Shown here piece after piece: positions 1-49,182 of a stretch of DNA of 49,182 nucleotides; the stretch's first letter is position 1; the number at the start of each line of letters is the position of its first letter. The stretch is taken from contig JAAFGT010000024.1 in assembly GCA_010365215.1 (NCBI GenBank), positions 1-49,182 on the forward strand. The letters are read 5' to 3'. The translations under genes were made by a program, and so were the position numbers. Source of the DNA: Acidipila sp. GTDB lineage: Bacteria; Acidobacteriota; Terriglobia; Acidiferrales; UBA7541. A model generated the notes under the pieces. It ran no database searches. It saw only the letters and a program-made list of their open reading frames with translations, and had not been told where the DNA came from.

Positions 1-2
1 GA

Positions 3-275
3 CTGTTATGGATGGACCTCGTCGGATACTGCCACCAGGACGCGAAGATGTGTGCGGGCATTTCGCGCGGGCTTGCCCCCTACACAGCGGGGCAGGTGAA
101 ACTCGACAACAATGGAAAAGGCGCGCTCGCGCAAGCCGTCCCCGCGGGGACGTACTACGTTACGGGAAGCGGCGTCATCGATAACCACGCTATTTTTTGG
201 GGTTTAAAAGTTGACCTCAAGCCGGGGGCCAATTCCGTGGTCCTCGATCAGCGCAACGGGCAGCCCCTCAACTAA
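3..275 (+). CDS. C-terminal end of a hypothetical secreted-type protein (5' truncated by window)
   Basis: The frame is open to the left edge (codons at 3, 6 and 9 are sense), so the ATG at 12 is probably internal and this is the tail of a longer gene. The visible 90 or so residues contain two Cys, a GTYYVTGSG stretch and a polar end QRNGQPLN. The strand-like alternation resembles a small beta domain of a carboxypeptidase-regulatory or transthyretin type, but I do not recognise a family. It stops at TAA 273-275, directly before a decayed DUF72 gene. No function can be assigned from this fragment. Confidence 0.5.
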   Translation: MLWMDLVGYCHQDAKMCAGISRGLAPYTAGQVKLDNNGKGALAQAVPAGTYYVTGSGVIDNHAIFWGLKVDLKPGANSVVLDQRNGQPLN

Positions 276-291
276 CTGCCGCCACCCGGTG

Positions 292-671
292 ATTTCGCCG
301 CAGCGGAGTTTATCCCGCCAAGCCAAGACGGCGTTCGCGTGCAGAGTGAGACGTAATGTGCTGGAGTTCCGGCACGCCAGCTGGTGGAATGGGAAAGTTT
401 TCGCGGCTTTCCGCGAGACGGGCACGATTTTTGCTCGTGCAGCAGCCCCAAGCTGCCGGACGAGCTGGTGAAGATTGCTGGTGACGTTTACATCCGCTTT
501 CATGGCGTGCGCCAGTGGTATCGGCACGACTATTCCGCGGAAGAATTGGCGGTGTGGTCCGAGCGTATCCGAAAAAGCGGCGCTACCCGGGTGTGGGCTT
601 ACTTCAATAATGACCGGGAAGACGCGATAAAGAATGCGACCATGTTCTTGCGCCAGAACACCAAACGATAA
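292..671 (+). pseudogene. DUF72 (YecE family) remnant, 5' truncated and frameshifted
   Basis: Two frames together read as the C-terminal half of a DUF72/YecE protein. Frame 1 (about 292-430) gives NVLEFRHASWW, matching the family's FEFRHxSW motif. Frame 3 (about 425-671) gives PKLPDELV, then YIRFHG, WYRHDYS and YFNNDREDAIKNA, the classic C-terminal signature. A one-base shift near 425-432 separates the halves. DUF72 proteins are usually about 240-280 residues, so roughly the first half is missing; the remnant begins right after the preceding stop at 275. The family is TIM-barrel-like and of unknown function. A sequencing error could explain the shift but not the missing N-terminus. Confidence 0.75.
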
Positions 672-682
672 AGAACGTGCTC

Positions 683-2476
683 TTAGAATTTGTAGACGAT
701 ATCCATTTGCAGGCGCTTCAGGAAACGCTCAGAGGTACCCAAGGGCCGCCCGAAAAGCCCGGTGAATTCCAAAAGGACGTTCCTGTGGGCCTGATAAAAA
801 ACCTCCGCACGATGATTGGCCACGTTGCTGCTCTGCCGAATATCGCTGAAGTTGAACGCACCCATCACCGCTTCACGCTCGATGCGGAGGAACGTGTAAG
901 CGAGCGTCCAGTCTCCTCTTTCCTGCGTGCGGCCCACGCGCGCCTCCACCCAGTAGCCGTGTTTTTGTCTGGAATTGCAGGTGACACTGGCCGGCGGCGT
1001 GAAGAGGCCGCCACTGGGCACGCTCACACTGTAGCCGGGCAGGCCGTTGCTCAGCACGGCGTTTGCGGGAAGGGAACTGACGTTGCCGCAGGCGCGCGTG
1101 TTTTGAACGTAGTCGAATAGAAGAACGGCGGGGAAACGGTCCCATCCCGTTTTGAAATCGTTGCGCAGGATCACGTCGAGGAGTCCAAATTTCGAGGCGA
1201 ACTGGACGGGGCCACCGGGCGTAAACGTGGTGGAAAATGTGGGAACGCCGCCGGGCAGGGTAGTGGTGACCGCACCGGTGGGGACCGTGGCGAAGACGTT
1301 CTGCACTGTGGAGCCGCCCAGCCGGAAAATATTGCCTAACTGCTGGGGAGTGTTCGGAGCGTTAAGCGCTAACGCAATGGAGTCGGCGCGGTGATAATCG
1401 TAGAAGGCGATGTAAGCGGCGGCTTTCCATGCCGGTGTAAATTCCCAGTTGGTGCCGAGCTGGCCTCCGTAGACAAAGCTGCTGTTGACCCGGCGCACGT
1501 TGGCGCCGGAGCCCCCGTTGGTGGCGTTGCCGGCCACGTTGTTGAATGGCAGCTCGAATCCGACCACGGTGATTTTTTTTAGAATGGGCGTGTGCACGCC
1601 GAAGGCCAGCATTTGCGCCGCGCCTTCGGGGTTCAAGTCGTTATCCCAGGTCATCTCCGTACGGTAAAAGGGATACGCGAATTTTCCGACGGTCAGGGTG
1701 AACGGCTTGAAAAAACTCGGGTTATATTTTATGAAAAAGCGATCGAGCAGGAAAAATTTCCGTGTGTAGTAGGCGGAGAGCGTCTGGTTGGTGGAGATAG
1801 GGTCGTTGATGTCGCCCGATGCCACGCTGAAGCCGCCGCTCAATTGGTCGTTAATTTTTGCATCGGCATTGAATCGCAGGCGCACGCGCGTGCGCACCTG
1901 CTCCAGGGGATTGACTGACTGCCCTGCAACCGTGGCCACCGGGCCGCCCCAGAAGGGCTCGACGCGAAAGCGAACGTCGCCACCGAAAGTAAACGGATTG
2001 GACTTTTTGATGGCTTCGACGGTTTTGCTGGAGTTTCCTACCTCGGTCTCGAGCTTGCCGATTTTCTGGCTGGAGTCTTCTTGCGGGGCTGCGCCGGCGA
2101 TGGCCGCGCCTTCGCCGCGCGGCGCAGAAACCACAGCCGAATCCGTGGGCGCAATTTGGTAGCGCTTCTCGAGGGCATCAATCTTGGCGTTCTGCTCGCG
2201 CAAAATGCTGCGCTGGGATTCGAGCTCGCGGGACTGCTCCAGGAGGAGGTCTTTGAGTTGCTGTAGCTCGCGTTCCATGCTGGCGCTTGAGCTAGATGCA
2301 TCGGTGGCGGCCGCGGCCTCGCTAACCGGCTCCACCGGCTTGGCCGGCGGACGCGTTTCCGTTGAGGCACTCACCGCTTTGGCATCCTTTTTGGCATCGC
2401 TTTTATCCGGGGTGCCGGCGAATGCGGACGCGGCCGTAGTGCTCAATATCAACATCCACGTAAGTACCAATCTCAT
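683..2476 (-). CDS. Putative outer-membrane porin with N-terminal coiled coil
   Basis: About 597 residues. The chosen start is the ATG at 2476, preceded by GGGAGGG at good spacing; it begins directly with a signal peptide (MRLVLTWMLILSTTAASAFA). The longer frame to 2512 would add 12 polar residues before the signal. An Ala/Ser/Lys-rich linker follows, then a heptad-rich coiled coil (ELQQLKDLLLEQSRELESQ region), as in porins that trimerise or bind peptidoglycan. The rest has alternating aromatic/polar strands and ends in VYKF with a terminal Phe, the usual beta-barrel sorting signal. It fits the putative porin family (Porin_5-like) common in Acidobacteria. Substrate unknown. It is convergent with the DUF72 remnant. 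Confidence 0.75.
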   Translation of the reverse strand: MRLVLTWMLILSTTAASAFAGTPDKSDAKKDAKAVSASTETRPPAKPVEPVSEAAAATDASSSSASMERELQQLKDLLLEQSRELESQRSILREQNAKIDALEKRYQIAPTDSAVVSAPRGEGAAIAGAAPQEDSSQKIGKLETEVGNSSKTVEAIKKSNPFTFGGDVRFRVEPFWGGPVATVAGQSVNPLEQVRTRVRLRFNADAKINDQLSGGFSVASGDINDPISTNQTLSAYYTRKFFLLDRFFIKYNPSFFKPFTLTVGKFAYPFYRTEMTWDNDLNPEGAAQMLAFGVHTPILKKITVVGFELPFNNVAGNATNGGSGANVRRVNSSFVYGGQLGTNWEFTPAWKAAAYIAFYDYHRADSIALALNAPNTPQQLGNIFRLGGSTVQNVFATVPTGAVTTTLPGGVPTFSTTFTPGGPVQFASKFGLLDVILRNDFKTGWDRFPAVLLFDYVQNTRACGNVSSLPANAVLSNGLPGYSVSVPSGGLFTPPASVTCNSRQKHGYWVEARVGRTQERGDWTLAYTFLRIEREAVMGAFNFSDIRQSSNVANHRAEVFYQAHRNVLLEFTGLFGRPLGTSERFLKRLQMDIVYKF

Positions 2477-2720
2477 GCGACCCTCCCGCGAATTTATGCC
2501 GGACCCGACCATTACAAAGGGAGTTTACAACTTCGCGAGCAGCATCTGCGCGCGACGCGTTAAAGAACGCCCCCCGGCCTTACCCGTGTAAGGACAAGGG
2601 CACTATGAGGGAAAATTATGAATTCGGTGTCAGTACGATGTTAATTGTGTGTTACAGGGTGTGTTTCGGGATTATTACTCATACACTTGGGAGCTCGCCG
2701 CTGTCGCGGCGTGACTGCCC

Positions 2721-3644
2721 ATGACCGCTAAAATTATCTTTTTCGCCGCACTGCTGATTGCCGCCAGCAGTTTTGTTTCGCCGCCGGTCGCTTTAGCCAT
2801 GGGTTTGCTGTTCGGATTGATTTTCGTTCATCCGTTCCCCAAAGAGTCCGCGCGCGTAACGAGAATTCTTTTGCAGGTGTCCGTGGTCGGCCTGGGATTT
2901 GGCATGGACCTGCATCAAGTGCTAAAAGCGGGCCGCAGCGGGTTTTTGTACACGGTGCTCAGCATCAGCTTCGCCATGGCTGCGGGGATGGCGCTCGGCA
3001 AGCTCCTGCAGGTGCAGATCAAGAATGCGTTCTTGATTTCGATCGGCACGGCGATCTGCGGCGGTAGCGCCATTGCGGCTCTTGGGCCGATTATCCAGGC
3101 CACCGACGAGCAGATGGCGGTGTCACTGGGAACGATTTTTGTTCTTAACTCGGTAGCGCTGCTGATCTTTCCGGCCATCGGCGCCGCGCTGCATCTTACG
3201 CAGCAGCAGTTCGGGCTGTGGGCGGCGCTGGCCATCCACGACACCAGCTCGGTGGTAGGCGCGGCAGCCAAATATGGAGCGGTGGCGCTGGTGATAGGCA
3301 CGACGGTGAAGCTGGCTCGAGCATTGTGGATTGTTCCGTTTGCGGCGGGCGCCGCCGTGGCTTGCGGCGCGAAAACAAAAATAAAGTGGCCGTGGTTTAT
3401 CGGGTTGTTCTGCCTGGCGGCGCTGTGCAACACCTTATTTCCCCAGGCGGCTCCTGCTTTTGGCTTACTGACACGCATTGCGAAAGTTGGTTTGACCGTG
3501 ACGCTGTTCCTGATCGGCAGCGGCATTTCGCTTGCGACGCTGCGCCAGGTGGGCCCCCGGCCTTTATTACAGGGCGTGATTCTGTGGGCTATTGTTTCGG
3601 TGGGGTCGCTGTGGCTGATCCGTGGCGGATGGATCGCGCTTTAA
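2721..3644 (+). CDS. yeiH: YeiH/UPF0324 family putative sulfate exporter
   Basis: 307 residues made almost entirely of hydrophobic segments, about 9-10 membrane helices, the usual length for the UPF0324/YeiH (PSE) family. Family signatures visible are VVGLGFGMDL near residue 60, AICGGSAIAAL near 110, and the AIHDTSSVVGAA block near 175. The inner-membrane protein is annotated in the family as a putative sulfate exporter; the substrate is not shown by the sequence. The start ATG has no strong Shine-Dalgarno. The gene ends 24 bases from the convergent msrA stop. No LysR-type regulator, the common neighbour of yeiH, is present. Confidence 0.85.
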   Translation: MTAKIIFFAALLIAASSFVSPPVALAMGLLFGLIFVHPFPKESARVTRILLQVSVVGLGFGMDLHQVLKAGRSGFLYTVLSISFAMAAGMALGKLLQVQIKNAFLISIGTAICGGSAIAALGPIIQATDEQMAVSLGTIFVLNSVALLIFPAIGAALHLTQQQFGLWAALAIHDTSSVVGAAAKYGAVALVIGTTVKLARALWIVPFAAGAAVACGAKTKIKWPWFIGLFCLAALCNTLFPQAAPAFGLLTRIAKVGLTVTLFLIGSGISLATLRQVGPRPLLQGVILWAIVSVGSLWLIRGGWIAL

Positions 3645-3668
3645 TTTCCCTGTGGCTCCGCGCTGAAT

Positions 3669-4145
3669 TCACTGCGTCTTGCAATGCGCCGCCACGCCGC
3701 GCTTGGCAAAATACTGCTGGTGATATTCCTCGGCGCGCCAGAATTCGGAGGCGGGAGTAATTTCCGTGACGATGGGCCGCTTGAATTTTCCGCTGGCGTC
3801 CATCCGCGCCTTCGACGCTTTTGCCGCAGCCTCCTGTTCCGGCGTGTGTACAAAAATCGCCGAACGGTACTGCTTGCCGTGGTCGGGTCCCTGGCGGTTG
3901 AGCTGCGTCGGATCGTGATTCTCCCAAAAAACATTCAACAGATCGTCGTAGGAGACCTCCGCCGGGTCGTACTCCACTTCGACCACTTCGGCGTGGCCCG
4001 TGTTGCCGGCGCACACGTCCTGATACGTGGGATTTTTTAAGTGCCCGCCGGCGTATCCCACCGCTGCGGAGGCCACGCCCGGCACTTTTCGGAACTCCGT
4101 TTCCACTCCCCAGAAACATCCCGCGCCAAACGTCGCTTTTTCCAT
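3669..4145 (-). CDS. msrA: Peptide-methionine (S)-S-oxide reductase MsrA
   Basis: 158 residues, normal for a single-domain MsrA. It reduces the S-epimer of methionine sulfoxide in proteins using thioredoxin. The catalytic GCFWG motif lies at residues 9-13 (Cys10), followed by GYAGG, the [13 protein letters not shown] block and YHQQYF. A C-terminal Cys155 is a likely recycling cysteine. The open frame extends to 4388, but the upstream part overlaps the divergent dehydrogenase and is unlike MsrA. The ATG at 4145, preceded by GGGAGAG, is the real start. No msrB is adjacent. Confidence 0.95.
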
Positions 4146-4341
4146 GTTCGCTCTCCCAATCCCTTTGAGACAGTTCGCCGAGTTTCGGTTGCCTCTTATA
4201 GTCTTTCGCGATTTCCTGCGGAATTCAAGTTGTAATGTGCGCGGCCCGCCACCGCAACGGTCACACGAACTCGTGCTACGATCACTCGCAACCAATCTCG
4301 CAATCGGTAGACCTGAATATCGGAGCACCCGTCCCTGCTCT

Positions 4342-5388
4342 ATGAGCCGTATTCGAACGCATAATCTTTGTTTCCTCGGCTTCGGCAACGTAGGCCGTGC
4401 GCTGGTGCGCCTGCTCGAATCAAAAAAACGTGAACTACGGGAGTGCTACGGAATCCGTTGGCGTATCACCGGAGTGGCGACGCGCCGCATCGGCTGGACA
4501 GCCGATGCCCGGGGCCTGCGTCCCGACGGGCTGCTGAAGGATGTTTTTATTTCCAGTGAGGGCCAGCAGCGCGGTAAGCGATTGCCGGGTAAGAGCCGAA
4601 ATATCAGGGAATGGCTGCGCGCAGCCAGGGCCGACGTCCTCTTCGAAACCACGCCGCTCAATCGTCATGATGGGCAACCCGCCGTCGCGCACATTCGCGC
4701 CGCGCTCGAGTCCGGCGCTCATGCCATCACCGCCAACAAGGGGACGATCGTCTTTGCGTACGAGGAGCTGGCACGCCTGGCACGTAGAAAAGGGAAGCGT
4801 TTTCTATTCGAATCCACGGTCATGGACGGCGCGCCCATCTTTTCTCTTTTTCGCGAATCGCTGCCGGCCACCGAGCTCCGCGCGTTTCGCGGGATTTTAA
4901 ATTCCACGAGCAATCTGGTTCTTTCGCAGATAGAAGCCGGCCTCTCGCTCGAGGAAGCGGTAATCAAAGCGCAGGAACTCGGGATCGCCGAAGCGGAACC
5001 CTCCGACGATCTCGACGGTTGGGACGCGGCGGTCAAGGTAGCCGCGCTCTCGGCGGTCTTGTGGGGCATACCGCTCAAGCTGGATAAGATTTCGCGCTCC
5101 GGTATCCGCGCGCTAGACCCTGCGGTGATCCGTGCCGCCCGCGCGGATGGGCGTCCTTATAAGCTCGTGTGCAGCGCCCGCCGCGTGGGCAAGCGCGTGA
5201 AAGCCAGCGTAAAACTGCAGCAGGTGGATCCCTCCGATCCGCTTGCTGCGGTCGATGGAACATCGTCGTGTGTCGAATTCCGGATGGACGCGCTGCCCTC
5301 GCTCACGGTGACGGAGCGCGATCCGGGCATCGAGACGACCGCCTACGGCATGCTGGCGGATTTCATTCGCGCCGTGCGGGAAAGCTGA
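4342..5388 (+). CDS. hom: Homoserine dehydrogenase family protein (no ACT domain)
   Basis: 348 residues. It would reduce aspartate semialdehyde to homoserine with NAD(P)H (threonine/methionine branch). The N-terminus has the Rossmann motif GFGNVG at about residues 13-18. The family's catalytic half follows: ITANKG, the [11 protein letters not shown] block, [14 protein letters not shown] (usual form GI(L)NGTTNYIL, here with Ser for Gly) and [17 protein letters not shown]-terminal ACT domain, typical of feedback-regulated Hom (about 430 residues), is absent. The ATG at 4342 is chosen because the upstream extension to 4027 is antisense to msrA. The aminotransferase gene starts 109 bases downstream. 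The NSTSN variant leaves some doubt about the exact substrate. Confidence 0.8.
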
Positions 5389-5497
5389 AGTGGACGGAGA
5401 ACTTAACCGCATCGCCGCGGCGATTGACAGCGCGAGACCGCTGTCATATCGTCCGTTAGCAGCGATAAAATTGCTTAGGTCTTACTCGAGGTGAGGA

Positions 5498-6628
5498 ATG
5501 CGGATCCCCAAGTTTGAAATGGAGCGCTGGCAGTCCCAGTGGGAGAACGTCGTCGAACTGAATATTTCCGAGAGCGGGGTAGTGCCACTCACCGTGCGCG
5601 AATTGATGGAAGGTAGCGGCGATGCCGGCAGCCTGCTCGACACCAAGCTGGGCTACCCGCAGTCGAATGGCGGCGAAAAACTGCGCGCCCATATCGCAGC
5701 GTTTTATCCCGGGGCAAGCCAGGAAAATGTGCTGGTTACCACGGGCACTGCGGAAGCGAATTATGTGGTGACCTGCGCGCTGGTGGAGCCGGGCGCGGAA
5801 GTGGTGATGATGCTGCCGAACTACATGCAGGTGGCGGGAGCGGTGCGCGGATTTGGCGGCGATATAAAACCGCTGTGGCTGCGCGAAGATTTGCGCTGGG
5901 CTCCGGATATGGACGAGCTGCGCCGCCTGGTGACCTCAAAAACAAAACTCATCGCCATTTGCAATCCAAACAATCCCACCGGCGCGGTGCTTACCGAAAA
6001 GCAGATGGATGAAATTTGCGCTATCGCGGCGAAGGCGGGGGCATGGATTCTGGCGGATGAAGTTTATCGCGGAGCGGAACTTGCTGGCGGTACCACGCCT
6101 ACTTTCTGGGGCCGCTACGAAAAGGTGCTTTGCACCGCGGGACTTTCCAAGGCTTTCGGCCTGCCCGGCCTGCGCATCGGATGGGTGGTGGGTCCGGCCG
6201 GCTTCGTCGAAAATCTTTGGGGCTACAAGGACTACACGACCATCGGCATCAGCATGCTCTCCGATCTTCTGGCCACGGTGGCGCTCGAGCCTGCGCGGCG
6301 CGAGAAAATATTCGAGCGCACGCGCGCCATCCTGCGGAAAAACTATCCCGTCCTGCGCGACTGGCTTGACCACCACGCCGACCTTTTGCGCTACGTGCCG
6401 CCGACTGCGGGCGCTATCGTGTACGTGGGTTACAATGCCAACCTGGGGTGGAAGTCCATGGAATTGGCCGAATCGCTGCGCGTCAAGAAGAGCGTGCTCA
6501 TCGTTCCGGCCTCGCAGTTCGAGATGGAAGGCTACCTGCGCATCGGCTTCGGTTACGAGCGGGAAATTCTGCAGAAAGCGCTCAGCCGCGTGGACGAAGT
6601 GATGTTCCGGCAAGTGGCCGCGGATTGA
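5498..6628 (+). CDS. PLP-dependent class I/II aminotransferase
   Basis: 376 residues, fold-type I PLP enzyme. Visible motifs are TTGTAEANY (81-89, cofactor phosphate region), NPNNPTG (156-162), DEVY (187-190) and GLSKAFGLPGLRIGW with Schiff-base Lys218. The sequence is closest in style to the aspartate/tyrosine aminotransferase group that also contains capreomycidine-synthase-like enzymes, so the substrate cannot be named. A start at 5498 is supported by GAGGTGAGGA just upstream (5489-5496). It follows a homoserine dehydrogenase on the same strand, suggesting amino-acid metabolism, but the 109-base gap makes co-transcription uncertain. A strong terminator follows. Confidence 0.85.
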   Translation: MRIPKFEMERWQSQWENVVELNISESGVVPLTVRELMEGSGDAGSLLDTKLGYPQSNGGEKLRAHIAAFYPGASQENVLVTTGTAEANYVVTCALVEPGAEVVMMLPNYMQVAGAVRGFGGDIKPLWLREDLRWAPDMDELRRLVTSKTKLIAICNPNNPTGAVLTEKQMDEICAIAAKAGAWILADEVYRGAELAGGTTPTFWGRYEKVLCTAGLSKAFGLPGLRIGWVVGPAGFVENLWGYKDYTTIGISMLSDLLATVALEPARREKIFERTRAILRKNYPVLRDWLDHHADLLRYVPPTAGAIVYVGYNANLGWKSMELAESLRVKKSVLIVPASQFEMEGYLRIGFGYEREILQKALSRVDEVMFRQVAAD

Positions 6629-6672
6629 GCGAAGCTGGTGTCGAAGTGTTTTCGAATCACCCCAAATAAAGG

Positions 6673-6712
6673 GAAGCCCTCGTCGCAAGGCTCGGACGAG
6701 GGCTTCGATTTT
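6673..6712. terminator. Strong hairpin terminator between convergent genes
   Basis: A perfect 12-bp stem (GAAGCCCTCGTC at 6673-6684 with GACGAGGGCTTC at 6695-6706) and a 10-base loop, followed by GATTTTC on the plus strand. It lies between the aminotransferase stop (6628) and the convergent secreted-protein stop (6734) and can serve both. Confidence 0.85.
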
Positions 6713-6733
6713 CAGGGGTACTTTCTTTAGAAG

Positions 6734-7621
6734 TTACGGCTTCTCGGCCCGCAGAAGTAAGCGCGTGCCGCTTTCAAGGTGCACGTTTTTATCGGACGAG
6801 ACCAACACTGAACCTTGCGTGCCATTTGATGCCTGCGAAGTGAGCGTTGTACCGCGCAGACCGAACACGCCGCTGCTGGTCGAAGTCAGCAGCCCCTTTG
6901 CATCCAATCCACCCGCGCCCGTTGCCGACACAGCGGAGTTCAAAGTTCCATTCGTTGCCCCGCCCACGGTTGATCCCAACGATCCCGTGGCTTGGGTTGC
7001 CGCGCCGGCTGTCGAGCCCACAGTGGACGCAGCGCCACCCAACAATCCGACGTTCGCTCGTCCTGATCCGGAGCCGGAGGTCGCGCCGGATCCGCCCATC
7101 GGCGTGAGGATGTTGTCATCGCCGCCAGCGGGTGAAGCCTGCGATTGAGCTGCCGCCACCGCTTGGATCACCACATGGAGCGGCACTTCCTGCCCATTCT
7201 TCAGGATCGCGCGGTCAAACATAAGTCCCAGAGTGGATTGAGACTGACTCTTGCCTCGCGCCTCAGCGTCGGTGACATGGCCGATCAGCTTGGCGCCTTT
7301 TGGGATTACTATCCGGCTATCGGACTTCACTGCATGTTCGCTGCGGGCCACAACCTCATCGCCAGCCTTATTCTTGCGCGCGTCCAGACTTTTCGAAAGC
7401 ACCGCATCGAAGGTGGTTCCCGTCTCCAAGCCCGCGGAGTTGTTGCCTGCCTCGGCGGATGCATTCGCGGAAGCATTGCCGGAAGCTTGAGCGCCGGGAC
7501 TCTTGCTGGCAGACGCGCTTGCCTGCGCCGACGTATCGGTGTGTGCGGTCGCTGAGTTCTGCGCCCACGCCGGGCTGGTGATAAGGGCTGCGACTAGCAG
7601 AAGGAACCATTTGCGATTCAT
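6734..7621 (-). CDS. Ala/Ser/Gly-rich secreted protein, conserved hypothetical
   Basis: 295 residues. A signal peptide (KWFLLLVAALITSPAWA) is followed by a low-complexity Ala/Ser/Asn stretch (about 25-65). A compact domain (about 70-165) has the pattern TFDAVLSKSLDARKNKAGD, IVIPKGAKLIGHV and LMFDRAILKNGQEVPL. That domain resembles the VirB10/TrbI-type small beta barrel, in which a pore or plug is described by 'liPkGs.liGrv'; this is a resemblance only, as no other secretion-system genes are here. The C-terminal 130 residues are Gly/Ala/Thr-rich, ending with a strand-forming tail. The ATG at 7621 with GGAGG nine bases upstream is chosen; a TTG at 7627 is possible. Confidence 0.6.
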   Translation of the reverse strand: MNRKWFLLLVAALITSPAWAQNSATAHTDTSAQASASASKSPGAQASGNASANASAEAGNNSAGLETGTTFDAVLSKSLDARKNKAGDEVVARSEHAVKSDSRIVIPKGAKLIGHVTDAEARGKSQSQSTLGLMFDRAILKNGQEVPLHVVIQAVAAAQSQASPAGGDDNILTPMGGSGATSGSGSGRANVGLLGGAASTVGSTAGAATQATGSLGSTVGGATNGTLNSAVSATGAGGLDAKGLLTSTSSGVFGLRGTTLTSQASNGTQGSVLVSSDKNVHLESGTRLLLRAEKP

Positions 7622-7863
7622 TTTCAAAAGCCTCCCGTATTAATTCTTTTTAGACGCGGCAGTGGTAAGACTTACCCAATAAGCTTCGATGCAGAATACG
7701 TGCCACTCGTTAACGTGCTTATTTTCAACGTTTTACTTAGCTCGGCGGTTCTGTTCGCTGCTCCGGAGAGTGTCAAAGTGAGCCAGTGCAGGCATTTTTT
7801 ACCCCTCCTTCCGTTTGCGTGGAGGCGCAATAATCATCTTATGAGCCATGCTAAAATCCTCGC

Positions 7864-8421
7864 GTGCGCCCCAACTTTTCGGATTCCAGCGTGGACTGGA
7901 AACCGGTTTCATCCGTAGCCCTCGCCGCATGGCTCGCGTTTTATGTATTTTTTCTGATTTACGCTGCGCGGGAGGACTCGGGCTTCCTCGCGCTGGATTA
8001 CGTCAATCTTGTCTTCCACGAAGCTGGGCATCCGCTGTTCAGCTGGTTCGGGTACACGCTGATGATTCTTGGCGGGACACTGGGCGAACTTCTGGTGCCC
8101 TCGCTGATTGGCATTTATTTCTACCGCCAGGGTGAAACCGCTGGTGTAGCCTTTTGCGCCTTCTGGTTCTTCGAGAATTTTCTCTACATCGGCACGTACA
8201 TGGCCGACGCGCGAACCCTGGCGCTGCCCCTGGTTGGCTCCGGCGATCACGACTGGGAAATCCTTTTTGGAGAGTGGGGTTTGCTGGTTCATGACCGGGA
8301 GATTGGCGGTTTTACCCGCAGGATTGGCTGGCTCGGCATGGTGTGCAGCATGGCCTGGCTGGCATGGATGTATGTTCGTAACCGCAGGCAGGAAAGACAG
8401 TTGACACCGGCCACGGATTGA
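7864..8421 (+). CDS. Multi-pass membrane protein with HEAGH metalloprotease-like motif
   Basis: 185 residues from a GTG start without clear ribosome-binding site. Hydrophobic segments at about 16-35, 44-51, 58-72, 75-86, 93-110 and 155-173. The zinc-protease signature HEAGH is at residues 52-56 beside a membrane segment, as in site-2/M50 or rhomboid-neighbour metalloproteases. A possible third metal ligand lies in the GSGDHDW segment near 125-131 or at the FWFFEN Glu near 104. The canonical M50 NPxxxxDG motif is not seen. I do not recognise the family; the protein could be an uncharacterised intramembrane metallopeptidase or a non-catalytic relative. Its neighbours (secreted protein, FecR protein) give no substrate. 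Confidence 0.65.
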   Translation: MRPNFSDSSVDWKPVSSVALAAWLAFYVFFLIYAAREDSGFLALDYVNLVFHEAGHPLFSWFGYTLMILGGTLGELLVPSLIGIYFYRQGETAGVAFCAFWFFENFLYIGTYMADARTLALPLVGSGDHDWEILFGEWGLLVHDREIGGFTRRIGWLGMVCSMAWLAWMYVRNRRQERQLTPATD

Positions 8422-8467
8422 AGTAACTAAGCAGTGCGGCTCTGGGCCCTAACCGAGGATAAAATCG

Positions 8468-9307
8468 ATGAATTCCAAATCCCTTCCAGCTTTTGGCATT
8501 GCGATGATGCTAAGCGTAGCCCTGTTGTTCCCCCTCGACCTGTTGGCCCAAAACCAGGCGCAAGCTCCGTCTGCTCGCGGCGCCGGAAAAGTGTCGCGCA
8601 TGATCCCCGCGGTGAATCTGCAGCGCGCGGCCAAGCTCGTGCCGGCTACCACCGCGATGGCTGTTCTATGGGGCGACACGCTGACCACCGATCGTGGCGG
8701 CCGGGCGCGCGTGGCGCTCGATGATGGTTCCATCCTCAACGTGGGCTCGGATTCCAGCATTCATGTGGTGAGCCATGACGCGGCAGCCCAGCGCACGCAG
8801 ATTCAGCTTGCTTACGGGCGTGTGCGCTCTTCCGCCGTCCGCCTGGCGCGCGCCGGATCAAGCTTTGAAGTGCGCACACCAACGGCTGTGGCCGGAGTGG
8901 TGGGCACCGATTTTTTCCTGGAGTTCGCCAGTAACGTGACGCGGCTGGTGGTGTTTGAGGGGAAGGTGAATTTCTGCAACCTGGCCGGGCAGTGCGTGCT
9001 GGTGGGCGCAGGAATGCTTTCCGTGGTTCGCGGCAACGAACAGCCCAGCCCGCCCTCGCCAGCGCCGCCTTCTGAAATGGTATCCGCTTCCAACTCTTCG
9101 TCTGTAGGTGATGCCAGTGGCGCGGTCGGGGGTGGCACGACCGGTGCGACCAGCGGTTTGACCGGTGGCGCGCTTGCTGGTCACGGGCTGATGTTTGCGG
9201 CCGGCATCGTGGCTGCGGCCGTGGTGCCTGCGATCGTGGTGGGCTCGGTGGTCAACCGCACGAAAAAGTGCGGCTGCAATACTACCGGCAATACCTCGCA
9301 CCAGTAA
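8468..9307 (+). CDS. FecR domain-containing secreted protein
   Basis: 279 residues. A signal peptide (about 1-27, ending LLAQ) is followed by a FecR domain at about 40-175: AVLWGDTLTTDRGGRARVALDDG, then SDSSIHV, GRVRSSAVRL, SFEVRTPTAVAGVVGTDFFLE, and VVFEGKV. The C-terminal third is Ser/Gly/Thr-rich, with a hydrophobic segment at about 238-262 and a short CGCNTTG tail. FecR domains transmit surface signals to ECF sigma factors in TonB systems, but no cognate sigma or receptor is adjacent; many Acidobacteria have such stand-alone FecR proteins of unknown role. GAGG precedes the ATG by nine bases. Family assignment is firm, role is not. Confidence 0.8.
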   Translation: MNSKSLPAFGIAMMLSVALLFPLDLLAQNQAQAPSARGAGKVSRMIPAVNLQRAAKLVPATTAMAVLWGDTLTTDRGGRARVALDDGSILNVGSDSSIHVVSHDAAAQRTQIQLAYGRVRSSAVRLARAGSSFEVRTPTAVAGVVGTDFFLEFASNVTRLVVFEGKVNFCNLAGQCVLVGAGMLSVVRGNEQPSPPSPAPPSEMVSASNSSSVGDASGAVGGGTTGATSGLTGGALAGHGLMFAAGIVAAAVVPAIVVGSVVNRTKKCGCNTTGNTSHQ

Positions 9308-9735
9308 GACCGCGCGCGTAATACCCGGACGCTTTCTCCAGAAGATACTGGATCTTTCTGCAGTGCCTTCGTCCGCATTTCCTTTCGTATTCGATGTGGA
9401 ATCCCGCCTGACTGAGTCCCTGATGCCGAATTCCAATGGATGGCTAGGTTCGGCGAAGTTACAAACAGGCGGTCGCATTGCAAACGTCGGCTTGCACTGC
9501 AAAAGCAAGATGTCTAACGCGGGCGCTCATAAGAAGGCGGGGAGTAGGGTATTGCCAGGTGGAAGTTCAAACGACGCGAAAGCCCCTGCCAGGGAAGAAG
9601 CCGCGCCGGCGATTTCGCGCTATATTCCGCACGTCGTCCGCACCTCGTCCACACCACTGTAAGACCGGGAATGCGGTCGCCGCCAACCCTTGCTGAGTAT
9701 TCGCCCGCGCGAACGGGCCAAAATAGCTCTTGAAA
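9308..9735. other. Intergenic region (428 bp), no gene recognised
   Basis: Lies between the ends of the convergent FecR gene and the large surface-protein gene. No frame here looks coding by composition or motif. Only a weak stem (AGAAGAT with ATCTTTCT near 9341-9360) that could act in termination was noticed. Confidence 0.4.
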
Positions 9736-11904
9736 TCAGATCACGCGAACATTTAACACCATGGATTGCGTTCCCATAGCCGAAGTGCCGGTGATAACGA
9801 CATTGTAGTTGCCGGTGGGCGTAACCGGTGCTCCCGGGATGGCGGCGTTGCCGGACGAGCTGCCGCATCCTGACCAAGTGACTACCAGCAAGGCTAAAGC
9901 CAGGGACGGGACTAACCATCCAAAGTTGCGTGCAGCCGCGGGGTGATTCGAGGGAGCAATGGGGCGGCGCGTGCGATTCCACAGCCAACCACCCAAAGCC
10001 ATAATCCAAATCAGGCTGACAGGCACCCCCCACATCGGCGGCAGGCTGAGCGGCGCGGGCCCAAGTGGGGTTGGGGGCAGCAAGGCCGTGCAATTGGTGC
10101 GCAGGCTCACGGTCAGAGTAATTGGGGCGGTGCTGGTGATATTCACCGTAGCTGGACTGACCGTGCATATGGTGTTGGGGATGCTGCTATTTGCGCAACT
10201 AAATGTGACCGGGCCGAGGAAGCCAGGATTGGGTGTGAACACCACGGTAAACAAGGCAGTGCTGCCGGGCTGCACTACGGCCGTGGTGCTGCTGCCCGGA
10301 GCTGGCGTAAAAGTGCCCGGCGTAGTTACGACGCTGCCCCAGGTCACCGTAGCGGTATCGGTGATGGTGCCTACCGCGGCGGTGACCGTGTCGGTGCCGC
10401 CGGCTGTGCCCGTGTAGCAGAATTGCGCTGTACCGTTGGTGGCTGCGGTCATGAATCCGGTGGTGGGATTGGCGCCAGTAACGGTGAAGTCCACACGCAC
10501 TCCAGAGACCGGCATATTGTTCTGGTCGGTGACCGTAGCGGTCAAACAAGCGGGTGCGCCTACCGAGCCGGCAGAGACCTTGGGGGCCAGCGTGACGGCG
10601 GTAACCAGGGCTATGGGGGAGAGTGAGAATCCACCGGCATAACCGTAGCCATCGGCGGACGAGAATCCGTACACAATGGTTCCAAAGGGAACCGAGCCCA
10701 CCAGATTATGCGAGCCGACGCTCAATGGCACTTGCGCTCCTGAGAAACCGCTCGACCCGATGGGCGTGAAAAGACTCGGTGCGATGGCGGTGCCGTCCAG
10801 TTTAATCGTCCCCACACCTGAAGTTTGCGCGGTGATGTTGACAAAATTCGGGCTGAATCCAGTGGCCGGAGTGGTGACCGTATAGTTGGCCAAGTACTGC
10901 GCTGCCGGGGTCACAACCATCATGAAAGGATCGGCCGAAGCTCCGTCGAAGGACCCGCCGTTGGAATATTGCATTAGCATAATCGGCTTATCGGCGGTGA
11001 CCTGAGCCGCGCCTGTGATGATCTGCTCGAAGAACTTGCCGCGATTCAAGGTGGCCACTACCGCGCCATTGACGCTGACGTTGGTGGAATCGGTGGAAGC
11101 CAGAAAACGAAAAGTATCGCCGTTCATTCGCGTGGCCAGAGGCACGGTGAAAAAGTTCTGACCCCACGTGGCTGTGGGAGTCAGCTCCTCCACCAGAAAG
11201 TTGCAGGAAGCAAAAGCTATGGGCACGTCGGCACACTGATGACCGCCGAAAACGGCGATGGGATGATTGGCGCTAATCAGCGTTCCGGTGAGGTCATTCC
11301 CGTTGGTCACGTCAAGCAGTTGGTAGGTCTGTCCCTGGTTGAGCGTTATGGGAAAGGGAACCCCAGCTAAATGGTTTCCCTCGGGCGCGGACGGCGTAAT
11401 ATTCACTGTGGTGTTATCCGCGCTGGCGACGATGGCCAGCTCCGAGCCGTTGCTGCCGGCGAATATGGTGGTGTACGCAAGAACGATATAATCGGTGCCC
11501 AGGATCGGAGTGGGCAGGCCCAGGTATGCGTCCGTCGTAAACGGAATGGTGCTGAAGCCGTAGACGGTGATATTCGCCAGCGCCGTGACGTGAATTCCTT
11601 TGCTCTCCACCACATCAGAAGTTCCCAGTTCTGCTCCAATTGGGATATTAACCGTGGTCACTTGCCCGGCGGTCACCGTGAACGGCATGGCGAAGGTGAT
11701 CGCGGGAATCGAGACGGTCCCGGTGGTGCTGGTGCTCCCGGCAATAAAGAGGCTGAGCGTGGCCGCGCCCCCGGTATGGTTTTCCGGAAAGGTCAGCCAA
11801 AAATCAGTGCCGCTGGTGTCGGTACTCTGCGCGCGCATCGTTGTCGCGCCCGGCATCAGGATTGCTGCTACCGCAAGGATTACAAATAGCATTCTACGGT
11901 TCAT
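9736..11904 (-). CDS. Large surface protein with IgGFc-binding-like N-terminal domain and C-terminal double-TM/Cys tail
   Basis: 722 residues from the ATG at 11904 (AGAGGAAATC before it); the longer frame to 11988 adds 28 residues before the signal peptide. After the signal (about 1-22) the protein has GTDFWLTFPEN, the hallmark of the bacterial IgGFc-binding-protein N-terminal domain, filling about 25-430. An Ig-like (Big/invasin type) domain follows (about 435-530), then another beta domain (about 530-605). The end is unusual: a membrane segment (about 624-645), an Arg/Pro/His loop, a second one (about 662-678) closing in a lipobox-like SGC with Cys680, then a Pro/Gly linker and a strand module NYNVVITGTS. 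Likely exported and surface-associated; partner unknown. Confidence 0.75.
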   Translation of the reverse strand: MNRRMLFVILAVAAILMPGATTMRAQSTDTSGTDFWLTFPENHTGGAATLSLFIAGSTSTTGTVSIPAITFAMPFTVTAGQVTTVNIPIGAELGTSDVVESKGIHVTALANITVYGFSTIPFTTDAYLGLPTPILGTDYIVLAYTTIFAGSNGSELAIVASADNTTVNITPSAPEGNHLAGVPFPITLNQGQTYQLLDVTNGNDLTGTLISANHPIAVFGGHQCADVPIAFASCNFLVEELTPTATWGQNFFTVPLATRMNGDTFRFLASTDSTNVSVNGAVVATLNRGKFFEQIITGAAQVTADKPIMLMQYSNGGSFDGASADPFMMVVTPAAQYLANYTVTTPATGFSPNFVNITAQTSGVGTIKLDGTAIAPSLFTPIGSSGFSGAQVPLSVGSHNLVGSVPFGTIVYGFSSADGYGYAGGFSLSPIALVTAVTLAPKVSAGSVGAPACLTATVTDQNNMPVSGVRVDFTVTGANPTTGFMTAATNGTAQFCYTGTAGGTDTVTAAVGTITDTATVTWGSVVTTPGTFTPAPGSSTTAVVQPGSTALFTVVFTPNPGFLGPVTFSCANSSIPNTICTVSPATVNITSTAPITLTVSLRTNCTALLPPTPLGPAPLSLPPMWGVPVSLIWIMALGGWLWNRTRRPIAPSNHPAAARNFGWLVPSLALALLVVTWSGCGSSSGNAAIPGAPVTPTGNYNVVITGTSAMGTQSMVLNVRVI

Positions 11905-12389
11905 GATTTCCTCTGGGAGTAGGTTCAACGGCGCAATTTTGAAGCGAATTGATTCTGGCGCGAAAGCAGCAGAGAGATCCATAATCAAAGGCTAGGAAAT
12001 TGTATTGGTGTAAAGAAGGAATGGTTTGCGAGCGAAAGGCCGTGAAGCCGCTGATTACTGTCGAACTGCCGGTCGTGCCCAATCCCATCCTATCGTCCGC
12101 CTGGGTTGCGTCGTAGTCGCGGGACGTTCATGTAGCACCCGCTGGAAAACAATTGATTCGACTATCCTGAATTCGCAGCCTGCTGTCAAGCTTTGCGCAC
12201 TATCCTGGTGATTTAGTAGTGCCGAGGAGGTTTCGGACGGGAAAGTTGACGTGACTTGACACAAAAATTCTACTAATTGCCAAAAAAGCGCAATTTATTT
12301 CATACGGATTGGACCTGATCGACGTGCTTCTCCGGTCCGTTTAAAGGCGGGGGGATCTCAGCAGCGAGAAGTTGCGCCTGCTTTCCTGT
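11905..12389. other. Intergenic region (485 bp), promoter region of the surface-protein gene
   Basis: Separates the surface-protein start (11904) from the PilT-like stop (12390), both on the minus strand. It must hold the surface-gene promoter, but no convincing -35/-10 pair was identified. The AT-rich part at about 12255-12310 stands out from its GC-rich surroundings. No gene seen. Confidence 0.4.
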
Positions 12390-13802
12390 TCATCCAAAGC
12401 GGATAATATCGGGATTCGGATCCACCACAGCCGATTTCGCTGATGGCGTCTTTTTCGATGCCAGCTCCTCCAAGAGATCGGCAATCTGCAGACGCAAATT
12501 TCCAGCGTTGCTGGCGTAGGCCATGGTTGTCTCCAGATCGATCACGCCGTCGCGTAACATCTGTTCCAGCTCGGCGTCGAAGTGCCGCATACCCTCGTTG
12601 CTGCCGTCGCGCATCGCGTCCACCAGGCTTTTGCCTTCTGTTTCACCCTTCTCGACATACTCGCGCGTGCGCATCGAGGTCTTTAGAATTTCGAAGGCTG
12701 CCACCCTGCCGGTACCATCTTTTTTCGGCACCAGGCGTTGCGAGATGAACATGCGAAACGTCTTGGCCAGGCGGTTGCGGATGGCGTGCTGATCGCTCAA
12801 CGGAAACACGCCGACAATGCGTTCCACTGTTTTGGCAGCATCGATGGTGTGCAGCGTAGACATCACCAGGTGGCCGGTTTCGGCGGCCTCGAGCGCAATC
12901 TCGATGGTCTCGCGGTCGCGCATTTCTCCCACCAGGATCACTTTGGGAGCCTGCCGCAGGGCCGCGCGCAGCGCCAGGGCGAAGCTCGGCGTGTCGCTGT
13001 GCAGCTCGCGCTGGTGAATCGTACACTTCTTGTGGCGGTGCAGGAACTCGATGGGATCTTCAATGGTGAGGATGTGATACGCCTTTTCGTTGTTGATGCG
13101 GTCCAGGATCGCCGCCAGCGTGGACGACTTTCCCGATCCGGTGGGTCCGGTCACCAGCACGATTCCGTTTTTCAGATGCACTACTTCCTCGAGCACTGCG
13201 GGCAAGTTCAGCGTCGCGAAATCGGGAATCTTGTCAGGAATCACGCGCATGACAATCGCGCAACTGCCGCGTTGCGTGAATATATTCACGCGAAATCGCG
13301 CCACCTTGGGCAGGCTGTAGGAGAGGTCGGTGGACCCGTCTTCGCGCAGTTTTTGCGACGCAGCCTTGTAGCCGCCGATCAGGTCCGCGGCGATGCACGC
13401 GGTATGTTCCGGAGTCAGCTTATCCAGCCCGGGAATTTTGACGCCCACCAGTTGTCCGTTTATTTCCATTTGCGGAGGGCGCCCGGGCGAAAAAATCAGG
13501 TCGCTCACGTGCGTACCCGAGCGCAACATAGCCGTGATCATGTTGGCCGTGTGGATCGTCGTGGCCTCGGGCTCGAGCTGGGGCGGTGCGGCGGCGCTGG
13601 TGGCGCGTGCCGCAGCCACTGCCGGAGCAGAGCCAATGACGGGCGGTTGAGCTGGGGCGGGCGAAGGAGAGGAAACTTTCCTCACCTCAGCGGGGCTTTG
13701 CTGGGATGGCGGATTTTGCTGCGATGGCGGGCGAGTTGCGGAAGTCGCAGACGCCTCTTCGGTCACCCCGGCTATCGAGGTGTGTCCGTAACTGGATTCC
13801 AT
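12390..13802 (-). CDS. PilT/PilU-like type IV pilus retraction ATPase with Pro/Ala-rich N-terminal extension
   Basis: 470 residues, about 100 longer than standard PilT, because residues 1-80 form a Pro/Ala/Ser/Gln-rich extension. The ATPase core has Walker A GPTGSGKSS (219-227), the Asp box around IEDPIEF (247-253), Walker B VILVGEMRD (288-296) and the His box ETGHLVMSTLHT (308-319). It would power pilus retraction at the inner-membrane base. It differs from canonical PilT at RQAPKVIL, where RxDPDVI is usual, and in the late MFISQRLVPKKDG segment, so it may be an accessory paralog. No pilin or pil assembly genes are nearby. GGGGA precedes the ATG by five bases. Confidence 0.85.
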   Translation of the reverse strand: MESSYGHTSIAGVTEEASATSATRPPSQQNPPSQQSPAEVRKVSSPSPAPAQPPVIGSAPAVAAARATSAAAPPQLEPEATTIHTANMITAMLRSGTHVSDLIFSPGRPPQMEINGQLVGVKIPGLDKLTPEHTACIAADLIGGYKAASQKLREDGSTDLSYSLPKVARFRVNIFTQRGSCAIVMRVIPDKIPDFATLNLPAVLEEVVHLKNGIVLVTGPTGSGKSSTLAAILDRINNEKAYHILTIEDPIEFLHRHKKCTIHQRELHSDTPSFALALRAALRQAPKVILVGEMRDRETIEIALEAAETGHLVMSTLHTIDAAKTVERIVGVFPLSDQHAIRNRLAKTFRMFISQRLVPKKDGTGRVAAFEILKTSMRTREYVEKGETEGKSLVDAMRDGSNEGMRHFDAELEQMLRDGVIDLETTMAYASNAGNLRLQIADLLEELASKKTPSAKSAVVDPNPDIIRFG

Positions 13803-14137
13803 ATTATCCCCGGGCGTAGAATTCCCCCCAACGCCACGTTAAACTTCACACGGAGGCATCCCGCGCGGTAGAGTACTTTCGTTTCCGTCTCCTTAACGCT
13901 TGTTCACGCCGCCGCATTAGCATGCTTCTGAATGACTGAGCATTTGAGTACAGCCCGTACCTGATCTATCGGCAGGGGCCGGCAATCCAGTAGCCGCCAA
14001 GGCGCGCAGAGCCAACACGATAGCCTGCGGGGCTCACTCTTCAGACGCACAGGTTTGTTGAACCGTTTGCCCTGCTCGCCTGAGTTCCTGTACAGTTCGT
14101 CCAGCTTTGCGCTATTGGAAGCGTGCCAAGGCATGGA
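13803..14137. other. Divergent intergenic region (335 bp)
   Basis: Lies between the PilT-like gene (minus) and the glycosyltransferase-methyltransferase gene (plus) and should contain both promoters. No clear promoter, operator or RNA element was recognised. Confidence 0.4.
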
Positions 14138-15637
14138 ATGACACGGCAAACCACCCTCTCCGTCCTCGTGCCCGTTTACAACGAACAGTACCTGGTTGAG
14201 GCCAGCCTGGCGCGGCTGCGCCTGCTGGGAGATTCTCCGCTGCTGGAGCGGATCAAGGTCATCGTGGTGGACGACCACTCCACTGACCAGACACCGGCCG
14301 CTCTGGAGAGTTTTCAGCGATCGCTTTCTTCCGATTTCGACGCCGGAAAGTTCGAATGGGTTTTTTTGCGGCATGAACAAAATGGCGGAAAAGGCGCGGC
14401 CGTGCGCACCGCGCTCGCCCGTGCCGACACCGAGCTCGTGGTCATTCACGATGCCGATCTGGAGTACCACCCGCGCAACCTTCTACAGATGCTGCCGATT
14501 TTTCTCGATGAAGGCGCCGATGCGGTCTTTGGCTCGCGCTTTCTGCCCAGCAGCTTTAAACGCGTGCTTTTTTTCCGCCATGCCATGGGAAATCATTTCC
14601 TCAACCTTGTTTGCAGCGTGGTCAGCGACCTCGATTTCACTGACATGGAGACCTGCTACAAAATGGTGCGTACCAACCTGTTGAAAAGCATTCCGCTGGT
14701 CAGCGACGATTTTCGCATCGAACCTGAACTTGCCATCAAGCTGGCCAAGCGGGGCGCGCGAATCTACGAAATACCCATCGATTATTCCGGCCGCACCTAC
14801 CAGGAAGGGAAAAAAATCGGTTGGAAAGACGGTGTGCGCGCACTATGGGCGATCGCCAAATTTGGCGTGTCCGACGATATTTACCGCGGCGATGAACACG
14901 GAGGCGAAATTCTGGCGCGCTTGAACCGTGCGCCGCGCTTCAATCGTTGGATGGCGGATGTTGTCCGGCCCTACGTGGGCCATCGCGTGCTGGAGGTGGG
15001 AGCCGGAACCGGCAACCTCACCGTCAACCTCGCTCCTCGCCAGGTCTATTGGGCCACCGACATGAACCCTCACTACCTGGAGGCGCTCGGCGAGTTGCGC
15101 AGCTCCCGGCCCTATCTCCATGTTCAGTTCACCGACATCACCCGAGCCGAAACGTTTCCGCAAGGTCAAAAATTCGATACGGTTATCTGCCTCAACGTGC
15201 TGGAACATATCGAGGACCACGATTCCGCACTGCGAAATATTTGCGATGTGCTGGAGGTGGGCGGACGCGCCATCGTTCTGGTCCCCCAGCATCCCAGCCT
15301 GTATGGCAGCCTCGACCGCGTTCTTGGCCACTGCCGGCGTTATACGGAGGCCGAACTCCTCGCCGTGGGGGCTCAGTGCGATTTTTCTACGAGTCAGGTG
15401 CTGCAGTTTAATCGCGTCTCCGCGCCTGGCTGGTGGCTGAATGGAAAGATTCTAGGCAAGACTACCTTGGGCCTGTCGCAGATGAAGCTGCTGAACATGA
15501 CCATGCCTGTGCTTCGCCGGATGGATCGGTGGGTGCCCTTTCCGGCGCTCTCGCTCATTGCCATTTTCGAGAAAACCGCCGCCAATGCGCGGGCGGCGGA
15601 ATTGAAATCGCCGGTCGCGGCGTCTGCTCTCCCATAA
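14138..15637 (+). CDS. Bifunctional GT2 glycosyltransferase / SAM-dependent methyltransferase
   Basis: 499 residues from the ATG at 14138 (AAGG seven bases upstream); a GTG at 14123 would add five residues. The N-terminal half (1-240) is a GT-A, DPM1-like GT2 domain: LVPVYNEQ (10-17), VVDDHSTD (43-50), QNGGKGAAVRTAL and the metal-binding HDADLEY (104-110), then METCYKM. The C-terminal half (about 265-480) is a class I methyltransferase with motif I VLEVGAGTGN (284-293) and the LNVLEHIEDHDSAL block. Known fusions of this kind suggest polyprenyl-phosphate-linked sugar transfer with methylation of a product, but acceptor and methyl target are unknown. No membrane segments. A nest of palindromes follows the stop. 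Confidence 0.85.
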   Translation: MTRQTTLSVLVPVYNEQYLVEASLARLRLLGDSPLLERIKVIVVDDHSTDQTPAALESFQRSLSSDFDAGKFEWVFLRHEQNGGKGAAVRTALARADTELVVIHDADLEYHPRNLLQMLPIFLDEGADAVFGSRFLPSSFKRVLFFRHAMGNHFLNLVCSVVSDLDFTDMETCYKMVRTNLLKSIPLVSDDFRIEPELAIKLAKRGARIYEIPIDYSGRTYQEGKKIGWKDGVRALWAIAKFGVSDDIYRGDEHGGEILARLNRAPRFNRWMADVVRPYVGHRVLEVGAGTGNLTVNLAPRQVYWATDMNPHYLEALGELRSSRPYLHVQFTDITRAETFPQGQKFDTVICLNVLEHIEDHDSALRNICDVLEVGGRAIVLVPQHPSLYGSLDRVLGHCRRYTEAELLAVGAQCDFSTSQVLQFNRVSAPGWWLNGKILGKTTLGLSQMKLLNMTMPVLRRMDRWVPFPALSLIAIFEKTAANARAAELKSPVAASALP

Positions 15638-15664
15638 ATCTTTATTTGAAGAGAAATCTTAATT

Positions 15665-15713
15665 TGGTGCGGCCGCACCAGGTATTCCGGGGCCCCGCGA
15701 ATTTGCTTCGCGC
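15665..15713. repeat. Cluster of perfect palindromes after the GT-MT gene
   Basis: A 16-bp perfect palindrome TGGTGCGGCCGCACCA (15665-15680) is followed by CGGGGCCCCG (about 15688-15697) and the hairpin CGCGAA..TTCGCG (about 15697-15713). It may terminate the GT-MT transcript or bind a protein. No long T-run follows. Confidence 0.5.
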
Positions 15714-15776
15714 GAGTCGGTCAGGTATCTTCTTGTGGTCCGCGCAATTTTGTCGCCCGCTTGCTGGAGGCCGATT

Positions 15777-16355
15777 TTGATCCTTAAAGTTTCGGGGGGT
15801 TCCCATGCACGCGCGTATCTTTTTGCGGGGCTGGTGATCTTGATGGTTGCCGCGTCATTGCCTGCCGCTTCCAACCTGTATGAATTTACCCTGCCGGCGA
15901 TCGACGGCAAGCCCATGCCGCTCGCCGACTACAAGGGCAAAGTTCTCCTGCTGGTGAACGTCGCCAGCCGCTGCGGATACACCCCGCAGTACACTGCTCT
16001 CGAATCCATCTACGAGAAATATAAAGACCAGGGCTTCGTCATTCTCGGCTTTCCGGCCAATAATTTCGGCGCCCAGGAACCCGGCACAAACGACGAAATC
16101 AAGACTTTCTGCTCCACGAAATACAGCGTGAAGTTTCCGCTGTATGGCAAGATCTCCGTCAAAGGGCGCGACCAGGCCCCGCTTTACCAGTTCCTTACCT
16201 CGAAAACGTCCAATCCCGCCGTGGCCGGCGGGATCAAATGGAACTTCACCAAGTTTTTGGTGGACCGCAACGGCAACGTTGTCCAGCGCTTCGAGCCTGA
16301 GGTGACCCCGGATTCGGCGGAAGTCACCCGCGCAATCGAAAAACTCCTGAAGTAA
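15777..16355 (+). CDS. Glutathione peroxidase family protein, exported (Cys type)
   Basis: 192 residues from a TTG start chosen because GGAGG sits seven bases upstream; a GTG at 15735 in the same frame would give 206 residues. An N-terminal hydrophobic segment ending LPAAS predicts export. The peroxidase fold shows NVASRCGYTPQY with peroxidatic Cys66 (selenocysteine in animal forms), FPANNFGAQEPG carrying the conserved Gln, and KWNFTKFLVDR carrying the conserved Trp-Asn. NNF replaces the usual NQF. It reduces hydroperoxides, most likely with thioredoxin as in other bacterial Cys enzymes, and here probably outside the cytoplasm. Family certain, start less so. Confidence 0.85.
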   Translation: MILKVSGGSHARAYLFAGLVILMVAASLPAASNLYEFTLPAIDGKPMPLADYKGKVLLLVNVASRCGYTPQYTALESIYEKYKDQGFVILGFPANNFGAQEPGTNDEIKTFCSTKYSVKFPLYGKISVKGRDQAPLYQFLTSKTSNPAVAGGIKWNFTKFLVDRNGNVVQRFEPEVTPDSAEVTRAIEKLLK

Positions 16356-16358
16356 TCA

Positions 16359-16380
16359 CCGGCTGCCCGAGAAAAGCCGG
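16359..16380. terminator. Short hairpin between convergent genes
   Basis: Six-bp stem CCGGCT (16359-16364) with AGCCGG (16375-16380) in the 62-base gap between the glutathione peroxidase stop and the lactonase-like stop. A good T-run is missing, so activity is uncertain. Confidence 0.35.
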
Positions 16381-16417
16381 AGTTCCGCATCCAAAGATTT
16401 CGCGGGATTCGAAGTTC

Positions 16418-17602
16418 CTAAGGATGTCCCGCCCGGAAAGCGATAGCGCTTACGGTAGCGGCGCCTGACGCGATGGGTACAAAAGCGCTTAGCGAACCGT
16501 CGTTTTGAATCAGGAACACCGAAATGTTGTTGTCCGCGACGTTAACCACGTACAGAAAATTTCCGGTGGGATCCGCCGCCGTCACTCCGGGTCCGATGCC
16601 CGTTCGGAATGGCGAGTTTGCCACCGGGATCAGAACCCCGCTCGCAGCATTAATGGAAAATGCCGAGGCGCTGTCGTCGAGACTGTTGGTGACGTAAAGG
16701 AATTTTCCGGTCGGTTCGACGACCGCGGCCTGAGGCGTCCTGCCACTGGTAATCGGCGATCCGGAAATCTGCGTCAGCCTTCCCGTTCCCGCATCTACGG
16801 AGTACCCCGAGACGTTGTCGTCACCCGAATTCGCAACGTAAATAAATTTACCGGTGGGGTGCGCGGCGATCCCAAACGGGAGATTCCCGGCGGCGAAGGG
16901 ACTTCCCGGCACCGGCGCCAATACACCCGATACCGCCATGGCCGAGAAGCCCATCACGTCGTTCGCGAGGTCCGCGGCATAAAGAAATCGCGTAGTGGGC
17001 GCGAAGGTGAGCCCGCTGGTGGAGGTGTCGGAACGCTGCGCCGCCTGCACGATGGGCGTAAGAGCTCCGGTGGTGGCATTGATGGTGAAGCCTGTGAGCA
17101 CTGAAATTCCTGACGATGTCGGCGTCGTTCTGGTGGCTGCGTAAAGAAAAGTCCCGGTGGAGTCAATCGCCAGGGCATGGGGCAGGCTCGGTGTTGCGAA
17201 GGGCGAACCGGTAATCGGCTGGAGCGCTCCGCTGGTGGAAATGGAATATGCGGAAATATCTCCAGAGGCAGAATTCGCTACATATAAAAACTTGCCTGAC
17301 GGAGTCACCACTTCGGCTACCGGCCCCGTCCCCGTAGCTGCCGATCCGTTCGACGTCCAGACTCCGGTGACTCGATCCACGGTGAATACGGAGACTGAAT
17401 TGTTAGCAGCGTCCGTGGCGAACGCTAATTCCGGCACGCCTGTACCACCGCCCCCGCCTCCGCCTCCGGTGATTCCGCCGCCGGCCGAGCAACCGCCCAA
17501 CACGGTACTCATCGCCACGCTCAGGGCAATAGCTATCAACCCGCCCCCGGTCATATCCCCCAAACCGCCCAACCAGCCACCGCGAATATTTTTGCGAATC
17601 AT
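16418..17602 (-). CDS. Lipoprotein with lactonase/YncE-type seven-bladed beta-propeller
   Basis: 394 residues from the ATG at 17602, which has a strong GAGGAG nine bases upstream; the frame to 17680 is not needed. A membrane segment (about 20-34) ends in the lipobox VLGGC with Cys38, followed by a Gly-rich linker. The rest is repeated units of about 50 residues with the pattern 'P(T/S)GKFLYVANS..DDNVSGYSVD..TG.L..I.GSPF', typical of the 6-phosphogluconolactonase-like (Lactonase) propeller that is abundant in Acidobacteria. Such proteins are usually outer-membrane or periplasmic lipoproteins without proven enzyme activity; a lactonase role should not be assumed. Confidence 0.8.
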   Translation of the reverse strand: MIRKNIRGGWLGGLGDMTGGGLIAIALSVAMSTVLGGCSAGGGITGGGGGGGGTGVPELAFATDAANNSVSVFTVDRVTGVWTSNGSAATGTGPVAEVVTPSGKFLYVANSASGDISAYSISTSGALQPITGSPFATPSLPHALAIDSTGTFLYAATRTTPTSSGISVLTGFTINATTGALTPIVQAAQRSDTSTSGLTFAPTTRFLYAADLANDVMGFSAMAVSGVLAPVPGSPFAAGNLPFGIAAHPTGKFIYVANSGDDNVSGYSVDAGTGRLTQISGSPITSGRTPQAAVVEPTGKFLYVTNSLDDSASAFSINAASGVLIPVANSPFRTGIGPGVTAADPTGNFLYVVNVADNNISVFLIQNDGSLSAFVPIASGAATVSAIAFRAGHP

Positions 17603-17861
17603 CGGTCTCCTCGAACTCTCGTCGCTTTGGCGCAGGGCCGCATCCATCCTAAAGCAGGCCCAAAGCAGGAATAATTGCAATCAAGACGTCTAGCCTCGGC
17701 CCGTTACTGGCAGGATATGATGCGAAAATCTGGCCGCTGGTTTTTCCGAATATCCGGAAATAAGCGTCCGGGGTTGGAGCCTGTTTGTGTGACTCGTGGC
17801 ACTTGATTCTTAGCCGAATTTAATGTTTAATCGTGGCTCCCAGCCATTCGAGTAAACTACT

Positions 17862-18083
17862 ATGTGTCCATCGTGCCATAAGTCAACAGTCCGCCGTTCC
17901 CGGCGCAGGGGTCTTCGGGACTATTTCCGCTCTAAAATGTCTGGTGCGCGCCCGTACCGTTGCGGGAGTTGTTACACGAGGTTCTGGGTTCGTACGGCTG
18001 ACCTTCCGAACCCGCCGGCAGGTTTTGAGGATTCCCAGCAGCGCCCTGCTTCGCAACCTCAGGAAGGGCACGTTTCCGCGTGA
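17862..18083 (+). CDS. Small zinc-ribbon protein (73 aa), unknown function
   Basis: 73 residues. Two Cys pairs, MCPSCH (2-5) and RCGSC (34-37), flank a strongly basic stretch STVRRSRRRGLRDYFRSK, and RFWVR follows the second pair. The spacing fits a zinc ribbon of the kind in small acidobacterial proteins of the pattern 'CPxC..VRRSRRRG..RPYRCxxCxxRFW'. The C-terminus is Pro/Gln-rich and probably disordered. It may bind RNA or DNA, given the Arg cluster, but nothing proves this. It lies between two minus-strand genes with its own upstream region and no strong Shine-Dalgarno. A chance frame is less likely because of the Cys and Arg pattern. Confidence 0.6.
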   Translation: MCPSCHKSTVRRSRRRGLRDYFRSKMSGARPYRCGSCYTRFWVRTADLPNPPAGFEDSQQRPASQPQEGHVSA

Positions 18084-18120
18084 AGTGTTGCTGCACGAGT
18101 GGCTTCGCAAACTTCGAAGG

Positions 18121-19575
18121 TTAATCCTGGCCTGCCTGTACGCTGTGCAACTCCCATGACCACTTCTTGCTCTGGGGACGGATTTGGGTTCTGTCCCCTT
18201 GCGCTGTCGCGCGCACGGAATAATGTTTTTCGCGTTTTGCTCTGTACAAATTTGCATCCGCCGCTTCCAGCAGTTCGGTAATGGTCATGGCGTCCTGCGG
18301 CCACACCGCAGTTCCTACGCTTACCGTGATCGCCGGCTCTTCAGCGTCTTGTGCCAGCCGCTCGGCAATTCTCGCAGCCACCTCGTGCGCCTCGCTTTCT
18401 GCTGTTTCCGGTAGCATCAGCACAAACTCGTCGCCGCCGTAGCGCGCGGCAGTGTCTACGTCACGGCTGTGGGTGCGAAGCACATGGGCTAAGCGACAGA
18501 GCGCCCTGCTGCCGGTGATGTGGCCGCACGTGTCGTTGATTTTTTTCAAACCGTCCAAGTCCAAGAGCACAATCGCAAATTGCCTTTCAGCGCGACAGGA
18601 CCGGCGCATTTCCCCGTCAAGCACTTCCATCAGATGGCGGTAATTTGCCAGACCGGTCAGCGGATCGAGAGTGGCCAGCTCGCGAATCTGCTCTTCCGCG
18701 CGCTGCCGTTCGGAAACTTCCGCGCCCACCGCCAGCGTAGTCACGCTCATGATTCCGATAAACGTCTGCAGCAGCAGCAGCGAGGCTTGCTGGGACTCAA
18801 CTACGAAGGGCCCGAAACCGTGCATGGTTCCCCAAATAGCCACACCCGAAAATGCCACGGTAGCCGCGGCCGCCCCGCGCGAACCGAATCGGAAACCTGC
18901 CCAAATCAGCGACGGGATGCACAGAAATTCCAGCGGGTAGTTCCTGATTTCCGGATGTAATCCGCCACCGAATATGCTCCAAGCCGTGGCCCCAAGCGTA
19001 GAGGCCAGGAACGCACCCTCCAACGCCTTTTTCCGGGTCCAATTTACGGTGGGATTCGCGAGCCACAGCAAAAGTAACGGCGCCGCCAGTAGATCTCCCA
19101 CCCCGTCGCCCAGCCACCACGTGCTCCAGAGCGCTCTAGCCCCTTGCCACGGAGCGATCCCGTAAAGGACCAGCGTACCCATTCCAATCGTGGCGCTTAC
19201 CGTGGTGCTGACCAGTGCCCATGCCGCGAATCGAAAGACATTGGGTGCCCTGGCAAAGCAATGGCGACCGCCGGCAAATCGAGTGACCAGATAGCAGCCC
19301 AGCACCGCTTCAAGCGTGTTTCCTACGGCAATTCCGAGCGACGTTGAAACCGTTCCAGCGGTGGTGAGATTTACCAGAAACGCGCCCAAAAAGATCCCCG
19401 GCCAAAGCTGGTACCCGAAGGCCAGGAGCGCCGCCAACGCGATTCCGCTGGCCGGCCAGACCGCAGAGACGCTGGGATTGGCGTGAGCGAGTTGCAGCCC
19501 GCACTTTCCGGCGATGATGTAGAGCAGGCAGAGGCCCAGAGCCAGTGCGGTCGGATATTTGTTTCGCTGCGTCAT
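18121..19575 (-). CDS. MASE1-domain diguanylate cyclase (GGDEF)
   Basis: 484 residues. The N-terminal half (about 8-285) has eight hydrophobic segments and the MASE1 hallmarks (WPASGIALAALL, then WWLGDGVGDLL). A short linker (SERQRAEEQIRELATLDPLTGL) leads to a GGDEF domain (about 305-465). The active-site loop reads YGGDEF (GGDEF at 380-384), so c-di-GMP synthesis is expected. The inhibitory I-site RxxD (371-374) sits exactly five residues before GGDEF, indicating product feedback. It is an inner-membrane sensor cyclase with unknown ligand. It divides from a sigma-54 activator gene across a 371-bp region, and a PilZ protein (possible c-di-GMP receptor) lies about 11 kb away. Confidence 0.92.
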   Translation of the reverse strand: MTQRNKYPTALALGLCLLYIIAGKCGLQLAHANPSVSAVWPASGIALAALLAFGYQLWPGIFLGAFLVNLTTAGTVSTSLGIAVGNTLEAVLGCYLVTRFAGGRHCFARAPNVFRFAAWALVSTTVSATIGMGTLVLYGIAPWQGARALWSTWWLGDGVGDLLAAPLLLLWLANPTVNWTRKKALEGAFLASTLGATAWSIFGGGLHPEIRNYPLEFLCIPSLIWAGFRFGSRGAAAATVAFSGVAIWGTMHGFGPFVVESQQASLLLLQTFIGIMSVTTLAVGAEVSERQRAEEQIRELATLDPLTGLANYRHLMEVLDGEMRRSCRAERQFAIVLLDLDGLKKINDTCGHITGSRALCRLAHVLRTHSRDVDTAARYGGDEFVLMLPETAESEAHEVAARIAERLAQDAEEPAITVSVGTAVWPQDAMTITELLEAADANLYRAKREKHYSVRATAQGDRTQIRPQSKKWSWELHSVQAGQD

Positions 19576-19643
19576 GAGTCTGTGTGTTTCTCCCTCTGGT
19601 GCAACCGAACGTTGCTCCCTCGAACCGAATGCCGCTGCAGTTA

Positions 19644-19673
19644 CAGGTATAGTTCTAGTACTACTAGTACCTG
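19644..19673. promoter_or_regulatory. Nested inverted repeat, operator-like
   Basis: Outer arms CAGGTA (19644-19649) and TACCTG (19668-19673) enclose a perfect palindrome CTAGTA-C-TACTAG (19655-19667); five extra bases lie on the left side. It lies about 30 bp before a promoter-like sequence and could be an operator for either divergent gene. Confidence 0.4.
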
Positions 19674-19697
19674 CATGTCCATTTAGCCGGGCGTTGC

Positions 19698-19725
19698 TTG
19701 TGAGCCAAGGGATACTAGGTATAAT
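19698..19725 (+). promoter_or_regulatory. Sigma-70-type promoter candidate
   Basis: TTGTGA (19698-19703), a 16-base spacer and a perfect TATAAT (19720-19725). It points toward the sigma-54 activator, giving a leader of about 215 bases. Confidence 0.45.
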
Positions 19726-19946
19726 CCTGTATAGCTCTGTAGTGCGAGGCAGGCAGATAATATGCGCTATTCGCTCTATGTTGTAGTAGTTACAGGACCT
19801 TCGCGCGATGGACGTCGATGAGGTCCTCGATTCCGGCTGGAACGTATGGATGAATCGTCTCTAGCCAGGACCTTCTCTGCCCCAATTGTCGACGTCGCTG
19901 CCGTGCCTGCCGGTCGGCACGGAGTGTGCTACCTTTATCGTTTGCT

Positions 19947-21548
19947 ATGTGTGCAGACAATCGATCCACGATTCTGAAACCCCATGAAGAAGGCTCCAGC
20001 GACGCGGCCCAAGCCGCCACCGAAGCGCTGGCGCATGAGCGCGACCGCTTGCGTCTACTTTTGGACGTGAATAATGCCATCGTCTCTACGCTGGACATGC
20101 CCGACGTATTCGCGGCCATTTCCGCTTTCTGCCGCGACGTTGTCCATCACGAATACACCAGCCTGGCCTTGCTCGAAAAGGAGACCAAAACTCTCCGCCT
20201 TTTTGCCCTCGATTTTCCCGGCGGCCAGGGCCACGTTAAAGAAGACATGGTTATCGCCATCAGCGATCCTCCAGCCAGTCTGGCGATCGAGCGTCGCGAA
20301 CCAGCAAGGTTCGATGTGGCCTTGCTGGAGCAAAGCCCGGCGGAGATTTGCAAATTAATGCTCGCAGAAAAACTGCAAAGCGGGATCTGCTTCCCGCTGG
20401 CTACGCGCAACGGCGTTCTGGGCACGCTCAACGTGGCCAGCTTCCGCGCGGACGCGTTTTCCGATGAGGACCTTGAACTTCTGGCGCAGGTTGCCGGGCA
20501 AGTAGCGATCGCCATCGAAAACGTTCTGGCCTACTGCGAAAACGCAGAACTCAAAAATAAGCTGGCCGAAGAAAAACTGTATCTTGAAGATGAAATACGC
20601 ACGGCTTTCCATTTCGAAGAGATCGTGGGCGACTCTCCGGCTTTGAAAGAGGTGCTCCGCCAGGTGGAGACGGTGGCCCCCACAGCTTCCACCGTCCTGC
20701 TTCTCGGAGAGACGGGCACGGGGAAAGAACGCATCGCCCGCGCTATTCACAGCCTCAGCCCGCGCAAGGAGAACAGCTTCGTCAAGATCAACTGCTCGGC
20801 TATTCCCGCAGGCCTGCTGGAGAGCGAGCTTTTCGGGCACGAGAAGGGAGCTTTCACCGGCGCGATTGCGCAGCGGCTGGGGCGGTTCGAGCTCGCGCAC
20901 CGCGGCACGATCTTTCTTGACGAGATCGGCGACGTACCTCTGGAGCTGCAGCCCAAGCTTCTTCGCGTCCTGCAGGAGCAAGAGTTCGAGCGGCTCGGCG
21001 GCACGCGCTCGATTCGCGTGGACGTACGCGTGGTTGCCGCCACGAATCGCGATCTTTCTGCCATGGTCGCGGAACGTCAATTTCGCAGCGACCTCTTTTA
21101 CCGCCTCAACGTTTTTCCCATCGTGATGCCACCGCTGCGCGAACGCACGGAAGACATCCCCGCCCTGGTGCGCTACTTCGCACGAAATTATTCCCGCCGT
21201 ATGAAGAAGAAGATCGAATCTATTCCTACCGAAGCGATGGAGGCGCTGGTTCGCTATCCCTGGCCGGGTAACATCCGCGAGCTCGAAAATTACGTGGAAC
21301 GCGCGGTGATCCTTTCCCCCGGCGCGGTGCTGAGGCTGAACACTTCGGAACTGTCCGCCGCCCCCGATCCCGGTGCACGCGGAGGTGTTTCCACGCTCGC
21401 CGAGGCCGAGCGCCAGCACATCCTCCGCGCTTTGGAAGAATCCCACTGGGTAATTGGGGGCCCAAGCGGCGCGGCCCGGCGACTTGGATTGAAGCGCACC
21501 ACCCTACAATCCCGCATGGCAAAACTCTTCATTACAAAGCCGACCTAG
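19947..21548 (+). CDS. GAF-domain sigma-54-dependent transcriptional activator (NtrC/FhlA type)
   Basis: 533 residues. A GAF domain (about 45-195) serves as the sensor and is followed by a short coiled linker ([17 protein letters not shown]). The AAA+ domain shows Walker A GETGTGKE (254-261), the sigma-54 contact loop GAFTGA (301-306), Walker [11 protein letters not shown] and the ATNRDL sensor. The C-terminus is a Fis-type helix-turn-helix ([16 protein letters not shown]). No receiver domain is present, so control is probably by ligand rather than a kinase, as in FhlA. The ATG at 19947 lacks a clear ribosome-binding site; a GTG at 19926 would add seven residues. Target genes are unknown; an inverted repeat lies just downstream, before an ECF sigma gene. 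Confidence 0.9.
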
Positions 21549-21944
21549 CGCTGCCATTTATTTTTAAGAAAAGTCGTTCGCCCCTTGATTTTCGCTTCAT
21601 TCCGTGCTACAGTCTTCAAATTCTGATTCTCCCGACGTAAAGTTCGTCTCGTTTATTCCCAAAATGAATTTGTACTCTTGATATATGCGCCGATATGTCG
21701 GCATTTGCCGACTATTCGGCAATTTCTGGCTCAAGACGTAGGAGCCACCCGTCGACAGCGCCCTGATTAGCTTGGTCTAAGTATCTTACTACGTGGAGTA
21801 TGCAGCAGATCTGCCTACTCTGCGCTGTTTGGCTGTTACATTGCCTCTTATTCCACCGACATTAAGTGCAGATTGACGCATCGTTCGCTTTGGTTTTTTA
21901 CGTATCAAGTAGTAGGGCCACAGAAGGCTCAGTCTGGGGGAGTT
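21549..21944. other. Intergenic region (396 bp) with overlapping inverted repeats
   Basis: Between the sigma-54 activator and the ECF sigma factor on the same strand. Relatively AT-rich, with an overlapping pair of inverted repeats (listed separately). A -24/-12 sigma-54 promoter was searched for around the repeats and not found. No gene seen. Confidence 0.45.
21697..21722. promoter_or_regulatory. Overlapping inverted repeats (possible activator site or switching hairpin)
   Basis: GTCGGCA-TT-TGCCGAC (21697-21712) and TTGCCGA-CTAT-TCGGCAA (21705-21722) share the middle arm, so only one hairpin can form at a time. As DNA, this is three alternating half-sites, such as a dimeric regulator might bind. 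Confidence 0.45.
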
Positions 21945-22607
21945 ATGGAACTGGCGACGAATCTCAAACCGAATGAGTCTGAGCTGATTGGACGTGCGAC
22001 GGCCGGAGATCCAGACGCGCTCGAGCACATTTTCTCGCGGCACTCGCCGGCGCTTTACCAGACCGCGTTGCGGCTTGTGGGCACGCCGGAAGAGGCCGAA
22101 GACGTGGTGCAGGAAGGCTTGCTAAACGCGTTTCGCAATCTGCGGCGTTTCGAGGGCCGCTCCCAGTTTTCGACATGGCTGACGCGAATTGTGATCAACG
22201 CGGCGCTGATGCGGCTGCGCAGCAGGCGCTCGCGTCCCGTGGTGTCACTCGACGAAAAGCTTTCCACTGAGGATGAGACCACGTTCGCAGATCAGTTCGC
22301 AGATGCGGGCCCCAACCCGGAGCAGGTGTATGCGCGCGAGGAATTGCGCAGCATTCTCTACCGTCACCTGGCGCGCCTGTCCCCGGTGCTACGCACGGCG
22401 TTTTTGCTGCGGGAAGTGCAGGGGCTCTCTACGCAGGAAGCCGCCGAATCATTGGGTGTATCCGAGGGAACACTCAAGGCGCGGCTCCATCGCGCCAAGC
22501 GTCAACTGTCCGAACTTTTTGGGCGCGCCGTCGGCGCCACGCGCCGATCGCCGGATGGCCGTAAACATCGGCCGGCACTCGATCCTGCGGCCTGCGCGTC
22601 GGATTAA
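21945..22607 (+). CDS. ECF (RpoE-like) RNA polymerase sigma factor
   Basis: 220 residues from the ATG at 21945, with GGGGGAG just upstream; an upstream frame extension to 21873 is not needed. Sigma region 2 reads from FSRHSPALYQTALRLVG through AEDVVQEGLLNAFRNLRRFEG to FSTWLTRIVINAALMRLR. Region 4 reads LSPVLRTAFLLREVQGLSTQEAAESLGVSEGTLKARLHRAKRQL. An unusually basic tail (RRSPDGRKHRPALD) follows. It directs RNA polymerase to stress or envelope promoters. The usual anti-sigma gene is not next to it; the neighbour is a HisC-like aminotransferase, so regulation may be by other means. Confidence 0.92.
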   Translation: MELATNLKPNESELIGRATAGDPDALEHIFSRHSPALYQTALRLVGTPEEAEDVVQEGLLNAFRNLRRFEGRSQFSTWLTRIVINAALMRLRSRRSRPVVSLDEKLSTEDETTFADQFADAGPNPEQVYAREELRSILYRHLARLSPVLRTAFLLREVQGLSTQEAAESLGVSEGTLKARLHRAKRQLSELFGRAVGATRRSPDGRKHRPALDPAACASD

Positions 22608-22774
22608 TTCCACGCATTCCGCCATGTCCCGCTTCCGTCCAACCATAAACTCCGCCTACAGGTAATCGAAATCCGCTTGCTGGCGGCGCGCTGCGCGAAG
22701 ATGATAGGCGCGAAGCGCGTCCGCATTTCCACGAAACTTACCGGAACGATGAACGACACGAAATCGAGGACCAT

Positions 22775-23839
22775 ATGAGCGTGAAACTAAAGATCAAAGT
22801 GCGAGCAGCCTTGCGGAACCTTGAGTCCGGATTCGTACCCCATGAAGGCCGGCAGGGAAAATTGCGTCTGGACTATAACGAGAACACCATCGGATGTTCG
22901 CCAGCGGTATTGCGGGCGCTTGCGCGCATAACCGGGGAGCAGGTCTCCATGTATCCCGAATACGAAGTTGCGCGGCGGCGCCTGGCGCGGCACTTCCGGG
23001 TCCGGCCGGCAGAGCTGGTGTTGGCGAACGGGGCCGACGACTCGCTGCGCGTGATCATGGACGTGTTCCTGGAACGCGGAGCCACAGTGTTGCTGGTGGA
23101 GCCGGGCTTCCCGATGTTCCGGTTTTACTCGGTACTGGCAGGTGCGCGCATCACGCGGGTGCGCTTCAACGAAGATCTGAAGTTTCCACTGGAGGCAGTC
23201 ATGGCCGCGCTCAAACGCCGGCCGCGCGTTTTTTTTCTGGCCAATCCAAATAATCCCACCGGCACGGTTTTAGGGAAGCGCGAGCTCCGCCGGATCCTGG
23301 AGGCCGCGCCGGGGACGGCAGTTGTAGTCGACGAAGCTTACGCGGATTTCTCCGGAATCACAGTGCTTCCGTGGATTCGCCGATACCCCAATCTGATCGT
23401 GGTGCAGACTTTTTCGAAAGGTCTGGGACTGGCCGGCCTGCGGCTGGGGTTTATTTTTGCTTGTGCGGAGGTTGCTGAACTCTGCCGCAAGACGCAGCCG
23501 CCGTTTCCGGTGAGTCTCCCGGCATTGGTGGCGGCGCGGGCGGCGTTAGGAGATTCCGCCTTCTTGCGCAGTTACGTGGCAGCCGTGAAGGAAAGCCGGA
23601 AGATGTTGACCGGTTGGCTGGAGCAGCGAGGAGTAAGGGTTTTCCCGTCGTCGACGAATTTTTTATTTGCCGACTTCGGGCCCAAGGCTCCGAAGATTGT
23701 GCAGGGCCTCGAAAAGCTGGGGATTCTGGTGCGCGACCGCGCCAGTGACTTCGGGCGGCCTGGGTTTGTGCGTATAGCGCTGGGCACTCCGGCGCAAACG
23801 CGCAGGCTGATCCGGGGGCTGCGGCAGCAGGTGTGGTAG
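22775..23839 (+). CDS. hisC: Histidinol-phosphate aminotransferase family (HisC-like)
   Basis: 354 residues, normal HisC length. Motifs: LDYNENTIGCSPAV (HisC N-terminal signature LxxNENPxGPSP), YPEYE, NGADDSL (phosphate site), NPNNPTG, VVDEAYADF and the PLP site TFSKGLGLAGLRLGF with Lys215. HisC transfers an amino group to imidazole-acetol phosphate in histidine synthesis. No other his genes are near, so it could be a paralog for aromatic or cell-wall amino acids; the family also includes threonine-phosphate decarboxylase. The ATG has GAGG nearby. It is preceded by an ECF sigma gene with a 167-base gap and followed by a 222-base gap without recognised features. Confidence 0.8.
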   Translation: MSVKLKIKVRAALRNLESGFVPHEGRQGKLRLDYNENTIGCSPAVLRALARITGEQVSMYPEYEVARRRLARHFRVRPAELVLANGADDSLRVIMDVFLERGATVLLVEPGFPMFRFYSVLAGARITRVRFNEDLKFPLEAVMAALKRRPRVFFLANPNNPTGTVLGKRELRRILEAAPGTAVVVDEAYADFSGITVLPWIRRYPNLIVVQTFSKGLGLAGLRLGFIFACAEVAELCRKTQPPFPVSLPALVAARAALGDSAFLRSYVAAVKESRKMLTGWLEQRGVRVFPSSTNFLFADFGPKAPKIVQGLEKLGILVRDRASDFGRPGFVRIALGTPAQTRRLIRGLRQQVW

Positions 23840-24061
23840 GCAAAAAAGAAAAAAACGGCCGAGTTCCAAATAGCACAGCAAACCTTCCCCTTTTGGCATA
23901 GAACAACTAGCGGTGAAAAGGTTGTGGCTTGAGGTACTGTAAGTGGCTAGATTTGGAGTGGATGAAGTATTATCCTGCAAGCGGGCAACGTACCAAATGG
24001 GGAAACTCGCGCATTTAAAACGGCTACTTCGTGAGTTCAGCGTAAAGAACAGGGGAGAACA

Positions 24062-27000
24062 ATGACGACTAAAGGTTACTTCGCTCCACTATTGGGGGCT
24101 GCGGCGGTTCTGGTAGTTGGTAGCTCGTTGCTATTTACCATGAGCGACGGTCCGCAGGCAGGAATTGAATGGGGCGCGAAACATTCGAGCGCGCCTGCGG
24201 CGGGCAAGTCTGCAGCGGCGGCCGGAGCAGCGGCCAACCTGGCGAATCTTCCGTTACGGTTTGAGACAAACCAGGGCCAGGCCGGAAACGACGCGCAATT
24301 TGTAGCGCGCGGCCCCGGCTATAACGTTTTGCTGAACGGCGCGGAAGCGACGCTGGTTCTGGACCGCGCCAGCACGCCAGCGCGTCCTGTGCACACCACT
24401 CCCCAAGAGCGCATGCGGGAAGCCCAGCAGCGCAGCGCAGACCGGGCCGTCGTGAGCATGGAGATGGTCGGCGCGAATCGCGCGACCGTGGCGCAAGGCG
24501 TGGGTCGTCTGGAGACGAAGTCGAACTATTTTATTGGGAGTGACCCCAGCAAATGGCATCGCAATGTTCCCAACTACGCCCGCGTGCGCTACCAGGAAAT
24601 TTATCCCGGCGTGGATCTGGTGTATTACGGAAAAGACCGACGGCTGGAGTATGACCTGCTGGTTGCCGCCGGAGCCGATCCGGATGTGATCCGCATGCGC
24701 TACACCGGCGCAGAATCGATGCGCGTGGACCGCGACGGCGCCCTGGTGCTCCAAGTTAAGGGGCGGGAAATTCGCCAGGTGGCCCCCAACGCTTACCAGA
24801 CGGTTGCCGGAGAAACGCATTCCGTAACGGCGAGCTACATTTTGAAAGGCACCGAAGTGCAGATCGCACTAGGGAATTACGACCGCAGCCAGTCGCTGGT
24901 GATCGACCCGGCGATCGTGTATTCCACATATTTCGGCGGCAGCGGGGATGACACGGGCAGGGCGATCGCGGTGGACGGGTCCGGTAACGTTTATCTGACA
25001 GGAGACAGCACCTCAACCAATCTACCCACGACGGGCCATACCTTTCCGCCATTTCAAGCGGCACTGGGCAGTGGTGGCGACAGCGCCTATGTAGCCGAGT
25101 TAAACAGCACAGCGAGCGCGGTGATATTCGCGACTTACCTCGGCGGAAACACTTTCGACGAAGGGGACGCGATCGCCGTTGACGCGACCGGAGTTTATGT
25201 GGGCGGCGTAACCGCATCGAGCAATTTTCCGGTCACGGTGGGAGCCGCTCAGCCCACTTTTCTGGCGGCTGCTGGTCAAACCAACGGCTGGCTGGCGAAG
25301 TTGGATCCCAACGGTCAGAATCTAATCTATGCCACGTATTTAGGCGGAGGTGGATCGGATTTCGTCAATTCGCTGACTGTGGACGCAGCCGGAATCGTGT
25401 ACGCGACAGGATCCACGATTTCGGGAACCATCAACGGTGGCAATCCGCCAGATTTCCCGGTGACGGCGGGAGTGGTTCAGCCAACTTTCGGTGGCACGAA
25501 CGCGACCCCCGGGTTGAGTGGGACGGGCGATGCCTTTCTGACCAAATTGTCGGCTGATGGTACAACGTTCCTCTACTCCACTTACCTGGGAGGTTCGGGA
25601 GACGAGGAGGGCTGGGCAATACTGGTTGACGGCTCCGGTAATGCGTTCGTGGCCGGAGACTCGACCACCACTACACAGTTTCCCATGCCGGCGTCGCCAG
25701 GCGTGATTCAGCCCGGTCCCCCTGCCAAGACCGTCCCGGCTCACTTTACGGCCTTCGTCACGGAAGTAAATCCCACGGCGACTGCACTGTCGTTCTTCAC
25801 TTACCTGGGAGGCAGCGGCGACGACCAGCTCCGCGGGATGGCGCGCGATGCTAGCGGTAATATCTACATGACCGGCTCCACAACCTCGCCGGATTTCCCG
25901 GTTACTGCCGGCGCGGCGCAGCCTGCTTTGGCAGGCGGGAGCCCGTTCGGTGACGCTTATGTGACGAAAATAAACGCCACCGGCACCGCCAAAGTTTATT
26001 CCACCTACCTGGGTGGCAGCGATAATGACGCGGGAGCGGACATTCGGGTAGATACCAACGGTTTCGCTTACGTCGTCGGTTTCACCATGTCGAACAATTT
26101 TCCGGTGACCGCATCAGCGGTCCAGGCTGCGCTGGCAGGCACCCAGAACGCGTTTATAACCAGATTGAGCCCGGACGGTTCGCTGTTTGTCTTCAGCACT
26201 TATTACGGCGGGACCGGGGTGGCCACAACGCAAAGGATGGCACTCGACGCGAGCAACTCCGTTTACTTCACGGGTTTCACATCCAGTCCATTCCCAACCA
26301 CGGCAGGCGTAGTGCAGCCCGTGTTTGGAGGCGGGGCTACCGATGCCTTCGCCGTGAAGGTTGACGCTACGGTGCCGGTCGGGGCCTCCGTTCCAACTTT
26401 GGTGGCGTTCGGGAATCAGATGATCAACACGACCAGCGCCCCGCAGACCGTGACCTACACGAATATCGGCAACCAGCCGCTGATTCTCAGTGGCGTGGCC
26501 ATCAGCGCAAGCTATAGTCAGACCAATAACTGCGGTACGCTTCCCGTGACGCTTGCTCCCGGGGCAAGCTGCGTATTCACGCTGACATTTACGCCCACCG
26601 CAAATGGAGCCACGCCAGGCACGCTGACCCTCACTGACAACGCTGCGGGCAGCCCCCGTGTGGTTATGTTGACCGGAACGGGAACTTCTGCCTCCGGCCC
26701 TGTAGCATCGCTGACACCGTCGTCCACGGTTACTTTCGGCAGCCAGCCTGTGGGGACCACGAGCGCATCGCAGACGGTGACGCTCACGAATACAGGCAAC
26801 GCCACGCTTAACATTTCGAATATTTCCGCTTTGGGCGGTGCGAACCCAGGCGATTTCACATCGATTAACACTTGTGGTGCAACTCTTGCGGCTAACGCAT
26901 CCTGTACGTTTACCTTTACGTTCACTCCGGCGGCTGCCGGGGCCAGGTCCGCTACGGTCGTGATCACCAGTGACTCCGGTGGTGTTGCGGGGACGATGCA

Positions 27001-27898
27001 GACCATCACGCTGAATGGCACGGGCGGAGTGGTCAGCCCGACCGCAACGTTTACGCCATCCACAACACTCACTTTCGGCAGCCAGGCTGTCGGAAGCACC
27101 AGCGCATCACAGACCATAACGCTCACCAATACAGGCACCGCCCCGCTCAACATTTCGAATATTTCTGCTGTGGGCGGGACGAACCCGGGTGATTTCATAT
27201 CCAATAACAACTGCGGAGCGACTCTGGCTGTGGGCGCCTCGTGCACGTTTGCCGTGACCTTCACTCCGGCCAGTGCGGGTGCCCGGTCGGCAACCGTCGT
27301 TGTCACCAGTAATTCCGGGAACGTTCCGGGCACCATGCAGACACTCACGTTTAATGGCACTGGTGGAGTTCCGAGCTTCACGCTCAGCGCCACCAACACC
27401 ACGGCTACGGTCAGCCCTGGGCAGTCAGCGAGCTACCCGATCACGATCACGCCCGTCGGGGGATTCAATCAGGCCGTAAGCCTGTCGTGCTCTGGGGCAC
27501 CGGCAGGAGCGACCTGCACGGTGGTGCCGTCCAGCGTCACGCTGAACGGAGTGAGCCCTGCGTCTGCCACGGTGCAAGTAACTACGTCAGCCGGCGGCAA
27601 CCTGCTGCCGCGCCCGCAGAGCCGGAATGGAAATCCCCCGTGGTTCTTGGTGGTCTTGGCCATGACCATCGCGGCCTTGGGGGCGGGTATGGGCCTCAAG
27701 GTGGTCCCTGCGCGAGTGCGCGGCCAGTATCTGGCCCCGACTGCGCTGGTGCTGCTGATCGTTGGTCTCACCGTCTTTGCCGCGGCATGCGGCGATAAGG
27801 ACGGCTCGGGCACGCCAAAGGGTACTTCTACCCTGGTTGTGACCGGCACCGGTGGCGGTCAGACGCAGACGCTAAATTTGACTCTCATCGTCCAGTAA
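24062..27898 (+). CDS. Giant SBBP beta-propeller protein with choice-of-anchor D repeats and C-terminal double-TM/Cys tail
   Basis: 1278 residues, good ribosome site (GGGGAG). Order: signal or anchor helix (about 6-26); a conserved N-terminal domain (about 55-280; LPLRFETNQGQ, NYFIGSDPSKWHRNVPNY, YPGVDLVYYG, as in DUF7948); seven SBBP units (about 285-775), each with a TYLGGS motif, enough for a closed seven-bladed propeller; three choice-of-anchor D (ASPM-SPD-2-Hydin-like) domains (about 780-1100); and an Ig-like domain to about 1180. The tail has two membrane segments (about 1194-1213, 1224-1242), a lipobox-like AAAC with Cys1243, a Gly/Lys linker and a strand module ending LTLIVQ. It is expected to be exported and cell-surface associated. 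Its paralog is the next gene. Confidence 0.85.
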   Translation: MTTKGYFAPLLGAAAVLVVGSSLLFTMSDGPQAGIEWGAKHSSAPAAGKSAAAAGAAANLANLPLRFETNQGQAGNDAQFVARGPGYNVLLNGAEATLVLDRASTPARPVHTTPQERMREAQQRSADRAVVSMEMVGANRATVAQGVGRLETKSNYFIGSDPSKWHRNVPNYARVRYQEIYPGVDLVYYGKDRRLEYDLLVAAGADPDVIRMRYTGAESMRVDRDGALVLQVKGREIRQVAPNAYQTVAGETHSVTASYILKGTEVQIALGNYDRSQSLVIDPAIVYSTYFGGSGDDTGRAIAVDGSGNVYLTGDSTSTNLPTTGHTFPPFQAALGSGGDSAYVAELNSTASAVIFATYLGGNTFDEGDAIAVDATGVYVGGVTASSNFPVTVGAAQPTFLAAAGQTNGWLAKLDPNGQNLIYATYLGGGGSDFVNSLTVDAAGIVYATGSTISGTINGGNPPDFPVTAGVVQPTFGGTNATPGLSGTGDAFLTKLSADGTTFLYSTYLGGSGDEEGWAILVDGSGNAFVAGDSTTTTQFPMPASPGVIQPGPPAKTVPAHFTAFVTEVNPTATALSFFTYLGGSGDDQLRGMARDASGNIYMTGSTTSPDFPVTAGAAQPALAGGSPFGDAYVTKINATGTAKVYSTYLGGSDNDAGADIRVDTNGFAYVVGFTMSNNFPVTASAVQAALAGTQNAFITRLSPDGSLFVFSTYYGGTGVATTQRMALDASNSVYFTGFTSSPFPTTAGVVQPVFGGGATDAFAVKVDATVPVGASVPTLVAFGNQMINTTSAPQTVTYTNIGNQPLILSGVAISASYSQTNNCGTLPVTLAPGASCVFTLTFTPTANGATPGTLTLTDNAAGSPRVVMLTGTGTSASGPVASLTPSSTVTFGSQPVGTTSASQTVTLTNTGNATLNISNISALGGANPGDFTSINTCGATLAANASCTFTFTFTPAAAGARSATVVITSDSGGVAGTMQTITLNGTGGVVSPTATFTPSTTLTFGSQAVGSTSASQTITLTNTGTAPLNISNISAVGGTNPGDFISNNNCGATLAVGASCTFAVTFTPASAGARSATVVVTSNSGNVPGTMQTLTFNGTGGVPSFTLSATNTTATVSPGQSASYPITITPVGGFNQAVSLSCSGAPAGATCTVVPSSVTLNGVSPASATVQVTTSAGGNLLPRPQSRNGNPPWFLVVLAMTIAALGAGMGLKVVPARVRGQYLAPTALVLLIVGLTVFAAACGDKDGSGTPKGTSTLVVTGTGGGQTQTLNLTLIVQ
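26711..27033 (+). repeat. Intragenic choice-of-anchor D repeat, copy 1
   Basis: Encodes the unit starting LTPSSTVTFGSQPVGTTSASQ and ending with LNGTGG. The DNA is close to copy 2 (27053-27366), including the shared stretch CACGAATACAGGCA/CACCAATACAGGCA, which points to a fairly recent internal duplication. Confidence 0.75.
27053..27366 (+). repeat. Intragenic choice-of-anchor D repeat, copy 2
   Basis: Encodes the unit starting TPSTTLTFGSQAVGSTSASQ and ending with FNGTGG, with high nucleotide similarity to 26711-27033. The preceding unit (about 26400-26690) is more divergent. Confidence 0.75.
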
Positions 27899-27931
27899 GG
27901 CGTGTCGGCGTAGTTCTGATTGGTACTCGAG

Positions 27932-27971
27932 CCAACGCCCGAGAGCGAACCCGCGGGCGTTGGTTTTCGTT
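27932..27971 (+). terminator. Rho-independent terminator after first SBBP gene
   Basis: A perfect 10-bp stem CCAACGCCCG (27932-27941) with CGGGCGTTGG (27954-27963) is followed by TTTTCGTT. It separates the two SBBP genes into different transcription units. Confidence 0.85.
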
Positions 27972-28017
27972 CACGTAGATCATCTCGACTAGCGACGAAT
28001 CGAACCTGAGCCCTCCG

Positions 28018-28035
28018 TTTTTAATTAGACACCCC
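28018..28035. repeat. Direct repeat, left copy
   Basis: TTTTTAATTAGACACCCC. It matches the copy at 28133-28150 except at one base. AT-rich against a GC-rich background. Confidence 0.7.
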
Positions 28036-28074
28036 GCCGCTGCTGCTCTAGAGCATGCAACCGGTCGATAGGTT

Positions 28075-28113
28075 CGTTAATTAACGCGTTGATAACGCTA
28101 CCGTTACTAACGG
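28075..28113. promoter_or_regulatory. Three consecutive CGTTA-type palindromes
   Basis: CGTTAATTAACG (28075-28086), CGTTGATAACG (28087-28097) and CCGTTACTAACGG (28101-28113) are three related palindromes, with centres about 11 and 15 bp apart. They sit between two direct repeats upstream of the second SBBP gene and look like binding sites for a dimeric regulator. Confidence 0.5.
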
Positions 28114-28132
28114 ATCGTATCCAATCGCTGCC

Positions 28133-28150
28133 TTTTTAATTAGACATCCC
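28133..28150. repeat. Direct repeat, right copy
   Basis: TTTTTAATTAGACATCCC, 115 bp from the left copy, about 110 bp before the second SBBP start. It may be part of the promoter or a second regulator site. Confidence 0.7.
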
Positions 28151-28261
28151 TCCTGGCCGTCATTAGACTTGCCGTATTATTGGGCACTATAATTTCTCGA
28201 ATCCATCCGAAAAATCTGAAGAAAGAAGATTGCTGAAATAGCTCGTCAGAATAGGAGAGCC

Positions 28262-30865
28262 ATGCACAGACCCCTGCGTTTAGCCGCCGCTCTTGGAATC
28301 GTGGGGGCAACTTCGCTTGGTTTGTTGCTGGTGCGGGAGACAGGCAGTTCCCAGGCGATTGGGAATGCGTCTAGCCGGGTTGCCAGCAATATTGCCGGCA
28401 AAACCTCCACTCAGCCAGCCATGGAGCGCGTTCAAGTGGGCAAGCTCTGGGCTCAGTTGCCGCTACGATTTGAGAAAAATGCCGGGCAGACCGATGCCAG
28501 CGTGCAGTATGTAGTACGCGGCAGCGGATATAGCGCGCTTCTCTCCGGCACCGGGGCGACTTACATTTTGGATGGACCGCGGCATGCGGATCCGCTCGCC
28601 CGGATGCACCCGCTGGAGCGGCTGCAGCAGGCGCGGCAGCGCGCCGCGGAACGCGTGGCCCTGCGCATGGAGATTGCCGGGGCGAATCCGGCGGCGCACG
28701 CCGAGCCGCTCGAGGCGCTGGAAACGCGAAGCAACTACCTGATCGGAAATGATTCCGCGCAGTGGCACACCAATATTCCCAACTATGCGAAGGTGCGATA
28801 CCACGAAGTGTACCCAGGGGTGGACCTGGTTTACCGCGGCCAGCAAAATCAGCTTGAATATGATTTTGTGCTGGCGCCGGGACGCGATCCGTCCGGAATC
28901 CGCCTGCGCTTCGCCGGCGCCGACTCGATCGAGACGAACGGCGACGGCGATCTGGTATTGCGGGCGCGGGATAGAGAACTGCGGCAGCATCGCCCGGTGG
29001 CCTACCAGATGGTGGGAGGTGAGCGCCACGAGGTCGCGGCCGGGTATGTGGTGCAGGGGAGCGACGTGCAATTTGTCCTCGGCCCGCACGATTCGAACCG
29101 CCAGCTCACCATCGATCCCGCGGTGCTGTACTCCACTTTTTTCGGCGGCTCGGGGACCGACGTGGCATTTGGCATCTTCAAGGACGGCGCGGGTGTGAAT
29201 TACATAACCGGGGCCACCGACTCTGTGAATTTGCCGACCACCGCGGGTGTGGTCCAGACGGTTAAGAGCGGTTTGGAAGATGTCTTTGTAGCGAAATTTA
29301 ATGGTGCCGGCACGGCACTTACCTTTTGCACTTACCTGGGAGGCACCGACTACGACGAAGGTGATGCCATCGTAGTGGATGGGCCGCGTAATGTTTACGT
29401 GGGCGGGATCACGGCGTCGGTAAACTTCCCGGGGACCTTGGGGCATGCGCAGGCCGTAAATAAAGCTCTGGTTGGCAGGACGAATGCTTTTATCGCCAAA
29501 TTAAATGCCGCCGGCACCGCAATTCTCTTTGCCACTTATCTCGGCGGAGGGGGCTCTGACGGAATCAACAGCATCGTGCTGGATGCTGCCAACAATGTAT
29601 ACGCCACCGGGTTCACGCTGTCTGGTTCGCCCGGCAGTGCGCCCGCTTTTCCCAGCACCGCTGGGGTGGTGCAGACTGCGTTTGGGGGAACCAGCGGAGG
29701 GAACACCGGCGACGCATTTGTAACCAAGTTGGCCGCGAATGGCAATTCGTTCCTATATTCCACATATCTAGGAGGCTCGCGCGACGATCAAGGCTGGGGG
29801 ATACAAGTTGACCCCGCCAGAAATGTTTACATCGCCGGCGAGACGCAAAGCAGCAATTTCGCCACGACGGCGGGCGTGCTACAACCGGCTGCCCCCGTGA
29901 AGTTACCCGATCGCAGTTATTCCTGCTGGCTAGCCGAACTCAACACCACAGCTAGCAGCAAGATTTTTTCCACGTATCTGGGCGGCAGCGGAAACGATCA
30001 TTGTTTTGGACTCTCGCGCAGCCCCGCGGGAAATCTTTACGTGACCGGCTCGACCACCTCAAATAACCTGGCGACTACCGCCGGCACCTTGCAACCGGCG
30101 TATGCCGGCCCAGCTCCTGGAAATTTCGGGGATGCCTTCGTCGGAGCGATTAATTCGACGGGAACGGGATTTGTCTATCTCACTTATCTGGGTGGCACAG
30201 GCGACGATGCCGGCGCGCAGGTCCGCGTCGATAATTCAGAATTTGCTTATGTGGTTGGCTTTACGAGGTCAGTGAATTTCCCGGTAACCCCTGGAGCCGC
30301 GCAGGTAACTCTGAACGGCCTACAGAACGTCTGGGTAGCGAAAATACGTCCAGGTGGAACGCTACTGGTTTACTCAAGCTATCTTGGCGGAGCGGGGACC
30401 GACGCGGCATTCGCGGGGGCCATAGCTAACCCGCCCGCGGCGGTAGCCATTACCGGAAGCACCACTGGGAATGGTTTTCCGACGATTGCGGGTGGGGTGC
30501 AAACGGTTTACGGAGGTGGGCCTACCGATGCGTTTGTGACGAATTATGACCTCCGGGCGCCGACTGCGGATTTCACGCCGTCGTCGCTCACGTTTCCGGC
30601 ACAGACCGTGGGAATTATGAGTGCGGCTATGCCTATCACCTATAAGAACATCGGAAATGCGTTATTGACGATTGGTGCTTATTCTACGACTGGAGATTTT
30701 TCTCAAACGCATACATGTGGTGCGACCCTGGCTGCAGGGGCAAGCTGTACCATCAACGTATTCTTTTTACCCACCGCTGTCGGCGCTCGGTCCGGCACGC
30801 TAAAGGTGACGGATAATGCGACGGGAAGCCCCTACATTCTTCAGCTCACGGGGACAGGCCAGTAA
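28262..30865 (+). CDS. SBBP beta-propeller protein, paralog of the preceding gene
   Basis: 867 residues with AGGAGAG before the ATG. It shares with its neighbour the N-terminal anchor, the conserved domain (LPLRFEKNAGQ, NYLIGNDSAQWHTNIPNY, YPGVDLVYRG) and seven SBBP units with TYLGG or similar motifs (about 290-765). It has only one choice-of-anchor D domain (about 770-866) and ends immediately after it, at TGTGQ, without the Ig domain and membrane/Cys tail. A palindromic regulatory array and its own promoter region precede it. The two paralogs probably arose by tandem duplication; the different C-termini suggest different anchoring or release. Confidence 0.85.
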   Translation: MHRPLRLAAALGIVGATSLGLLLVRETGSSQAIGNASSRVASNIAGKTSTQPAMERVQVGKLWAQLPLRFEKNAGQTDASVQYVVRGSGYSALLSGTGATYILDGPRHADPLARMHPLERLQQARQRAAERVALRMEIAGANPAAHAEPLEALETRSNYLIGNDSAQWHTNIPNYAKVRYHEVYPGVDLVYRGQQNQLEYDFVLAPGRDPSGIRLRFAGADSIETNGDGDLVLRARDRELRQHRPVAYQMVGGERHEVAAGYVVQGSDVQFVLGPHDSNRQLTIDPAVLYSTFFGGSGTDVAFGIFKDGAGVNYITGATDSVNLPTTAGVVQTVKSGLEDVFVAKFNGAGTALTFCTYLGGTDYDEGDAIVVDGPRNVYVGGITASVNFPGTLGHAQAVNKALVGRTNAFIAKLNAAGTAILFATYLGGGGSDGINSIVLDAANNVYATGFTLSGSPGSAPAFPSTAGVVQTAFGGTSGGNTGDAFVTKLAANGNSFLYSTYLGGSRDDQGWGIQVDPARNVYIAGETQSSNFATTAGVLQPAAPVKLPDRSYSCWLAELNTTASSKIFSTYLGGSGNDHCFGLSRSPAGNLYVTGSTTSNNLATTAGTLQPAYAGPAPGNFGDAFVGAINSTGTGFVYLTYLGGTGDDAGAQVRVDNSEFAYVVGFTRSVNFPVTPGAAQVTLNGLQNVWVAKIRPGGTLLVYSSYLGGAGTDAAFAGAIANPPAAVAITGSTTGNGFPTIAGGVQTVYGGGPTDAFVTNYDLRAPTADFTPSSLTFPAQTVGIMSAAMPITYKNIGNALLTIGAYSTTGDFSQTHTCGATLAAGASCTINVFFLPTAVGARSGTLKVTDNATGSPYILQLTGTGQ

Positions 30866-30928
30866 CGTGACTGCCATCCTATAGGATCACGTCTTGAGTA
30901 ATCGGCCGCCGGGGAAGAGGAAGGCCAT

Positions 30929-31315
30929 CTACTCGACGACGCTCCGAGCGTTCATCGCGGCGCGAGTGCTGATGATGTCGTACTTCTCGATATGAGCGGC
31001 GACGCCGGTCTCCGGAGAAACCTGCACGTTGCTGGCGGCCCCGGAATCTTGTCGCGAATCCACGCGAACCACGCGGCCTACCACCTCCACCAACACGTCA
31101 TTGCTACCGGTCAGATTTCGCGGAAGAGTGAAAGTTAACTCCACGCAAGCTCCCGGCGAGGGGGGCTTCGAAGTGGTGAAATACAGGCCGCTGGTAGATA
31201 TGTCTCGCGTGACTCCGCGAGGGCTGCTGAAGGCAGCTGCGTTAGGGACTCCGGCCCGGCCTACCAGTACGGGAATAACTAATTCGTAGCGTCGTGCAAT
31301 GCGTCGCTCAGTCAT
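30929..31315 (-). CDS. PilZ-domain protein
   Basis: 128 residues from the ATG at 31315 (GAGGG upstream); the longer frame to 31339 is not needed. The c-di-GMP binding signature is complete: ERRIARRY at residues 3-10 (RxxxR) and DISTSGLYF (D/NxSxxG) about 30 residues later. A second half with VEVVGRVVRVD matches the PilZ barrel. It probably reads c-di-GMP levels and affects surface or motility functions; the output partner is unknown. It is convergent with the SBBP gene, 63 bases apart, with a palindrome ATCCTATAGGAT between. Confidence 0.85.
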   Translation of the reverse strand: MTERRIARRYELVIPVLVGRAGVPNAAAFSSPRGVTRDISTSGLYFTTSKPPSPGACVELTFTLPRNLTGSNDVLVEVVGRVVRVDSRQDSGAASNVQVSPETGVAAHIEKYDIISTRAAMNARSVVE

Positions 31316-31684
31316 CTTTACCCTCGCTGCGCCCCCCATTTGAAACTATCGGCTGTTTTCGTGCGGTCTTTACGCCTCACACTGCTGGTGGCATGCGAGA
31401 TGCGCTCCCCTCCAATTGCTGCACAGGCCTTGTAATGTGATGTCGTTTTGGCGGTGCTGGTTTCCCCTATTGCGCGGACCAAGAGACTCTCGAACTGCGG
31501 AAAACTCAGGTGCCGGTGCCCGGCGCCATTCGCGATACCCTTAGATTTATTGATGCATAGGGTGAAATACCGATGGGACGAGATTTTAGTGGCGGGCAGA
31601 CTCAGCGTGTAATCGGGGTTCTTTTTTGTCGGGCGAGAGAGAGCTGATAATTTCAAGTCAGCATGAACGCGCCGGCCGCGAAAT
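31316..31684. other. Region upstream of the DUF2252 remnant (369 bp)
   Basis: Probably holds decayed N-terminal sequence of the DUF2252 gene plus the PilZ promoter. In all plus frames there are several stops. The stretch just before 31685 (NLK then RTFETILP) still reads like DUF2252, but further upstream I could not match the family's conserved GDLHxxNFG and NDFDE motifs. Confidence 0.4.
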
Positions 31685-32199
31685 TTGAAACGCACGTTCG
31701 AAACGATTCTTCCTGTTCCGGGAATGGACTACAAGATCGTACGTAGAAAGGCCGGTATGGGCAGTCTCGGCCAACTGCGTTTCGTTGCTGTTGCCGAGTG
31801 GGAAGGGGGATGCGTCGCCAGAGAAGCTAAAGTTATGGTTCCATCCTCGTGTACTTGGCGAGCAGGAGGGTTTGGGCCGATCCAGCAGTTTTACCGAAAG
31901 GCGATGGCGGGCGCGGTGCGCTCGCGCGATCCCTTCCAAAAGATAGTCGGAACCTGGCTGACGCGACGCCTTTCGCCGGAATCCAATCCAATCGAAATCG
32001 CCGACCTTAAAATGCGGGATGAAGCGGTGCTTCTCCACGCGATGGGCTGTGAAGCGGCCACGTCCACCTGGGCAGCAAGCGCGCAGTACGCCACATCTTG
32101 AAAGATCTTCGTCGCAGGGAAGGGAACTGGCTTCGTTCGGCTGGAAAAAAGATGGCCAAAGCGGTGGAAGGGAAATGGAAAGAATACGCGAAGTCATAA
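31685..32199 (+). pseudogene. DUF2252 remnant, N-terminal half lost, one frameshift
   Basis: The frame from 31685 reads VRRKAGMGSLGQLRFVAVAEW, VAREAKVMVPSS, DPFQKIVGTWLTRRLSPES and LLHAMGCEAA, the C-terminal conserved blocks of DUF2252. At about 32057-32060 one base is missing, and the reading continues in another frame as HVHLGSKRAVRHILKDL, then RREGNWLRSAGKKMAKA, ending at TAA 32197. Intact family members are about 350-450 residues and need upstream GDLHxxNFG and NDFDE motifs, which are absent here. DUF2252 is a kinase-like fold of unknown role. A single sequencing error cannot explain the missing N-terminus. Confidence 0.75.
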
Positions 32200-32625
32200 A
32201 ACGAGATCGCGGAACCGAATTGGGAATGAAATCCCAAACATGTCACATCAAAGGGGGATAGGGTTTAGACCATCGCACGCAAATTCCAGCGAATACTAGG
32301 TTTGCAGAGAGGCGCGAGGCTGCGGCGGCTGGCTGCCGACGTGCATAGGATTAAAGTCATGCAGCACACTCATCTAAAAAGGCGTTATGTACCGAACTGT
32401 GAACAGGACGGAAGGGGCCTGTTTACGGTGAGGAACAGAACGCTCCCGCCTGCCTCTGAGAGAGAAGCTAGGATGGATGACCCCATGCCCCGGTTCGGCT
32501 AGAGCCGGAGCATTTAAGAGTGTGCTAATCGGGGCTCCCGGGCCCAAGCGGGAGCCCCAACTATTTTCCGTCCGCATCCATCAGCTCGCATCCCGCAAAA
32601 ACTCTATTTGTCGCTGGAGTTGCGC
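32200..32625. other. Intergenic region (426 bp), possible non-coding RNA ending in a terminator
   Basis: No coding frame is convincing. It contains several stems (AACAGG..CCTGTT near 32400-32420 and CCGGTTC..GAGCCGG near 32490-32510) and ends in a strong hairpin at 32531. The only plus-strand gene before it is a dead DUF2252 copy, so a small RNA is possible. It does not match tmRNA, RNase P RNA, SRP RNA or TPP riboswitch motifs. Confidence 0.3.
32531..32566 (+). terminator. Strong GC hairpin with short T-run
   Basis: A perfect 10-bp stem GGGGCTCCCG (32531-32540) with CGGGAGCCCC (32549-32558) is followed by AACTATTTT. It could also serve the minus-strand small gene that ends at 32626. Confidence 0.6.
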
Positions 32626-32865
32626 TTACGCAGGTTGCGGTTCCACGCGACGGAGTACGGGAATGCCCTCCTGGCGAAGAACGTGGGCAACCTCCGTCTC
32701 TTTTAAGCGGGAGGCATCGTATTCCAGACGGAGATGGCTGAGCGATTCATCGATGTGGAAGTTGCGCAGGCCGTAGGTGTTGGCGAATTCGCCGAGCGTG
32801 CGGAGCTGGTCAGGCTTGAGCGGACGCTGAAGCTCGAAGGTAACTTCAACCAAGGTCATCGCCAT
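32626..32865 (-). CDS. Small conserved hypothetical protein (79 aa), ferredoxin-like fold likely
   Basis: 79 residues; an alternative ATG two codons in gives MTLVEVTF. The pattern (strand MTLVEVTFEL, helix KPDQLRTLGEFANTYG, strand LRNFHIDESLSHLRLEYDAS, helix KETEVAHVLRQEG, strand IPVLRRV) is a beta-alpha-beta-beta-alpha-beta arrangement like HMA or ACT domains. No Cys metal site is present. This fits small conserved acidobacterial proteins of unknown function. It is followed by a hairpin at 32531-32566. No partner is evident. Confidence 0.6.
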   Translation of the reverse strand: MAMTLVEVTFELQRPLKPDQLRTLGEFANTYGLRNFHIDESLSHLRLEYDASRLKETEVAHVLRQEGIPVLRRVEPQPA

Positions 32866-33122
32866 GAATTATAGCAGGCCGCCCGCAAAGTTGGGGAATA
32901 GTGGCCGGAACGCAACGGAATCGTAAGGCTTAAGGCTGAAAGTCCGGACTTAGATCCCGTTGCGTACGAAACTTAAATATCACCATCGTGACCTCCTTTA
33001 GCGGCGCTGGCATATGGAAGCCCAGGCACATCGTATCCCCCTGGCTGTTCAGGTGCTAGCCCGTGGAAGCGCGACTGCTGACTGACTAGGCTCATCCACC
33101 AGGTACCAAAGCTTGACTCCCG

Positions 33123-34655
33123 ATGCGCGCCTGCCGCATAGTGAATGTCTCTTCAATTTTCTCCATGATCCGGCAAATCCTCATCTATACATTCGCCCTG
33201 GTGCTGCTCAGGCTTATTTCCAATCGGATCAAATCATTCAAGGCTAAAGAGGGTTTATTCCTGGCCGCGAGCTATCTCTTCTATTTCACCTGGGGGGCCT
33301 GGTTTCTTGCCATTCTGATCTTCAGCTCGTTGATGAACTATGCGCTGGGAAGTTATTTGCGCCGGCAGACTACGCCATCACGTCTGTGGCTGGGGATCGC
33401 GCTCAATATCGTGTTTCTCAGTTTTTTTAAATACCTGCCGAGCGCGGGAATTGTATTCGTTGCCAACCCGGTGGTCGCCAGGCTTGCCTACATCGTCTTG
33501 CCGGTGGGCATGTCGTTCTGGACGTTTCAAGCTCTCAGCTATCTTCTCGACATCTATCGGGGCGAAGAACTGGATCCAACGTTGCTGGAATTCTGCCTGT
33601 ACATGGCCTTTTGGCCCACAGTTCTCTCCGGGCCGATCTGCCGCTTGACCAGTATGTTGCCGCAATTTCGCCAGGCCGAGGTTTTCTCGTGGCGCGAGAT
33701 CGGAGCAGGCACGCAGCGCATGCTGATGGGCGTCATGATGATGGTGCTATCGCAGATCATGGCGGATGGTCTGGCGCCCGGCCAGGGGGTTGACGCCGGA
33801 TTCGACACGGCGGCGAAGCTGCTGAGCGGAACGGACGCCTGGTGTCTGGCCATCGGCTATGGGTTTCAACTCTTTTTCAATTTTGCCGGCTACTCGCACC
33901 TGGTCATCGGGGCGGCTCAGGTGTTCAACATACAGCTGCACGAAAATTTCAAACGTCCCTACTTATCTACGACCCCGTCGATGTTCTGGACGCGGTGGCA
34001 TATGTCTCTCTCTTTCTGGATTCGCGACTACGTTTTTTTTCCACTGGCGACACTGCGAAGCGAACTCTGGTGGCGCAACTTTTCGTTGGTTATTGCGATG
34101 TTCGTTTTCGGGCTGTGGCACAAGGGTAGCGTGTTGTACATGGTGTGGGGCATTTACCATGGGCTGTTATTGGTCCTGCATCGGCAGTGGCAGCGGCTGG
34201 AAGGCCGGTGGAAACTTCCCGTACCGGAATTATTCCTGGCGCCGCTCTCGTGGTGTTTTACGTTTGCGGCGGTCTCTCTTGGCTGGATATTCTTTCGTGC
34301 GGAAAGCGGGCATCAAGCGGCCACCCTGTTTCGAGCGGTCCTCTCGCCGGCGAGTTATTTACATCACTCGCTGCCTGCAAATTTCTATCGGCTGTGTATT
34401 GTAGCGATGCTGGGCTATTTCGCGGTAGTAGGTATCGCGGCATTTCTCGATCGTTACGCTTTGGTGGGGGGCGCAAAAGCGAGCGATAACAGCGTGGCGG
34501 GCGCACCACGAAGGTCGACAAGGGTTCTCGAACTTCTTGCGCGCGAGCGGTTGGTGTGGTCCATCCCGATCGTCCTGGTTCTTTCGATGTATTTTTTCCT
34601 GGTGCTCCACCCGGAGGGGCCGCAAGTGGCTCCCATGATGTATCAGATCTTTTGA
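33123..34655 (+). CDS. MBOAT family membrane O-acyltransferase (AlgI/DltB-like)
   Basis: 510 residues (496 if the in-frame ATG at 33165, which starts directly before the first membrane helix, is used; neither has a clear Shine-Dalgarno). About 11 hydrophobic segments. MBOAT marks: LPVGMSFWTFQALSYLLDIYRGE, FWPTVLSGPICR, MFWTRWHMSLSFWIRDYVFFPL and the catalytic-His segment FGLWHKGSVLYMVWGIYHG. It moves acyl groups, usually acetyl, across the inner membrane onto polysaccharides. The next gene, 83 bases on, encodes an SGNH-like periplasmic protein, the usual partner that finishes O-acylation. Target polymer unknown. Confidence 0.88.
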   Translation: MRACRIVNVSSIFSMIRQILIYTFALVLLRLISNRIKSFKAKEGLFLAASYLFYFTWGAWFLAILIFSSLMNYALGSYLRRQTTPSRLWLGIALNIVFLSFFKYLPSAGIVFVANPVVARLAYIVLPVGMSFWTFQALSYLLDIYRGEELDPTLLEFCLYMAFWPTVLSGPICRLTSMLPQFRQAEVFSWREIGAGTQRMLMGVMMMVLSQIMADGLAPGQGVDAGFDTAAKLLSGTDAWCLAIGYGFQLFFNFAGYSHLVIGAAQVFNIQLHENFKRPYLSTTPSMFWTRWHMSLSFWIRDYVFFPLATLRSELWWRNFSLVIAMFVFGLWHKGSVLYMVWGIYHGLLLVLHRQWQRLEGRWKLPVPELFLAPLSWCFTFAAVSLGWIFFRAESGHQAATLFRAVLSPASYLHHSLPANFYRLCIVAMLGYFAVVGIAAFLDRYALVGGAKASDNSVAGAPRRSTRVLELLARERLVWSIPIVLVLSMYFFLVLHPEGPQVAPMMYQIF

Positions 34656-34738
34656 TTGATGTCGTTGCCGGTTGCGGTTTGGAGTTTTCGCAAACTGGGT
34701 TCCTAGTATCTTTTATTCTCATAAGGTAGTCTTGGCCT

Positions 34739-35857
34739 ATGCCGGACGCAATCCCCCACCAATCCGTCGCGGACGGAAAAAAACGATCGGGCATCAAGCG
34801 ATTTGCGATCAGATTTTGCGTGGGCACAACGATTACCGTGGTATTGCTGGTTGCCGGCGAGTGCTTTGCCTATTACCACTTGCCTCGCGGAAATGGGCAG
34901 GTTTTTAATTATAAGTCGTACGTACTTTGGCAAGCGACGCCCCGCGTAGAGGGGCAGTCCCTGGAGGAAGATGGACTGCGCCGGACGCTCTCTTCTCATT
35001 GTGAGGACGGCGACTTCACGATATGGTTGTTTGGCAGCTCCAGCATGTGGGGCTACTACCTTCGCGATGAAGACACAATACCTTCCCTGCTTGCCAAGGC
35101 CTACGAACAATCCGGCCGTCGAGTGTGCGTGAGAAATTACGGCCAGCCCGCGTGGGTGAGCACCCAAGAGTTGATTGAGCTGATGCTGGAACTGAAACAC
35201 GTCAAAAAGAAACCAGATGTAGTGATCTTTTATGACGGCTCGCTCGATTCCATCCTGCCCTCCCAGTCCGATGAGCCCGATGCGCATCTCGGATTTCCTA
35301 CCTTCAAACGGAAATTTGAGGCTTGGAAAACTCGCGAAGCGTCTGGATTTGACTACATCCTCAACACCAATACGTATGTGGCGCTTCGGCGGTATGCCCG
35401 CGGGCTGAACCTGGTCACCGGAGATTTTTCCCGTGCGATTCCGCAGGAACGATTCGTTGCGCAGGGCCAGCTGACCTACAGCAATTATTTAAAAAATATG
35501 GAGATGCTGGATACGCTGGCGGCACGCTACGGCTTCCAATATGTTTGTCTCTGGGAACCGTGGCTCCCGGAAGCCGACAAGCCATTGAGCGCATCGGAGA
35601 ATCTGATGAAGAACGGAACCGACGAAGACACCATCGGCGAGATGGGCGTGATGCACGCAACCTATAAGATCTTTAGAGACGCGCGCCAGCCCCATCTGAT
35701 CTACCTCGGAGACGTCTTCAAAAACCATCCGGAAACGTTGTTTCAGACCCTGGTCCATCTTCATCCAGGAGGGAATCTGCTCGTCGCCCAGCGGATTTAT
35801 CAAATATTGCAGAGCATGGATCGTAAGCCGGGTTCCGCGACTGCGAATTCTCACTAG
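34739..35857 (+). CDS. SGNH/GDSL-hydrolase-like, membrane-anchored partner of MBOAT
   Basis: 372 residues. A single N-terminal membrane helix (about 21-42) suggests a periplasmic enzyme body. The SGNH block I reads LFGSSSMWGYYL, with the GSSS at 99-102 providing the nucleophile. VVIFYDGSLDS is a plausible block III, and the C-terminal HLHPGGN provides the catalytic His. Such proteins act as acetyltransferases or esterases beside MBOAT proteins (as AlgX/AlgJ or PatB do). No ribosome site is obvious at the ATG. Assignment rests on the motif order and the neighbour; the exact acceptor is unknown. Confidence 0.7.
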   Translation: MPDAIPHQSVADGKKRSGIKRFAIRFCVGTTITVVLLVAGECFAYYHLPRGNGQVFNYKSYVLWQATPRVEGQSLEEDGLRRTLSSHCEDGDFTIWLFGSSSMWGYYLRDEDTIPSLLAKAYEQSGRRVCVRNYGQPAWVSTQELIELMLELKHVKKKPDVVIFYDGSLDSILPSQSDEPDAHLGFPTFKRKFEAWKTREASGFDYILNTNTYVALRRYARGLNLVTGDFSRAIPQERFVAQGQLTYSNYLKNMEMLDTLAARYGFQYVCLWEPWLPEADKPLSASENLMKNGTDEDTIGEMGVMHATYKIFRDARQPHLIYLGDVFKNHPETLFQTLVHLHPGGNLLVAQRIYQILQSMDRKPGSATANSH

Positions 35858-36154
35858 AGAATATCAATGGCAGGTGGCGATGCGGGCGCCGATCGACCCT
35901 GGGGGCCATGCGGGTAAAGCAAGCCCCGGAGCTGGGTGTCGCAGAATCGCCAAGGTACGAATCGGGCCTGCCTGTGTCATAATACCCCTGCACATCCAAG
36001 TGTCGGATTGTGTCGTCATCTTCCCGGGATCCGTTTGCGGCCAGCCTCGTCTGACTTCGTCCGGTTTCCTCGTGGTCGAGGAAGAGTCTGACGCGGCGGA
36101 TGTGGGGCACTGGGGTACGGCTAAGTTGGAGAGACAGTCGAAGAGAGGAATGCG

Positions 36155-36547
36155 ATGAAGAATCTGTTCGTGGGCAACATGAGTTTCCAGACCACGGAAA
36201 GCGATTTACGAGCTTTGTTCGAACCGTTCGGGAAGATCACGCGCGTACACGCGGCGATGGACCGGGAAACGGGAAAGGCCCGCGGCTTTGCTTTTGTGGA
36301 AATGGCCAATGACGACGAGGCCGCCAAAGCAATTGCGGCCCTGGATGGGAAAGAGGTCGGGGGACGGAATCTAAAGGTCAACGAAGCGCGCCCCAAGACC
36401 GAAGGTGGTGGTGGACCGCGCGGCGGGGGCCCCGGCAGTGGCAGCGGAGGCAATCGCGGCGGTGGCGGCGGAAACAGCCGCGGCGGCGGCTTCTCCAACG
36501 AGAATTACACCGAAGCCGCGCGCAAGCCTCGCGAACCGCGCTGGTAA
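36155..36547 (+). CDS. RRM RNA-binding protein with Gly/Arg-rich tail
   Basis: 130 residues with AGAGGAA before the ATG. One RNA-recognition motif (about 3-80): RNP2 LFVGNM (4-9) and RNP1 RGFAFVEM (43-50). The tail (about 85-115) is Gly-rich with RGG repeats, then a short basic-acidic end. This is the bacterial form of the cold-inducible glycine-rich RNA-binding family (also in cyanobacteria). It binds single-stranded RNA or DNA and is often cold-regulated. About 300 bases without another gene lie upstream and may form a long leader. An 80-aa basic protein follows 66 bases downstream, probably in the same operon. Confidence 0.9.
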   Translation: MKNLFVGNMSFQTTESDLRALFEPFGKITRVHAAMDRETGKARGFAFVEMANDDEAAKAIAALDGKEVGGRNLKVNEARPKTEGGGGPRGGGPGSGSGGNRGGGGGNSRGGGFSNENYTEAARKPREPRW

Positions 36548-36613
36548 GATCCAAACTACTTTTGTGATGGGCGCGGCGGGGCTGGCGCTCCATCCTGCAT
36601 TCAAGGAGATGCA

Positions 36614-36856
36614 ATGCCGACAACATTTCAGAAACGCCAAAAAGAAATGAAGAGGCAGGAAAAGCAGAAGATGAAGGCGGAGCGGCGTGAGCAGAGGAAA
36701 ATCGCCCACCGCGCCGAAAGCGAAGCGATCGCTCTGGGACTACCCCTCGAGGAAGGCATCGACGGCGAGGCGGCCATCGACGGCGAAATGGTGATGGAAG
36801 ACGAAACCGCCGCTATCCCGGCCGGCGACGTGGAGCCGCAGAGACACAATCCGTAG
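36614..36856 (+). CDS. Small charged conserved protein (80 aa), helical N-terminus
   Basis: 80 residues with AAGGAG six bases before the ATG. The N-terminal half (FQKRQKEMKRQEKQKMKAERR) is extremely basic and predicts one long helix. The second half is acidic (EEGIDGEAAIDGEM, EDET). This dipolar arrangement, together with the position directly after the RRM gene, suggests an RNA- or ribosome-associated partner, but no known family is recognised. It is probably co-transcribed with the RRM gene. It ends 23 bases from a convergent thioredoxin gene. Confidence 0.65.
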   Translation: MPTTFQKRQKEMKRQEKQKMKAERREQRKIAHRAESEAIALGLPLEEGIDGEAAIDGEMVMEDETAAIPAGDVEPQRHNP

Positions 36857-36879
36857 AAGCCATGCGCTTCCGGAGATGC

Positions 36880-37404
36880 TCAGCGCCGCTCGGCGAGCAG
36901 AGCGCGCACGTAACCCGAAAGGTCTTCGCTGTCCCAATCCTGGGGCCCGATAATTTTGCGCAGGATGCGGCCGTCGCGTCCGATGATGTACGTTTCGGGG
37001 AACACCGTAGTGCCGTACTGCACGTTAATGGATTTCGAAGTATCCCGGAAGGTGGGGAAAACAACGTGTTGGTCGCGTAGAAAGTTTTCGTAGGCGGCCT
37101 GGTCCTCATCGACGCTCACACCCAGCACCATACCACCCAGCGAAGCGATTTTTGACTGCAAGCTGTTGAGCGATGGAGTCTCCTCCACGCAAGGCGGGCA
37201 CCACGTGGCCCAGAAATTAAGCACCACGATCTTGCCACGGAGACTGGCGAGGGTCGCGGGCCGCCCATTGAGCGTAAAAGAAAACTCTGGGGCCGCTTTT
37301 CCGGCGATTCCTGCTTCACCCTGGCGATAACTAGGGGCAGCGAATACGAATAGCAGCAGCATCACTGCAACCAGTACAGCCCCGCTGAAGATTTTGTTTC
37401 TCAC
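36880..37404 (-). CDS. TlpA/ResA-like thioredoxin-fold protein
   Basis: 174 residues from a GTG start with GGAGAG nearby. The N-terminal membrane helix (about 5-23) anchors it or acts as a signal, so it works in the periplasm. The redox motif WCPPC has Cys69 and Cys72 within FWATWCPPCVEE. FPETYIIGRDG (cis-Pro region) and GVSVDED are typical of TlpA/ResA (AhpC-TSA/Redoxin family). It probably reduces disulfides in apocytochromes or other exported proteins. It is divergent from a GT2 gene over an 83-bp gap that contains TATA-rich sequence near 37420-37430. Confidence 0.9.
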   Translation of the reverse strand: MRNKIFSGAVLVAVMLLLFVFAAPSYRQGEAGIAGKAAPEFSFTLNGRPATLASLRGKIVVLNFWATWCPPCVEETPSLNSLQSKIASLGGMVLGVSVDEDQAAYENFLRDQHVVFPTFRDTSKSINVQYGTTVFPETYIIGRDGRILRKIIGPQDWDSEDLSGYVRALLAERR

Positions 37405-37487
37405 GCCGTTCTCTCCACGAGCTATACTATAACCTGTCCTGGTTATCCACGTAGTTATGCCGCATCGGTTTAGCCGTCAAGCCCGGT

Positions 37488-38501
37488 ATGAGTTCTGAAC
37501 ACATCGTCATCAGCGCCATCGTCCCGGCGCGCAATGAAGAGCTGAATATCGTGGCTGCGGTGCGTTCGCTCGCTGCGCAACCGGAAATCGGCGAAATTAT
37601 CGTTGTTAACGATGACTCCGCGGACGGCACTGCAGCGCTTCTGGCCAGCCTGGGAACGGAGGTTGCGCGGCTGCGGGTAATCGAGGCGCGCGAGTTGCCG
37701 GCAGGCTGGGTAGGGAAGTGCCACGCGGCGTGGTTGGGCGCGGCGCAAGCGCGCGGCGACTGGCTGCTCTTCACCGATGCGGATGTGATTCATCTGGCAG
37801 GCTCGGCCGCGCTAGCCTTGGCAGATGCCGAGCGCACAGGCGCCGCCGTGGTGTCTTACTCGCCGGACCAAGAACTAAAGACCTGGGGCGAGCGCGCTCT
37901 AATTCCATTTATATTTACGCGGTTGGCGAGGCGGTTTAGCTACCAGACGGTGAGCGATCCGCGGAAGCCCGCGGCGGCGGCCAATGGGCAGTATTTGATA
38001 ATCCGGCGGGACGCCTACGATGCCGTTGGCGGACACGCTGCGGTACGCGGGCAAGTGCTCGAAGATGTGGCGTTGGCGCAACTGTTAAAGAAGTCTGGGT
38101 GGCGCCTGCAGTTCGCGCGTGGCACGGGAATCGCGCGGACCAGGATGTATCGCAGCTTCGCCGAGATGTGGGACGGCTGGACGAAGAATCTTTACCCGCT
38201 TTTGGGCGGCAGCGTTCGCGCCGTGATTTGGGAGCTGTGGCTTGCTGTGCCCTGGTTGCCGTTACTTCTATTGTGCGCCGGAGTTTTTAATCGCCGGCTG
38301 GGGTTGTTCGGGATCATGCTTTTTATCTTGTGGCACGCGCGTTATGGGCAGCAGTTGCGGCGTTATCGTTATCCGCTATCGAGCATCTTATACTTTGTGC
38401 CCGCGGCGCTGCTTTACGCAGTTGTGGTATGCCGCTCGGCCGCGGCTCATCGCAGCGGCGCAATTCGATGGAGAGGACGAGTGTATCGGGCGTGTGTATA
38501 G
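37488..38501 (+). CDS. Membrane GT2 glycosyltransferase (CrtQ/HpnB-like)
   Basis: 337 residues. GT-A motifs: VPARNEELNI (13-22), VVNDDSADGT and the metal site FTDADVIH, with LPAGWVGKCHA, a block typical of the CrtQ and HpnB-type GT2 group. LEDVALAQLLKKSGW matches the acceptor-binding ED motif. Two to three membrane helices lie in the last 100 residues (WLPLLLLCAGVF, LFGIMLFILWHA, LYFVPAALLYAVVVC). It probably glycosylates a lipid-type acceptor at the inner membrane. It lies 43 bases before the pterin genes on the same strand, so a shared transcript is possible, but a functional link is speculative. Confidence 0.85.
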   Translation: MSSEHIVISAIVPARNEELNIVAAVRSLAAQPEIGEIIVVNDDSADGTAALLASLGTEVARLRVIEARELPAGWVGKCHAAWLGAAQARGDWLLFTDADVIHLAGSAALALADAERTGAAVVSYSPDQELKTWGERALIPFIFTRLARRFSYQTVSDPRKPAAAANGQYLIIRRDAYDAVGGHAAVRGQVLEDVALAQLLKKSGWRLQFARGTGIARTRMYRSFAEMWDGWTKNLYPLLGGSVRAVIWELWLAVPWLPLLLLCAGVFNRRLGLFGIMLFILWHARYGQQLRRYRYPLSSILYFVPAALLYAVVVCRSAAAHRSGAIRWRGRVYRACV

Positions 38502-38544
38502 AGCGAGAGCGCCTGGCGCACAGCTCTGATCCCGTGGAGTAGTG

Positions 38545-38958
38545 ATGGTTTACCTGACTCGCAAAATTGAGTTTTCCGCATCGCATCTCTACCACAACCC
38601 GGCCATGTCGGCGGAGGAGAACCGGCGCATTTTTGGGAAGTGCAACAATCCGCACGGGCACGGACACAATTACGTGTTAGAGGTGACGGTTGCGGGCGAG
38701 CCGGATAAGAAAACGGGCATGGTGATCGATCTGCAGGTATTGAAGGGAATATTGCAGAAGGAAGTGATCGAGCGGATGGATCACCGCTTCCTGAATTACG
38801 AGGTTGCCGAGCTGCAAGGGAAAATTCCTACTACGGAGACGGTGGCAATCACCATCTGGAATCTGCTGGCGCCAAGGATTTCCGGCGCGAGGCTGCACCG
38901 CGTGCGTCTCTATGAGACGCCGGACCTCTTCGTGGACTGCTTTGGAGAGGCGCTGTGA
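38545..38958 (+). CDS. 6-pyruvoyl-tetrahydropterin synthase / QueD family, copy 1
   Basis: 137 residues from the ATG at 38545, with GGAG five bases upstream; a GTG three bases earlier is possible. Zinc and catalytic residues are present: FSASH (first His), GKCNNPHGHGH (Cys plus the two metal His) and the MDHRFLN Asp-His pair. The Glu of LYETPDL near the C-terminus is also kept. The order and wording are strikingly like eukaryotic PTPS, which makes 6-pyruvoyl-tetrahydropterin from dihydroneopterin triphosphate; the same family includes QueD for queuosine. It overlaps the next copy by four bases (GTGA), so translation is coupled. Confidence 0.9.
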   Translation: MVYLTRKIEFSASHLYHNPAMSAEENRRIFGKCNNPHGHGHNYVLEVTVAGEPDKKTGMVIDLQVLKGILQKEVIERMDHRFLNYEVAELQGKIPTTETVAITIWNLLAPRISGARLHRVRLYETPDLFVDCFGEAL

Positions 38959-39377
38959 AGGTTCACTTGACGCGACGCTACCACTTCAGCGCGTCACACC
39001 GGCTGTACTCCACGGAACTAAGCGAGGAGGAGAACCGGAAGCTCTACGGCAAGTGCGCCAACCCCTACGGCCACGGGCACAATTACGCGGTGGAAGTTAC
39101 CGTAGCGGGACCGGTAGAGCCGGCTACGGGAATGGTGGCGAACCTGGTGGAGCTGGACGCCTTCGTCGCGCGTGAAGTGGTGGAGCCTTTTGATCATAAA
39201 TACCTGAATGAAGAGGTGGGCGAGTTTCGCGTCGCTGTGCCCACCACGGAGAATCTGTGCCGCGAGATTTACCGCCGCCTGAAAGATTTTCCCACGGCGC
39301 GGCTCGCGGGCGTGCGCATTGAAGAGACGGCGGCAAACAGTTTTGAATACCGGGGAGAGACACGCGAGGTCCAGTGA
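38955..39377 (+). CDS. 6-pyruvoyl-tetrahydropterin synthase / QueD family, copy 2
   Basis: 140 residues, starting at a GTG that overlaps the stop of copy 1. All key residues are kept: [23 protein letters not shown], the FDHKYLN Asp-His pair and the C-terminal [15 protein letters not shown] Glu. The FSASHRLYS...SxEEN...YGKC arrangement again mirrors eukaryotic PTPS. With copy 1 it may form a mixed assembly, or the two may act on different pterins (one for queuosine, one for a biopterin-like cofactor). Its stop overlaps the folE start (TGATG), a second translational coupling. Divergence from copy 1 shows the duplication is old. Confidence 0.9.
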
Positions 39378-40003
39378 TGAAGAAAACTTCCGATGAACTG
39401 GTGGTTAAGTTGAACGGCGACGCGCTTGACAGAAGTCCGGGCGCGGAATCCATCGCCGGGATGATGCGCAAAGTTTTGGGCCAACTGGGCGAAGATCCCG
39501 AACGAGAAGGCCTGCGCGGGACGCCGGTGCGTTATGCGAAAGCCATGCGCTTTCTTACCAGCGGCTACGAGCAGGACGCGCAGAAGCTGCTGAACGGAGC
39601 GCTGTTCGATGTGGCTTACGACGAGATGGTGCTGGTGCGGGACATCGAGCTGTTCAGCCTCTGCGAGCATCATCTGCTCCCGTTTTTCGGCGCGTGCCAT
39701 GTGGGGTACGTCCCGAACAAAAAAGTAGTCGGACTGAGCAAGATTCCGCGGCTGGTGCATATGTTCGCGCGGCGCCTGCAAGTGCAGGAGCGCCTGACCA
39801 ACCAGATCGCGCAGGCGTTGATGGAGTATGTGCAGCCCCAGGGCGTGGCGGTCATTATCGAAGCGCGGCACTTATGCATGGCGATGCGCGGAGTGGAACA
39901 GCAGCATTCGCAAACGGTCACCAGCGCGATGCTGGGAGTGTTCCGCGATTGCCAGCAGACCCGGGAAGAATTTTTGAGCCTGGCAAAAAAGAAAGACTGG
40001 TAA
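39377..40003 (+). CDS. folE: GTP cyclohydrolase I FolE
   Basis: 208 residues from the ATG at 39377, which overlaps the preceding stop; GAGG lies seven bases upstream. It converts GTP to 7,8-dihydroneopterin triphosphate, the substrate of the two upstream PTPS-family enzymes and the entry to folate. Motifs: [19 protein letters not shown], the zinc site [12 protein letters not shown], then [24 protein letters not shown] and the second zinc Cys in [10 protein letters not shown]. Length and motifs are those of the canonical zinc-dependent enzyme (not FolE2). The unit GT2-PTPS-PTPS-folE reads like one operon. Confidence 0.96.
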
Positions 40004-40175
40004 GCACAGCGCCACGAGACCTATATTTTTTGTCCAGGTCAGATGGATAAGTGACCATCCAGCCGGATGGCTTGCGCAAAGATTCTTTACACTTGAATTG
40101 CGCGTGTGTTACGCTTCTTGCGACGAAGAGAGACAGGCATAGGAGAGGGTTTTGGACATTCAGGGGGGCGATTTG

Positions 40176-40433
40176 ATGGATGCGAAGATTGCGCTCATCG
40201 AGCAATACCGGCAGCACGCCAAGGACACCGGCTCACCGGAAGTTCAGATCGCGCTGTTAAGCGAGCGCATCAATTATTTAACTTCACATCTGAAGTCGCA
40301 CATGAAAGACCATGCCTCGCGGCGCGGATTGATCATGATGGTCAACAAGCGCCGGCGGCTGCTCGATTACCTGAATCGGCGGGACCCCGAACGGTATCGC
40401 GAGATTGTGGATCGTCTCAGCTTGCGGAAATAG
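40176..40433 (+). CDS. rpsO: 30S ribosomal protein S15
   Basis: 85 residues from the ATG at 40176, preceded by GGGGGG at eight bases; a TTG at 40152 would add eight residues. S15 motifs: [44 protein letters not shown] and [13 protein letters not shown]. It binds 16S rRNA in the small-subunit platform. The rpsO-pnp order is widespread in bacteria, and pnp follows after a 218-base spacer with a hairpin. Rightward promoter-like TTTACA (40086-40091) lies upstream. Confidence 0.97.
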
Positions 40434-40504
40434 CCCGGAATCCCTGACGGATTTCGCGGCCAACCCCAAGTACGTAGCCAGCAGGCACAGCATTCCGAAG
40501 TGCC

Positions 40505-40541
40505 GGCGGCGGGCAGGACATATCGCCCGGCCGCTTTTTTT
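40505..40541 (+). terminator. Terminator-like hairpin between rpsO and pnp
   Basis: GCGGCGGGC (from about 40506) pairs with GCCCGGCCGC (40525-40534) with one bulged base, followed by a seven-T run (40535-40541). It may be a partial terminator or processing hairpin; the known pnp leader hairpins of enterics are RNase III targets. Confidence 0.7.
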
Positions 40542-40651
40542 GCGCCTGCCCTGCCTCCTCCTGGCGCCCTGCCTTCCCTTCGTCCACAGATCCTAAATTC
40601 GAATGCACCATTGAGCGGTGGACTGAATTCCGCCGCGAAGGAAACTGAATT

Positions 40652-42778
40652 ATGTCGCACAAAGTAAGTGTTGAAGTCGGCGGACGCCCGCTGACATTTG
40701 AAATGGGCAAGGTCGCCCGCCAGGCGCATGGCGCTGTTTGGGCGCAGTATGGCGATACCGTGGTGCTTTCTACCGCCTGCATGGACTCCAGGGAGACGGA
40801 CAAGGACTTTTTGCCGCTTACCGTGGACTACCGCGAGTACACCTATTCCGCCGGAAAGATTCCCGGTGGGTTTTTTAAGCGCGAAGGGCGGCCTTCGGAG
40901 CGCGAAATTTTGACTTCGCGGCAGATTGACCGGCCGTTGCGACCGCTGTTCCCGGAGGGCTGGAACCGCGAGACGCAGGTGATCGCCATGGTGCTCAGCG
41001 CGGACAGCGAAAACGATCCCGATGTGATCGCCATCTGCGGCGCGGCTGCGGCGACGTATTGTTCCGAGCTGCCGTTCGAGACGCCGATCGCGGCCGTGCG
41101 CGTGGGCCTGTTGAACGGGCAGCTGGTGGCCAATCCCACCGTAGCCGACCAGAAACTGAGCCTGATGAACATCACCGTGGTCGCTTCCGAGCAGGCCATC
41201 GTGATGGTGGAAGCGGGTTCACTCGAAGTGAGCGAAGAGACTGTGGTCGATGCCCTGGAATTCGCGCACAAAGAGGTCCGCAAGATTATTGCCGCGATAA
41301 AAGAACTGTACGCGATGGTCAAGCCGGTGAAGCTGAAAGTGCCGCCTCCGGAATTTGATGAGGCGCTGGCTAAGCAGCTCGAGGGGGAATTCGGCGCGCG
41401 GCTGCACGATGCGCTCGACACCGCCAAGCACCCCAAGCGCGAGAGCTACCAGCTGGTCTCGGACATCAACAAGGAGATCAAAGCGAAGATTCCGGAAACC
41501 GATACGAACAAGCGCAAGCTGGCGGCACGCGCGTTCGAACGCATGCGCGAGAAGATTTTCCGCGACGACATCCTGCACAAGAAGCGCCGTCCGGATGCGC
41601 GCGCGTTCGACCAGGTGCGCGAGATCCACTGCGAAGTGGGCATCCTCCCGCGCGTGCACGGCTCGGCTCTATTCACCCGCGGCGAGACGCAAGCGCTGGG
41701 AACGGTGACCCTGGGCACCAAGCAGGACCAGCAGCGCCAGGACCTGCTATTCGAGGCCGACACCTTCAAGAAATTCATGCTGCATTACAACTTCCCGCCG
41801 TTCAGCGTGGGCGAAGTGAAATTCCTGCGCGGGCCGGGGCGGCGCGAAGTCGGGCACGGAGCGCTGGCGGAAAGATCCATTGCCAGCCTGCTGCCCGGCG
41901 ACGACATCTTCCCGTACACCATCCGCATCGTTTCCGACATCCTGGAATCGAACGGCTCGTCCTCCATGGCCACGGTGTGCACCGCGTCACTGGCGCTGAT
42001 GGAAGCAGGCGTACCCATGAAATCAGCGTGCGCGGGCATCGCCATGGGCCTGGTGGTGGAGAACGGGCAGTACGCCATCCTTACCGACATAGCCGGAGCG
42101 GAAGACCACTACGGCGACATGGACTTTAAAGTTGCTGGAACACGGAAGGGCATCACGGGCCTGCAGATGGACATCAAGGTTAGTGGCGTGACGATCGCCA
42201 TGATGCGCGAAGCGCTGGCGCAGGCGCAGAAAGCGCGGCTGCACATCCTCGACATCATGGATCAGACGGTCAAGGAGCCGAAAGCGGCGATATCGCCGTA
42301 CGCTCCGCGACTGTTCATGCTGCAGATTCCCGTGGACAAGATTCGCGACCTCATCGGGCCGGGCGGGAAAAAGATCCGCTCCATCACCGAGACTACCGGC
42401 GCGAAGATTGACGTCATGGACGACGGCAAGGTGCACGTCTTCTCGCAGGACGGCAAGGCTGGGGAAGCCGCTCTGCAGATGATCAAGGACATCACCGCCA
42501 CCGCGGAGATCGGCAAAACTTATCTCGGCAAGGTCGTGCGCATAGCTGAATTCGGCGCGTTCGTGGAGATCTTTCCCGGAACCGACGGCCTGCTACATAT
42601 CAGCGAAATTTCCGAGCAGCGCATCGCCAAAGTCCGCGACGAGCTGAAGGAAGATGATCAGGTGCTGGTGAAGGTTCTGGCCATTGAAGGCAATAAAATT
42701 CGCCTGTCGCGCAAAGCCATCCTGCGCGAGCAGCGCGACAAAATGAAGACAGAAACCCCTCTCCCGACGCAGGAATAA
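40652..42778 (+). CDS. pnp: Polyribonucleotide nucleotidyltransferase (PNPase)
   Basis: 708 residues, typical length. It degrades RNA 3'-5' by phosphorolysis. Domain order: first RNase PH core (about 1-145; RPSEREILTSRQIDRPLRPLFP), helical domain (about 240-325), second RNase PH core (about 325-545; with KFLRGPGRREVGHGALAERS and the NGSSSMATVC block), KH domain (about 555-610; VDKIRDLIGPGGKKIRSI) and S1 domain (about 620-690; GKVVRIAEFGAFVEIFPGTDGLLHISEI). AAGGAA lies nine bases before the ATG. A strong terminator follows at 42824. Confidence 0.98.
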   Translation: MSHKVSVEVGGRPLTFEMGKVARQAHGAVWAQYGDTVVLSTACMDSRETDKDFLPLTVDYREYTYSAGKIPGGFFKREGRPSEREILTSRQIDRPLRPLFPEGWNRETQVIAMVLSADSENDPDVIAICGAAAATYCSELPFETPIAAVRVGLLNGQLVANPTVADQKLSLMNITVVASEQAIVMVEAGSLEVSEETVVDALEFAHKEVRKIIAAIKELYAMVKPVKLKVPPPEFDEALAKQLEGEFGARLHDALDTAKHPKRESYQLVSDINKEIKAKIPETDTNKRKLAARAFERMREKIFRDDILHKKRRPDARAFDQVREIHCEVGILPRVHGSALFTRGETQALGTVTLGTKQDQQRQDLLFEADTFKKFMLHYNFPPFSVGEVKFLRGPGRREVGHGALAERSIASLLPGDDIFPYTIRIVSDILESNGSSSMATVCTASLALMEAGVPMKSACAGIAMGLVVENGQYAILTDIAGAEDHYGDMDFKVAGTRKGITGLQMDIKVSGVTIAMMREALAQAQKARLHILDIMDQTVKEPKAAISPYAPRLFMLQIPVDKIRDLIGPGGKKIRSITETTGAKIDVMDDGKVHVFSQDGKAGEAALQMIKDITATAEIGKTYLGKVVRIAEFGAFVEIFPGTDGLLHISEISEQRIAKVRDELKEDDQVLVKVLAIEGNKIRLSRKAILREQRDKMKTETPLPTQE

Positions 42779-42823
42779 GCGCGCGGTCTTAGCAAGCGGA
42801 ACAGACGTTTTCCGATTGCCAGC

Positions 42824-42869
42824 CGGCCCGGCCGAACCCGAAAGGGAATGGCCGGGCCGTTCTTTTTTT
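42824..42869 (+). terminator. Rho-independent terminator of pnp
   Basis: CGGCCCGGCC (42824-42833) pairs with GGCCGGGCCG (42850-42859), followed by TTCTTTTTTT. It lies between pnp and the convergent murA. Confidence 0.9.
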
Positions 42870-42915
42870 GTGGGGCTATTTGGGGGCGTTCTTTTTCAGG
42901 GATACCGCGCTGCAA

Positions 42916-44182
<1,267 letters not shown>

Positions 44183-44190
<8 letters not shown>

Positions 44191-45130
44191 GAGCTGGGTT
44201 GCTCCTTGGCCGTTGCGGCGTGCCGGCAGTTTCTCCCAGCGCCCGGCGTAGATTTCCGCCGGCGGACTTCAATCGCCGGCGCGCATCTGTTGCGTTCGCG
44301 TCCGTTTTTAGCATCACGAGCGCGACGCGAAGATCGTTGCTAGCCGCGGCCAGTGCGTGGCGGGCCTGCGCCGGTGTGGCTCCGGCAGCAGCCTCGAGAA
44401 TTCCGGCGGCCCGCCGCCGGAGCTTGCGATTGGTCTGCGCCACATTGATCATCCAGTTGTCGTAGACATGACCGAGGCGGACCATCGCGGCTGTAGAGAG
44501 CATGTTCAGGACCAGCTTCTGCGCCGTGCCCGCTTTCAGCCGCGTTGAGCCTGCGAGGGCTTCCGGCCCAGTGGCGATGACGATGGGGACGTCAGCCAGC
44601 CTGGCGAGTGGCGAACCGCCGTTGCAAGTAACACACACCGTGGTTGCGCGACGACGCTTGGCGAATTGCAGAGCGCCCAAGACATAGGGAGTGCCGCCGC
44701 TGGCGGCCAGACCAACCACGACATCGCGCGCAGAAAGTTTTCTGGCGGCAAGATCACGAGCCCCGGCGGCGGAGGAATCTTCAGCGCCTTCGACGGCTTC
44801 CGTCAGCGCGCGGCGGCCACCGGCAATCACGCCCACTACAATTCCGCGCTTGATTCCAAACGTCGGCGGACATTCCGCGGCATCGAGCGCGCCCAGCCGG
44901 CCGCTGGTCCCGGCGCCGACATAGATCAACCGTCCGCCGTGAGCCAGGGCGTCAACAATCTTTTCCACGGCCCGGGCGATCTGCGGGAGAGTTTGCGCGA
45001 CAGCTCGCGCCACCTGCGCGTCTTCATGATTTAAGATTCGCAGGACTTGCGCAGTGGATTTAAGGTCCAGGCCGCGCGAGCGTAGGTTGCGCTTCTCGGT
45101 AGCAGCGGATTTCGGATAGCGACGTTGCAC
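44183..45130 (-). CDS. murQ: N-acetylmuramic acid 6-phosphate etherase MurQ
   Basis: 315 residues, GTG start. It splits MurNAc-6-phosphate to GlcNAc-6-phosphate and D-lactate in the cytosol during cell-wall recycling. SIS-type motifs: TEKRN near the start, [23 protein letters not shown] with the catalytic Glu, [12 protein letters not shown] and [23 protein letters not shown]. Length fits MurQ (about 300). There is no MurNAc kinase (AnmK/MurK) or MurP transporter in the window. It lies 38 bases after the GH3 gene in the same direction and overlaps murA by eight bases. A perfect TATAAT on the minus strand (45143-45138) lies seven bases upstream of the GTG. Confidence 0.95.
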
Positions 45131-45168
45131 GGCGGCGATTATAGCGTGACCAGTGGCCCCGGGTGAGC

Positions 45169-47904
45169 CTAGTGCGGCGGGGCGATGCCTAACCCTTCAA
45201 TCACGGCATCGTGCAGCGCGGAGCGAACCTTAACCAGTTTGGCCGCGTCTGCGTTGGGATCGCGTGAGGTCAGGGTGATCACCACCACCAATTCTTTTTC
45301 AGGGTCGATCCAGAGAGACTCCCGCGGGGAACGTCCAAATCCGAAAGCCCGCGCAGAAAAATATTTACCGGTTCCCAGCTCGGGTGACGGGCAATCCCAT
45401 CCATCGGTGAAGGCGACGTTGTTCAATTCACGCCTAACCGACATCTCTTCGACGACTGCGCGGTGGAGAAAACGGTCATGCGCAAAAATGCCGCCGTTCA
45501 GCCACATCTGCCCCAGAGCCGGCAACTCCGGATAGGCCAGCGTCCGCGGGGCCTTATCTTCGAGCTCCTCATCGACCGCCTTCGTAATTTCGCCGAAGCT
45601 AAACTCCGAAAGTGTCGCTCCCGTTAATCGAGTCAGCACGCCCTCAAGCAAAACGTTGTTCCATGGCGAGTAGGCGAAAGCTGTTCCAGGGTCGGTGGTC
45701 AACGGCACGGCCAAAGCAGACGTCAGAAGATGTTTTTCGTGAGCGACAAATGTTCTCGCGTCGGCTGGGGCCAAGCCGGAAGTGTGCGAGAGAAGGTGCC
45801 GCACCGTAACGGTTTGCCGGCGCGCGCCGTCCGGTCCAGCCGCCCACTCGGGCATGATTCGAAAAATTGGCGTGTCCAGCGTCAAGCGCTTTTGTCCAAG
45901 CAAAGTGCCGATCGCGGTAGTGAGGTACGGCTTTGCGCGAGCGTCACCTGCTGCAGGTAATTGTCCTTTTGTAACTTGCGCAGAGTGTCGCGCGAGGTCG
46001 CCGCTGTACACTACATAAAGCGTACCGGCAATTCCCTCCAAACCAGAACGATCCAGAATGTCAAAAGCCGGTTTCAAGTGCGCAATCATCTCGCCGGATG
46101 CGGCTTTCAAAGTCAAATGGTCAGCGGAGGTGGTAAGGCCGTCGTCCACCCCGAGTGCGTGCGGCTGTGCGCCCGGAAGGCGGACGGGGAGCTTGCCGCC
46201 GATCGCCACTTCGCCGAAAAGCGCGCGCGCGACGGCGCGTTGACCAACGTCATTGGTGTCGAAGACAGCAAGCCACGTCTTGGCCTCCGGGTAGCTCTCC
46301 ATCAAGTAGGGGCTGCCGAACGAGGCTACGATCGCAGGTTTACCGGAGGCCAGTAGACGATGCACCAGCTCGGCTTGGTCGGGAGGGAGACCAACCGTGC
46401 CTTTGCGGTCGGCCACGCGCACAGTGAGGGCGAGCAATATCGTGTCGTAGTTGGCCAGCGGAGGAATCGTGACGGTGGCCGGACGGAAGTAGCGCGAATC
46501 TATTTTTACCACATCCACAGTTTCGAGCGCGGACTTCACCGCCTGGGCAAACTCGTAGCTGGGGTTGGTGTCAGGATCGGCGACGACGGCGACCAGGAGC
46601 GTGCGCAAAGGTTTACGCGCATCGAGAGGCACCAGTTTGGCTTCATCGCGCAGCAGAGTCACGCCGCGATCGGCGATATCCTGCGCGGCGCGTGTGAACT
46701 CGGGCTCCGCATAAACGCTATTGAGCTTGTCCACATCCACCATTCGCTGGGTGTCCAGGCCCAACCGGGCCTTGGCGCGAAGAATGCGGCGCACCGCGTC
46801 GTCGAGGCGTTCTATGGAAACGCGACCGGTCTGCACCGCTTCTTTCATGGCCAGAACCGCCGCGTCGGGAACCGGCGGCATGAGCAGAACGTCGGCCCCG
46901 GCGGCGAAGGCGCGCACAGCCACTTCCGCCGGCGCATAATGATTTGTTACGCCGCCCATATCGAGCGCGTCGGTGACGATCAGTCCATCGAAGCCCATCT
47001 GTTTGCGTAACAGTTCGGTGAGCACTTTGGGCGAAAGCGTCGCGGGCAGCTCCGGGTCAGGCTCGAGAGCGGGAACCACCAGGTGGCCGGTCATGATCGA
47101 GCTGACGCCGGCGGCAATGGCGGCGCGGAAGGGAACCAGGTCCACCGCGTCCAGCCGCGCGCGGTTGGAGTGAACCATCGCTAAATCGAGGTGCGAGTCT
47201 TCGCCGGTATCGCCGTGGCCGGGAAAGTGTTTTGCCGTGGCGAGCGCGCCGTTTTCTTCCACGCCGCGCACGAATGCGGAAACGAAGGCGCTGACTTTTT
47301 TCGGGTCCTCGCCAAATGAGCGGATATTGATGATGGGATTATCGGGATTGCTGTTGACGTCTGCCACCGGCGCGAACAGCCACTGCACGCCGGCGGCGCG
47401 CGCTTCGAGCGCGGAGATGCGCCCGATGGTGTAAGCGTCCTCCGCCCGGCCGGTTGCGGCCACAGCCATCGGCTCGGGGAAGCTGGTGCCCTCGATGATG
47501 CGCATCACCGTGCCGTGCTCGAAATCGGCGGCGATGAGCAGGGGGATTTTCGCTTTGCGCTGGAGCTGGTTGGTAAGCGCCGCGGTGGCATAGACGGTGC
47601 TGCGCTCAGTGCCCCGGGGCCCGCCGCGCGTGGCCAGAATGAAGCCGCCGGCGTGGTCGCTTTCCACGTGGCGCATCAGCGTCTGATAATCCGGGCTTTC
47701 CGTCGAGTAAAATCCGCCGAAGTACGTGGGGAAAATTACCTGGCCGACTTTTTCGTCGGTGGTCATATGCTTGAGGGTGTTCTCGACCCAGCGCTCGCCT
47801 GCGGGTGATAGCTTTGCGCGGTGCGGCTTGAACTCCTGTGGATGAGTTCCGGGAGTTGCCGCAAAGATCATCAGGATAAGGAAGAAGGCGAGACGGCTAC
47901 GCAC
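45169..47904 (-). CDS. Secreted GH3 beta-N-acetylglucosaminidase fused to a catalytically dead serine-hydrolase-like domain
   Basis: 911 residues, GTG start, signal peptide (RLAFFLILMIFAATPGT). The GH3 part (about 30-400) has the NagZ-type KHFPGHGDTGEDSH dyad segment and the nucleophile in VTDALDMGG, so it should cut GlcNAc-MurNAc bonds in the periplasm or outside. A GH3 C-terminal alpha/beta domain follows (about 410-600). The last 300 residues align with beta-lactamase/PBP4*-type proteins (LSHTSGLAPADARTF region, SLWIDPEKELVVVI). However, SxxK is Y660-L-T-T663, Y-x-N is Y745-S-P747 and HTG is FGR before ESLWIDP, so that domain cannot be a serine hydrolase. Heads a likely GH3-murQ-murA operon. 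Confidence 0.9.
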   Translation of the reverse strand: MRSRLAFFLILMIFAATPGTHPQEFKPHRAKLSPAGERWVENTLKHMTTDEKVGQVIFPTYFGGFYSTESPDYQTLMRHVESDHAGGFILATRGGPRGTERSTVYATAALTNQLQRKAKIPLLIAADFEHGTVMRIIEGTSFPEPMAVAATGRAEDAYTIGRISALEARAAGVQWLFAPVADVNSNPDNPIINIRSFGEDPKKVSAFVSAFVRGVEENGALATAKHFPGHGDTGEDSHLDLAMVHSNRARLDAVDLVPFRAAIAAGVSSIMTGHLVVPALEPDPELPATLSPKVLTELLRKQMGFDGLIVTDALDMGGVTNHYAPAEVAVRAFAAGADVLLMPPVPDAAVLAMKEAVQTGRVSIERLDDAVRRILRAKARLGLDTQRMVDVDKLNSVYAEPEFTRAAQDIADRGVTLLRDEAKLVPLDARKPLRTLLVAVVADPDTNPSYEFAQAVKSALETVDVVKIDSRYFRPATVTIPPLANYDTILLALTVRVADRKGTVGLPPDQAELVHRLLASGKPAIVASFGSPYLMESYPEAKTWLAVFDTNDVGQRAVARALFGEVAIGGKLPVRLPGAQPHALGVDDGLTTSADHLTLKAASGEMIAHLKPAFDILDRSGLEGIAGTLYVVYSGDLARHSAQVTKGQLPAAGDARAKPYLTTAIGTLLGQKRLTLDTPIFRIMPEWAAGPDGARRQTVTVRHLLSHTSGLAPADARTFVAHEKHLLTSALAVPLTTDPGTAFAYSPWNNVLLEGVLTRLTGATLSEFSFGEITKAVDEELEDKAPRTLAYPELPALGQMWLNGGIFAHDRFLHRAVVEEMSVRRELNNVAFTDGWDCPSPELGTGKYFSARAFGFGRSPRESLWIDPEKELVVVITLTSRDPNADAAKLVKVRSALHDAVIEGLGIAPPH

Positions 47905-47968
47905 GGCGTCCGAGTTCGATGAGGAAATTTGACGTGATCACCACCGCGAAGTATATAGCAGGGGTTCC

Positions 47969-49182
47969 ATGAGAAACAAACAAAGCGCACATCGCGTAAA
48001 AAGTAGTAACGCTTTTTTCCTTGGCCGCGGCCATCGCGTCACGCGCAGAAAGTTGTCAGGTCTGCTTGCCTGCATGGCATTGCTGTGCGCCCCACTACAT
48101 TCCGCGCAACTGAAACCAAAGCTGCCGCAGCCGAGGGCGGAAAATCAAGCCAGCCAAAAACCGGCGCTAAAATCCTCGGCAAGGCAGGCAAAGCCGGGTC
48201 TTTCGGGGCTTTCGGGCCTTTCGGCGCTTGCGGGCCTTTCGGGGCTGGATTCCATCGTCGAGCAGTCCATCGCCAAAGACGAGCTTCCGGGCGCGGTGTT
48301 GGTGGTGGGCCACGGCGGCCGCGTGATTTTTCGCAAAGCCTACGGCGCGCGTGCGGTGCTGCCGCAGCGCGAAACCATGACCGTGGATACCATCTTCGAT
48401 ATGGCCTCGCTTACAAAGGTACTTGCCACGGCGCCCTCAGTTCTGTTGCTGGTGGAGCAGGGCAAGGTGCGGCTGAACGATCCGGTGGCGCGCTACGTGC
48501 CGGAATTCGGAACGCACGGAAAAGAGCAGGTCACCGTACGCCAGGTGCTCACGCACATGTCCGGTCTGCGCCCGGTTCCGGCGGTGGCGGCCGAGGCGAA
48601 AGGAACCGAAGCGGTGCTCAAAGCAATTTACGACGACACGCTGGTGGCCGCGCCGGGAGCGCGATTCGCCTACAGCGACACGGGGTACATTATGCTCGGT
48701 GAACTGGTGCACCGCGTCAGCGGACTGGCCTTGAACGAATTTGCGGAGAAAAATCTTTACGCGGCGCTGGGAATGAGGGAGACACGGTTCCTGCCTCCCG
48801 CCAAGTGGAAACCGAGAATTGCGCCCACCGAAGAGATCGATCTTCCAGCGGGTGCGAAAGCCGGGTCGGGGAAGGGGCGGGTGTTGCGCGGGGAAGTGCA
48901 CGATCCGCGGGCGCGGGCGATGGGGGGCGTCGCCGGGCATGCCGGACTTTTCTCGACGGCGGCCGACGTGGCGAAATTCTGCAGCATGATTCTCGACGGC
49001 GGGCGCGCAGCCAGCGGCAAGCGAATCTTTACCGCGGAGATGATCGAAAAATCCACCACGCCCCAAACGCCGCCATGGAGCCCTACGCTGCGCGGCCTGG
49101 GGTGGGACATTGATTCCGTGTACTCCTCGAATCGCGGCGACGTCTTTCCCGTCGGCACATTCGGACACACCGGATTTACCGG
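47969..49182 (+). CDS. Serine hydrolase (beta-lactamase/PBP4*-like), 3' end beyond window
   Basis: An open frame of 404 codons from the ATG at 47969 to the right edge, without stop. AGGGG lies five bases before the start. A basic N-terminus with TRRKLSG (possibly Tat-like) and a hydrophobic stretch (SGLLACMALLCAPLHSA) predict export. A GLS-type repeat (76-92) links to the catalytic domain. All class C-like motifs are intact: SLTK (Ser147, Lys150), YSD (Tyr235) and HTG (400-402, at the edge), with LTHMSGL in between. It would cut or transfer D-Ala peptides or beta-lactams. It is divergent from the GH3 fusion by 64 bp, with TATATA at about 47952-47957, hinting at shared control. Confidence 0.9.
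   Translation, partial: MRNKQSAHRVKSSNAFFLGRGHRVTRRKLSGLLACMALLCAPLHSAQLKPKLPQPRAENQASQKPALKSSARQAKPGLSGLSGLSALAGLSGLDSIVEQSIAKDELPGAVLVVGHGGRVIFRKAYGARAVLPQRETMTVDTIFDMASLTKVLATAPSVLLLVEQGKVRLNDPVARYVPEFGTHGKEQVTVRQVLTHMSGLRPVPAVAAEAKGTEAVLKAIYDDTLVAAPGARFAYSDTGYIMLGELVHRVSGLALNEFAEKNLYAALGMRETRFLPPAKWKPRIAPTEEIDLPAGAKAGSGKGRVLRGEVHDPRARAMGGVAGHAGLFSTAADVAKFCSMILDGGRAASGKRIFTAEMIEKSTTPQTPPWSPTLRGLGWDIDSVYSSNRGDVFPVGTFGHTGFT
48194..48247 (+). repeat. In-frame 9-bp tandem repeat in serine hydrolase linker
   Basis: Imperfect units around CTTTCGGGG encode a GLSGLSGLSALAGLSGL linker just before the catalytic domain. The pattern suggests slippage during replication. Confidence 0.7.

Follow-up and report, generated by a model that had tools for sequence, protein, structure and literature searches.

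A NagZ-type GH3 protein of Acidipila sp. fused to a serine-hydrolase domain without its catalytic motifs

In Bacillus subtilis, AmiE and NagZ act sequentially in the extracellular degradation of muropeptides, and their genes belong to the cluster murQRP-amiE-nagZ-ybbC (PMC5061867). Both enzymes are inactive on intact peptidoglycan (PMC10653849). The fusion of a GH3 enzyme with a beta-lactamase domain is also already known. In RmNag3 from Rhodothermus marinus (PMC6987092), a NagZ-type GH3 is followed by a C-terminal beta-lactamase domain, and the protein is reported to be active on pNP-GlcNAc and chitooligosaccharides.

The sequence analysed here (the window; 49,182 nucleotides of Acidipila sp.) is an entire contig (C66) from an assembly of 4.1 Mb in 91 contigs. 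It encodes a 911-residue fusion that shares the three-part architecture and the (here predicted) signal peptide with RmNag3. The beta-lactamase-fold domain of the window protein is clearly dead. Like the B. subtilis locus with NagZ (YbbD), AmiE (YbbE) and YbbC, the window brings a NagZ fold, an AmiE-like serine hydrolase (SH) and, putatively, NamZ/YbbC together in one recycling locus. However, these are separate genes in B. subtilis and fusions in the window, where one SH is dead and the other would sit on a NamZ protein. In the open-licence literature searched, no description was found of a dead SH in a GH3-SH fusion, or of SH complementarity between GH3 and NamZ. The coordinates of the features are summarized in Table 1.

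Table 1. Features of the fusion gene and its cluster (window coordinates)
Feature	Position	Strand	Basis
GH3 (NagZ-like) + dead serine-hydrolase fusion, 911 aa	45169..47904	-	ORF call, Pfam
GH3 catalytic part, residues ~40-579	46168..47785	-	Pfam; invariant columns
Dead AmiE-like SH domain, residues ~597-911	45172..46116	-	alignments, Pfam, no SxxK
DARA (654-657) in place of SxxK	45934..45945	-	alignment
YSP (745-747) in place of YSD/YxN	45664..45672	-	alignment
FGR (856-858) in place of HTG	45331..45339	-	alignment
Site of deleted active-site rim loop, residues ~771-791; pLDDT 44-58	45532..45594	-	alignment, AF2
Intact serine hydrolase (ASLTK, YSD, GHTG), divergent, cut by contig end	47969..49182	+	Pfam, alignment
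murQ, MurNAc-6-phosphate etherase, downstream of fusion	44183..45130	-	TIGR00274; conserved neighbour
murA, UDP-GlcNAc 1-carboxyvinyltransferase	42916..44190	-	TIGR01072; conserved neighbour

Elsewhere in the window, two neighbouring large proteins (24062-27898 and 28262-30865, plus strand) both contain DUF7948 and SBBP beta-propeller repeats, to which the first adds ASH/HYDIN-like Ig domains. A 750-aa protein on the minus strand (9736-11988) contains an IgGFc_binding domain (PF17517, 252 bits) and adjoins a FecR-domain protein. For two adjacent plus-strand ORFs of 510 and 372 aa (33123-34655 and 34739-35857), there is no Pfam match at E 1e-8.

The fusion gene starts with GTG, and a hydrophobic stretch at the N-terminal of its product resembles a signal peptide. 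Pfam assigns GH3_N to residues 48-376 (PF00933, E 3.7e-90), GH3_C to residues 416-579 and a partial PF00144 to residues 658-774, and the product is predicted to be a secreted or periplasmic NagZ-like N-acetylglucosaminidase with an AmiE-like SH domain. GH3 enzymes of NagZ type are recognized by an Asp nucleophile and the Asp/His dyad of KHFPGHGxxxxDSH. The fusion has both, in KHFPGHGDTGEDSH with D236/H238 and in VTD312, and D236, H238 and D312 are invariant in the alignment of 49 homologues, in agreement with the initial annotation, which considered the GH3 motifs intact. The best PDB match of the fusion model is NagZ of B. subtilis (3bmx/4gyj; for 3bmx, Z 54.4 over 538 residues at 2.4 A). From these features, the GH3 half is apparently an intact N-acetylglucosaminidase of NagZ type.

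The homology of the C-terminal domain to serine hydrolases holds: PF00144 scores 75.8 bits, and the domain can be aligned to intact fused copies. A stand-alone AmiE-like SH of Piscibacillus, which adjoins NagZ together with AnmK and NamZ genes, shares 25% identity with the dead domain, 36% with an intact fused SH and 39% with the window's neighbouring SH. The family motifs ASLTK, YSD and GHTGFTG read DARA, YSP and GFGRSPR in the fusion. In the alignment to intact fused copies the Ser column is occupied by D654 and the Lys column by A657, so the replacement of SxxK by YLTT (660-663) in the initial annotation was read in the wrong register; K658 may be the catalytic lysine shifted by one. A Ser-x-x-Lys elsewhere in the domain had been proposed as a check, and none was found over all 911 residues. 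The change of HTG to FGR was read correctly (GHTG becomes GFGR), and that of YxN to YSP was right for the motif, although Tyr745 itself is still present. The claim that all SH motifs are gone stands for SxxK, YSD and GHTG and understates the loss, since the rim loop was overlooked: the alignment has gaps at 25 residues whose conservation among intact copies is 90% or higher, and the rim block PTE...GEVHDENAxAMGGVAGHAGLFST is mostly lost with them. The motif losses go together in the dead lineages and are not three independent losses as first suggested.

With the full-length protein as query, 83 of the 89 genomes from this bacterial family were found to encode the fusion. The motifs are intact in 67 orthologous loci where they are readable, and dead SH domains were found in four orthologous loci from three genera (the window, G006, G010 and G021) and in one paralogue. 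The motif sites read ERIYK/REEAE/YGWTD in G006, and GATLQ and GAMLR, WPAER and WSTER, YGW and YGY in G010 and G021, respectively. The catalytic His is replaced by an aromatic residue in all four dead orthologues (F/W/W/Y), and the Tyr of YxN, which corresponds to Tyr745 of the window, is lost in the three others. Among the 81 most conserved positions, each of the four dead copies keeps 39-42, so about half have changed. Residues shared by the four dead copies and the intact consensus concentrate in Q799-R815, G835-W836 and G846-V874. The region of the old pocket is not the same in the different dead lineages.

In a tree built from the GH3 part only, the window groups with G006 (support 100/99) and G010 groups with G021 (100/100). 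A tree with a single loss for the four dead orthologues is 11 log-likelihood units worse but is not rejected (p-AU 0.157). One loss for all dead copies was rejected, because the paralogue branches apart (97/99). This paralogue (L051; G012:C115) is a GH3-SH fusion with GSLGE/YSPLG/FGETD at the motif sites and adjoins neither murQ nor NamZ. By its GH3 part it belongs with another genus than the remainder of G012, probably through transfer, and an intact copy of the fusion is located elsewhere in the same genome. Two tandem GH3-SH fusions were also found in Bacteroides sp. 214 (L034:2981-5998), one of which has AELTQ for ASLTK and keeps GHTG; to judge from these motifs, spare SH domains may also have lost catalysis outside this class.

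From 49 sequences, AF2 models the full-length protein with a pLDDT of 90.9, and the dead domain is confident except for residues 641-660 and 771-790, where the nucleophile has been lost and the loop deleted. Modelling of the dead domain alone from the four dead sequences gave a pLDDT of only 46.5. The whole SH fold is likely retained, although the confidence of the full-length model is partly owed to the intact homologues among its sequences. A Foldseek search with this poor model pointed to EstB and family VIII esterases (E ~1e-5, TM ~0.3), which is only a hint. The VIA-align structural matches of the full model are GH3 chains and so are silent on the SH domain.

Selection was estimated as dN/dS by the NG86 method, with bootstrap ranges, for the dead pair G010/G021 (L046/L047, genus g11). 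Between these two dead copies dN/dS is 0.273 for SH (bootstrap 0.215-0.359) and 0.106 for GH3; two pairs of intact copies give 0.152 for SH. Constraint on the dead SH is thus about 2-fold relaxed compared with intact copies, and far from neutral. When neutral change was simulated at 0.3 substitutions per site, 4-5 stops were expected in the domain and the probability of no stop was at most 0.033, and none of the dead copies contains a stop codon. From the dN/dS between two dead copies and the absence of stops, the dead SH of this pair is under purifying selection, and the dead copies are not random decay. Between the window and G006 (L045) synonymous sites are saturated; by analogy with G010/G021, purifying selection may also act on the dead domain of the window.

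Generally, genomes of the family carry an intact GH3-SH fusion with murQ-murA. The divergent neighbour is NamZ (exo-beta-N-acetylmuramidase, PF07075 + PF20732), which stands by itself (~440 aa) or carries an intact SH at its N terminus (~850 aa). These SH-NamZ proteins of relatives (PF00144 + PF07075 + PF20732) are encoded divergently in the same cluster and have SH on the N-terminal side of NamZ, whereas in the window fusion SH is C-terminal to GH3. In the window the neighbouring SH reaches the contig end within GHTGFT, and the only NamZ of the genome lies at the end of contig C23, where it begins mid-frame. Because of this, we infer that the two pieces form one SH-NamZ gene across an assembly gap. 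The motifs are intact in every SH-NamZ copy read, the window copy being cut in GHTGFT.

Of 15 loci with an SH-NamZ neighbour, 4 have a dead fused SH, against none of the 44 where NamZ stands by itself (Fisher p 0.003). All four dead orthologues have an intact SH on the divergent gene, fused to NamZ or, in the window, putatively so. However, a tree-aware test finds at most 2 independent pairs (sign test p 1), and the association between dead fused SH and an SH-NamZ neighbour is suggestive, not proven. As a separate observation, one genome has a second murQ cluster (L097; G091:C29) with GH3 alone; immediately upstream, a short frame has the start of an intact SH but is apparently frameshifted further on.

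Across the class, SH is found on GH3, on NamZ or on both, and on neither partner in only two genomes, both of family f10 (G049 and G057). In family f7, the GH3 matches listed are GH3-only frames, mostly ~590-700 aa and some up to ~810 aa. A NamZ frame of 745-972 aa is present in all 18 f7 genomes searched, with intact SH in those that were read; L165-L172, L191, L192 and others represent this arrangement. Family f9 shows the opposite pattern, with an intact fused SH (10 loci, nine of them complete, plus L089/L090) and with NamZ alone where read. Where checked, SH placement on GH3 or NamZ is complementary class-wide. One f7 locus (L168; G044:C115:4129-4728) has a 1384-aa open frame with SH, NamZ and further sequence, and its contig also has a GH3 fragment.

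The explanation that we favour, with somewhat more than even confidence, is that redundancy with the neighbour's SH released the fused SH from its catalytic duty, leaving a pseudoenzyme domain with a structural role. The gene product would be a NagZ-type N-acetylglucosaminidase in a peptidoglycan-recycling cluster of the order NamZ / GH3-SH - murQ - murA. The ancestral fused SH would have been an AmiE-like enzyme, presumably an amidase, that took muropeptides from NagZ or worked on them alongside it. Once the NamZ protein carried an intact SH, the fused one would have become dispensable for catalysis, after which the nucleophile, the His motif and the rim loop would have been lost, and the dead domain would be retained by packing on or stabilising the GH3 part. 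In such a pathway NagZ would free GlcNAc from muropeptides, the neighbour's SH together with NamZ would take off the peptide and free MurNAc, and the MurQ step would follow inside the cell.

A rather doubtful reading, which still deserves some weight, is passive decay, in which the fused SH has had no role since it became redundant and stays because a truncation has not occurred or would give a sticky protein. It agrees with the relaxed constraint, with the changes at about half of the most conserved positions in each dead copy and with the f7 relatives that have no SH on GH3. On the other hand, dN/dS is well below 1, the dead copies are free of stops, and both genera of one supported clade (100/99) have kept the domain. 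The initial annotation named close homologues with intact motifs as what would show that this copy is simply decaying; it did not take into account the working SH encoded next door. Because 67 loci are intact and constraint is relaxed, some decay of the redundant copy belongs to the explanation, but the dN/dS of 0.27 and the lack of stops do not fit decay alone. Its idea of a domain kept in a non-catalytic role is supported to that extent, and also by the core positions kept in the four dead copies, while the roles it proposed fared worse. That an artefact of assembly or a frameshift makes an intact gene look dead is highly improbable: the window is indeed a contig of a fragmented assembly, but the frame is open throughout, stop codons abound in both other frames over residues 601-800 at the start of the domain, and the same type of loss is seen in three other genomes.

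Binding of muropeptides or glycan strands for GH3 by a pseudoenzyme, close to the muropeptide holding first suggested, is quite improbable. Some purifying selection exists, the blocks at Q799-R815, G835-W836 and G846-V874 are kept, and the aromatic residues in place of His could stack on a sugar, but the ligand-binding rim loop and the catalytic Ser, Lys and His are gone, and the old pocket varies between dead lineages. The other role first suggested, sensing of beta-lactams by acylation as in penicillin-recognising receptors, is scarcely credible. The domain does descend from a beta-lactamase fold (PF00144); acylation needs an active-site Ser, which is absent together with any SxxK in the protein and the His of HTG, and intact relatives match AmiE-like hydrolases, not receptors. 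It is also unlikely, if conceivable, that the dead domain is a docking or regulatory module that holds, for example, the SH-NamZ partner or polymeric glycan strands near the GH3 site; if so, the two halves of the pathway would work as a complex.

In summary, one catalytic domain, an AmiE-like SH, rides on either or both of two muropeptide-pathway enzymes across a bacterial class, and the spare SH meets different fates, being deleted or absent in one family and kept as a dead domain in another. A PF00144 match in such fusions is no proof of hydrolase or beta-lactamase activity. The class offers a natural test of how bifunctional fusions become pseudoenzyme-containing proteins.
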